Origin: Alphaproteobacteria bacterium
GTDB taxonomy: Bacteria; Pseudomonadota; Alphaproteobacteria; Rs-D84
Assembly: GCA_015062525.1 (NCBI GenBank)
Contig: SUUM01000008.1
Span: 1 to 35,412, forward strand
Direction of reading: 5' to 3'
Length of the DNA stretch: 35,412 bases
A program made the translations under genes and the position numbers. The number at the start of each line of letters is the position of its first letter. Within the stretch, counting starts at the first letter, position 1. The notes beneath the pieces were generated by a model, which was not told where the DNA came from, ran no database searches, and was given only the letters and a program-made list of their open reading frames with translations. Shown one piece after another: positions 1 to 35,412 of this stretch.

Positions 1-1
1 G

Positions 2-457
2 AATTTTGAAGAAAGCCCAGAAATAAACAATCTGTCAGTTTTTGTCAGAAATGGCAACAAGCAACACTTGCAATGGGGTAAAAACACAACTATTACGGGT
101 GGATATATAGAACTATGTGAAAGTGGCTCCTCTGTAACAATCGGACAAGAATGTATGATTGGCTGGCACATCAGTATTGTCGCAACAGATTTTCATAGCG
201 TATTAGACAGAAAGACAGGTCAAATACTAAATGGACCCGGCAACGTTGTTATTGGCGATAATTGTTGGCTGGGACATGGAGTTAGATTACTGAAAAATGC
301 AAAATTGCCAAACAATACCATTGTCGGTGCCGAAACAATCGTAACCAAGGCCTTTACAGAAGAATGGACTGCACTTGGCGGCAATCCCGCAAAAATCATC
401 AAACGCGACGTTACATGGAATCGCAGCATACCAACAGAATATAAAAAATCCTCATAA
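2..457 (+). CDS. Hexapeptide-repeat O-acetyltransferase, 5' end outside window
   Basis: This is the C-terminal part of a left-handed beta-helix acetyltransferase. The reading frame is open to the window edge, so the true start lies upstream and an internal TTG at 68 is not the start. Imperfect hexapeptide turns run through the sequence (VTIGQE, VVIGDN, WLGHGV), followed by the family's typical ending NTIVGAETIVTK and then GNPAK. Enzymes of this type transfer acetyl from acetyl-CoA to a sugar or similar hydroxyl, often in surface polysaccharide synthesis. The His in FHSV (about residue 65 of the visible part) sits where the catalytic His lies in this fold. The acceptor cannot be told. It reads towards the integrase, with only about 40 bases between their 3' ends. 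Confidence 0.8.
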   Translation, partial: NFEESPEINNLSVFVRNGNKQHLQWGKNTTITGGYIELCESGSSVTIGQECMIGWHISIVATDFHSVLDRKTGQILNGPGNVVIGDNCWLGHGVRLLKNAKLPNNTIVGAETIVTKAFTEEWTALGGNPAKIIKRDVTWNRSIPTEYKKSS

Positions 458-495
458 TTTCTTTGTTTTTTATGTTTGATAGATTACCCACCAAA

Positions 496-1707
496 TTATC
501 CTGTTATCATACTGGCGACATTGTTGGCGGTGCGACGTGCGGCATTACTTGATGCGTGTGCGTATATTTCGGTTGTGGTGATTTTTGTGTGTCCCAATAC
601 GTCTTTTAATATTCGTATATCTTCGCCCATGCTGGTTGCCAGTGTTGCAAAGGAATGACGCAAATCGTGTATTCGCATACGCGGTAATCCCGCACGATCC
701 AATGCCCACCAGAACGCTTTACGCAAATCTGTCAATGGACGCGTATGGTCGATTGGTGAATGAAATACATAGCGTTTGCTTTTACAAATTCTCAATGCAT
801 GTTTTATAACTTCTATTGCCGGATCGCCTAGCGGTACATTAAATGCATCTGTTTTGCGTTTATTTAAACGTAGATACCCGTTTTCTAGGTCTAATTCGTC
901 CAGTTCCAGGCTTGTTATTTCGCTGCTGCGACAGCCTGTTAGTGCAAGTGTTTTAATAGCTAGGATGGTTTGTGGTGCATATTTCCCAGCGCAAAATGCC
1001 TCGTCCAGTGCAGTAAATAAACGTTTATAACCATCAATATCTAGAATCGTATGGTTCATCTTTGGGGGTTTTGCCTTTTGAACCAAATGGCACGGATTCG
1101 AATTTATTGTGCGATAATTGTATTTTTCACACCAATTTAGAAAGGTCGATAATAACCGCATAACATGCAATCCAACAGCAACGGTTTTTGTGTTTTTGAT
1201 TTTGTCGTACATGTCTTGGATTGTGCACAGATCAATATCCGCAATGTATTTATCGCCAAGATATGGGATTATATACAGGCGCATCAATGTTTCGTTTGAG
1301 CGATAGGTGTTTTCCCGATTATTTTCGCGACAATGTTTTTCCATAAATATTGGGGTTAGTTCACGGACTTGTTTGCGTCGTGCTGCGGCCATTTCGTTTT
1401 GCTTTATGCGTATGCGCTGTTCTGATTGCGGGTCCAGACCGTTGGCGATATCTTGCTTGGTTTGTATCGCACGTGCACGAATCTCATTTAAGCTAAATTC
1501 CGCCAATGTGCCCAATCTCATATGCTTTTGTTGATATGAACCGCGAACGCGATATCCCAAATAGAACACTTTGCGTCCAGATGCGGCCGAATACCGGCAT
1601 TGTAGCCCCGGCAGTGCCGCATCTGTTATTTGCAAATCAATGTCGGATTTCAGTTTGTTCAGAAATCCTGTTGTTAAAACCAACTTTTGACATTTAAGTG
1701 CTCGCAT
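496..1707 (-). CDS. int: Tyrosine recombinase, P4/phage-type integrase
   Basis: A site-specific recombinase expected to integrate and excise the surrounding element. The N-terminal ~100 residues resemble the DUF4102-type arm-binding domain (YSAASGRKVFYLGYRVRG, then LGTLAEFSLNEIRARA). A core-binding SAM-like segment follows, then the catalytic domain. The catalytic set is visible: Arg in TGCRSSEI, the HDLRHSF box, LGHTKITTTEIYAHAS with the second His and the nucleophile Tyr. It appears complete and active. The start at 1707 is chosen because AAGGA lies six bases upstream; the longer frame to 1752 has no such site. It is the most downstream gene of the minus-strand satellite-like block, and its 3' end faces the acetyltransferase. 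Confidence 0.9.
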   Translation of the reverse strand: MRALKCQKLVLTTGFLNKLKSDIDLQITDAALPGLQCRYSAASGRKVFYLGYRVRGSYQQKHMRLGTLAEFSLNEIRARAIQTKQDIANGLDPQSEQRIRIKQNEMAAARRKQVRELTPIFMEKHCRENNRENTYRSNETLMRLYIIPYLGDKYIADIDLCTIQDMYDKIKNTKTVAVGLHVMRLLSTFLNWCEKYNYRTINSNPCHLVQKAKPPKMNHTILDIDGYKRLFTALDEAFCAGKYAPQTILAIKTLALTGCRSSEITSLELDELDLENGYLRLNKRKTDAFNVPLGDPAIEVIKHALRICKSKRYVFHSPIDHTRPLTDLRKAFWWALDRAGLPRMRIHDLRHSFATLATSMGEDIRILKDVLGHTKITTTEIYAHASSNAARRTANNVASMITG

Positions 1708-1770
1708 ATGTTGTCCTTTGTTACACACAACATTGATAATAAAAGCGCACAAGTCCAGTGAATAAGACTA

Positions 1771-2001
1771 TCAAGGCTCTTGTGTTTTTTGCTGGCTTTT
1801 GCGGATTTCTTGTATGAAATATTGCTCGCCCATGTCCCAAAATTCTGTCATTGCGCGACTTAAAATTGCGTGTATTTCATCTTTGGGTTTTCCTATTATT
1901 TCCACCGCGATGTTTTCGGATAATGTGTCGGATTTTTCTATTAAAAATGCAACTGTTTTATCCCATGCAGTTTTGATTTCAGTTTTTGTGTTTTGTGTCA
2001 T
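1771..2001 (-). CDS. Small hypothetical protein of the integrated element
   Basis: A 76-residue acidic, mostly helical protein (TKTEIKTAWDKTVAFLIEKS near the start). I do not recognise it. The ATG at 2001 is preferred because AAGGAG lies seven bases upstream, and because it overlaps the stop codon of the terminase-like gene as ATGA, which suggests translational coupling. No motif, membrane segment or signal peptide is visible. Its position between the small terminase subunit and the integrase suggests a job in the same element, but nothing more specific can be supported. Confidence 0.6.
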   Translation of the reverse strand: MTQNTKTEIKTAWDKTVAFLIEKSDTLSENIAVEIIGKPKDEIHAILSRAMTEFWDMGEQYFIQEIRKSQQKTQEP

Positions 2002-2477
2002 TTTTGTTCTCCTTTGTTTCCTTGTAATATGTTGCATAAATTTCTTAACGCCTCTGTAATTTCTTGGGTCAAGATATACTCAATGTCGGAAATGTTTGTT
2101 TGTCCGATAAGTCGCGGTGCAACACGTCGCGGAATCATCAGTAATTGATCCTTTGAAAATCGGGCTGCCGCAAAAGCCTCAGATTGTGCTTGTGCTAATG
2201 GTATTAGCTTTCCTGCACGTTCTTCGTATTCCAGTTTTTTCAGCATTGCATCGTATGTCGACTTCATTGCTTTGCTTCTTTGATAAGAATTTGAAGAACT
2301 GTCATTTGTGCGCGGGGTGTTATAGGCTGGGTTAGTGTTCTCTGCCCATTCTTTATCCGCCTTTTCGGGGTCTATTTTCCCGTCTATTAGTGTTATTCGT
2401 CCTGTTTCAATGGCTTTTTGGACTGCGGATACCGCAACACCGCGATGTGCGGCATATTCTCTTCTAGATAATAACAT
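1998..2477 (-). CDS. Phage terminase small subunit, Nu1-like
   Basis: A 159-residue protein resembling Nu1-type small terminase subunits, which bind the packaging site and recruit the large terminase. The N-terminus reads as a winged-helix DNA-binding domain (LLSRREYAAHRGVAVSAVQKAIETGRI, residues 2-28). A short DGKIDPEKADKEWAENT block follows, as often seen in these proteins, then a helical region with AQAQSEAFAAAR and MIPRRVAPRLIGQT. The start has AAAGGGG five bases upstream. No large terminase, portal or capsid gene is present in the window. A lone small terminase beside an integrase is typical of phage satellites that redirect packaging by a helper phage; that role is inference here. Confidence 0.7.
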   Translation of the reverse strand: MLLSRREYAAHRGVAVSAVQKAIETGRITLIDGKIDPEKADKEWAENTNPAYNTPRTNDSSSNSYQRSKAMKSTYDAMLKKLEYEERAGKLIPLAQAQSEAFAAARFSKDQLLMIPRRVAPRLIGQTNISDIEYILTQEITEALRNLCNILQGNKGEQK

Positions 2478-2590
2478 CGTTACCCCTTTTAGTGTTCGCC
2501 GTTCACCGTTTTTTTATTTCTGTCGCTGGGCAAGTGTCGGGGTCGCCGTTACCCTCAATGCGAAAAGTCGTCACAGAACCTATTATATTT

Positions 2591-3172
2591 TTATGTAAAA
2601 TTTCCTTCATTCCTTATCCATCCTATGATTTGTGCCATTGTTTTATCTTGCCCCATACATTTGCGTTTCAATGAGGCTTCCCCATGTTCAATTTGTTTCG
2701 GTGTAAATTCATCGAATATTGGGAACAAGTTTGGGGCTCTTTTAATGATTTTGGCTAACGAAAATTCGTTGTCTATGTGATATTTTGGCTCTCGTGATGG
2801 GTTAAAAGAAGTTGCTAATTTTTGAAGCAAATCATTCGTATGAGTATGCATTTCCTTGCTTTGTTTTATTGTGTTTGTACTGTACTTGCTATTTGCTATT
2901 GCATCTGATTTCTGTTTGATATCTGATAATGTCTGTTTGATGTCTGATGAATTCTGTTCGCCCCAACGTGCCAATCTGTTCGTGGCCAGTCGTTCACATT
3001 TGGCTTTGTATTTAATATCGTCTTCATCTAGTTCGGCTTTTATAAATGGCCACACAGCGCTTGAACATTCCATGTCGGGGTATTTCAAAATCGCCATAAA
3101 TATGTCGCCGCGTTCTTCGCGTGATATATTTTCCAATAAAAGTGCCCATTTTGGATTGGCCAGCCGTTTCAT
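2591..3172 (-). CDS. DUF6291-like phage protein, possible replication role
   Basis: A 193-residue protein whose first ~65 residues (NPKWALLLENISREERGDIF through WPFIKAELDEDDIKYKAKCE) resemble DUF6291, found in phages and integrated elements. The middle is polar and Lys/Ser-rich with two similar SDIKQ stretches. The C-terminus is a separate helical part (FTPKQIEHGEASLKRKCMGQ). Domains of this kind often sit next to phage replication genes, so a replication-initiation role is possible but unproved. The ATG at 3172 is preferred over the one at 3178 because AGGA is seven bases upstream of it. It follows the AlpA-like gene closely on the same strand, so the two are probably co-transcribed. Confidence 0.55.
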   Translation of the reverse strand: MKRLANPKWALLLENISREERGDIFMAILKYPDMECSSAVWPFIKAELDEDDIKYKAKCERLATNRLARWGEQNSSDIKQTLSDIKQKSDAIANSKYSTNTIKQSKEMHTHTNDLLQKLATSFNPSREPKYHIDNEFSLAKIIKRAPNLFPIFDEFTPKQIEHGEASLKRKCMGQDKTMAQIIGWIRNEGNFT

Positions 3173-3181
3173 AACCATTTC

Positions 3182-3391
3182 CTATTGCTTGTCGCTTGTA
3201 CGCTGGAATATGTTGTTTTGTTCAAATTCAGCTATATCTTGTTTCCGATATACAATGCGACCAACACGTTTTAGAAATTTTGGTCCAACACCGGTGCTGC
3301 GCCATTTTTGTAAAGTATTGCGTTTCAATCCCCACATTTCAGCCAGTGCACGTTCCGTCATATATTCGTCCTTGGATAATATTGTTGTCAT
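3182..3391 (-). CDS. AlpA/excisionase-like DNA-binding protein
   Basis: A 69-residue helix-turn-helix protein of the MerR-like excisionase fold. The segment MTERALAEMWGLKRNTLQKW is the recognition helix pair; GVGPKFLKRVGRIVYRKQDI is the following beta-wing with the usual xVxYRxxDI ending. Small proteins of this type act as AlpA-like activators or excision factors in satellites such as P4 and PICIs. A good ribosome site (AAAGGAC) lies upstream of the ATG. It heads the small cluster leading down to the integrase, which fits a regulatory role for integration or excision. The operator is not identifiable by eye. Confidence 0.75.
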   Translation of the reverse strand: MTTILSKDEYMTERALAEMWGLKRNTLQKWRSTGVGPKFLKRVGRIVYRKQDIAEFEQNNIFQRTSDKQ

Positions 3392-3443
3392 GGTTTGTCC
3401 TTTTGTTTCGGGTTTTGATGGGTCTATGTAAAGATATATGCAT

Positions 3444-3473
3444 AAAAAATAACCGTGCGCAATGCACGTTTTT
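3444..3473. terminator. Possible bidirectional hairpin terminator
   Basis: CGTGC and GCACG (3454-3458 and 3464-3468) form a five-base-pair stem with a five-base loop. There is a T run on the plus side and an A run on the other, so on the minus strand it would end transcription from the DUF6362-like gene at 3553. The stem is short, so this is tentative. The rest of 3392-3552 contains repeated GTTAGTTT words and A/T-rich sequence, presumably the promoter region of the AlpA-like gene. Confidence 0.35.
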
Positions 3474-3552
3474 GCGACAAAAAGGAAATTAAGTTAGTTT
3501 AGGTTACTTTACGGTATAAAAAGGTACGATATAAGTATACAGGTTAGTTTGT

Positions 3553-4023
3553 TTAGTGGTTTAATTTCCAAACCAGCGCATCGATTGCGTTGGTGTAACG
3601 ACGACTGGCCGTCTGACGTAACAGCCCAGTCTTTTTGCTGAGTTTATTCATTGATAAACCTATTGAGTGCAGAATCAATAATTTTCGATCCGTTACACTG
3701 TCTACAGAATCTAACCAGTGCACCAAAACATTATAAAAATTATCGTGTGTATTATCAAATGGGGCTATATTTGGGGGCAATTTAACGTCTGCAATAACAG
3801 ATTCAAACCATTCATATCGAACAGAACATTCCGCTGGCCATGATGCCAACATATCTTGCCGTGTCTTGTCGTTTTTATTCATTTGAATAGCAAGGATGAC
3901 CGCAGAGTAGATTTGTGCCTCGACGCGTGCTCGTGTCCACTTTGTCTCATCGTCCAATTCTTCAAAAAAACGGTTAAGAATAACACGTCGATTATTATTT
4001 TTCATACAGAAATCATACCCCAT
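3553..4023 (-). CDS. DUF6362-like protein with C-terminal helix-turn-helix
   Basis: A 156-residue protein. The layout matches what I know of DUF6362 proteins from alphaproteobacterial phages and gene-transfer-like elements: an N-terminal helical part (WTRARVEAQIYSAVILAIQM), a conserved WP tryptophan-proline (MLASWPAECSVRYEWF), then a C-terminal HTH of sigma-factor style (LSMNKLSKKTGLLRQTASRR). The final helix would contact DNA. It may be a regulator of the element, but its target is unknown. The start is uncertain; an ATG at residue 7 (4005) is an alternative and neither has a strong ribosome site. It lies upstream of the AlpA-like gene on the same strand. Confidence 0.5.
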   Translation of the reverse strand: MGYDFCMKNNNRRVILNRFFEELDDETKWTRARVEAQIYSAVILAIQMNKNDKTRQDMLASWPAECSVRYEWFESVIADVKLPPNIAPFDNTHDNFYNVLVHWLDSVDSVTDRKLLILHSIGLSMNKLSKKTGLLRQTASRRYTNAIDALVWKLNH

Positions 4024-4098
4024 AATCCATAAAAATCAAGAAAAAGCAATAAAGTAAGAAAATATATTTGGATAATCTTATACAAGTCTATCTATATT

Positions 4099-4368
4099 TT
4101 ATTCCACAAACGTTATCCCAAACCATTTTTGCATGACGGTCAGGCGGGATTGATAGTCGCCTGCAGAGTTGATTTCTGTTTCATATTCGCGTTTTAGTTG
4201 TGCCGATAACCCAAGTTCACGCACCAGGCGATTACACACACCCATAAGATAGAATATATTGCCCGTCGGTCCGTTCAGGTCGATGACCAGGCCTGTTTGA
4301 TATCTCGCCCCCGGCACACCCCGCTGGGCGACGTGTAGTTTCCGTTCCAGCGCATCAATTGTTTCCAT
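4099..4368 (-). CDS. Phage/plasmid-type hypothetical protein
   Basis: An 89-residue protein with a central LVIDLNGPTGNIFYLMGVCN motif and a C-terminal GDYQSRLTVMQKWFGITFVE. Proteins with this IDLNGPxGN(I/A)F signature recur in prophages and plasmids, but I know no assigned function. The gene overlaps the end of the upstream gene by 14 bases, which points to coupled translation. No secretion signal or metal-binding motif is visible. Confidence 0.55.
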   Translation of the reverse strand: METIDALERKLHVAQRGVPGARYQTGLVIDLNGPTGNIFYLMGVCNRLVRELGLSAQLKREYETEINSAGDYQSRLTVMQKWFGITFVE

Positions 4369-4888
4369 GTGCGGCGCCTTTGTTTTTTAGTTCTTGCTGA
4401 ATCTGTGTCCACATCAATTCCAGTTCATCCAGCCCCGTCATGTCTGATTTTAACCACATTTCTGGGGTCTGCCATACGTCGTCCTGGGCACAGGCCAGCG
4501 CACTTTCCACCAATTTGCGGATGCGGCGGTGGCGCATTTCGTTCTTGATTGCGGACCGGTACAGCATGCGCCTGTCCACCGGGATGGGGCGTGGTGTTGT
4601 ACCGGTGTGATACGCCCACCACTTGGCCATTTTTAGTTTGTTCAGCATTGCCACGCGCAGCATCGCCACCCCATAACTCAGGGTGCCGGGACCATCGAAT
4701 ATCTCGTCGGCCAGGTGTCGCCCGGCGCGCCCGTTCAGAAATTCTAGGATTTCATCGGCGGACTTTTCGGGGTGAATTTGCCCCAGGCGTTTAACCGTGA
4801 TGTCCCAGATTGCGTTTCGGTGGTCTGGGCTGCCATAATGTGCCGCCAGCACACCATAGAATCCGTGTTGCTTGTTTATCGTAGTCAT
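4355..4888 (-). CDS. Hypothetical protein of the integrated element
   Basis: A 177-residue protein I do not recognise. Visible elements are HYGSPDHRNAIWDITVKRLG near the N-terminus, GRAGRHLADEIFD at about residues 53-65, and a basic stretch RSAIKNEMRHRRIRKL near residue 112. The ATG at 4888 has AGAGGC upstream. Its local sequence is noticeably more G/C-rich than the genes around it, so it may have a different origin from its neighbours. It is the first gene of the minus-strand block; the intergenic region 4889-5010 separates it from the divergent plus-strand genes and should hold promoters for both directions. Confidence 0.5.
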   Translation of the reverse strand: MTTINKQHGFYGVLAAHYGSPDHRNAIWDITVKRLGQIHPEKSADEILEFLNGRAGRHLADEIFDGPGTLSYGVAMLRVAMLNKLKMAKWWAYHTGTTPRPIPVDRRMLYRSAIKNEMRHRRIRKLVESALACAQDDVWQTPEMWLKSDMTGLDELELMWTQIQQELKNKGAAHGNN

Positions 4889-5010
4889 GTTGTGCCTCTT
4901 GTTTTTTCAACACAACAATGCCAACAAAAAATGAAATAGCTAGTGAAATAAAAAACTGGACTTTTCGCGAACATTAAGGACAAATACGACAACTTTTTAA
5001 GGGGTTGCGT

Positions 5011-5220
5011 ATGAAATACAAGCACTTTGACGAGATTGAACCGAGCCACAACACAAATTTTACCATGCTCTACTTTGCCGCCTGTCGTTCGTTATGCAAA
5101 CTGGAATCGGCGATACGCAGAACAAATGGTGGCAAACTTACCTTTAGGCAGGCATGGCTACTGCGCCGCATCCAGCGCAAATTTGTCCAGATGGTGTCCA
5201 CATATAAAACAGAACATTAG
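5011..5220 (+). CDS. Small basic hypothetical protein
   Basis: A 69-residue protein with a basic C-terminal half (RRTNGGKLTFRQAWLLRRIQ). I do not recognise it. The ATG at 5011 is chosen over the TTG at 5005 because AAGGGG lies six bases upstream of the ATG. It stands alone between the satellite-like block and the restriction-modification operon, divergent from the former. A small DNA- or RNA-binding role would fit the charge, but that is a guess. Confidence 0.45.
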   Translation: MKYKHFDEIEPSHNTNFTMLYFAACRSLCKLESAIRRTNGGKLTFRQAWLLRRIQRKFVQMVSTYKTEH

Positions 5221-5314
5221 GGCTAGTTATTGTTTTTTGCATATTCTGTAAAGTGAAAAATTACTGGATCCAATTTGCTATATTTTCTATTATCAAATCA
5301 AAGGAAAGGAATAC

Positions 5315-6247
5315 GTGATTGCTATACCCGCCAGATTGCCGGATTATGTTGATTGCAAACCTGTCTTGAAATGGGCTGGTGGCAAGGGGCAATTATTGGA
5401 CCAAATCGAACCTAAATTGCCATTAAAACTGAAAATGGGTGGCATCAAACGCTATATTGAACCGTTTGTTGGTGGCGGTGCCGTATTCTTTGACATCTAT
5501 AATAAATACCAAATCCAGGAAGCATATTTGTTCGACATCAATCCTGAGTTGGTAATTCTGTATAATGTTATTAAGTACAATGTTGATGAATTGATTGTTG
5601 AGCTGACTAAATTGCAGACAGAATATCGATTGACCGAAAATCAAAAAGAATACTATTACGCACGTCGTGATGAATATAATGAATTCGACAAAGACATTGA
5701 TGCGAATGTCTATCGTACCGGTTTTGTTCGCCGTGCGGCTTTGACTATATTCTTGAATCGGACTTGCTTTAATGGCCTGTTCCGTGTGAACAGCAAAAAC
5801 AAGTTCAATGTTCCAATGGGCAAATATACAAACCCACGCATATTGGATGAAGAAAACCTGCGTAATGTGTCTGATGCTTTGCAGATTGCAACCATTATTC
5901 AGGGCGACTTTGGCGATACATCAAAGTATGCGACGGATGACACATTTATCTATTACGACCCTCCATACCGCCCAATTCGTGAAACTTCGTCTTTTAATTC
6001 GTATGCGGTTGGCGACTTTGACGACAATGAACAAATCAGACTAAAGAACGTTTTTGATACCTGTCATCAAATGGGGGCTTTGCAGATGTTAAGTAATTCC
6101 GACCCAACAAATTATGTTGATGACCCGTTCTTTGATGACTTGTACCAAGATTATAAGATAAATCGCATTATGGCCAAGCGACTGATAAATTCCAAGGCGG
6201 ACGGTCGTGATGCAATTCGGGAACTTTTGATTACAAATTATGAATAA
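5315..6247 (+). CDS. dpnM: DpnM-type adenine methyltransferase (GATC), Dam family
   Basis: N6-adenine DNA methyltransferase of the Dam/DpnM (alpha) class, expected to methylate the A of GATC and protect host DNA from the neighbouring nuclease. The SAM-binding half shows LKWAGGKGQLLDQI (residues 19-32) and the FVGGGAVFFD glycine motif. The catalytic DPPY is near residue 215, after the SAM motif as expected for this class. FLNRTCFNGLFRVN is the conserved central region. Length (310) is normal. The start is GTG, preceded by AAAGGAAAGGA. It overlaps dpnA by eight bases and leads a dpnM-dpnA-dpnB operon. A GATC site (5268-5271) lies in the presumed promoter region, so methylation could feed back on expression, which is inference. 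Confidence 0.92.
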   Translation: MIAIPARLPDYVDCKPVLKWAGGKGQLLDQIEPKLPLKLKMGGIKRYIEPFVGGGAVFFDIYNKYQIQEAYLFDINPELVILYNVIKYNVDELIVELTKLQTEYRLTENQKEYYYARRDEYNEFDKDIDANVYRTGFVRRAALTIFLNRTCFNGLFRVNSKNKFNVPMGKYTNPRILDEENLRNVSDALQIATIIQGDFGDTSKYATDDTFIYYDPPYRPIRETSSFNSYAVGDFDDNEQIRLKNVFDTCHQMGALQMLSNSDPTNYVDDPFFDDLYQDYKINRIMAKRLINSKADGRDAIRELLITNYE

Positions 6248-7019
6248 GAAACAGTATAGACTTTATTGTGAAGATTGCCTGAAAAAGTTAGCCGAAATCC
6301 CCGAAAACACTTTTGACATGATTTTTGCGGACCCTCCATACATGCTGTCCAATGGTGGTATCACCTGCCAGAACGGTTGTGTTGTTTCTGTGAACAAAGG
6401 CGATTGGGATAAATCGCATGGCCTTAGTGAAGATTTCGAGTTTCATAAAAAGTGGCTATGTGCCTGTCATCGTGTATTAAAACCAAATGGCACCCTGTGG
6501 GTCAGTGGTACATATCACAGCATTTATTCATGCGGCTATGCGATGCAGTTGCTGGGTTTTCATATCTTGAACGACATTACTTGGTTTAAGCCAAATGCCA
6601 GCCCGAATATGTCTTGTCGCTATTTTACGGCCAGCCATGAAACATTGCTGTGGGCCAGAAAAAACAAGAAATCTAAGCACACTTTCAACTATGAAGCGAT
6701 GAAGAACGGCGATTTCCCAAAAGACTTTATTAAAAAGCCGGGCTGTCAGATGCGTAGTGTTTGGGCAATTGGCACACCAACCAAATCCGAAAAAATACAT
6801 GGGAAACACCCGACACAGAAACCATTAGAATTATTGGAACGCATAGTCTTGGCATCAACCAATCCTGGAGATTTGATTCTGGACCCGTTTATGGGCAGTG
6901 GCACAACTGGTGTCGCCGCACTGAAACATGGCCGCCGCTTTGTTGGCATAGACATGGAATCACAATTTGTTGAATTGGCTGAAAAAAGATTATATGATGC
7001 ATCTGAAAAGAAGGATTAA
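6240..7019 (+). CDS. dpnA: DpnA-type adenine methyltransferase (second GATC enzyme)
   Basis: Second N6-adenine methyltransferase of a DpnII-type system. Motifs are in beta-class order: FADPPYML near residues 29-36 comes first, and the SAM-binding ILDPFMGSGTTGVAAL lies near residue 211, followed by GRRFVGIDME. HPTQKPLELLERIV just before the SAM motif is the usual group signature. In the pneumococcal system the equivalent enzyme also methylates single-stranded GATC and helps transformation; whether that holds here is unknown. The gene starts inside the end of dpnM and ends three bases before dpnB. Length (259) matches the family. Confidence 0.92.
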   Translation: MNKKQYRLYCEDCLKKLAEIPENTFDMIFADPPYMLSNGGITCQNGCVVSVNKGDWDKSHGLSEDFEFHKKWLCACHRVLKPNGTLWVSGTYHSIYSCGYAMQLLGFHILNDITWFKPNASPNMSCRYFTASHETLLWARKNKKSKHTFNYEAMKNGDFPKDFIKKPGCQMRSVWAIGTPTKSEKIHGKHPTQKPLELLERIVLASTNPGDLILDPFMGSGTTGVAALKHGRRFVGIDMESQFVELAEKRLYDASEKKD

Positions 7020-7022
7020 AAA

Positions 7023-7919
7023 ATGAAATACAGTCAGATATTTAATAAGCTGTTGGGTTGCAAAAACGATGATGAAGTTTTTGACTACTTGGTCGGCAAC
7101 CTGAAAGAAACCATCAAGTCGTGGGATTATTTTGTAAACTGGCAAAAAGTTCTGAAGAATTATAAAAGCGTAAAGGTTTCTTTGAATCTGTTAAATACCC
7201 TGATTGGTGAAGCAGATATTGAGAAAGCTGCACGTGAATTGCTGGCGCAGTATCCAGACGTGATTAAAATTGTTCCGGCATTGCTGGCCTGTCGTGACAA
7301 GAACATTTGCCTGCTGACAGATATGCGCAAATTTGATTTGACTCGTTTTGATTTCAGCAAACCGATGTCACCTGCGGACGGTGCAATGTTTATGAAAGAA
7401 AGCGGTTTCTTGGACCTGTTGTCCGACCGCACAATCAAATCTATCCCTGATTACTTTATTGGGGTTGAGGTTGGTCTTGATTCCAACGGTCGTAAAAATC
7501 GCAGTGGTACATCAATGGAAAACTTGGCAGAATTCTTTATCAAAGACATTTGCCAGCGCAATGGATACGAATACATCGCCCAGGCCACCGCTGACAAGAT
7601 TTATAAACAATGGGGCAAAAAGATTACGGTTAACAAATCGTCCAAACGCATCGATTTTGCAATCAATACACCGCATAAACTGTATTTGATTGAAACGAAC
7701 TTCTATGGTGGTGGCGGTTCTAAATTGAAATCGACTGCCGGCGAATATGCAGATATTTATCATCAATGGACCAATGACGGCCACCAGTTCATTTGGATTA
7801 CAGACGGTTACGGTTGGCAGAAAACTCAACGTCCATTACGTGATACATTCGACACAACAGACTACATCCTGAACATCGACATGGTGCAAAAAGGTGTGTT
7901 GGAATACTTACTACAATAA
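7023..7919 (+). CDS. dpnB: DpnII-type restriction endonuclease (GATC)
   Basis: Type II endonuclease expected to cut unmethylated GATC. The 298-residue protein matches DpnII in size and layout. The N-terminus begins with YSQIFNKLLGCKNDDEVFDY. The C-terminal nuclease core has RNGYEYIAQATADKI, then KRIDFAIN (Asp near residue 212) and YLIETNFYGGGGSKLKSTA, the family's characteristic acidic, glycine-rich active-site block. It follows dpnA by three bases and completes the usual methyltransferase-methyltransferase-nuclease order. No frameshift or truncation is seen, so the system appears intact. A nine-base gap separates it from the STAND ATPase gene, which may be co-transcribed. Confidence 0.9.
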   Translation: MKYSQIFNKLLGCKNDDEVFDYLVGNLKETIKSWDYFVNWQKVLKNYKSVKVSLNLLNTLIGEADIEKAARELLAQYPDVIKIVPALLACRDKNICLLTDMRKFDLTRFDFSKPMSPADGAMFMKESGFLDLLSDRTIKSIPDYFIGVEVGLDSNGRKNRSGTSMENLAEFFIKDICQRNGYEYIAQATADKIYKQWGKKITVNKSSKRIDFAINTPHKLYLIETNFYGGGGSKLKSTAGEYADIYHQWTNDGHQFIWITDGYGWQKTQRPLRDTFDTTDYILNIDMVQKGVLEYLLQ

Positions 7920-7928
7920 AGAGATAAA

Positions 7929-10619
7929 ATGATAAAAATAGAAGTAGCAACAGAAAAAAACGCATCAACTAAAGATAAGGGCGATTTGTTAGAGAGCTTA
8001 GTTGCGGATATTTTAACATGTTTAAATTATAAAACAACGTCTCAAGTTGCTTTCACTGGTATGGAGATTGATGTATTAGCAGAAAACAACCAAACAAAAG
8101 ATGAAGTCTTCGTTGAATGTAAAGCCAACAACTCAGAAAATATCTCTGCCGATGTAATAAAAAAATTGGTAGGAGAAGTAGTATTACGTGAGGTTAGCTC
8201 TGGATGGCTTTTTTATACGGGCGAATTATCTAAGGGAGCGAAAGGGTTAATTGATGACAATAAAAAGCACAATGCAAAGATACAAATATATAGTCCTGAA
8301 AATATTATACAATTATTGATCAACAGTAAGAGGATTTGTTCCCATGAAAGCATAGTAAAACCTGAAGGAAAGCAGTTTTCAGAAAATATCTGCTTGTTAA
8401 TCACCCCTCGTGGCTTATTTTGGATTGTGCCAATTATATCTGAGGGACTGGAAACTGGTGTTATTGTATATGATGCAAAAACAAATAGCCCTATTTATTC
8501 CCAACCATTATTGAAAGCTCTATCTGATTTGGATACTAGTTTCAAAACGTTAGAATGGATGCCCAATGAAAATGCTACAGATAAAATTAAAGAAGATATA
8601 ATAAATCAAATGGACAACATTGTTACGATAAGCTATGGCGATGAGTGGGCTGACTATAGACCCTCTCGTCCTCAAGACTATGTTGGTCGAGAAGAGCTAC
8701 TGTCTGGAATGATTAGATTTTTAGAATCTGTTAGAAAACGAGAAACATCAACGAGAATTATGGGTTTATCTGCCCCATCTGGGTGGGGGAAGAGCTCTAC
8801 GATTGTTAAACTTATTAGCTCTAGTAAAAACACTAGAAATAAAAATAATATTTATGTATATGGAGTTGATACAAGAGCTGCAGTTTCTGATAAATATGTA
8901 GAATTAGTATTATTAAAATGTCTCACAAAAGCAATTGAAGATGGGTTCATTCCACAAAAATTTAAAAATTCAATTACATTAGGCAATGCTAATAATCTAT
9001 TAGACAGTAGCAGTCTAGCTGAATTATTTTATTATTTAAAAAGCAAGCAAAAGGTAATTCTTATATATTTTGATCAGTTTGAAGAATTGTTTTTAAATAA
9101 CGAGCTATCAGTTTTATTTGATAAATTTAAACAGTTTATCAATAGTGTATGTGAACATGAAGAAAACTTGGTTGTTGGATTCTCTTGGAAAACAAATATG
9201 AATATTCCATCTGATTATCCTGCATATAATATTTGGCATAATTTTAATGATAGAAGAAAGAATTTTGAATTGGGGCCGTTTACAAGTAAAGAGATATCTT
9301 CTACAATAACAAAGTTAGAAAAAGAATCCGGCAAAAAAATAGACGCTAAACTTAAACGTAATTTAACAGATCATTGTCAGGGATATCCATGGCTACTAAA
9401 AAAGTTGTGTATATATGTCTATAAATCTTTACAAAATGAAACAGAAGCTGATATTTTTTCTCAGAAATTAAATGTTGAAGGACTTTTTAAGCAAGATTTA
9501 GAAAATTTAACTTCTGATGAAAACGCTTGTATAGAAACTATAGCAAAAAAATCCCCTGTTAAAGAAATTGAGATTTCTCAGTTGTTTTCCGCTGATATTA
9601 TAAATACACTTTTTAATAAAAGACTTCTTATAAAATCAGGTTTAAATATATCGTTATACTGGGATATTTTTAAAGATTATGTTTTAACAAATAAAACACC
9701 GATAGTATTAGAAAAATATATTTGTTCTTCCCGCCCTCAGAGATACTATGAAGTTATAGAAGCTCTATTGAGCGGCAAAAACATATCAGAAATTTCTAAA
9801 ATTCTAGGTTTATCAAGAGGTACTCTTGATAACATATTACGAGACGCTGTTATGATCGGCAATATAAAAAGAACTGGCAATAAAATTGAATTGCTTCAAA
9901 AAAATGAGGACGCTGTCATAACTGCTATGCGATTATTTTTTCAAGAACACGAACTTTATGATATTCTAAAAAAACAGAGCGAAGATAAGATTACTACTCC
10001 AACAGATTTTATAAACATAATAAAACACACACATCCAAACTTTGCTGACAAAACATTTGTTGCGTACTCTCAAACCATGTTAGAGTGGTTTAGGGTTTGT
10101 GGTTTTGTTACCGTGGATAAAGAAAAGATACAAATTTGCAATACCACAGAAAACATAAAAATACTTTTGAAAGAAAAAATATCAAATAATATAGGGATGG
10201 ATTCTTTTAGAGGTGGTGCGCCTTACCCGAAGGTAGAACGATTTTTACACCGTCTTTTTCAGCAAAATAAATTAGATATTTCCATAATTAAAGAACCAGG
10301 AATGAGAAATATAATTTCTCTTTTAAAGCAATTTGACTTGATAGAACACAGCGATTGTTATTTATATCCTAAATTTGACTCTTTTGACAGCACAATAAAC
10401 AAGCTAAAACATATGGTTATGAAGACAAAAGAAATGCTTTTAATAGCTAAGATAATGAAGGAACAACCTAATATTTTGGGGTCCGAATTGGGTAAGATAA
10501 TCAATAAGCAATTTGATTATAAATGGAAACCTGCTAGTGAAGTTCGCATAGGTAATGGGCTTAGGTTGTGGTATGTAAACCTAACTAGTTCTCCCGAACT
10601 AAGGCTACCATTATTTTAG
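7929..10619 (+). CDS. PD-(D/E)xK nuclease-STAND ATPase fusion, candidate defence protein
   Basis: An 896-residue multidomain protein. Residues about 15-130 are a restriction-endonuclease/Mrr-like domain (GDLLESLVADIL, then GMEIDVL with Asp48 and VFVECK with Glu63 and Lys65), so the nuclease residues look intact. Residues about 248-600 are a P-loop ATPase: DYVGREELL at its entry, Walker A SGWGKSS near 285-291, Walker B ILIYFDQFEELF near 376-387. The DQFEEL form is typical of nSTAND-type NTPases. Residues about 617-640 (ISEISKILGLSRGTLDNILR) look like a winged helix, and the remainder may be a sensor. Nuclease-STAND fusions are known phage sensors (Avs-like); this role is inferred. The gene is clearly more A/T-rich than the dpn genes, so it was probably acquired separately. 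Confidence 0.75.
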   Translation: MIKIEVATEKNASTKDKGDLLESLVADILTCLNYKTTSQVAFTGMEIDVLAENNQTKDEVFVECKANNSENISADVIKKLVGEVVLREVSSGWLFYTGELSKGAKGLIDDNKKHNAKIQIYSPENIIQLLINSKRICSHESIVKPEGKQFSENICLLITPRGLFWIVPIISEGLETGVIVYDAKTNSPIYSQPLLKALSDLDTSFKTLEWMPNENATDKIKEDIINQMDNIVTISYGDEWADYRPSRPQDYVGREELLSGMIRFLESVRKRETSTRIMGLSAPSGWGKSSTIVKLISSSKNTRNKNNIYVYGVDTRAAVSDKYVELVLLKCLTKAIEDGFIPQKFKNSITLGNANNLLDSSSLAELFYYLKSKQKVILIYFDQFEELFLNNELSVLFDKFKQFINSVCEHEENLVVGFSWKTNMNIPSDYPAYNIWHNFNDRRKNFELGPFTSKEISSTITKLEKESGKKIDAKLKRNLTDHCQGYPWLLKKLCIYVYKSLQNETEADIFSQKLNVEGLFKQDLENLTSDENACIETIAKKSPVKEIEISQLFSADIINTLFNKRLLIKSGLNISLYWDIFKDYVLTNKTPIVLEKYICSSRPQRYYEVIEALLSGKNISEISKILGLSRGTLDNILRDAVMIGNIKRTGNKIELLQKNEDAVITAMRLFFQEHELYDILKKQSEDKITTPTDFINIIKHTHPNFADKTFVAYSQTMLEWFRVCGFVTVDKEKIQICNTTENIKILLKEKISNNIGMDSFRGGAPYPKVERFLHRLFQQNKLDISIIKEPGMRNIISLLKQFDLIEHSDCYLYPKFDSFDSTINKLKHMVMKTKEMLLIAKIMKEQPNILGSELGKIINKQFDYKWKPASEVRIGNGLRLWYVNLTSSPELRLPLF

Positions 10620-10724
10620 TTCTCTGATAATATACAACAACCGATGCAAAGTTGAAATGCATAAACAACCTATTTAAACTCTTTTATACCGATGATGGTC
10701 ATATAGTGCTATAACTCGTCATAG

Positions 10725-11138
10725 ATTTTGGCTGGTCGTTGGTTCCTGGGGCTGCATACAAACAACGAGATGTTTGAAAAGCACGCAAAGTATTTCAGAA
10801 ATGCATTGGTTCGTGCGAATTATCAAAATTTGGACAAGAATATTCCTTATACAATGGAATATTTGAACAAGTTCTTTGGGAATTTGCTGTTGGGTGAGAA
10901 AAATCGCTTTGATAATCGTAAAATGCAGATAAAGGAAATGGGGGCAAAAACTACCCAGAAAACTACCCAGAAAATTTTGGATGTATTGGTGAAGAATCCA
11001 AGTGCAACACGTGCCGAATTGGCCAGCGCAATGGGGCTTAGCCCGGATGGTGTAAAGTGGAATTTGGATAAATTGAAAAAGTCTGGTAAAATTCGCCGTG
11101 TCGGCCCGGATCGTGGCGGTCATTGGGAAATTGTGTAG
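10725..11138 (+). pseudogene. Fic-family protein, C-terminal remnant with winged helix
   Basis: The readable part begins after an in-frame stop, with a TTG at 10728. It contains the tail of a Fic/DOC protein (MFEKHAKYFRNALVRANY, then YLNKFFGNLLLGEKNRFDNR) and a C-terminal winged helix (ATRAELASAMGLSPDGVKWN), which in intact homologues is regulatory. The catalytic HPFxxGNGR Fic motif is missing; it should lie upstream, but 10620-10724 does not encode it. AMP transfer is therefore not expected. The N-terminal half was probably lost by a recombination event within the element. It could still be expressed as a small DNA-binding protein, but no good ribosome site is visible. Confidence 0.6.
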
Positions 11139-11246
11139 CGTTTTTATAAAAATGTTACATATTTGCTACATAGTGTGGCGAGAGATATAAGGGTAAAATG
11201 GCGGAAAGGGTTGGAAATCGGGCGAACAATCGGTTTGGGTTCAGAC

Positions 11247-11293
11247 GATTTCTAATCTGTGGATTGCAGGTTCGAGTCCTGCCGGGTGCGCCA
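11247..11293 (+). other. 3' fragment of tRNA-Arg(TCT), probable attachment site
   Basis: The sequence gives the 3' half of a tRNA: anticodon loop TTTCTAA (anticodon TCT at 11251-11253), a T arm GCAGG-TTCGAGT-CCTGC, acceptor strand CGGGTGC, discriminator G and CCA. The 5' half (acceptor GCACCCG and a D arm) is not present upstream, so this is not a working gene. Integrases of the type found at 496-1707 commonly use tRNA 3' ends, leaving such a partial copy at the far end of the element. On this orientation the intact tRNA should lie to the left, outside the window. Everything between would be element DNA. Confidence 0.75.
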
Positions 11294-11363
11294 AGAAATA
11301 GCCGGTCTTTTATTTTTAATAATTAGCCATAAGTTAGCCCGCGTATGCCAAAGACCAGCACTT

Positions 11364-12734
11364 CTAGTCCAATGTGCGCAGGCTGATTTTGTCTTCGTCC
11401 ACGATAACCAATTTACCCATGTTGATATTAAATCGACGCGCTGAATTAAACGCATCGCGCATACCAAATAATTCTGGGCAATAAATTGGAAACACGCCAC
11501 GCGCCAGGCACAACTGATTCGCAACAACCGATTCATTACATACCGCGATAACCGGGATATCCGGTTTGCGACATGAAATCTGGGTTGCAGCAATCGTATC
11601 ACGCGCAAACACAACAATAGCGGACGCGCGATTCAAATACGCCATGGATGCAACAGAACGCGACCAATCATTTTCCGGAATGTTTTCAACACGCGACCAA
11701 TCATAAGGATTCGCAATTGCGTCCGCATCCGCATGCGCCAGAATATTATACATGGTTTCAATAACACCCACAGGATTAATGCCAATCGTTGTTTCTTCGG
11801 ATGTCATGGTTGAATCCGCACGCAAATACGCGGTGTTGGCAACGTCTGTGATTTCAGCACGGGTTGGAAATTCACTGGCCACCATTGAACCCAACATTTG
11901 GGTCGCAACAATCACCGGCTTGTTCATCTTGCGACATTCACGAATGATATGACGAGAGATGGCTGGAACCTCGGCATATGGGACCTCTACCGCCAGGTCG
12001 CCACGCGCAATCATAATGCCGTCCGCCGCCGCCGCAATATCAGTAATACGTTCAACGGCGTTTGGACGTTCGATTTTTGCAATAATCTTAATTGGGTGCG
12101 CGGTGCGCGCGGTTATGAAATCACGAACCTCGGCCACGTCTTCGGGACGTTGCACAAAAGAAATCGCAACATAGTCTGGATTTTTTGTGATTGCGTATTC
12201 CAAATCTGCGCGGTCTTTGGTCGTCAAAACAGATGTGTTAATTTCCGTATCCGGTAAATTAAAGCCACGACGCGACCAGATTTCATTTCCGCGCACAACC
12301 GTTGCATCAACGCGTTCAGGGGATGCAAAATCAACACGCATTTCAATTTTTCCGTCGTTCAATAAAATACGGTCACCAACATTTAATGAACCCAGGACAT
12401 CCGTATCTGGTAATTGCACACGTGTGGCTTTGCCCGGGGTCGGGTCGTTATCAAATGTGAATTTCTGGCCAATTTCCAATGGGTATTTATCTTCGGTTTC
12501 AAAGTTGCCAATACGGTGTTTTGGGCCCTGCAGGTCAATCATAACCGCAACAGGCATATTTAATTCATTCGAGATTTCACGTATCATATCAATTTTGTGT
12601 CCCTGAATATCGCCTGTATCATGACTGAAATTCAATCGACACATATTAACACCGGCCGCAATCATACGCGTTAATGTTTCGCGATCTTCGCTCTTTGGTC
12701 CGATTGAAGCAGTTATTTTTGTGAATTTATTCAT
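11364..12734 (-). CDS. pyk: Pyruvate kinase
   Basis: Catalyses phosphoenolpyruvate + ADP to pyruvate + ATP, the last step of glycolysis. The 456-residue protein has the expected order: TKITASIGP at the N-terminus, CRLNFSHD, IDLQGPKHRIG, a B-domain of about 90 residues, then FNLPDTE, AKIERPNAVERI with the catalytic Lys, and MIARGDLAVEVP. The segment VATQMLGSM...PTRAEITDVAN is typical; the usual MLSGET box reads MTSEETT here, a known region of variation in alphaproteobacterial forms, with the Thr kept. The C-terminal domain is near minimal length. It is transcribed alone, divergent from gapR. Confidence 0.95.
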   Translation of the reverse strand: MNKFTKITASIGPKSEDRETLTRMIAAGVNMCRLNFSHDTGDIQGHKIDMIREISNELNMPVAVMIDLQGPKHRIGNFETEDKYPLEIGQKFTFDNDPTPGKATRVQLPDTDVLGSLNVGDRILLNDGKIEMRVDFASPERVDATVVRGNEIWSRRGFNLPDTEINTSVLTTKDRADLEYAITKNPDYVAISFVQRPEDVAEVRDFITARTAHPIKIIAKIERPNAVERITDIAAAADGIMIARGDLAVEVPYAEVPAISRHIIRECRKMNKPVIVATQMLGSMVASEFPTRAEITDVANTAYLRADSTMTSEETTIGINPVGVIETMYNILAHADADAIANPYDWSRVENIPENDWSRSVASMAYLNRASAIVVFARDTIAATQISCRKPDIPVIAVCNESVVANQLCLARGVFPIYCPELFGMRDAFNSARRFNINMGKLVIVDEDKISLRTLD

Positions 12735-12757
12735 AATATACCCTTAATTTTGTTTTC

Positions 12758-12785
12758 TTGATTTTTGTGATTTATGGTATATCAT
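12758..12785 (+). promoter_or_regulatory. Predicted promoter of gapR
   Basis: TTGATT (12758-12763) and TATCAT (12780-12785) are separated by 16 bases and lie about 30 bases upstream of the gapR start. The region between pyk and gapR is only 83 bases, so the pyk promoter must overlap on the other strand. Confidence 0.5.
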
Positions 12786-12817
12786 AAAAGCCATAAATAA
12801 ACAAGGGGAAAACAGAA

Positions 12818-13066
12818 ATGAAACAGGCAAATCACGGTGCAATTGATAACCAACAATTGTTAAGCATTATTGAACGTATCGAAAAATTAAACGAAGATAC
12901 AGCCGCCATCGCAGCCGATATCAAAGAAATTTATTCCGAGGCAAAATCCGCAGGATTTGACCCAAAGTATATTCGACAGATGATACGCCTGCGCAAATTG
13001 GACCCAGACGAACTGGACGAAGCGGATGAATTAACCCAGATGTATCGCAACGCATTGGGTATATAA
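12818..13066 (+). CDS. gapR: GapR-family nucleoid-associated protein (DUF2312)
   Basis: An 82-residue protein of the alphaproteobacterial DUF2312/UPF0335 family. The Caulobacter member GapR binds overtwisted, A/T-rich DNA and supports replication and chromosome segregation. Matching features are the long N-terminal helix (LLSIIERIEKLNEDTAAIAA), the core IKEIYSEAKSAGFDPKYIRQ, and the basic-acidic RLRKLDPDELDEADEL. Length is as expected. AAGGGG upstream supports the ATG at 12818. The stop overlaps the next start as TAATG, so it forms an operon with the RNHCP gene. Confidence 0.88.
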   Translation: MKQANHGAIDNQQLLSIIERIEKLNEDTAAIAADIKEIYSEAKSAGFDPKYIRQMIRLRKLDPDELDEADELTQMYRNALGI

Positions 13067-13380
13067 TGAAAGGCTTTACAAAAACAGTTGAAGATTTTAA
13101 CTGCGCCCATTGTGGCGCAGTTGTACATGGAAACGGATACACAAACCATTGTCCGGAATGTTTGTGGTCGCGGCACGTTGATAACAATCCGGGTGATCGC
13201 GCGGCGACATGTGGCGGAATGATGGCGCCAGTCGCCGTCGAATCAGATGGCGACAGATTTATAATCACACATGTGTGCGAAATCTGTGGCAAGGTAAAGC
13301 GTCAAAGAACATCAGACGATGATGATATGGATGCAATCATAGAAATATCAAAAAATAATTCTTTTATTTTTGGAAAGTGA
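13066..13380 (+). CDS. RNHCP-domain zinc-ribbon protein
   Basis: A 104-residue protein with the RNHCP domain: CAHCG (residues 13-17), then TNHCPECLWSRHVD (residues 26-39) and the second cysteine pair CEICGK near residue 74. The four CxxC-type pairs suggest zinc binding. The biochemical role of the family is unknown to me. The conserved NHCP block is intact. It is translationally coupled to gapR through a one-base overlap, which suggests linked expression rather than a demonstrated partnership. Confidence 0.75.
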   Translation: MKGFTKTVEDFNCAHCGAVVHGNGYTNHCPECLWSRHVDNNPGDRAATCGGMMAPVAVESDGDRFIITHVCEICGKVKRQRTSDDDDMDAIIEISKNNSFIFGK

Positions 13381-13499
13381 TTTTCAGTGCGATATAATAT
13401 TTTTATCTATTTTGGTTGACAACACGACATTTTGTGCAACAATTACTACGAATCGGGGGACGGACAGAGATAACCGTTTTTATACACAAAGGGTACAAA

Positions 13500-13844
13500 A
13501 TGAAAAAGACTTTGTTTGCGTTGTTTGGTTTGATGGTCTTGGCGGGTTGTTCGTCTTATTATGATTATTACAAAGGTGGCGTAAGATACACCCAGGATGG
13601 GGATGATTGTGTGTTCTATTCTGCGGAACGTGGTCGTCGCTATTCCGAAGATGTTCGTTCATTGGATTTAGATAAAAAGATTGTATATCGCAACACAAAA
13701 TGTCGCGATTTATATCTGCGTGATAATTTTGGTGCCGCGCAGCGCACAGAACGCCATGTGCTGGCCCCAGTTGCAACCAAGCCTGCAACAACATGTGGTT
13801 GTGCAAAAAAGTGTGGCAATAAAAAATATGTGTTTGTGAAATAA
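13500..13844 (+). CDS. Small lipoprotein
   Basis: A 114-residue protein with a clear lipoprotein signal: MKKTLFALFGLMVLAGCSS, lipobox LAGC, modified Cys at residue 17. The mature part is polar, with YYDYYKGG and a Cys-rich end (TTCGCAKKCGNKK). Function unknown. The ATG at 13500 is preferred to the longer frame from 13416 because it gives the signal peptide directly. TTGACA at 13416-13421 is a plausible -35 box upstream, although its -10 partner is weak. It is a single-gene unit closed by a strong terminator. Confidence 0.75.
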   Translation: MKKTLFALFGLMVLAGCSSYYDYYKGGVRYTQDGDDCVFYSAERGRRYSEDVRSLDLDKKIVYRNTKCRDLYLRDNFGAAQRTERHVLAPVATKPATTCGCAKKCGNKKYVFVK

Positions 13845-13869
13845 AAATCCCCCGATTGGGGGATTTTTT
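13845..13869 (+). terminator. Rho-independent terminator of the lipoprotein gene
   Basis: AAATCCCCC and GGGGGATTT form a perfect nine-base-pair stem with a GATT loop, followed by a T run. It begins directly after the lipoprotein stop codon. Confidence 0.9.
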
Positions 13870-13870
13870 A

Positions 13871-13939
13871 GTGGTTAGTGTTAGTGGTTAGTGGTGGCAC
13901 TATAATGTGCGGCAAATGCTGCATACAAACACTAGCCAC
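13871..13939. repeat. Tandem and inverted GTGGTTAGTG repeats
   Basis: GTGGTTAGTG-type words are repeated in tandem at about 13871-13896. The 12-base GTGGTTAGTGTT at 13871-13882 is nearly complementary to 13928-13939, with one wobble pair, so a long-loop hairpin is possible. Between them is a TATAAT (13901-13906 on plus). Purpose unknown. Confidence 0.45.
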
Positions 13940-13966
13940 TTGCACTTAAATAAACTTTTATTTATC

Positions 13967-13990
13967 AAAACCGCCATTCGGCGGGATTTT
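13967..13990 (-). terminator. Terminator of the MerR-family gene
   Basis: CCGCC/GGCGG (13971-13975 and 13980-13984) with a four-base loop, followed on the minus strand by TTTT. It lies directly downstream of the MerR stop codon. Confidence 0.75.
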
Positions 13991-14367
13991 TATTGCAATA
14001 TTTGTTTTGCAGATTCAAGCAAACCAATTACTAAATCGATGTCTGAATTGTTATTTTCGGGCGTGGGCACAAAGTTTGGTTCGCCCTGGGCATCAACCAA
14101 GACTTCGTCCACACTGGTTGGTAGATTACCATCGCGCAGTAATTTTTTTACCCCAGCAATTGTCAACCCATGTTTATATAACAAATCACGTATAACGATT
14201 AATTTTTCAACCGTTTCCGCACGATAATATCTGCGCCCCCCCGCACCCGTTGTTGGACGAATGGCAACCGGAAATTGCTTTTCCCAGTATCGCAGGGTAT
14301 GCGCCGGCACGTCCAGACGTTTCGACACGTCGTTTATTGATGAAAAGTATTCATTCGTATTTTCCAT
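13990..14367 (-). CDS. MerR-family transcriptional regulator
   Basis: A 125-residue DNA-binding regulator. The N-terminal winged helix is clear: SSINDVSKRLDVPAHTLRYW (residues 9-28), then PTTGAGGRRYYRAETVEKLIVIRDLLYKHGLTIAGVKKLL. The C-terminal 50 residues are acidic and lack the cysteines of the metal-sensing members, so a metal sensor is unlikely. Its ligand and targets are unknown. The gene is 15 bases downstream of gyrA on the same strand and may be co-transcribed with it. Confidence 0.8.
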   Translation of the reverse strand: MENTNEYFSSINDVSKRLDVPAHTLRYWEKQFPVAIRPTTGAGGRRYYRAETVEKLIVIRDLLYKHGLTIAGVKKLLRDGNLPTSVDEVLVDAQGEPNFVPTPENNNSDIDLVIGLLESAKQILQ

Positions 14368-14382
14368 GCCGGCACCCCGTGA

Positions 14383-17109
14383 TTATTCAGATACAACTGA
14401 TTCTTCGCTTGTTTCTGCGTCGGATGCGCCCTCAATCGAAATCGCAGACACAACGCGTTCATTTTCAGCGGTGCGGAACAATGTCACACCCGCGGTTGAA
14501 CGACCAGCGATTCGAACATCAGACACCGGCGTACGGATGATTTTTCCGCCGTCTGTTACCATGATGATGTCATGGTCATCTGCGACCGGGAACGAACCCG
14601 CAACCGCCGTATTTTTACCGCCCAGTTTAATATTTGTAAATCCACCACCACCACGGTGTGTTAAACGGTATTCATACGAACTGGTGCGTTTACCGAATCC
14701 ATTTTCAGAAATTGTCAGAATAAATTCTTCACGTGCTGCCATTTCAGCCATTTTCGCATCGTCCAGAACGATTGTTGTTTCTTCTTCGTCGGCGGATGCT
14801 TCTTCTTCGATACCGGTGGCGGCACGACGGGCGGCACGCGATTGCTTGATATAAGCCGCACGGACCGCAGAATCAGATTCGCCACGGTTCAACATCGCCA
14901 TGCCGATAATACGGTCGTCCGCCCCCAACGTTATACCGCGAACACCGGTTGAATTGCGTCCCGCAAATACACGAATTTCCGGCACAGGGAATCGAATCGC
15001 GCGACCGCGATATGTCGCCAAGAATACATCTTGGTCTTCGCGACATGGCAGTACGGAAATCAAACTGTCGCCTTCGTCCAATTTCATCGCGATTTTACCA
15101 TTCGCGCGGATTGAATCAAAATCAGACATGCGATTGCGACGCACCGTACCGGACGCGGTTGCAAACATCAAGAAATGTTCAACCCCAGATTCAGCGACGC
15201 GGGCGACATCTTCTTCGGGTACCGGCAAGATTGCAGTAATCGTTTCGCCATTTTCCAATGGCAACAGGTTGACCAGTGGACGCCCCTTGGCCGCGGCGGC
15301 CGCTTCGGGTAATTTATATGTTTTTAATTTATAGCACATACCGCGTGAACTAAAGAACAATAATGGCGTGTGGGTGTTAGCAACGAACACCTGGACCACA
15401 TAGTCATCATCCTTGGTCGTCATGGCGTTGCGCCCCTTGCCACCGCGTTTCTGGGCGCGATAAGTATCCAATGCAACACGTTTAATATAACCCGTGTTAG
15501 ATACAGTAATAACCATATCTTCGCGCGCAATCAAATCTTCGATATCAATATCGATTTCAGCATCCGAAATTTCTGTGCGACGTGGGGACGCCCAATTATC
15601 GCGAACAGACGCCGTTTCTTCGCGGATGATTTGGATAATTCTTTCATGACTGCCCAAGATTTCCAACAAATCGCGAATCGTTGCACCCAATGTCGTCAAA
15701 TCATTATGGATTTTATCACGTTCCAGTCCCGTTAGACGATGCAACTGTAATTCCAGGATTGCGCGGGCCTGGTCTTCGGACATATAGAACATGCCGTCTT
15801 TGTATTCTGTGTTTGGGTCGTCAATTAACTGGATATACGATTCAATGTCCGACGCACGCCACCCACGGGAAACCAAAGCTTCGCGGGCGACTTCGGGATT
15901 TGGGCTGGATTTAATCAATTCGATAACTTCGTCCAGATTGCCAACCGCAACAGACAGACCCAACAATGTGTGCGCACGATTGCGCGCCCGGTTCAAATCA
16001 AAGATTGTGCGACGACGGATAACCTCTGCCCGGAATTCAATAAAGGCATCCAGTACGCCACGCACATTGAATAACATCGGACGACCACGGTTCAGCGCCA
16101 TCATGTTGACAGGGAAACTGGTCTGCATTTCTGTGTATTGGAACAGATGATTCAAGACCACATCCGCAATCGCGTCGCGCTTTAATTCAATAACAATGCG
16201 CAGGCCTTCCTTGGATGATTCATCGCGAATTTCCGAGATGCCTTCGATACGCTTGTCCTTAATCAATTCGGCGATTTTGATAATCATTTGCGCCTTGTTG
16301 ACCTGGTACGGGATTTCATCAACAATAATCGCCTGGTGATCACGAAAATCTTCGATATGGGTTTTAGAACGGATGATGATTGAACCGCGACCGGTTGTGT
16401 GCGCCTTGTACGCGCCGGCACGCCCCATAATCATCGCACCCGTTGGAAAGTCGGGCCCAGGGATAATCGTGAATAATTCATCATCAGATAAATCGCGATT
16501 GTCCAATATCGCCAAAATACCGTTGCAAATTTCACCCAGGTTGTATGTCGGAACATTTGTCGCCATACCAACCGCAATACCTGAACCACCATTTACCAAG
16601 AAATTTGGAAACTTGGTCGGCAGAACAACCGGTTCTTGCAGCGAACCATCAAAGTTCGGTTGCCAATCAACGGTGTCTTTGTCCATGTCGTCCATTAACG
16701 ACGCCCCCAGTTTCGACAGGCGCGCTTCGGTATAACGCATGGCCGCCGCCTTGTCCCCGTCGCGCGAACCAAAGTTACCCTGGCCCTGGACCAACATTTC
16801 GCCCATGGAAAAATCCTGGCCCATGCGAACCATGGCTTCGTAAATAGAGCTGTCGCCATGTGGGTGGTATTTACCCATAACATCACCGACAATACGCGCA
16901 GATTTTACGGTCGGCTTGGTCGCAGGTGCAACATCGTTCATAACATACAGAATTCTGCGATGCACAGGTTTGCACCCGTCGCGAACATCAGGCAACGCAC
17001 GGTCAACAATAACCGACATTGCATAGTCCAAAAAACTGGTCCGCATTTCGTGTTCCAAAGAAGACTGAGGAACGCGTGTTTCAATTACTTCGTTAATGTT
17101 TTCTGACAT
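14383..17109 (-). CDS. gyrA: DNA gyrase subunit A
   Basis: Subunit A of DNA gyrase, which with GyrB introduces negative supercoils. The 908-residue protein has the winged helix and tower region, then [16 protein letters not shown] (residues 81-96) and AMRYTEARL with the DNA-attacking Tyr126. NPNFLVNGG-like [15 protein letters not shown] follows. The C-terminal beta-pinwheel carries the GyrA box QKRGGKGR, which separates it from ParC. Quinolone positions are Ser87 and Glu91 (E. coli 83 and 87), both normal wild-type states in various bacteria. The ATG at 17109 has AGGAAAGGT upstream; the longer frame to 17169 lacks a site. The protein is complete. Confidence 0.95.
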
Positions 17110-17139
17110 ACTTACCTTTCCTATGTTTATAACACAAAA

Positions 17140-17169
17140 AACATAGCAGATTTTTGGGCTTTTCGTCAA
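17140..17169 (-). promoter_or_regulatory. Predicted gyrA promoter
   Basis: On the minus strand TTGACG (17164-17169) and TATGTT (17140-17145) are 18 bases apart, about 30 bases upstream of the gyrA start. TTTTTGGGCTT and AAAGCCCAAAAA in the same stretch (17151-17187) form an inverted repeat overlapping the -35 region. Confidence 0.5.
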
Positions 17170-17191
17170 GAAATAAAGCCCAAAAAATCAA

Positions 17192-17219
17192 TTGACAAAA
17201 CACACTTTCGTGATAGCAT
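17192..17219 (+). promoter_or_regulatory. Predicted promoter for the small gene at 17227
   Basis: TTGACA (17192-17197) and TAGCAT (17214-17219) are 16 bases apart. The expected start of transcription falls at about 17226, directly at the ATG of the next gene, so the mRNA would be nearly leaderless. Confidence 0.5.
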
Positions 17220-17226
17220 AAAAGGT

Positions 17227-17412
17227 ATGGGACAAATAAAAGATACTTTAACTGAAACACGCGATTGGGCGCTGGAAATGAAAGATTCAACCAGACAGTG
17301 TCCTTTGTTACACATACAGTTCGCGTGCCAGGCATGGAACCTGGACCAAATAATTAAAATAGCAAACACGGTTGAACGCGCATATAACCGGTTACGTGGC
17401 AAGCAAAGATAG
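17227..17412 (+). CDS. Small hypothetical protein, possibly leaderless
   Basis: A 61-residue protein with no family I recognise. It has two cysteines and tryptophans (RDWALEMKDSTRQCPLLHIQ, then FACQAWNLDQIIKIANTVER) and a basic end. The ATG at 17227 lies about eight bases after a -10-like box, which would give an mRNA with hardly any leader; leaderless translation is common enough in this class to be possible. A start at Met17 is an alternative. It is followed after 12 bases by a second tiny gene. Confidence 0.5.
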   Translation: MGQIKDTLTETRDWALEMKDSTRQCPLLHIQFACQAWNLDQIIKIANTVERAYNRLRGKQR

Positions 17413-17424
17413 GGAACAAAACAT

Positions 17425-17529
17425 ATGGACAAGATGTTTTTGCCTTTTTATAAATTGTTTGTGGCGCTGTTTATATACTATCTGATGATGGATGCGTTGG
17501 CGAAATTTGGTTTAATAAAATCTAAATAA
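17425..17529 (+). CDS. 34-residue single-pass membrane protein
   Basis: A short ORF beginning MDKMFLPFYK and ending FGLIKSK, with one hydrophobic segment (LFVALFIYYLMM, residues 11-22). AGGGA lies about nine bases before the ATG. It follows the 61-residue gene by 12 bases on the same strand, so it may share that transcript. Function unknown; it could be a membrane peptide or a chance ORF. Confidence 0.4.
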   Translation: MDKMFLPFYKLFVALFIYYLMMDALAKFGLIKSK

Positions 17530-17655
17530 AAAGGTTGCGTTTTTATAAAACGTATGATTAAATAGGGGCACAAACGGATTTTTTCGGGTGTACGGATGAT
17601 GCTGCTCGGGTACACTTGGAACACAAAAAAACAAAAAAACTAAGGGTTTGAAGTC

Positions 17656-17808
17656 ATGGCAACAAAACGTACATATCAACCATCGAAAACACGCCGTGTT
17701 CGCACACACGGGTTCCGTGCACGTATGGCAACCGCTGGTGGTCGCGATGTTTTGAATCGTCGTCGCGCGGCGGGTCGTAAAAGATTGGCTGCAACTGCGG
17801 CTAACTAA
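17656..17808 (+). CDS. rpmH: 50S ribosomal protein L34
   Basis: A 50-residue L34 with the full signature: [11 protein letters not shown] at the start, [18 protein letters not shown] in the middle and [12 protein letters not shown] near the end. L34 is a small basic protein of the large ribosomal subunit. The usual downstream partner rnpA (RNase P protein) is absent: a terminator follows within three bases. The leader 17530-17655 is about 125 bases with no other ORF of note. Confidence 0.95.
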
Positions 17809-17810
17809 AA

Positions 17811-17837
17811 AAAACCGCCAATTGGCGGTTTTTTTAT
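17811..17837 (+). terminator. Terminator of rpmH
   Basis: AAAACCGCC and GGCGGTTTT form a perfect stem around AATT, followed by further Ts. It begins three bases after the rpmH stop and may also serve the convergent XRE-like gene. Confidence 0.9.
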
Positions 17838-18019
17838 TCCAGCGGACGTTCCGTTATTATTACAAACATTATTTTCTGATATAAATCCAATTCAATTTGA
17901 CCCGTTCTTATCATGGAATAAGTTATATCATTGCTAAGCGCCAGAATATTACACATTTGCCATGCAGGTATACCCAGTTCTTGTCTTGTACTTTCTATGC
18001 GTTGTCCAATATGCATCAT
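17834..18019 (-). CDS. Small XRE-like helix-turn-helix protein
   Basis: A 61-residue protein starting MMHIGQRIESTRQELGIPAW, which matches the first helices of a Cro/CI-type HTH; the next segment (QMCNILALSNDITYSMIRTG) fits the recognition part. It is shorter than most XRE regulators. The TTG at 18055 would lie within the terminator of the upstream RNA, so the ATG pair at 18019/18016 is preferred; GGGGG lies just before them. It is the downstream gene of RNA cassette 1, as the partial gene at 35346 is for cassette 2; the two proteins align as GxxLxxxRxxM-type starts. Confidence 0.6.
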   Translation of the reverse strand: MMHIGQRIESTRQELGIPAWQMCNILALSNDITYSMIRTGQIELDLYQKIMFVIITERPLE

Positions 18020-18033
18020 CACCCCCAATAAAC

Positions 18034-18202
18034 AAAAACCGCGTTTGAAAATCAAAAGCGGTTGGAGGTTTAGAACTATTACAGAAAATAGCGTTGTTTA
18101 TTTATGTATATCACAACCCTCCAACCACTTGGGTTGGAGTTTTACGTCTTGACGACGTTCTGTAATGGGTTCTAAAGCCCCGCACCGGAATCACCCCAGC
18201 GC
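18034..18202 (-). ncRNA. Structured leader RNA or sRNA, cassette copy 1 (possible attenuator)
   Basis: On the minus strand the predicted RNA runs from about 18202 to the T run at 18034. The outer stem pairs 18158-18176 with 18069-18086 (one internal two-base mismatch). Inside, CTCCAACCC (131-139 of 18xxx) pairs with GGTTGGAGGG (18117-18126). A GTTGT/ACAAC hairpin lies at 18113-18117 and 18093-18097. A second CCTCCAACC (18060-18068) overlaps the AACCGC arm (18058-18063) of a terminator whose GCGGTT arm is 18037-18042. GGTTGGAGGG could therefore pair with either CCTCCAACC copy, and the second pairing would break the terminator. Pairings, promoter and position all recur in copy 2. I do not recognise the family. 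Confidence 0.65.
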
Positions 18203-18208
18203 ACGCCT

Positions 18209-18254
18209 ATTATATGACATATAAAATACAATTTCAAATACTTAGATAAATAAA
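18209..18254 (-). promoter_or_regulatory. Promoter of RNA cassette 1
   Basis: On the minus strand TTGAAA (18232-18237), a 17-base spacer and TATAAT (18209-18214). The box TTTTATTTATCTAA lies just upstream (18241-18254) and recurs upstream of the second cassette's promoter, so it may be an operator or UP element. Confidence 0.75.
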
Positions 18255-18280
18255 ATCTTGGTGCGATATGTATGTCTTAT

Positions 18281-18297
18281 CCCCCCCGATCGGGGGG
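18281..18297 (-). terminator. G/C-rich hairpin after the RND operon
   Basis: CCCCCC and GGGGGG (18282-18287 and 18292-18297) pair around GATC, ten bases past the stop codon of the RND gene on the minus strand. No clear T run follows, so termination may be partial. Confidence 0.4.
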
Positions 18298-18306
18298 AAG
18301 GGGTGA

Positions 18307-21300
18307 TTATCTGCGCCATTTAGGTTTCCAATGACGCGCACGTTCAATCAAAAAGAACAGCGCAGGCGTCAGGGTAAATGTGAACACAAGACTTGCAAAC
18401 ATACCACCAATCATAACCGCGCCCATGGCGACCTTCATACCGTCAATAGACCATAACTGGGGTACCATACCTGCGATAACAGCAATCGATGTCATCAAAA
18501 TCATATTCTTGCGGTCCATCAATTCTGTCCACAAGGCGCTGTGCATATCTTCGCCACGATTTACACGATTAATCGCGGGTTCCAACACCAAAATGTTATT
18601 GTTAACCACCAGACCCACCAGCATAACAAATGCTAACATCGCACCAATATTCATAGTCGCCCCAGACAAGAACATCAAAATGAACACGCCGGTAAAACTG
18701 GTTAAAATAGATGTCGCAATCGTGAATGGATGCGCCAGGGAATTCAAAATCGCCGCCAACAACATAAAAGTTAAAATTGTTGCAAGCAAGAATGCCTTGC
18801 CGATTTCAGCGGCGGCTTCTGCCTGGTATTCGGACATTCCGCCGAACTCGGTATAGTAGCCATATTCCCAATCCATGTTATCTAATTCTGCCTGGATTTT
18901 TGCCTGGACTGGCCCCATGGTTGATTTACCGATATTAATATCAATTTCGGTCAGACGATTTTTATTCTGACGACGAATATCAGGCGTTGCACGTTCCATT
19001 TTTACTTCGCCCAAAGATGATAATGGCACCATACCCTTTTGCGAATTTACGTACACATTATCAAACAAGGACGCATTTTTGAAAGGACGTGCAAATTCCA
19101 AAACAATTGGATATTCTTCGCCATTTTCTTTGTATTTATAATCATCGTTGCCATACAGCGCGGTGCGCAATGTTGTGCCGGCATAAGCGTTCTGGACGCC
19201 CCAGAAATTCATCTTTTCCTGGTCTGGGATGAACTGGGTTTCCATGGCAGGCAATTGTTGCGCACGGACGGCAGATTGAACCTCGGGTATTTGATTGACG
19301 ACGTCAATAATATGCGCTGCGTACGCTTCTCGTTTTGCGTCGTCTGGTCCAAACACGTTTAATACCAGGTCAGATGACGAGCCGGCAGATTGAGCCTCGC
19401 CCGCGCGAATTTGAATTTCTGCATCCGCAATATCGGCAATCGATGGCAACATTTTCTGTGCCAATATTTTGTCCGATATATTACGTTCAGACACATCAAC
19501 CAATTCAACCTTGATATCAATATTCTGTAATCCCTGGTCGCCGATTTTTACGGTTGTGGCTGCAACTTCGGGGAACTGTTTCAGACGTTCTTCAATTTGA
19601 AGCGCAATCGATTCAGACTTTTCATATGTTGCCCCCATCGGCGCACGCGCCGTGATTGTAATTTCATTGGCGTCAGTCGTTGGCGAAAATTCGTTCCCAA
19701 CAAACTTCATCAATGTAGTGGACCCAATAAATATCGCAACCACTATACCAACAACACGCCATGGGTGTTGCCCCTGGTAATCATACCAGCGACGCATCCA
19801 ACCAGTGCTGGTTGGTTTTGGGTATGAAATCTGTTTTTTCTTGGCCAACTTATTGTTTTTATCAGTCAGGCGCAAGAATTTCGCAATCATCATTGGTGTC
19901 AATGTGAACGAGAACATCAAGGACAGCAATGTCAGATATACAACCGTCATACCAAATTGGACCATAAACTGCCCCACGATACCGCCCATAAACGCCAATG
20001 GCAAGAAAACCACTACGTTCGTTCCAACACCAGCCAGAACGGACACCGCAACTTTTTTGGTACCATCAATCGCAGCATCTTCTGGTTTTTTGCCAGCTCG
20101 CATTTCTTGCAGGGCCGATTCTATCAAAATAATCGCGTTTGACACCAATGTACCCAAGGCAGATGAATAAGCCAACAATGTTAATGCGTTAACTGTAAAG
20201 TTGCTGTTGTCCATAAAGAAGAAGCCAGCAACCAGTGACGTAGGAATAACAACCCCCGCGATAACGGTCGAACGCCAGTTACGTGTAAATGCTAACAACA
20301 CCAAAATTGTAAATACAACACCCAAGATAATACCGTTAATTGTACTGTCCGTTTCTTCGGATACAGCGATTGAAGAATCAGATGCAATTAACAGTTCTGC
20401 ACCTGGGAAACGTTTTTGCAGGTCCACCTGAAATTCAGGCATACGCTTGCGTAATTCGCCAGAAATATTTACAGCATTACCGTCTGATGCCTTGACCACG
20501 GATGCAATAACAACTGGTTCGCCATTATAACGCGCACCGTTTTCAATATCGCGGGCGGCATCTGTAATTTGCGCAATATCAGATAATTTGAAATTGCCAC
20601 CTTCGACCGTTGTCAGACGCAAATTTGCAATTTCATCGACGGATGCAAATTCACCAATAAAGCGAACGTTCGAAGAATTTGCAGTTGTTTCAATTTTACC
20701 ACCAGGCACATTCAAGTTATGCGCCCCCAAGGCAGATACAACATCCATTACCGTTATGCCGTGCGCCGCCATAGAATCAGGATTTAACGCAATACGAATT
20801 GCACGTTCGCGACCACCAAATACAGACACACTTGCCACACCCTGAAGCCCTGTAATTTTCGTGGACAAAACGTCATCAACATATTCTTCGACCGCGCGCG
20901 CATCGGCACCACGTATCACAATATCAACCACAGACTGTTGTAATGGGTTTAACTTTTCAACAACTGGATTTTCCATATCGGATGGAAATTCAGAAATCAG
21001 CGAATCTAGTTTTGTCTTAACTTCGTTTGCTTTGTCATTAACATTTACACCCAGATTAAATTCCGCCATTACCATTGCGCTGTTTTCATAGACGTATGAT
21101 GTGATTTTCTTTAGTTCAGAAACCTCGCTCATCGCATCTTCAGCGCGTTTTACAACCTGTGATTCCAATTCAGATGGCGCAGCACCCGGATATATGAACG
21201 TCGCCGTCACCATCGGAAAGTCCAATGCTGGCGTACGTTCAACATTCATATTTGGAAATGATACCAACCCCAATACAACCCATACCAAAACAAACATTAA

Positions 21301-21336
21301 TGTGGTGATTGGTCTGCGAACAAAAAACTTTAACAT
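18307..21336 (-). CDS. RND-family efflux transporter permease, divergent
   Basis: Inner-membrane RND pump of HAE1/AcrB type, 1009 residues. The N-terminus (FFVRRPITTLMFVLVWVVLG) and the twin TM-plus-periplasmic-domain layout are typical, as are YPGAAPSELESQV and GRERAIRI. The proton-relay Asp pair of TM4 (AcrB 407/408) is replaced: the segment reads LGTLVSNAIILIE with Ser399 and Asn400. The TM10 Lys (AcrB 940) is Asn912 in GLVVNNNILVLE. Asn here is common, but loss of the Asp pair is not. Transport may therefore be coupled differently or be lost. It is last in a marR-tolC-adaptor-RND operon, 18 bases after the adaptor. Substrate unknown. Confidence 0.9.
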   Translation of the reverse strand: MLKFFVRRPITTLMFVLVWVVLGLVSFPNMNVERTPALDFPMVTATFIYPGAAPSELESQVVKRAEDAMSEVSELKKITSYVYENSAMVMAEFNLGVNVNDKANEVKTKLDSLISEFPSDMENPVVEKLNPLQQSVVDIVIRGADARAVEEYVDDVLSTKITGLQGVASVSVFGGRERAIRIALNPDSMAAHGITVMDVVSALGAHNLNVPGGKIETTANSSNVRFIGEFASVDEIANLRLTTVEGGNFKLSDIAQITDAARDIENGARYNGEPVVIASVVKASDGNAVNISGELRKRMPEFQVDLQKRFPGAELLIASDSSIAVSEETDSTINGIILGVVFTILVLLAFTRNWRSTVIAGVVIPTSLVAGFFFMDNSNFTVNALTLLAYSSALGTLVSNAIILIESALQEMRAGKKPEDAAIDGTKKVAVSVLAGVGTNVVVFLPLAFMGGIVGQFMVQFGMTVVYLTLLSLMFSFTLTPMMIAKFLRLTDKNNKLAKKKQISYPKPTSTGWMRRWYDYQGQHPWRVVGIVVAIFIGSTTLMKFVGNEFSPTTDANEITITARAPMGATYEKSESIALQIEERLKQFPEVAATTVKIGDQGLQNIDIKVELVDVSERNISDKILAQKMLPSIADIADAEIQIRAGEAQSAGSSSDLVLNVFGPDDAKREAYAAHIIDVVNQIPEVQSAVRAQQLPAMETQFIPDQEKMNFWGVQNAYAGTTLRTALYGNDDYKYKENGEEYPIVLEFARPFKNASLFDNVYVNSQKGMVPLSSLGEVKMERATPDIRRQNKNRLTEIDINIGKSTMGPVQAKIQAELDNMDWEYGYYTEFGGMSEYQAEAAAEIGKAFLLATILTFMLLAAILNSLAHPFTIATSILTSFTGVFILMFLSGATMNIGAMLAFVMLVGLVVNNNILVLEPAINRVNRGEDMHSALWTELMDRKNMILMTSIAVIAGMVPQLWSIDGMKVAMGAVMIGGMFASLVFTFTLTPALFFLIERARHWKPKWRR

Positions 21337-21354
21337 ATCTTAATCCCCCCTGCC

Positions 21355-21954
21355 CTATTTTTTAATTTGAACTTTGTCGCCAGCGCGAACCGATGACAGA
21401 ATTACAACGTCGCCATTACGCAGACCGGATTTAATGTATGCGTTTTCTGAATCCTGGCGAGCAATTTCAACAGTGCGTGCGGTTGCAACACCATTTTCAG
21501 CAACATAAACCATGCCGTCTGTAATAGCATACAATGGAACAAAATGACCCGTGGCATTAAATTCCGCCATCTGCAAACCGTCCGCAACACCTGATGTACG
21601 AACAACGTACATACCCGTATCGTAATCTATATTTGATGATACAGATACGATTTTACCATCACCAACCTTTTGACCGGCGCGCAGATTCTGGGCACGCGCA
21701 AACGACACATATGCACGATTGTTTTTTACCGCCAATGGTTCGTACAAAGTCCCGGATTTATTCGACATTTCAATTGCCATAACCGGCAAACCAGTATCCG
21801 CCGCAACACGCGATGCATTAAAAACAAAACGCGCATTTTCAGACGCAACCGCCGCAAAGCGGAATATTACCCACCCAGCCAATAGCGCAACCAACGATAT
21901 ATATGCAATTTTCTTGAATTTTTTAGTTGCCATTGTTCTTTGTATTTTTTCCAT
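21355..21954 (-). CDS. Minimal periplasmic adaptor (membrane-fusion protein)
   Basis: A 199-residue protein that would bridge the RND pump and TolC. One N-terminal membrane anchor (IAYISLVALLAGWVIFRFAA), then beta-rich segments (LYEPLAVKNNRAYVSFARAQ; ARTVEIARQDSENAYIKSGL; GDVVILSSVRAGDKVQIKK), the last being a recognisable membrane-proximal adaptor ending. The alpha-helical hairpin and most of the lipoyl domain of ordinary 370-400-residue adaptors are missing. No frameshift is visible, so this seems a genuine short form. The ATG at 21954 is preferred over the GTG at 21963 because AGGTG precedes it, and it lies one base after the tolC stop. Confidence 0.65.
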   Translation of the reverse strand: MEKIQRTMATKKFKKIAYISLVALLAGWVIFRFAAVASENARFVFNASRVAADTGLPVMAIEMSNKSGTLYEPLAVKNNRAYVSFARAQNLRAGQKVGDGKIVSVSSNIDYDTGMYVVRTSGVADGLQMAEFNATGHFVPLYAITDGMVYVAENGVATARTVEIARQDSENAYIKSGLRNGDVVILSSVRAGDKVQIKK

Positions 21955-21955
21955 T

Positions 21956-23287
21956 TTATTCACCTAACTTTTTTACCATTTCCGCAGACATTAAAATATT
22001 GTACTTCATTTGCAGCACAGACACATCCAACGAATACAGACCCGCAGATACATCCGCCAATTCAACCGCAGACGTCTGACCCGACGCAAAACGATTCTGG
22101 GACAGTTCATACGTCTTTTGTGCCAAATCACGTGCACTTATTAAAGATTCCAGATTATCACGCAACATATCGTACTGGCCGATTGCGGTGTTATACTGTT
22201 CCGTCGTGATTTTTTTCGCCTGGGCTAAATCTTCGCGTGCGGCTTCGGCATTCATTGCCTCTATCGTGGCGTTGGCACGATTCAGACCACCATTGAAAAT
22301 CGGCATTTGTAATGCAAGTCCCCAATATGCAGACTGACCACCCTTTTCATCAAACAAATGACCAACATCACCCGACATTGATGAATATGTGTATGACGCG
22401 GTTGCCGCCAATGTTGGATAATTATTTGCACGTTTAGAACGCGCCAGGCGTTCATACATGTTCGCCTGTTCGTCCAAGATTTCCCATTGTGGTGTTGACT
22501 TTAATTCTGGTGCGTTTAGTGCGGCAAATTCTGTTGGGAAATTGTCCGTCAAAACCAATTCTTCGTTAATATCAATACCCGCCATAATTTTCAACATACG
22601 ATGTGCAGTATCGCGATTAAACTTTACATTCGCCAGATTCACCTGTTTTGTAATAATATCAGATTCAATTTTTAACAGGTTGCTGCGGTTCGCACGACCG
22701 GCGGATGTTAATTTACTTTTCGCAGTTTGCGCGTTTTTCAAATCTTTCTGCGCCAGCGCAACCATTTCATCGGTCATTTTCGCCGTCCAATACAAATCAG
22801 TTGCGGCATAGCGAACCTCGCGCGTGGTTAATTCGCGTGAAGATTCAGCCATTTTTATCGCAGATTTAACCGATTTAACCGCATTGCCAATTTTGCCAAA
22901 TGTGTAAATAGGCTGGGTCAAGGTCAAGCCCGCCTGAAAAATATTATCAGGAATTTCTACAAAAACAGATTGGTCCTTTAACGATTCAGAAATCAAACCG
23001 CCCATCGCAGGTGGCAATTCGATACCCATGGATTTTGATGGATTTTCGACGTTCACCATGTTCATATACGACGCGGTACCTTCGATTGAAAACCAACGGT
23101 TTGCGTTGGCCGCATCCAAAGATGCCTCGGCCTTGTTCACGTTTGCCTGGGCCTTTTTCAAGTCATGCGATTCGTGTTCAATTTTAGTAATCGCATCATT
23201 TAACGACAGGTCCAAAGAATACGCCGGCGAAAAACAAACACCGGCAAACAAACACGCGACCATTGATACGGTTTTAATTTTTTGCAT
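21956..23287 (-). CDS. tolC: TolC-like outer-membrane efflux protein
   Basis: Outer-membrane channel of the tripartite pump, 443 residues. The signal peptide is MQKIKTVSMVACLFAGVCFS followed by PAYSLDLS. The mature protein shows the OEP helical repeats: DAITKIEHESHDLKKAQANV and, in the second half, MNAEAAREDLAQAKKITTEQ; SQNRFASGQTSAVELADVSA near the C-terminus is a typical repeat end. LTLTQPIYTFGKIGNAVKSV is the usual TolC-style strand and helix. It overlaps the end of marR by 14 bases and is followed after one base by the adaptor gene. It forms the exit duct for the pump coded by its neighbours. Confidence 0.9.
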   Translation of the reverse strand: MQKIKTVSMVACLFAGVCFSPAYSLDLSLNDAITKIEHESHDLKKAQANVNKAEASLDAANANRWFSIEGTASYMNMVNVENPSKSMGIELPPAMGGLISESLKDQSVFVEIPDNIFQAGLTLTQPIYTFGKIGNAVKSVKSAIKMAESSRELTTREVRYAATDLYWTAKMTDEMVALAQKDLKNAQTAKSKLTSAGRANRSNLLKIESDIITKQVNLANVKFNRDTAHRMLKIMAGIDINEELVLTDNFPTEFAALNAPELKSTPQWEILDEQANMYERLARSKRANNYPTLAATASYTYSSMSGDVGHLFDEKGGQSAYWGLALQMPIFNGGLNRANATIEAMNAEAAREDLAQAKKITTEQYNTAIGQYDMLRDNLESLISARDLAQKTYELSQNRFASGQTSAVELADVSAGLYSLDVSVLQMKYNILMSAEMVKKLGE

Positions 23288-23729
23288 TGTTTAACTCCAC
23301 CTTTTTAATTACATCACGCATAGTACGCAGTGCGTCAGTTAGGCGCGCCTCATCTTCGCGCGAAAGGGACGCAAAAACACGTTCAACGCCCGTACGAAAC
23401 ATATCCATAGCAACAACCGCCAATTCCGCACCCGCGGGCGACACACAATACCATGTGTTACGACGATCATTTTCATCAATCGTACGAACAACCAGACCGT
23501 CTGCCTCTAACTTACGAAAAGCGGCACACAAATTTGGCGCCGAAACATGTTCGCGACGCGCAATATCTTTTAGACGCGCACGACCACCATTGTGCAGGCG
23601 CACCAAAATAGACATCATCTGACGTGGATAACCCGTGGAATCAACACGATCCAAACGCAGTTTGTCTGCTATTTTGTCCAGCGTCCAAATATTTTCTTCC
23701 ATTAAACGAACAAATTCCTTGCGCGCCAT
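23274..23729 (-). CDS. MarR-family transcriptional regulator
   Basis: A 151-residue winged-helix regulator. MMSILVRLHNGGRARLKDIA is the first HTH part, REHVSAPNLCAAFRKLEADG the recognition helix, LVVRTIDENDRRNTWYCVSP the wing with the DRR signature. It heads the efflux operon and probably represses it. AGGAG lies before the ATG, and a CCTAT-N3-ATAGG palindrome overlaps the same region. Inducer unknown. Confidence 0.88.
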   Translation of the reverse strand: MARKEFVRLMEENIWTLDKIADKLRLDRVDSTGYPRQMMSILVRLHNGGRARLKDIARREHVSAPNLCAAFRKLEADGLVVRTIDENDRRNTWYCVSPAGAELAVVAMDMFRTGVERVFASLSREDEARLTDALRTMRDVIKKVELNNAKN

Positions 23730-23737
23730 TTTTATCT

Positions 23738-23750
23738 CCTATATAATAGG
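23738..23750 (-). promoter_or_regulatory. Candidate MarR operator
   Basis: Palindrome CCTAT-TAT-ATAGG on the minus strand, touching the ribosome site of marR. It is short and A/T-rich, so the assignment is tentative. TATAAT on the minus strand a little upstream is a possible -10 box. Confidence 0.35.
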
Positions 23751-24190
23751 TTCGAAACGGAAATCATTATAAAACCGAATTATTATATATTTTAATAAAT
23801 TCTTTTGCAAGTGTTTTGTTGAAATTTTTTTGAATTTTTTTGTCATGAAACACGATAAAGCATATTATTATAAATTATATTTTAACCAGGCTTTACCACA
23901 AATCACAGAAATCACAACACAATCAAAACACGCGAACAAATTAATTTCGAACGTCAACAAGATATTGAACATATAAGAACAGGCACTATATTCAATTGCA
24001 AAACAAAATAAAAAAAATTATGCCTGTCAGGGTTTTCAGCAAAATTATATTTGTTTATTGATATTTTTTATTTTTCCCATGTTTTAACGCAATTTTCGTG
24101 ATATTTGTTTAGCAAAAATTAACATCGCAATGTTTTATATTTTTTTATACAAAAAACATGCGTAATATCAATAAGTTAATCGGCATAAAA
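23751..24190. other. Gene-free A/T-rich intergenic region
   Basis: No convincing gene on either strand; the sequence is strongly A/T-rich with runs of A and T. The left end must carry the promoter of the marR-tolC operon. No RNA gene or repeat is recognised in the middle. The right end leads into the paired palindromes. Confidence 0.5.
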
Positions 24191-24308
24191 ACTATAAAAC
24201 AAACCAACGTTTGTTTTATACCATTTTGTCGAACAAAAAAATAGCAGATTTCCGCCATTTTTGCAAGCGAAAATCAACTATAAAACAAACGTTGGTTTGT
24301 TTTATAGT
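24191..24308. repeat. Paired inverted palindromes upstream of glycine-rich genes
   Basis: 24191-24220 and 24279-24308 are 30-base perfect inverted copies of each other, with a 58-base spacer. Each is itself a palindrome: TATAAAACAAAC and GTTTGTTTTATA arms around CAAC in the left copy and GTTG in the right copy. The right copy has 14-base arms (24277-24308) and lies 16 bases before the start codon at 24325. It could be a double regulator site, a transcript hairpin, or the ends of an invertible segment. Confidence 0.8.
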
Positions 24309-24324
24309 CTAAATGGGGGGATTT

Positions 24325-25323
24325 ATGCCGGCAATACATGTTAATAATGTTGAAATTCAGGTGTATGAACAGCAATATACATCACCCACCCTGCACGTAC
24401 AAAATACCGACGGAAAAATATACCACGCAATTGTTATACCCCAGGGGGGCGAATTTCTTGATGCCTCGGAAAAACTGGTATATTCCGCGGATTCAATCAA
24501 TACATGTCAACCGGTCACATTGGATGCGGGATTGTATCGCGTGGAATTACGTGGCGGCGCGGGTGGAAAACAATCGCGGTGCAATGCCGGTTTGGGCAAG
24601 ACAAACATTACCGCGAATGTTGTAAGCCAGATTTTTAAATTACCCACACAAACAACCGTATATGCGTTTCGTGGTGGCGACGGTAATGACAGTCCCACGG
24701 TGACAATACATCAGATTCCGGGTGGTGGTTCATCGGGTGTGGACAGCATGCTGATTATCGGGGACCGTGCAATTGTTGGTATCGGCGCACCATCGTCACA
24801 GTGTTTTAATTTATCTGCAAGTGCATATCCTGGTGGAGGATTACCAATAGGATTAACATGTCAATCCACACCATCTGGAACATATTCTGTACAAGATATT
24901 AAGATAGGCGATTCTTATATACAGATATCTAATGGCTGTGCCGGTGGGGGTGGGGGTGCGCCAAATGGCGTTGGTGGTGCGGCGGGTTCAAGCACGCAAT
25001 TTAAAACAACCGCCGGCAAAAATGCAACCACCAATGGTGGTGGTAATGGTGGTGATATTGAAAATTTAACGGGGGATTCACAAACAAAAAATATCGCATA
25101 CGGTGGTGCGGGTGGCAAAAACGTATATTGGCAATGTGCCGGTCACACGGCGGTATCGTATGGTGGGGGCGGCGGTGGGGCATCGTGTGTCCTGAGGAAG
25201 CCCAGCATCTGCGAAAGCCTTGGTTCATGGTGTTATTCCGATTGCGCCGATGGTGGTGATGGGGCATCGGGCAGTACCGGCAAATCAGACACCAGTTACG
25301 TTAAAATTTATAAAATAGGATAA
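24325..25323 (+). CDS. Glycine-rich protein, paralogue 1
   Basis: A 332-residue protein I do not recognise by function. The N-terminal ~75 residues form a non-repetitive domain (TDGKIYHAIV, KLVYSADSINTCQPVTLDAG, YRVELRGGAGG). Gly-rich blocks follow (PGGGSSGVDSMLIIGDRAIV, AGGGGGAPNGVGGAAG, SYGGGGGGASC), ending SGSTGKSDTSYVKIYKIG. Gly-rich, Cys-containing repeats suggest a structural or surface protein, but no signal peptide is visible. GGGGGG lies five bases before the chosen ATG; a start at 24313 would add four residues. It is followed after five bases by its paralogue. Confidence 0.7.
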   Translation: MPAIHVNNVEIQVYEQQYTSPTLHVQNTDGKIYHAIVIPQGGEFLDASEKLVYSADSINTCQPVTLDAGLYRVELRGGAGGKQSRCNAGLGKTNITANVVSQIFKLPTQTTVYAFRGGDGNDSPTVTIHQIPGGGSSGVDSMLIIGDRAIVGIGAPSSQCFNLSASAYPGGGLPIGLTCQSTPSGTYSVQDIKIGDSYIQISNGCAGGGGGAPNGVGGAAGSSTQFKTTAGKNATTNGGGNGGDIENLTGDSQTKNIAYGGAGGKNVYWQCAGHTAVSYGGGGGGASCVLRKPSICESLGSWCYSDCADGGDGASGSTGKSDTSYVKIYKIG

Positions 25324-25328
25324 TCATA

Positions 25329-26300
25329 ATGTTATTACCGTTGGCATTATTATCGGCATTATATTTTAAAACATCGGATGGTAATATTTATCATACCATT
25401 GATAAAATTCCGGATGGTATGTGCATATTAAACAATAATGGCGAAGAATTGGTGTACGAAGCAACCAATTTTAATACCTGTAACGAAATTGTATTACAAC
25501 CTGGATGTTATCGTGCGGAACTACGTGGCGGAATTGGCTTACAAAATGAACATTGCCTTGATATTGTGGAATATGATTTAACACGCACAGAATCCGCAAT
25601 ATTCAGTATAAACGAACCAACCACGGTATATGTATTCCGTGGTGGCGATGGGAACCCAGGTGGGGTAAATGTTATAAATAATAACATAACTGGTGCATTC
25701 GGTGGTGGCGCATCGGGTGTGGACAGCATGCTGGTTGTTGGCGACCGTGTATGGCGGGCATCGGGTGGCGTGGGTAAAACGTGTGCGAAAGGTAACAAGA
25801 CGGTACAGATAAATCAGGCTACCATCGCAACAACCGTTTCCGTCGGAAATGGTATTGGTGGCGGTTCCATTTTAAATCAACCCACATTACAAAAGCGTGT
25901 ATATTATGTATATCAACAAACTATATACGGAATTGGTGGTGGTGGCGCATCACCAAATGGTGCCGGTGGTACAGATTGGCAATATCATTACGATTTTATC
26001 AATGGTGATGAATACGTAAATGCCGGCACCAATGGCACAGATGAACGTGGTGGTAACGGTGGTGATATTTATGTATGTAATAACACATCCTGTACATCCA
26101 TGGTGGCCGCGACGGGTGGCATCGGTGGCGAAACCATAAAATATGAATGTGGTGGCCAAACCGCAAAATCATATGGTGGTGGCGGTGGTGGCGGGGCATA
26201 CAATGGTAATTACTATGCCAACGGCTTAAATGGCGGTGATGGTGGTTCCGGTTCAACCGGCCACAGTGATGTTTCGTTTGTAAGAATTTATAAAATATGA
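25329..26300 (+). CDS. Glycine-rich protein, paralogue 2
   Basis: A 323-residue tandem paralogue of the preceding gene. Shared blocks are SDGNIYHTID, GEELVYEATNFNTCNEIVLQ, YRAELRGG, VYVFRGGDGNPGG, GGGASGVDSMLVVGDRVW, SYGGGGGGGAYN and SGSTGHSDVSFVRIYKI. The central regions differ in length and sequence. The N-terminus (MLLPLALLSALYF) is weakly hydrophobic and could be a short export signal. AGGA at the end of the first gene serves as ribosome site. A terminator follows, so the two genes form an operon. Confidence 0.7.
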   Translation: MLLPLALLSALYFKTSDGNIYHTIDKIPDGMCILNNNGEELVYEATNFNTCNEIVLQPGCYRAELRGGIGLQNEHCLDIVEYDLTRTESAIFSINEPTTVYVFRGGDGNPGGVNVINNNITGAFGGGASGVDSMLVVGDRVWRASGGVGKTCAKGNKTVQINQATIATTVSVGNGIGGGSILNQPTLQKRVYYVYQQTIYGIGGGGASPNGAGGTDWQYHYDFINGDEYVNAGTNGTDERGGNGGDIYVCNNTSCTSMVAATGGIGGETIKYECGGQTAKSYGGGGGGGAYNGNYYANGLNGGDGGSGSTGHSDVSFVRIYKI

Positions 26301-26323
26301 TCTTACAAAATGATATCAAAAAT

Positions 26324-26346
26324 AAAACCGCCAAATGGCGGTTTTT
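26324..26346. terminator. Bidirectional terminator
   Basis: AACCGCC and GGCGGTT (26326-26332 and 26337-26343) form a stem with A runs on one side and T runs on the other. It lies between the glycine-rich operon (plus) and murG (minus) and can end both. Confidence 0.85.
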
Positions 26347-26348
26347 GT

Positions 26349-27392
26349 TTATTTTGTAATTTCATCACAGATTAAATCAACAGCATTGTTTTCAACACGT
26401 GATTTAGTTGCCATTTTTTCAAGGCGCGATGGATTGTCAAACAATTCGGTCAGCGTGGACGACAACCACCGCGGGGTAAATTTGGACTGTTCAATCGCAA
26501 ATCCGCCGCCCGTTTTGGCAAAAGACGCCGCATTCGCCGCCTGGTCTGGGTTAATATTTAGTGGCACCAATATTGCAGGACGACCAATCGTTTGTAATTC
26601 TATGACCGTGCTGGCCCCGCTGCGCCCGATTACCAGGTCCGCACCCGCAATCGCGCCCGCCATATCATGAATAAACGACAAAACATTCGCACGGATTTTA
26701 TTTTCTGCATAAAACCGCTGCAGACGTTCCACGTTTTCCGGGCGCGTTTGATGGGTAATAAAAATCTTTTTATTTTTCATAGATGCAATTGCAGTTGGTA
26801 CAACATCGTCCAGGATTTGCGCCCCCAAGGAACCGCCCGTTATTAACAATCTGGATTCGCCCGGCAACGGCGCACCAGATAAACGCAAAAAATCTTGACG
26901 CACCGGCAACCCCGTATATACCACACGTGTCGAACCATTTGGTATGCCGGAAACAGTTGGAAAACTGGTCATTAATGTTTCAACCCAACGCATAGCAAAT
27001 TTATTTGCACGACCAATTGCCGCGTTCTGTTCGTGCAGAAATGTCGGTATATGCCATACATGTGCCGCAAATACCGCCGGTACAGATGCATACCCACCAA
27101 ACGCCACAACACGGTCGGGACGAAACAGCATAAAGCGCAACGTTAACGCGGTCGCTGAAACCGCAATTTTTGTTAACGCCCATATTTGTTTGATGCGATT
27201 TTTTGCCCCAACACCCGATGCCCATACGTGCGCAAAACGCGCACCAGATGGCGCACCACGACGCACCATATCACGCACACGACCGTCGCATGAAATTGTT
27301 ATTTTATGACCACGCGCATGCAAACATTCCGCAACACTTAACGCCGGATAAACATGTCCGCCCGTGCCACCCGTTGCAATCCAAATTTTCAT
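26349..27392 (-). CDS. murG: UDP-GlcNAc transferase of lipid II synthesis
   Basis: Adds GlcNAc to lipid I to make lipid II on the inner face of the membrane. The 347-residue protein has the GT28 layout: IATGGTGGHVYPALSVAECL at the N-terminus, VAFGGYASVPAVFAAHVWHI, LHEQNAAIGRANKF, then the C-domain LLITGGSLGAQIL and DLVIGRSGASTVIELQTIGR with PAILVPLN. Complete. GGGGTG lies before the ATG, 24 bases after ftsW. The usual downstream murC is absent. Confidence 0.95.
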   Translation of the reverse strand: MKIWIATGGTGGHVYPALSVAECLHARGHKITISCDGRVRDMVRRGAPSGARFAHVWASGVGAKNRIKQIWALTKIAVSATALTLRFMLFRPDRVVAFGGYASVPAVFAAHVWHIPTFLHEQNAAIGRANKFAMRWVETLMTSFPTVSGIPNGSTRVVYTGLPVRQDFLRLSGAPLPGESRLLITGGSLGAQILDDVVPTAIASMKNKKIFITHQTRPENVERLQRFYAENKIRANVLSFIHDMAGAIAGADLVIGRSGASTVIELQTIGRPAILVPLNINPDQAANAASFAKTGGGFAIEQSKFTPRWLSSTLTELFDNPSRLEKMATKSRVENNAVDLICDEITK

Positions 27393-27415
27393 AATCTACA
27401 CCCCTGTTATTTTTA

Positions 27416-28579
27416 TTATTGTTTCCATTTATCTTCGCGTACAATTGCCAAAATCATACCGAACAACAGACAATATGCCAACAGCGAACTGCCCCCATAT
27501 GATATAAACGGCAACGTCATCCCCTTGGGCGCAAACAGATTTAATGTCGTTAGCATATTAAAGCAAATCTGTGTTCCAAACAACGCCGCCGTTCCACCCG
27601 TTGCATACATCACAAACAAATCACGCGCGTTGGTTGCGTTTGTTATCAGACGACGAAACACGAACAACAACAAAACCAATAGTCCACACGCCATTATCGC
27701 GCCCAAATCTTCGGCAATTGCCGCAAAAATAAAGTCTGTGTGTACGTCGGGCAAATACTGTTTTACAAATGCGTCATCACCCGACCCCAGCAAGCCACCA
27801 TGACGAATTGAATCAACCGAGTTATCAACCTGGTACGTGTCGCCTGCGCCTGTAAAATGCGCAATCAAACGACGTTGTACGTGTCCCAATGTAAAGAAGG
27901 CAACCGTCAGCATTAATGCCCCAACCCCTGCAAACACAGGTATTAAAATTAGCGGCAAGCCAGCAACGAACACCATGGCACAGAACACCAGCAAGTACAA
28001 CACCGCCGTACCAAAGTCTGGGTGATTAAACACAATAAAAATCGTTAACCCAAACAATGCCAAATAGTACACCCAACTGAGCCACGTGTCGAAACGCCAG
28101 GCTTCTTTGTTAAAGAAGATATTCGAACCATACCTGTCCTTCATCCGAGACAAAAAATATGCCGTCATTATGACAAACCCAGGCTTCATAATATCGGCCG
28201 GCATAACGTTAAAGAATCCAAACGATACAAATCGCGCAGAATTATTAATCATATGTGGCGCAATTACCGTCAATGGCAATAATGCCAGACCAAATATTAA
28301 ATCCGCGCCCGCCAATAACAAGACCTGTTTTTTGGTCAAAAAACTGGATGCAAATAAAAAGACTAAACCCATACAATAAAACGGTATCGCCTTGACCAGA
28401 TAAAAATACCACGGCTGACCTATACGTTCCGCCGCAACAGAGCCAGCCGACACAACAAATATTGACGACAGCGCAATCAGCAATAAAACGCACCCCAGCA
28501 GGCGACGGTCTATTTCAAAATACCAACTGGTTAATTTACTGTCATCGTTGCGCGTTAATTTGAACATATTTTTCCACAC
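27416..28579 (-). CDS. ftsW: FtsW-type lipid II polymerase
   Basis: SEDS-family membrane protein that polymerises glycan at the division site. 387 residues from GTG at 28579, or 383 from the ATG at 28567; neither has a decisive ribosome site. Typical segments: ALSSIFVVSAGSVAAERIGQ, FNHPDFGTAVLYLLVFCAMV and GDTYQVDNSVDSIRHGGLLG, then TDFIFAAIAEDLGAIMACGL, LTTLNLFAPKGMTLPFISYG and GSSLLAYCLLFGM. About ten membrane segments. It follows mraY by 12 bases and precedes murG by 23 bases. Confidence 0.9.
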   Translation of the reverse strand: MWKNMFKLTRNDDSKLTSWYFEIDRRLLGCVLLLIALSSIFVVSAGSVAAERIGQPWYFYLVKAIPFYCMGLVFLFASSFLTKKQVLLLAGADLIFGLALLPLTVIAPHMINNSARFVSFGFFNVMPADIMKPGFVIMTAYFLSRMKDRYGSNIFFNKEAWRFDTWLSWVYYLALFGLTIFIVFNHPDFGTAVLYLLVFCAMVFVAGLPLILIPVFAGVGALMLTVAFFTLGHVQRRLIAHFTGAGDTYQVDNSVDSIRHGGLLGSGDDAFVKQYLPDVHTDFIFAAIAEDLGAIMACGLLVLLLFVFRRLITNATNARDLFVMYATGGTAALFGTQICFNMLTTLNLFAPKGMTLPFISYGGSSLLAYCLLFGMILAIVREDKWKQ

Positions 28580-28591
28580 CCCGCCATTGGT

Positions 28592-29680
28592 TTATGCGAA
28601 CTTTAACAATACCAGCGCAAGGCCAGAAAACAGTATCGACAAGATGAAAAAGCGTTCAACTATTTTTGTTTCGGTCCAACCCAGTTCTTCAAAGTGATGA
28701 TGCAGGGGCGCACGCAGAAATACACGTCGACCGGTGCCGGTTAATTTACGTGTTGTTTTGAAATACATTGTCTGGATAAAAGACGATAACAATATCAAAA
28801 CCATCATACCGGCGGCAATGCCCATAATCAGTTCGGATTTTAACAGCATTGCAACCGTGCCCATAAATCCACCCAGCGCAAGGGAACCAACGTCCCCCAT
28901 AAAGATAGATGCAGGCTTGGAATTATACCACAAGAAGCCCAGCACCGCACCAAACGCCGCACCCAATACACCATACAGACCGTTCGCCATTGGCAGGAAC
29001 ATTACCGTATCCATAAATCCAATGCGTGTTGCGCCATATAACGCCACAACCAAAACAACCAATACCGGCATATATAATTTTGCCAACATACCATCCAGCC
29101 CATCTGTGATATTTGTCGCATTTGCGCCACCACAGATTACAAAGTATGCAAAAACATAATACAACAGACCAAGCGGCAAAATAATGCCCGCGCCAATCGC
29201 CAGGGAATATTCTGGGATGTATGGTGGCATTGTTTTATTAATCAGATATGCAAGGATTATGACAAACACACCCTCGACCAGCAGGCGTGTCATAGGCGAC
29301 AGACCATTTGATGCCTTTTTAGATTGGCTTGACACCTTTTTATAATCATCAACGAACCCAAGTCCACCAAACATCACCAATGCCGCCAGCGCAATCCAAC
29401 CCGTTGGGTTTGACAATGGCATAAACAACAATGCGCCCACCAAAATCGCAACAATTACCAAGATACCACCCATTGTTGGGGTTCCCGCCTTTTGCCGGTG
29501 GGATTCAGGGACATTTTCGCTGATTGGTTGACCCTTTTTCTGAATATTGCGCATGGCGCGAATAAAGGCGCGACCAAACATCAGCATTATCATAAACGAA
29601 ACAAAGAAACCGCCCGCAAATTGGGTCCAGCCACTGGCAAAAAATGAAAAACCATGATTCAAAAAATAGTCCGTCAGCAT
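28592..29680 (-). CDS. mraY: Phospho-MurNAc-pentapeptide transferase
   Basis: Transfers phospho-MurNAc-pentapeptide to undecaprenyl phosphate, giving lipid I. The 362-residue polytopic protein shows KAGTPTMGGI, VDDYKKV with the aspartate pair, NATNITDGLDGM, IFMGDVGSLALGG and APLHHHFEELGW. All motifs are intact. AAGGAAAGGA precedes the ATG. In most genomes murD lies between mraY and ftsW; here it does not. Confidence 0.95.
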   Translation of the reverse strand: MLTDYFLNHGFSFFASGWTQFAGGFFVSFMIMLMFGRAFIRAMRNIQKKGQPISENVPESHRQKAGTPTMGGILVIVAILVGALLFMPLSNPTGWIALAALVMFGGLGFVDDYKKVSSQSKKASNGLSPMTRLLVEGVFVIILAYLINKTMPPYIPEYSLAIGAGIILPLGLLYYVFAYFVICGGANATNITDGLDGMLAKLYMPVLVVLVVALYGATRIGFMDTVMFLPMANGLYGVLGAAFGAVLGFLWYNSKPASIFMGDVGSLALGGFMGTVAMLLKSELIMGIAAGMMVLILLSSFIQTMYFKTTRKLTGTGRRVFLRAPLHHHFEELGWTETKIVERFFILSILFSGLALVLLKFA

Positions 29681-29747
29681 AAAAAATCCTTTCCTTATGC
29701 CTTCATTCTATCACAAAAGATTTTATAAACAAATGTTATTATAAGAA

Positions 29748-31787
29748 TTAAAATACACCACCGACAACCGCGCTGGATTCAACCCTTTTTTTGTTTGGCG
29801 CAGGGTTTGGTGATTGGCCGGGTTTGAAAACCTCTTGTATAATCATGCCGTCGGGGTCGGCCGTGGCGGCAACACCGCTGCGACGATTAACACGTACAAA
29901 TGTCATACCGTCTGGGACGGCAAATGGCTGGTTCTTTTCATCGGCCAATGCCACACGCATAAAGTCTGCAAAAACGCGCGCGGCCATGTGCGACCCGGCC
30001 CCCTTGCCCAAAGGACGAGGCGTATCAAACCCCAGGTACACACCAGCAATTAAATTCTTGGAAAAACCGATAAACCACACATCCTTGACATCATTGGACG
30101 TACCAGTTTTACCCGCAATCGTATGTCCGGGAACGCGCGCCTGTTTCCCGGTACCGCGTTCAACCGCACCCTGTAATATCGATACCATTTGATACAGACT
30201 TTGCGGGTCGGACAATGGTTCGGCATTATCCACAGATTCCGGTGGCAGCAAATCATCAGACCATTCAACAATTGCCGTCTGGGTACCATCAATCAGTCGA
30301 CCATATCTGTCTTCGATATAGTCAACCAATTTGGGTTTAATCGCACGACCACCATTTACAAAGGCTGAATAACCCAACACCAGTTTTTCCAATGTTGTTT
30401 CACCCGACCCCAATGCCATTGAAAGGTTCACATTTGGCATATCAGGCGGATAGACACCGAAACGCTGGGCCGCGTCAATTGCATTTTTAACACCAATCTG
30501 TTCCACAAGGCGCACCGTCGGAACATTACGCGACGTTTCCAACGACAAACGCAATGGCACGTCACCCAAGAATTTCTTGTCATAATTTTCGGGTTTCCAC
30601 AATGTATCATTTTCACGCCACCCAACAATCGGCGCATCCAGAATCATTGTCTGGGGGGTGTACCCGCGTTCCAATGCCGCAAGATATACAAACGGTTTAA
30701 TCGTTGAACCAATCTGACGATATGCCTGGGTTGCGCGGTTAAAAGAACTTTCCCGAAAAGAACGACCACCCGTCATCGCAACAATGCGACCGGTATGCGG
30801 GTTCATCGCAATAATTGCGCCCTGTAATTTTTCATCGCGACCAGCGTTGTATGCATCCAGTTCTTTGTTCAATGCGGCGGCGGCGGCGCGTTGCAATTCC
30901 GGCACAATCGTTGTTTTAATGTATAAGCCCTGGTTATACAGGGTTTCACGCCCAATCGTCCCCAGCAATTGACGGCGAACATCTTCGGCAAAATATTGGA
31001 AATCTTCCTGAATCTGGGCGGTAAAGCCACTGTTGATATTTAATTCTTCGGCTGCGGCAGCGTCCGCGGCGGATTGGGTGATAAATCCTTCTTCGACCAT
31101 GCGACGCAGAACATAATTGCGACGTTCAACCGCACGGGTGCGATTGTTTGGCGCCTTGGGCAGGGATGCAAGAAACGCACATTCCGCCAATGACAATTCA
31201 GATACAGGCTTGTTAAAATACATCAATGCCGCCGACCCCACACCATAGGCGCGCGCGCCCAGGAATATTTGGTTCATGTACAGGGTTAAGATATGCTGTT
31301 TTGAAAAACTGCGTTCCAGGCGCAGGGCAAGTATAGCCTCTTTTATCTTGCGAGAGATGGTACGTTCAGATGTTAAAAAGAAATTTTTTGCAACCTGTTG
31401 CGTTATTGTTGATGCACCAGACAATATTGTATCGCGCCCCATAGCACGCATGGCATTATTTACCAACGCACGGGTTATGCCCTGGATATCAATACCGGGG
31501 TGGGTCCAGAAATTTTGATCCTCGGCCGCGATAAAGGCATTAACCAGCATTGGTGGCATATCGGCATAGTCGATAAACACACGACGTTCTTCGGCGTATT
31601 CTTGCAATAACGAACCATCCGATGCATAAAGGCGCGTCGCAACCGGTGGCGCGTATGTCGCCAATTTTTTATAATCAGGCAAATCATTACCGTATATTAA
31701 AATCAATGCCGCCAGGCTTGCAATACCCGCAACAAACATCCAAAAGAATACATTTAACAATATGCGCAAGATTTTCTTGATTTTCAT
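29748..31787 (-). CDS. mrcA: Penicillin-binding protein 1A (glycosyltransferase-transpeptidase)
   Basis: Bifunctional class A PBP, 679 residues. One N-terminal membrane anchor (ILLNVFFWMFVAGIASLAAL), then the GT51 domain with EDQNFWTHPGID and GASTITQQVAKN. The transpeptidase domain has the active Ser in GSTIKPFVYL (near residue 361), SRN as second motif and KTGTSND as third. The C-terminus is short (GVAATADPDGMIIQEVFKPG). It lies 67 bases before mraY on the same strand; PBP1A here is an unusual neighbour. Its size is at the small end for PBP1A. Confidence 0.92.
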   Translation of the reverse strand: MKIKKILRILLNVFFWMFVAGIASLAALILIYGNDLPDYKKLATYAPPVATRLYASDGSLLQEYAEERRVFIDYADMPPMLVNAFIAAEDQNFWTHPGIDIQGITRALVNNAMRAMGRDTILSGASTITQQVAKNFFLTSERTISRKIKEAILALRLERSFSKQHILTLYMNQIFLGARAYGVGSAALMYFNKPVSELSLAECAFLASLPKAPNNRTRAVERRNYVLRRMVEEGFITQSAADAAAAEELNINSGFTAQIQEDFQYFAEDVRRQLLGTIGRETLYNQGLYIKTTIVPELQRAAAAALNKELDAYNAGRDEKLQGAIIAMNPHTGRIVAMTGGRSFRESSFNRATQAYRQIGSTIKPFVYLAALERGYTPQTMILDAPIVGWRENDTLWKPENYDKKFLGDVPLRLSLETSRNVPTVRLVEQIGVKNAIDAAQRFGVYPPDMPNVNLSMALGSGETTLEKLVLGYSAFVNGGRAIKPKLVDYIEDRYGRLIDGTQTAIVEWSDDLLPPESVDNAEPLSDPQSLYQMVSILQGAVERGTGKQARVPGHTIAGKTGTSNDVKDVWFIGFSKNLIAGVYLGFDTPRPLGKGAGSHMAARVFADFMRVALADEKNQPFAVPDGMTFVRVNRRSGVAATADPDGMIIQEVFKPGQSPNPAPNKKRVESSAVVGGVF

Positions 31788-31827
31788 AAGTCAAATTCTA
31801 GGACAAAAACATCACATTTGCAAATAT

Positions 31828-32100
31828 TTAGTTTTTAGTTTTTTTTGTTTTGCGTGTTTGAACGGTTTTATCCCCAAGAATTTCCATCTGCATTTGCAAA
31901 ATAAGGTTTTCCTTGTCATGAATCTGCTTTAACAGCGATTCATTTTCTAATTTGATTTTTTCAAGTGCTTGGCGACTGACCACCAACTGGGATGACATAG
32001 ATTTAGTTTTACGGTGATTCAAAAAGAACGCAAATAATGCACCACAAATCGCACCCGCAGATGCACTGATTAAATCAAAAAGTGTTTCCATCAACGTCAT
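31828..32100 (-). CDS. Small membrane protein with coiled coil
   Basis: A 90-residue protein with one membrane segment (LISASAGAICGALFAFFLNH, residues 10-29) and a predicted coiled coil (VVSRQALEKIKLENESLLKQ, then IHDKENLILQMQME), ending in a basic tail. Function unknown. The start may be the ATG at residue 4. It lies between the HAD gene and PBP1A on the same strand, so it might belong to the cell-envelope unit. Confidence 0.5.
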   Translation of the reverse strand: MTLMETLFDLISASAGAICGALFAFFLNHRKTKSMSSQLVVSRQALEKIKLENESLLKQIHDKENLILQMQMEILGDKTVQTRKTKKTKN

Positions 32101-32140
32101 AGAAACACTTTAACATTATTGACTAAAATATTCATCAGGA

Positions 32141-32737
32141 CTATTTTCGCAAGCCTGTTTTTTTATCAATCCAAACCTGCTCATCGGCAATTTCCATCAT
32201 CGGCATGTCAGATTTGCTGTCCGAGTATGCGCGAACAACGTGCGGAATAATTTTATTTGCACGCGCCCATTCGTCCATCGCCAATACTTTGTTTTTTCCC
32301 CAGCATAAGAATTCATATTTCCAGGGCTTTTTCTTGTCCATTTTAGAACAAAAAACCGCATCAAATTTCATATCACGAACCAATTGGGGCAACAGGTAAT
32401 CAGGACTGGCCGAAATCATCAAAACCTTGCGCCCGGCATCACGTTCAGACTGAACCTTTTCCTTGGCCCAGCCAAAGCGTTCGCGTTTATGTTGTTTTAT
32501 AAACCCGGGTGCAAATTTTTTTATCATTTGCGGGGTCATAAAACGACGAATGTTTTCACGCCACCAAACACCATCAGGCCGCAGCCAGCGCGCAATTCCA
32601 CAAATACCCATCAATGGCAGATAAAACCAAGGCCGAATACTGCGACGAAAACAATAGCGCGCAAATGCAACATTTGAATCCAAGCCCGATAACGTTCCAT
32701 CAAAATCAAATAAAACCACATCCGTTTTTTTCAACAT
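32141..32737 (-). CDS. HAD-IB family phosphatase
   Basis: A 198-residue HAD-superfamily hydrolase. Motif I is FDFDGTLSG (Asp11 nucleophile, Asp13), motif II is LMISASPDYL, motif III/IV is AYSDSKSDMPMME. The small helical cap (RSIRPWFYLPLMGICGIARW) is of the IB type seen in phosphoserine phosphatase-like and lipid-phosphate enzymes. The hydrophobic cap suggests contact with membrane substrates, which is inference. It is the first gene on the minus strand before the envelope cluster, divergent from the secreted protein. Confidence 0.8.
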   Translation of the reverse strand: MLKKTDVVLFDFDGTLSGLDSNVAFARYCFRRSIRPWFYLPLMGICGIARWLRPDGVWWRENIRRFMTPQMIKKFAPGFIKQHKRERFGWAKEKVQSERDAGRKVLMISASPDYLLPQLVRDMKFDAVFCSKMDKKKPWKYEFLCWGKNKVLAMDEWARANKIIPHVVRAYSDSKSDMPMMEIADEQVWIDKKTGLRK

Positions 32738-32879
32738 ATAAATTTATCCTTTGTTTTGTTGTTTGTGCAAATTATAACTATCTTTTAGATTTATGCAAGG
32801 TATTGTCGTTAAAACAATATTTTCCACTTGCGTGCAATTCGCCATTTGTTCTAAGATTAAAACAGGAAGGAAAGGAATT

Positions 32880-34154
32880 ATGCGTAATTTTACAATCAGC
32901 GTACTGTCTTTGTTTGTAGTATTGCCAACGGTTGCGTCTGCGCGTTTGCCGGTTGTGAACATCGCGTCCGGCGCGGTTTCTGCGCGTAGCGCATTTGGCG
33001 AAGACATGGTAAAGACAACAAAAAAACAAGCGGAACCTACACGCAAAAAAACCGTTGTTGCACGCAGCGCAAAAAAAACTGTTGCGCCAAAACAAACGCC
33101 GGTTGATATGGGTGAACAACTGATTGCGTCAAATGATGTTTTGCGCCCCAATCGCCCAAGTAATGATTTATGGGCAAAAAGCACAAACAATAATGTTGCG
33201 GATTTTGCATTGCGCATGCCAGGTGCAAATGAATTTTCTGTGATTCGTTCTGATGGTTTATTACCAGAAGAAAGTCTGGATAAAAAAGTTGCAATTATGG
33301 CACCAGTCGTGGAAACAAAAAAAGATTTTGCGCCATTGTCCGAGATAGATAATCAGATTGCGCGATTGAATGAATTACAAAAACGCGCCGAAGAAAGTGT
33401 ACGTACTGTATCCAATCGCGTTATTGCGGCACCAATTGCCGAAACTGAAACAATTGAACCCGCTCGCATCGCCAAGGCAGAAGTTAAAAAAGAACCTGAA
33501 AATCTGTCTTTGCGCCGTTTGGTTGTGCCAATGGAAGAAGATGTGATTGTACGCAGTGTTGAAAAGAATACTTCGCCACGGATTGTTGCGGTGCGCGATG
33601 ATATGACCAAGATGAGTCCCGCCGAACTGCGCCAGGCGTTTAGAAAAACATTCTTGTCGGAAAACAAACATTTATCAACATATGCAATTGATGACCGTTT
33701 TGATGTGGCCAGTGATATGTCATCATCTATTGAGGGATTTACCGCACAACGCGATATTTCCGAAGGCGGTGGTATTCGACCACTGGAAATCAAAATCAAA
33801 TTCCGCAACGAAGATTCCGCGTTATCACGCGAAAACTATAACCTGTTGACCGAATATGCCGGAATTGTGGTCAGCAAACCAACACGTGCAATTCAATTGG
33901 CAATTCCTGAAAATATGACCAAGACCAAAGATGGTCGCAAATTGGCGGCACGCCGTTTGGCAATTGTAGAACAGGTTTTAACCGACAATGGCGTTTCACA
34001 ACAACGCATTGTTCCGGTACTGTCCAATCGGGACGAGGCCGGGTTCGTATTACGCATTATTTCCAGCGATCAATACGAAACGCTGACCAAGCAAAAGCGT
34101 GATATATTCGGTGATACAATTGGCAACAAAACTTACAAAAGTATGTCGTGGTAA
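32880..34154 (+). CDS. Exported protein with degenerate OmpA-like C-terminus
   Basis: A 424-residue protein with signal peptide MRNFTISVLSLFVVLPTVAS ending at AxA-like ASA. The middle is low-complexity and basic-acidic (TRKKTVVARSAKKTVAPKQT). The last 120 residues resemble an OmpA-like fold: LEIKIKFRNEDSALSRENYN, then KLAARRLAIVEQVLTDNGVS and QQRIVPVLSN, echoing the family's RR...V...L...GV...RI pattern, with the usual peptidoglycan residues poorly kept. Function unknown. The ATG at 32880 is preceded by GGAAGGAAAGGA. The stop overlaps the next gene by seven bases. Confidence 0.65.
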   Translation: MRNFTISVLSLFVVLPTVASARLPVVNIASGAVSARSAFGEDMVKTTKKQAEPTRKKTVVARSAKKTVAPKQTPVDMGEQLIASNDVLRPNRPSNDLWAKSTNNNVADFALRMPGANEFSVIRSDGLLPEESLDKKVAIMAPVVETKKDFAPLSEIDNQIARLNELQKRAEESVRTVSNRVIAAPIAETETIEPARIAKAEVKKEPENLSLRRLVVPMEEDVIVRSVEKNTSPRIVAVRDDMTKMSPAELRQAFRKTFLSENKHLSTYAIDDRFDVASDMSSSIEGFTAQRDISEGGGIRPLEIKIKFRNEDSALSRENYNLLTEYAGIVVSKPTRAIQLAIPENMTKTKDGRKLAARRLAIVEQVLTDNGVSQQRIVPVLSNRDEAGFVLRIISSDQYETLTKQKRDIFGDTIGNKTYKSMSW

Positions 34155-34870
34155 AAATATTTCATAAAATATTAGGGTTTATGTTTCCGCCGGCGTGTCC
34201 ATTGTGTGATACGCCGGTGTCAGTACATGGTGAACTGTGTCCGGAATGCTGGACGGCGATAAATTGGATTGAAAATCCAAAATGCACTAAATGCGGTTAT
34301 CCATTTCCGGCAGATTTAGATTTAGGTGGGATGCCGATGTGTCCAGTTTGCGCGGCCGGCAAATCTGAACTGGATTGGATACGGTCCGCATGTGTATATG
34401 ATGATGCGTCCCGGGTTGCTATGTTGCCGTTCAAGCACGCCGGTCGGATTCAATATGCATATTTTATGTCGCGTGCAATGATGTGGGCGATGCGCGATGT
34501 AGAAATAGATGCAGATATAATTATGCCCGTCCCATTGGCGACACGTCGTTTATTCAAACGTGGATATAATCAGGCAACATTATTGGCGCGACCAATTGCA
34601 CGCGCAACCGGGATTAAAATTGATTATGATTCCGTTCGTCGCAAATATCGCGAAGACATGGGACACAAAACTGCACGTGAACGCGCCGAAAATATTCGTG
34701 GTGTATTTTCCGTCGTAAATCCCGATAAAATTCGCGGGAAAAAGATTTTATTGGTTGATGATGTTATGACCAGTGGTGCAACATTTTCAGAACTGCGACG
34801 CGTTTTGATTCATGCAGGTGCGCACGCCGTCTATGGTGTCAGTTTTTGTCGTGTTGTGCGCGCAATTTAG
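34148..34870 (+). CDS. comF: ComF-family phosphoribosyltransferase-like protein
   Basis: A 240-residue ComF/GntX-type protein linked to DNA uptake and handling in other bacteria. The N-terminus has four zinc-type Cys pairs (CPLCD, CPECW, CTKCGYPF, CPVCA). The C-terminal PRTase domain shows RRLFKRGYNQATLLARPIAR and KILLVDDVMTSGATFSEL, the PRPP loop. The start is GTG at 34148, overlapping the upstream gene; an ATG at 34181 is an alternative with AGGG before it. No competence operon is seen nearby. Confidence 0.88.
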   Translation: MVKIFHKILGFMFPPACPLCDTPVSVHGELCPECWTAINWIENPKCTKCGYPFPADLDLGGMPMCPVCAAGKSELDWIRSACVYDDASRVAMLPFKHAGRIQYAYFMSRAMMWAMRDVEIDADIIMPVPLATRRLFKRGYNQATLLARPIARATGIKIDYDSVRRKYREDMGHKTARERAENIRGVFSVVNPDKIRGKKILLVDDVMTSGATFSELRRVLIHAGAHAVYGVSFCRVVRAI

Positions 34871-35043
34871 GAATGCCCCCTGCCCTTATTAGCCACTATG
34901 GCGCGAGCAAAACCAAACATTTCTTCCTGCCACATAACTTTGCTTGAACAACAACGGAACAATTCCATGATTTGAGACTGGGCCCAGGTAATAAAATCTT
35001 TATTATTTGTGCACGTTTCACGCGCATAACCTGGGTCCCGTGG
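34867..35043 (-). pseudogene. Possible gene remnant
   Basis: On the minus strand an uninterrupted frame of 58 codons, with a conserved-looking end (FITWAQSQIMELFRCCSSKV and EEMFGFARAIVANKGRG), runs into the comF stop codon. The only ATG (34968) gives 33 residues, with no ribosome site. The upstream side is closed by a stop within the palindrome at 35036-35056. It could be the tail of a decayed gene or chance. Confidence 0.3.
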
Positions 35044-35056
35044 TCAAGCCACGGGA
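35036..35056. repeat. Dispersed palindromic element
   Basis: TCCCGTGG and CCACGGGA form an eight-base-pair stem with a TCAAG loop, followed by TGACA. Palindromes with this CCCGTGGTCAAGCCACGGG form are widely scattered in alphaproteobacterial genomes. One copy is seen here. Confidence 0.6.
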
Positions 35057-35123
35057 TGACAAAGGTTCTTAATTCTTGCCCCCACTGATGACTAATGACT
35101 GATACCTGATGCCCCGGATAAAC

Positions 35124-35170
35124 TTTTATTTATCTAATCGATTGAATATATCAAAAATATCAATTATAAT
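35124..35170 (+). promoter_or_regulatory. Promoter of RNA cassette 2
   Basis: TTGAAT (35142-35147), a 17-base spacer and TATAAT (35165-35170). The box TTTTATTTATCTAA (35124-35137) lies just upstream, as in cassette 1. Confidence 0.8.
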
Positions 35171-35176
35171 ATAGGG

Positions 35177-35317
35177 GCATTGGGAAACCGGTGTGGGGTG
35201 TAAGAGCCTCGTAAGGGATACTCCAACCATGGTTGGAGGGATGTGAATATATTGAATAAGCACACTATTACTCTTAATAGCTCTTAACCTCCAACCGCCT
35301 TAAGTGTGCGGTTTTTT
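35177..35317 (+). ncRNA. Structured leader RNA or sRNA, cassette copy 2 (possible attenuator)
   Basis: The predicted RNA runs from about 35177 to the T run ending at 35317. TAAGAGC (35201-35207) pairs with GCTCTTA (35280-35286); copy 1 has a different sequence pairing at the same place. CTCCAACC (35221-35228) pairs with GGTTGGAG (35231-35238). TGTG and CACA (35242-35245, 35261-35264) form a short hairpin. CCTCCAACCGC (35288-35298) supplies the 5' arm of the terminator AACCGC/GCGGTT (35293-35298 and 35308-35313) with a six-T run. As in copy 1, GGTTGGAGG can pair with the upstream or the downstream CCTCCAACC. It lies 28 bases before the XRE-like gene at 35346. Confidence 0.65.
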
Positions 35318-35345
35318 ATTTGATAAAATAAAAGGGAGGAATCAA

Positions 35346-35412
35346 ATGGCAACTGTATTGGTTGATGCAAAATATTTTGGTAATTATCTGCGCATGGCGC
35401 GAAATTCAATGA
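35346..35412 (+). CDS. XRE-like protein, 3' end outside window
   Basis: Only 22 codons are visible, beginning MATVLVDAKYFGNYLRMARN. The G-x-x-L-x-x-x-R pattern is the first helix of a Cro/CI-type HTH and aligns with the start of the gene at 17834-18019. GGGAGGA lies five bases before the ATG. It is directly downstream of RNA cassette 2. Confidence 0.5.
   Translation, partial: MATVLVDAKYFGNYLRMARNSM

Follow-up and report, generated by a model that had tools for sequence, protein, structure and literature searches.

A pseudoknotted leader RNA that likely acts by transcription attenuation in a surface-protein regulon of reduced-genome alphaproteobacterial symbionts

What is the function of two related RNA cassettes, each followed by a small gene, in a stretch of 35,412 nucleotides from an alphaproteobacterium of the lineage Rs-D84 (contig SUUM01000008.1; hereafter the window)? 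A first-pass annotation had read each cassette as a promoter, an outer long-range stem, and a strand that can pair with either of two partners, the second of which overlaps a Rho-independent terminator, and had inferred that the RNA controls read-through into a small XRE-like gene. We conclude that the cassettes are likely copies of a cis-acting transcription-attenuation leader of a surface-protein regulon in reduced-genome symbionts (Candidatus Enterousia and its kin), with the reservation that there are no expression data and that neither the signal nor the switching has been shown. Enterousia belongs to the order Rs-D84; its genomes are close to 1 Mb or smaller, and it has been proposed to live as a symbiont or parasite (PMC12306168). 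That the window comes from this genus is inferred from its relatives.

The features of copy 1, all on the minus strand, are as follows.

18209..18237 (-): promoter, with -35 TTGAAA at 18237-18232, a 17 bp spacer and -10 TATAAT at 18214-18209, read from the sequence
18034..18206 (-): leader RNA, a full-length match to covariance model R1 (150.4 bits, E 1.5e-43)
18181..18203 (-): P1, the 5' hairpin; in the family 6/6 pairs are changed on both sides
18167..18181 (-): P2 hairpin (GGGG...CCC), which covaries
18176-18169 (-): 5' strand of PK1, inside the P2 loop
18158..18167 (-): 5' strand of PK2, whose partner is the P7 loop (family complementarity, permutation test)
18144..18158 (-): P4 hairpin, from the fold and the family alignment
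18132..18139 (-): strand R1 (CTCCAACC), the anti-antiterminator strand (R1:R2 covariation, 0/20000 permutations)
18118..18126 (-): strand R2 (GGTTGGAGG), common to both folds (R1:R2 and R2:R3 covariation)
18093..18117 (-): P6, a stem with a conserved AATAA loop motif (family alignments)
18075..18092 (-): P7 hairpin, whose loop pairs with the 5' strand of PK2 (family covariation)
18069..18076 (-): 3' strand of PK1, whose partner is the P2 loop (family covariation)
18060..18068 (-): strand R3 (CCTCCAACC), overlapping the 5' arm of the terminator (R2:R3 pairing in the family)
18034..18063 (-): intrinsic terminator AACCGC...GCGGTTTTT, whose pairs covary in distant relatives
17834..18019 (-): open reading frame of 61 amino acids (MMHIGQRIEST...) with the Shine-Dalgarno sequence GGGGG, read from the sequence

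Copy 2 lies on the plus strand.

35142..35170 (+): promoter, TTGAAT at 35142-35147, 17 bp, TATAAT at 35165-35170, read from the sequence
35173..35316 (+): leader RNA (113.2 bits, E 3e-32)
35221..35228 (+): strand R1, CTCCAACC, read from the sequence
35231..35239 (+): strand R2, GGTTGGAGG, read from the sequence
35288..35296 (+): strand R3, CCTCCAACC, read from the sequence
35293..35317 (+): terminator, read from the sequence
35346..35412 (+): start of a helix-turn-helix (HTH, XRE-like) gene, truncated by the contig end

The promoter, the three strands and the overlapping terminator claimed by the first-pass annotation are thus all present in both copies. The fold of copy 1 reaches -68.4 kcal/mol, whereas its dinucleotide shuffles give -42.4 +/- 4.1 (z -6.3). 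We note that copy 1 is one of the 31 training rows of covariance model R1, and its own score is not independent, while copy 2 is absent from those rows; the P4 hairpin of copy 1 is shortened or absent in copy 2. The start codon lies 14 nt past the end of the model match in copy 1 and 29 nt past it in copy 2. The gene type that follows copy 2 matches Pfam HTH_3 (24.0 bits, cut-off 23), with full paralogues at two other loci (L003 and L006), while the 61-residue product after copy 1 has no Pfam match, an HTH was not recognised in it, and its HTH nature is inferred by resemblance only. A different 61-residue open reading frame of unknown family, at 17227-17412 of the window, is flanked by a gyrA-like gene and rpmH and has no leader copy. 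Just 5' of the -35 of both cassettes lies an A+T-rich element (TTTTATTTATCTAA; about 18245-18262 on the minus strand and 35121-35138 on the plus strand), which is conserved in cassettes preceding small HTH genes and could possibly be an UP element or an operator.

The two copies proved to be nine in the source genome and hundreds in its relatives, which corrects the earlier count. BLAST of the source genome (991,873 bp in 15 contigs) gives 6 copies and covariance model R1, built from 31 sequences, gives 9, including two (C8b and C9) with fold z-scores of -5.7 and -4.5 against shuffles. Searching GTDB representative genomes with a pattern of R3 plus terminator gave 97 stretches; almost all lie in Alphaproteobacteria MAGs from gut, rumen and similar sources, some of them named Candidatus Enterousia. 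Of 59 congeneric genomes the covariance model matches 55, with from 1 to at least 46 copies in each (46 is a floor, as it equals how many candidates were scored). Within the order it matches 175 of 190 genomes, in 20 of the 22 genera, and sampling the class more widely added 14 of another 237 genomes. Among 299 genomes sampled across the phylum, none gave a covariance-model match beyond the genus, and a scan of IMG/VR with the R3-terminator pattern returned nothing, i.e., no phage family is found by so narrow a pattern. The genome-contig scan gave two chance matches (L098 and L117), which were excluded from the model by eye; L117 is still above the cmsearch threshold (37 bits) and is counted among the 40 gene-less copies described below. 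At four loci of the source genome (L002, L003, L004 and L006) a near-identical stretch (GGTAATGGTGCTTAATTTCTAAAAATTAATATC...) lies 5' of the promoters and adjoins endonuclease-like ORF fragments, and two contigs (C13 and C14) end close to leader copies; together, the common upstream stretch and the nearby contig ends suggest recent duplication of the cassette.

Comparison across these copies shows that the RNA is folded around a double pseudoknot (P2, PK1, P7 and PK2). In 31 diverse copies with 43 pairs, 92.3% of cells are paired; shuffles reach 80%, and slid alignments only 38-52%. For 29 copies extending to other orders, with 37 pairs, the figure is 96.5% compared to 71%, and 35 of the 37 pairs are double-changed. 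The 29-copy alignment is biased towards the structure to which it was fitted, but the sequences do carry these base changes. PK1 joins the P2 loop to the strand after P7 through 7 bp (92-100% paired per position), and most positions use three or four Watson-Crick pair types within the family. PK2 joins the P7 loop to the strand after P2, with complementarity within the same copy of 5.73 out of 6, as compared to 3.90 when permuted (0/5000, genus set), and of 5.54 as compared to 3.83 in the distant set. PK1, P2 and PK2 are each confirmed in both the genus-level and the distant sets, and P2 and PK2 lie outside the covariance model. The independent covariation of P2 and P7 led us to drop a plain nested long-range stem, taken as the entire structure, in favor of the pseudoknotted fold. 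The “outer long-range stem” of the first-pass annotation therefore held only in part, in that it is really two long-range helices crossing two local hairpins; its claim of compensatory change in the stems held, as these covary across the family, and the covariance-model search of related genomes that it had proposed as a check was passed. Whether the hairpins and the long-range helices coexist or alternate is undecided.

R2 is complementary both to R1 and to R3, which makes the two helices mutually exclusive. In the distant copies the complementarity of R2 to the R3 of its own copy is 8.75 out of 9, as compared to 7.55 +/- 0.10 when permuted (0/20000), and that of R1 to its own R2 is 7.47 out of 8, as compared to 6.50 (0/20000); the R1:R3 control gave no complementarity signal in the same permutation test. 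In the model alignment 99.2% of the R2:R3 cells are paired, 7 of the 9 pairs are double-changed and there are 41 double-changed cells; this pairing is part of no model, nor was the alignment fitted to it. Among genus-level copies R2 is nearly invariant and R1 varies only to G-U wobbles, as would be expected if R2 serves two partners. Further away all three strands change together: R1/R2/R3 reads CCTCTCGC/GCGAGAGG/CCTCTCGCC in a distant relative (L222) and CTCCTGAC/GGTCAGGAGG/CCTCCTGACC in L257, another copy of the source genome. This supports the claim, made at first reading, that GGTTGGAGGG pairs alternatively with two CTCCAACC strands. Three copies in a single genome, G281 (L187, L189 and L191), have differing R2 strands, each with a matching R3, and the pairing therefore occurs within one molecule. 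The permutations leave shared ancestry in; nevertheless, the R2/R3 types occur across many families. In the structural alignment, R3 also keeps its overlap with the terminator arm. Terminator and antiterminator are thus mutually exclusive folds, both kept by compensatory change, while the switching between them is inferred.

Alternatively, R2:R3 might act post-transcriptionally, for instance on translation or RNA stability, with a terminator that is leaky by design. In favor of this, in genus-level copies a GGAGG Shine-Dalgarno site is a possible pairing partner for the CCTCC of R3. In distant copies, however, R3 reads CTTCTGGCC, CTTCCAGTC and similar, tracking R2, so that pairing with the Shine-Dalgarno site cannot be general, and the conserved overlap of R3 with the terminator arm also speaks against this explanation, which we consider unlikely. 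A second alternative, ribosome-mediated attenuation with a leader peptide in the style of the trp and his leaders, would have an identical layout of 1:2, 2:3 and terminator pairings. Against it, an upstream open reading frame with a Shine-Dalgarno sequence precedes R2 in only 14 of 185 leaders, compared to 37 of 185 shuffled ones, a covarying fold occupies the 5' half, and the requirement of a translated leader peptide overlapping strand 1 is not fulfilled; we regard this possibility as very remote.

An attenuation leader as we propose it needs an upstream promoter, an intrinsic terminator and an adjoining gene without space for a promoter of its own, and these are met in the family. The -10 lies at -8 or -9 from the start of the match in 161 of 232 family copies, and is a perfect TATAAT in 91 of the 232. 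Flanks were long enough in 230 distinct copies; in 163 of these a start codon with a Shine-Dalgarno sequence lies at most 60 nt past the terminator (2% in shuffled flanks), and in 108 the start lies 20-29 nt past it, a distance so short that there is no room for another promoter. Promoter and gene linkage are thus shown by comparison across the family, as are the structure and both alternative helices. Control of read-through into the next gene, as first claimed, is supported by this spacing, the read-through itself being inferred.

That claim held only in part with respect to its target, since the linkage is not restricted to XRE-like genes. By a simple hydropathy rule, a signal peptide or an N-terminal membrane segment is encoded by 62 of the 93 downstream genes with 70 or more amino acids (67%), compared to 103 of the 424 remaining genes at these loci (24%; p 2.5e-14). 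The downstream genes include outer-membrane barrels and Stealth and family 2 glycosyltransferases and, judged by eye, Cys-rich secreted and pilin-like proteins; in the source genome small HTH or helical proteins predominate. A type III toxin-antitoxin system was considered and dropped, as there is no RNA repeat array and the genes that follow are of many kinds. We also observed, at 24184-24315 of the window, an imperfect inverted repeat with 65-nt arms directly 5' of a secreted-like glycine-rich protein at 24313; on another contig of the source genome (C7), a close paralogue of this protein has a leader RNA (L257) in place of the inverted repeat.

The main rival is that raised by the first-pass annotation itself, a stand-alone trans-acting sRNA with its own promoter and terminator, to which the gene is merely a neighbor. 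The element does have its own promoter and terminator, tandem and gene-less copies exist, the CTCC strands are possible anti-Shine-Dalgarno seeds, and the terminated product might additionally act in trans. Against this, the 108 start codons at 20-29 nt leave no space for a second promoter, and R2 and R3 co-vary within each copy, even between copies of the same genome (G281, and L257 versus the others), which speaks for pairing in cis. Hfq was not found in the source genome (97.6% complete), while the control was detected in Caulobacter, although Hfq-independent sRNAs are not excluded. We therefore disfavor the independent sRNA as unlikely, without fully excluding it.

Gene-less and tandem copies, neither of which a simple leader requires, speak against the attenuation leader that we prefer. 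In 40 of the 230 copies no gene was found by our rule within 300 nt. Some leaders (L062, L072, L085, L113, L115 and others, some in MAGs named as Rickettsiales) have no gene with a Shine-Dalgarno sequence after them but a second G+C-rich hairpin, e.g., TCTTTGGGGG...CCCCCAAAGA, immediately past the terminator. Elsewhere (L150/L266, L162, L261, L096, L029 and L213) two to three leaders follow one another without an intervening gene, 21-119 nt apart; at L096 a promoter, TTGATA-N16-TATAAT, lies within the 33-nt gap.

For the attenuation leader we propose the following scheme. RNA polymerase would initiate at the adjoining upstream sigma70-type promoter and make P1, the knotted core and the strands R1, R2 and R3. 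Were R2 kept in the R1:R2 hairpin, R3 would be free for the terminator and transcription would stop, giving an RNA of about 175 nt; were R2 to pair with R3, the 5' arm of the terminator would be occupied and polymerase would read through into the gene, whose start is usually about 25 nt further on. The core stops 1-2 nt short of R3, and a signal sensed by it would bias the choice between R1:R2 and R2:R3, the likeliest signal being a small molecule or an RNA-binding protein, with no preference between the two. In a nested energy model without pseudoknots, the terminator fold of the full-length RNA is favored by 13 kcal/mol over 139 copies, a margin of 7.7 kcal/mol remaining before the 3' arm of the terminator is made, and the antiterminator is the minimum free energy fold in only 6 of the 139. 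This counts against the scheme, as switching would have to rely on outside help or kinetic effects. As the terminator fold is favored energetically, OFF is likely the default, with read-through needing a signal; this is an inference, as are switching, action at the level of transcription and sensing by the core. We note separately that in some copies (L042, L048, L054 and others) the T run of the terminator can pair with the next A run (TTTTGTTTAACAAAA, TTTCATTCACGAATGAAA); such pairing would arise in read-through transcripts, and compensatory change is seemingly present.

A bolder reading is that the family represents a new riboswitch class, sensing a small molecule or ion and globally regulating the surface and secreted proteome, as a module that would precede as many as about 5% of all genes, or more, in host- or partner-dependent reduced-genome bacteria. 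The ligand, whose binding is hypothetical, might possibly be a metabolite derived from the partner. The conserved pseudoknotted core is compatible with a riboswitch, but without ligand data a riboswitch cannot be distinguished from a protein-binding leader, and on balance we lean slightly away from this reading.

The family is apparently undescribed and does not qualify for any named RNA family. The first-pass annotation knew of no described family of this form, and Rfam 15 likewise holds no matching one: there were no matches in the window at the gathering score, and at five loci with family members nothing above cut-off overlapped the RNA. At a relaxed threshold sRNA-Xcc1 gave two sub-cut-off overlaps (about 27.5 bits, cut-off 53), which we take to be chance. 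A search of the literature, incomplete in its coverage, found no description of the leader RNA. 6S RNA (RF00013), which resembles the leader in length and in the overall rod shape of its nested fold, was rejected, with no match in the source genome and the control detected in Caulobacter; unlike 6S RNA, the new leader is then followed by genes.

Bacteria of the Rs-D84 order have reduced genomes and are thought to be obligate symbionts or parasites (PMC12306168). If the leader works as inferred, they would control much of the cell surface via one repeated RNA switch. In our judgement, few known leader RNA families would be as rich in copies relative to genome size. This makes it testable what these uncultured bacteria sense, and it provides hundreds of natural variants of one terminator/antiterminator module with both folds legible from sequence alone.

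Among known systems, the attenuators of the trp and his type rest on alternative 1:2, 2:3 and terminator pairing. The new leader shares this scheme, and unlike them has a pseudoknotted core and no leader peptide. The SAM-II leader in Sinorhizobium, for which the predicted termination product is an sRNA (PMC9373788), is likewise an alphaproteobacterial pseudoknotted leader with a terminator able to release a short RNA; its target is the methionine pathway, whereas the new leader is without an Rfam match. The fluoride (PMC11077080) and ZMP/pfl (PMC7337938) riboswitches also place a pseudoknotted core directly before a terminator-bearing expression platform, and are cis leaders with covarying stems at many loci. 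In contrast to both, the new leader has a fold of its own, without Rfam match or known ligand, its expression platform covaries as a fixed three-strand module, its genes mostly encode surface or secreted proteins rather than a single pathway, and a genome of 0.9 Mb can hold 46 copies or more.

Follow-up and report, generated by a model that had tools for sequence, protein, structure and literature searches.

Transcription attenuators of the trp type are built from four RNA segments, in which segment 2 pairs with segment 1 or 3, and segment 3 pairs with segment 2 (antiterminator) or with segment 4 (terminator, with its U-run). Plasmid copy-number RNAs of the pT181 and ColE1 type depend on loop-mediated, sequence-specific RNA-RNA compatibility, which in pT181 operates via attenuation. 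The leader-RNA family described here follows the same 1-2-3-4 segment logic as trp-type leaders; in contrast to these, it shows no conserved leader peptide in the few copies read by eye (the frame of a candidate starting at a GTG behind GGAGG is not kept between them), and it includes four extra helices, two helices formed by locus-specific sequences that we will refer to as “codes” (x and y), and tens of copies before unrelated genes. Unlike the pT181 and ColE1 RNAs, it holds both partners of each code in one RNA, and it is chromosomal, with many paralogues. The predicted mechanism is attenuator-like, and the code layer is the new part.

We know of no gene-adjacent terminator switch and no paralogue-specific codes in the bacterial RNAs GOLLD, ROOL and OLE. 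These are described as homo-oligomeric structured RNAs (PMC12286853), large and ornate when compared with our family, and their self-association is a possible analogue if x and y pair between molecules. Multi-copy riboswitches, such as those for c-di-GMP (GEMM), and tandem riboswitches also place one RNA class ahead of many genes, at times in tandem, as the present family does (PMC9481103, PMC7266159); compared with those riboswitch regulons, the family has no Rfam riboswitch match, carries hypervariable paired helices, and precedes targets without a common pathway. Furthermore, a survey of structured RNAs of the human microbiome names HTH_XRE as the domain most often found immediately behind the candidates that it lists (PMC8040213), and the comparison of those candidates with our family is at the level of the survey list only.

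Identity and Distribution of the Leader RNA

Both copies found in the window (the whole stretch of 35,412 nucleotides analyzed, from an uncultured alphaproteobacterium) are members of one structured leader-RNA family of ~150–190 nt. Copy 2 occupies 35174–35317 (+) from P0 to terminator, as delimited by covariance-model matches and folding, and copy 1 occupies 18033–18205 (−). This family is a previously undescribed, putative RNA switch, occurring in multiple copies per genome ahead of regulator and cell-surface genes: at the gathering thresholds of Rfam 15 (4227 families), the window and 16 loci matched nothing but two tRNAs, a permissive Rfam search with copy 2 gave just chance-level matches of 12–14 bits, and our literature search found no description of this leader or of Rs-D84 RNAs. 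A DNA search of the window's own assembly returned seven copies. A first covariance model (R1) was seeded from four copies and then refined, since a MAFFT alignment including the divergent copy of locus L008 misaligned its 5′ part (L and G numbers are our handles for loci and genomes). On the window's own genome, R1 found eight clear copies (E < 1e-10), a ninth with E 0.003 and a tenth no better than chance; copy 1 matched with E 1.2e-28 and copy 2 was recovered genome-wide with E = 1.5e-16, the calibration of these E-values being rough.

Most genomes of the window's genus carry the leader according to R1, and a second model built from 104 copies (R2) detected it in 184 of 201 genomes from Rs-D84, the order to which Candidatus Enterousia and its relatives belong. 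These are gut bacteria with tiny genomes (~1 Mb), holding from 8 to 53 copies each; the highest counts were 47 (G009) and 53 (G171), with 33 in a genome outside Rs-D84 (G488). Outside this order the RNA is sporadic in the class Alphaproteobacteria: a class-wide draw of 385 genomes gave 26 matches, of which four (among them G000) fall in the genus and 22 elsewhere in the Alphaproteobacteria, and a phylum-wide draw of 299 genomes added just one, also an alphaproteobacterium. Nearly all the sampled genomes are uncultured MAGs. The GyrA encoded in the window is 86–96% identical to that of many gut MAGs labeled Alphaproteobacteria bacterium or Candidatus Enterousia, and Enterousia has been placed in Rs-D84, whose uncultured members have reduced genomes and are presumed to depend on partners (PMC12306168). 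In G488, which belongs to another family, the genes behind most copies read (L293–L312) encode short XRE-type or 46-aa proteins, and an additional helix, GCAACGC/GCGTTGC, is present in the RNAs. Three “viral” IMG/VR contigs also carry the leader (L290:12019-12174, L291:8441-8589 and L292:767-922); these may be viral or host fragments.

An earlier note on this DNA, made from the window alone, had proposed a mobile or duplicated regulatory module. Duplication is borne out, the RNA having been duplicated along with its gene (L001/L002/L003), and nothing marks a mobile element: blastn of two leader copies against phage and plasmid collections gave no match. A selfish, MITE-like repeat without any regulatory role would suit the high copy number and the boxes repeated upstream in the window's genome; it is hardly credible given the constant place between promoter and gene, the compensatory changes in all helices, the conservation across the order, and those two empty searches. 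As regards the boxes, the palindrome GATAAACTTTTATTTATC or a relative lies upstream of most cassettes in the window's genome, and is absent from the cassettes read in other genomes; it also recurs at dozens of genome sites with no leader nearby, some of which have TGATACCTGATGCCCCG upstream.

Architecture and Covariation

From 5′ to 3′, the family is arranged as −10 box, P0, P1a (with x in its loop), y, an optional P3, strand 1, strand 2, P5, P6 (with y′ in its loop), x′, strand 3, terminator, Shine-Dalgarno (SD) sequence and start codon. Among 175 non-redundant copies, 134 have a match of at least 5/6 to TATAAT within 35 nt upstream, mostly 9–11 nt before the start of the RNA model, and transcription probably starts at P0. 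Helices were evaluated by a mate-swap test, in which helix partners are exchanged between copies (86 non-redundant copies, 2000 permutations). The nine predicted helices tested there, P0, P1a and P1 to P7 (the last being the antiterminator, 2:3), gave z −7.7 to −36, with none of the 2000 permutations being as good; the terminator (3:4) is supported by covariation as well.

In copy 2, the palindromic box GATAAACTTTTATTTATC (35117–35134) lies upstream of the promoter and outside the RNA. The promoter (35142–35170, +) consists of a −35-like TTGAAT (35142–35147), a 17-nt spacer and a −10 TATAAT (35165–35170), and the leader opens with the P0 hairpin (35177–35194; swap z −25.7, pairs formed in 93.9%). 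The P1a hairpin (35195–35210; z −11.3), whose stem is GGGG/CCTC here and GGGG/CCCC in the family, exposes the hypervariable code x, TAAGAGC (35201–35207), the 5′ strand of P1 or outer stem (98.2% paired, z −29.0); it is followed by the likewise hypervariable code y, TAAGGG (35212–35217), the 5′ strand of P2 (95.1% paired, z −35.7). Strand 1, CTCCAACC (35221–35228), is the 5′ half of P4 (1:2, z −11.9), and strand 2, GGTTGGAGG (35231–35239), can pair with it or with strand 3 as P7, the antiterminator (93.7% paired, z −16.6). Next come the P5 hairpin (35242–35264; stem 97.9% paired with compensatory changes, z −21.4) with its conserved GAATA..GAATAA (internal) loop, and the P6 hairpin (35265–35280; z −7.7), with the stem CTAT/ATAG, found as CAAT/ATTG or CCGT/ACGG in other variants, and y′ in the loop (35271–35276). 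The covarying partner of x, x′ (GCTCTTA, 35280–35286), precedes strand 3, CCTCCAACC (35288–35296), which pairs with strand 2 or, within the intrinsic terminator AACCGC..GCGGTTTTTT (35293–35317), with strand 4 (z −20.5 for 3:4). The optional P3 gave z −14.5. Thus, the promoter, outer stem, hairpin CTCCAACC..GGTTGGAGG, CCTCCAACC and terminator pointed out in the earlier note are all present between 35117 and 35317 (+).

The same order of elements, claimed for a second place on the opposite strand, was recovered at 18033–18214 (−), behind a −10 TATAAT at 18209–18214: P0 (18182–18204), P1a (18167–18182), x (18169–18176), y (18158–18166), P3 (18145–18157), strand 1 (18132–18139), strand 2 (18118–18126), P5 (18093–18117), y′ (18078–18086), x′ (18069–18076), strand 3 (18060–18068) and terminator (18033–18063). 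The exact palindromic box, included in that claim, is not present at copy 1, which has just the related AAGATTTTATTTATCTAAG.

Pair counts over 120 copies gave 91.8% standard pairs and 1322 double-changed cells for the terminated set of helices, and 91.3% and 833 for the alternative set, against 34–46% and at most 239 in slid controls, with partners shifted by 1–3 columns; the slid controls of the terminated set alone gave 38–43%. The counts for P0–P5 lean toward structure, because the alignment was fitted to these helices by the model; those for P1a, P6, P7 and the terminator, which are outside the model, are free of such bias. The covariation of x:x′ and y:y′ would be compatible with pairing inside one RNA or between two.

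The P5 loop is A-rich and conserved, and in distant homologues it is seen to be internal (AAUA/AAUAA), with a variable helix as its cap. A rival reading is a metabolite or ion riboswitch, in which P5 and the junction would constitute the aptamer, P4, P7 and the terminator the expression platform, and x and y drifting peripheral helices. The 5′ leader position, the terminator/antiterminator layout, the conserved P5 loop and the many, partly tandem, copies agree with such a reading. We nevertheless judge it unlikely, as invariant unpaired bases are few (the P5 loop AAUA/AAUAA and some others, such as U30), and as the targets and codes discussed below speak against it.

The Predicted Terminator/Antiterminator Switch

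An intrinsic terminator lies between leader and coding region in 160 of the 175 non-redundant copies, and every one of the 175 can pair strand 2 with strand 3 over 6 or more contiguous bp (9–11 bp in most); the 3′ part of strand 3 pairs with strand 4 as the terminator, which in the copies examined is mutually exclusive with 2:3. Within the window, CCTCCAACC is found 4 times vs. 0.11 expected. Folding of single copies yields the terminated form (z −2.7 to −3.9 vs. shuffles), and copy 2 folds exactly so. Nested folding places the energy minimum at the terminated form for 167 of the 175 copies, and forcing 2:3 costs a median of ~10 kcal/mol; “off” is therefore the likely default and “on” would need help, a prediction only, given that nested energies cannot weigh pseudoknotted combinations. 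The layout is that of a transcription attenuator, well supported by sequence, and control of read-through is predicted. The repeated cis-regulatory RNA module with terminator proposed in the earlier note is supported, with eight clear and one weaker copies in this genome and the terminator frequency just given.

Terminators are degenerate in some copies of tandem arrays. Two distant single copies from alphaproteobacterial genomes of 3.5–4.3 Mb (L243:2970-3140 and L244:3033-3214), ahead of genes for an unassigned 95-aa protein and a KilA-N protein, respectively, lack a clear terminator, and strand 3 might mask the SD there instead.

Genes Behind the Leaders

The distance from the RNA match to the start codon is mostly 40–59 nt, about 45 nt. 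In the main, the genes encode small HTH proteins or proteins of the exported and surface type. Among 131 downstream proteins, ~40 match Cro/C1-type HTH families; other families are outer-membrane beta-barrels, opacity/OmpA proteins, surface antigens, autotransporters, glycosyltransferases, PLD and trypsin, and four proteins match the model of the Rickettsia adhesin Adr. By a simple home-made hydrophobicity rule (not SignalP), 61 of the 92 targets with 100 aa or more appear to be exported, vs. 40 of the 187 other ORFs of the same loci. This collection shares no metabolic pathway, which counts against the riboswitch. In the window, copy 2 precedes the start of a small HTH_3 (XRE-type) gene cut by the contig end (ATG 35346, 35346–35412, +; SD 35334–35340), the complete 72-aa protein of this family in L002 scoring 23.9 in Pfam over a cut-off of 23. 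The 60-aa gene behind copy 1 (17834–18016, −; family MxxGQxIExxRxxxGIPxxxMCN) has an HTH-like pattern only, and its HTH identity received no support from Pfam or from PDB sequences; HTH-type genes behind both copies, as had been suggested, are thus corroborated for copy 2 and not for copy 1. The earlier note had also held that copies with no HTH gene nearby and no conserved terminator would argue against a cis switch: the terminator is conserved, yet many copies stand ahead of exported or surface-protein genes, not HTH genes.

Free-standing sRNAs are a further alternative, by which x/y or the CCUCC strand would act on other mRNAs and the gene behind would be expressed separately or by read-through. 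The leaders have their own promoter and terminator, the upstream copies of tandem arrays have no gene directly behind them, and the CCUCC strand could pair with SD sequences. Against these points, a co-directed gene with an SD lies about 45 nt behind most copies, strand 3 is complementary to both strand 2 and strand 4 in nearly all of them, and in the single case searched, the code pair was found at no other place in its genome, which makes this alternative distinctly improbable.

Besides these genes, the window contains a paralogue (24313–25323) of the target gene of L008 with no RNA copy ahead of it; two long inverted repeats, ACAAACCAACGTTTGTTTTATA / CTATAAAACAAACGTTGGTTTGTTTTATAG, precede it within 24190–24330. 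The region 496–10619 is prophage- or island-like, with an integrase, small helper ORFs, two DNA methyltransferases, a probable restriction endonuclease and a large NTPase-like protein (by eye from translations).

Locus-Specific Codes

The code helices join the loop of P1a with the tail behind P6 (x:x′) and the loop of P6 with the tail behind P1a (y:y′). As read from the sequences, they are reciprocal loop-tail long-range helices, complementary within each copy, differing between unlinked loci, and often identical among tandem copies that serve a single gene. The earlier note had observed that the outer stem differs between the two window copies, TAAGAGC/GCTCTTA in copy 2 vs. TTTAGAAC/GTTCTAAA in copy 1, and this proved in the end the most informative feature. 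Mean pairwise differences (G488 and the HTH-linked copies of G003 and G022) reach 0.37–0.41 for x and 0.55–0.56 for y, vs. 0.00–0.27 for every other RNA element measured in the same copy sets and 0.60–0.68 for the unaligned upstream flank; code strings come from an automatic search, with some degenerate copies mis-parsed. An anticodon-like reading of the P1a loop (YKUNNNAA) was discarded, the code triplets being too varied for any codon set.

Codes differ even between near-duplicates. The genes of L180 and L182 are 97% identical in DNA with both codes changed, and those of L024 and L026 are 96% identical with different codes, each complementary within its copy; between the window copy and its 91%-identical paralogue (L002/L026), x changes from UAAGAGC/GCUCUUA to UCAAAGC/GCUUUGA, with y unchanged. 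Because the codes change faster than third codon positions, neutral drift is insufficient unless gene conversion keeps the genes alike. The riboswitch reading, with x and y as drifting helices, is again disfavored, as these diverge much faster than the P0, P3 and P5 stems and the third codon positions of the gene behind.

Tandem arrays comprise 2–6 copies spaced by about 200–250 bp. Under a lenient criterion (at least 5 common letters in each code), both codes are shared in 8 of 31 tandem pairs, from G003, G009, G022 and G171 of one genus, and in 13 of 2475 unlinked pairs, drawn also from G000, G060 and G488 (Fisher p 4e-11); by eye, no exact double match is present among those 13. Apart from their codes, seven of the eight matched tandem pairs are not clearly closer than other pairs (inner identity 0.58–0.74 vs. 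a mean of 0.58; P0 0.42–0.57), and the eighth (L194, inner identity 0.97) may be a recent duplicate. Among unlinked pairs, 272 have an inner identity of 0.75 or more, and only 1 of these shares both codes by the same criterion. The remaining 23 tandem pairs do not match in their codes, some of them being heterogeneous arrays ahead of XRE genes. Two of these arrays, L357:406-816 and L365:353-762, from different species, have the same codes copy by copy, while the two copies within each array differ. When G171 was searched for one of the matched code pairs, with its parts in either arrangement, just the two tandem copies were returned, and hence no separate trans partner for that pair.

Tandem copies often match in their codes though the RNA has diverged, and unlinked near-duplicates hardly ever do. 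On this ground above all, x and y are taken to behave as marks of locus identity, which suggests RNA-RNA recognition restricted to one locus. Drift, as the riboswitch reading would have it, does not explain matched codes in tandem copies. The codes could also be pure avoidance marks, with all pairing intramolecular and selection acting merely against cross-pairing, in the absence of any regulation in trans. Codes do differ among unlinked copies, and intramolecular folding accounts for all the covariation; the same code in tandem copies with diverged P0, P3 and P5 is not predicted by avoidance, and we hold this option to be rather unlikely. The codes call for one of two readings, avoidance of cross-pairing among leaders or pairing of leader molecules within a locus, and the tandem copies with matched codes favor the latter.

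Proposed Mechanism

On balance, we lean slightly to the view that these are dispersed 5′ leader RNAs that regulate the genes behind them by transcription attenuation and carry locus-specific pairing codes. Through the codes, a leader would pair only with leaders from its own locus, and the 8–53 leaders of a genome could coexist without cross-pairing. Most likely, leaders, for example as the terminated short RNA, would also recognize nascent leaders of their own locus through x and y; occupation of x/y in trans would then shift the nascent RNA between 1:2 plus 3:4 (off) and 2:3 (on). A common input could come from the binding of a protein or ligand to the conserved P5 loop. The stronger version, in which leaders are addressed genome-wide by a two-part barcode (x, y) and same-locus recognition in trans (dimer or strand swap) sets the termination of surface and regulator genes, is put forward tentatively, as a possibility with the balance of probability against it.

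Biological Significance

If leaders were indeed addressed in this way, the system would be comparable to the compatibility control of plasmids, though exerted on the chromosome and gene by gene; selection would diversify the barcodes between loci and match them within each locus. More generally, if the proposed explanation is true, a single RNA fold with interchangeable barcodes would let bacteria of ~1 Mb address dozens of surface and regulator genes one by one, in what would be among the densest cis-regulatory RNA regulons known to us. Engineered RNA switches could then draw directly on a natural set of mutually orthogonal attenuators, and the family would offer a clear evolutionary case in which selection keeps the RNAs of different loci orthogonal and those of one locus matched. 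For Candidatus Enterousia and the other Rs-D84 bacteria, the leaders would offer a first handle on gene control.
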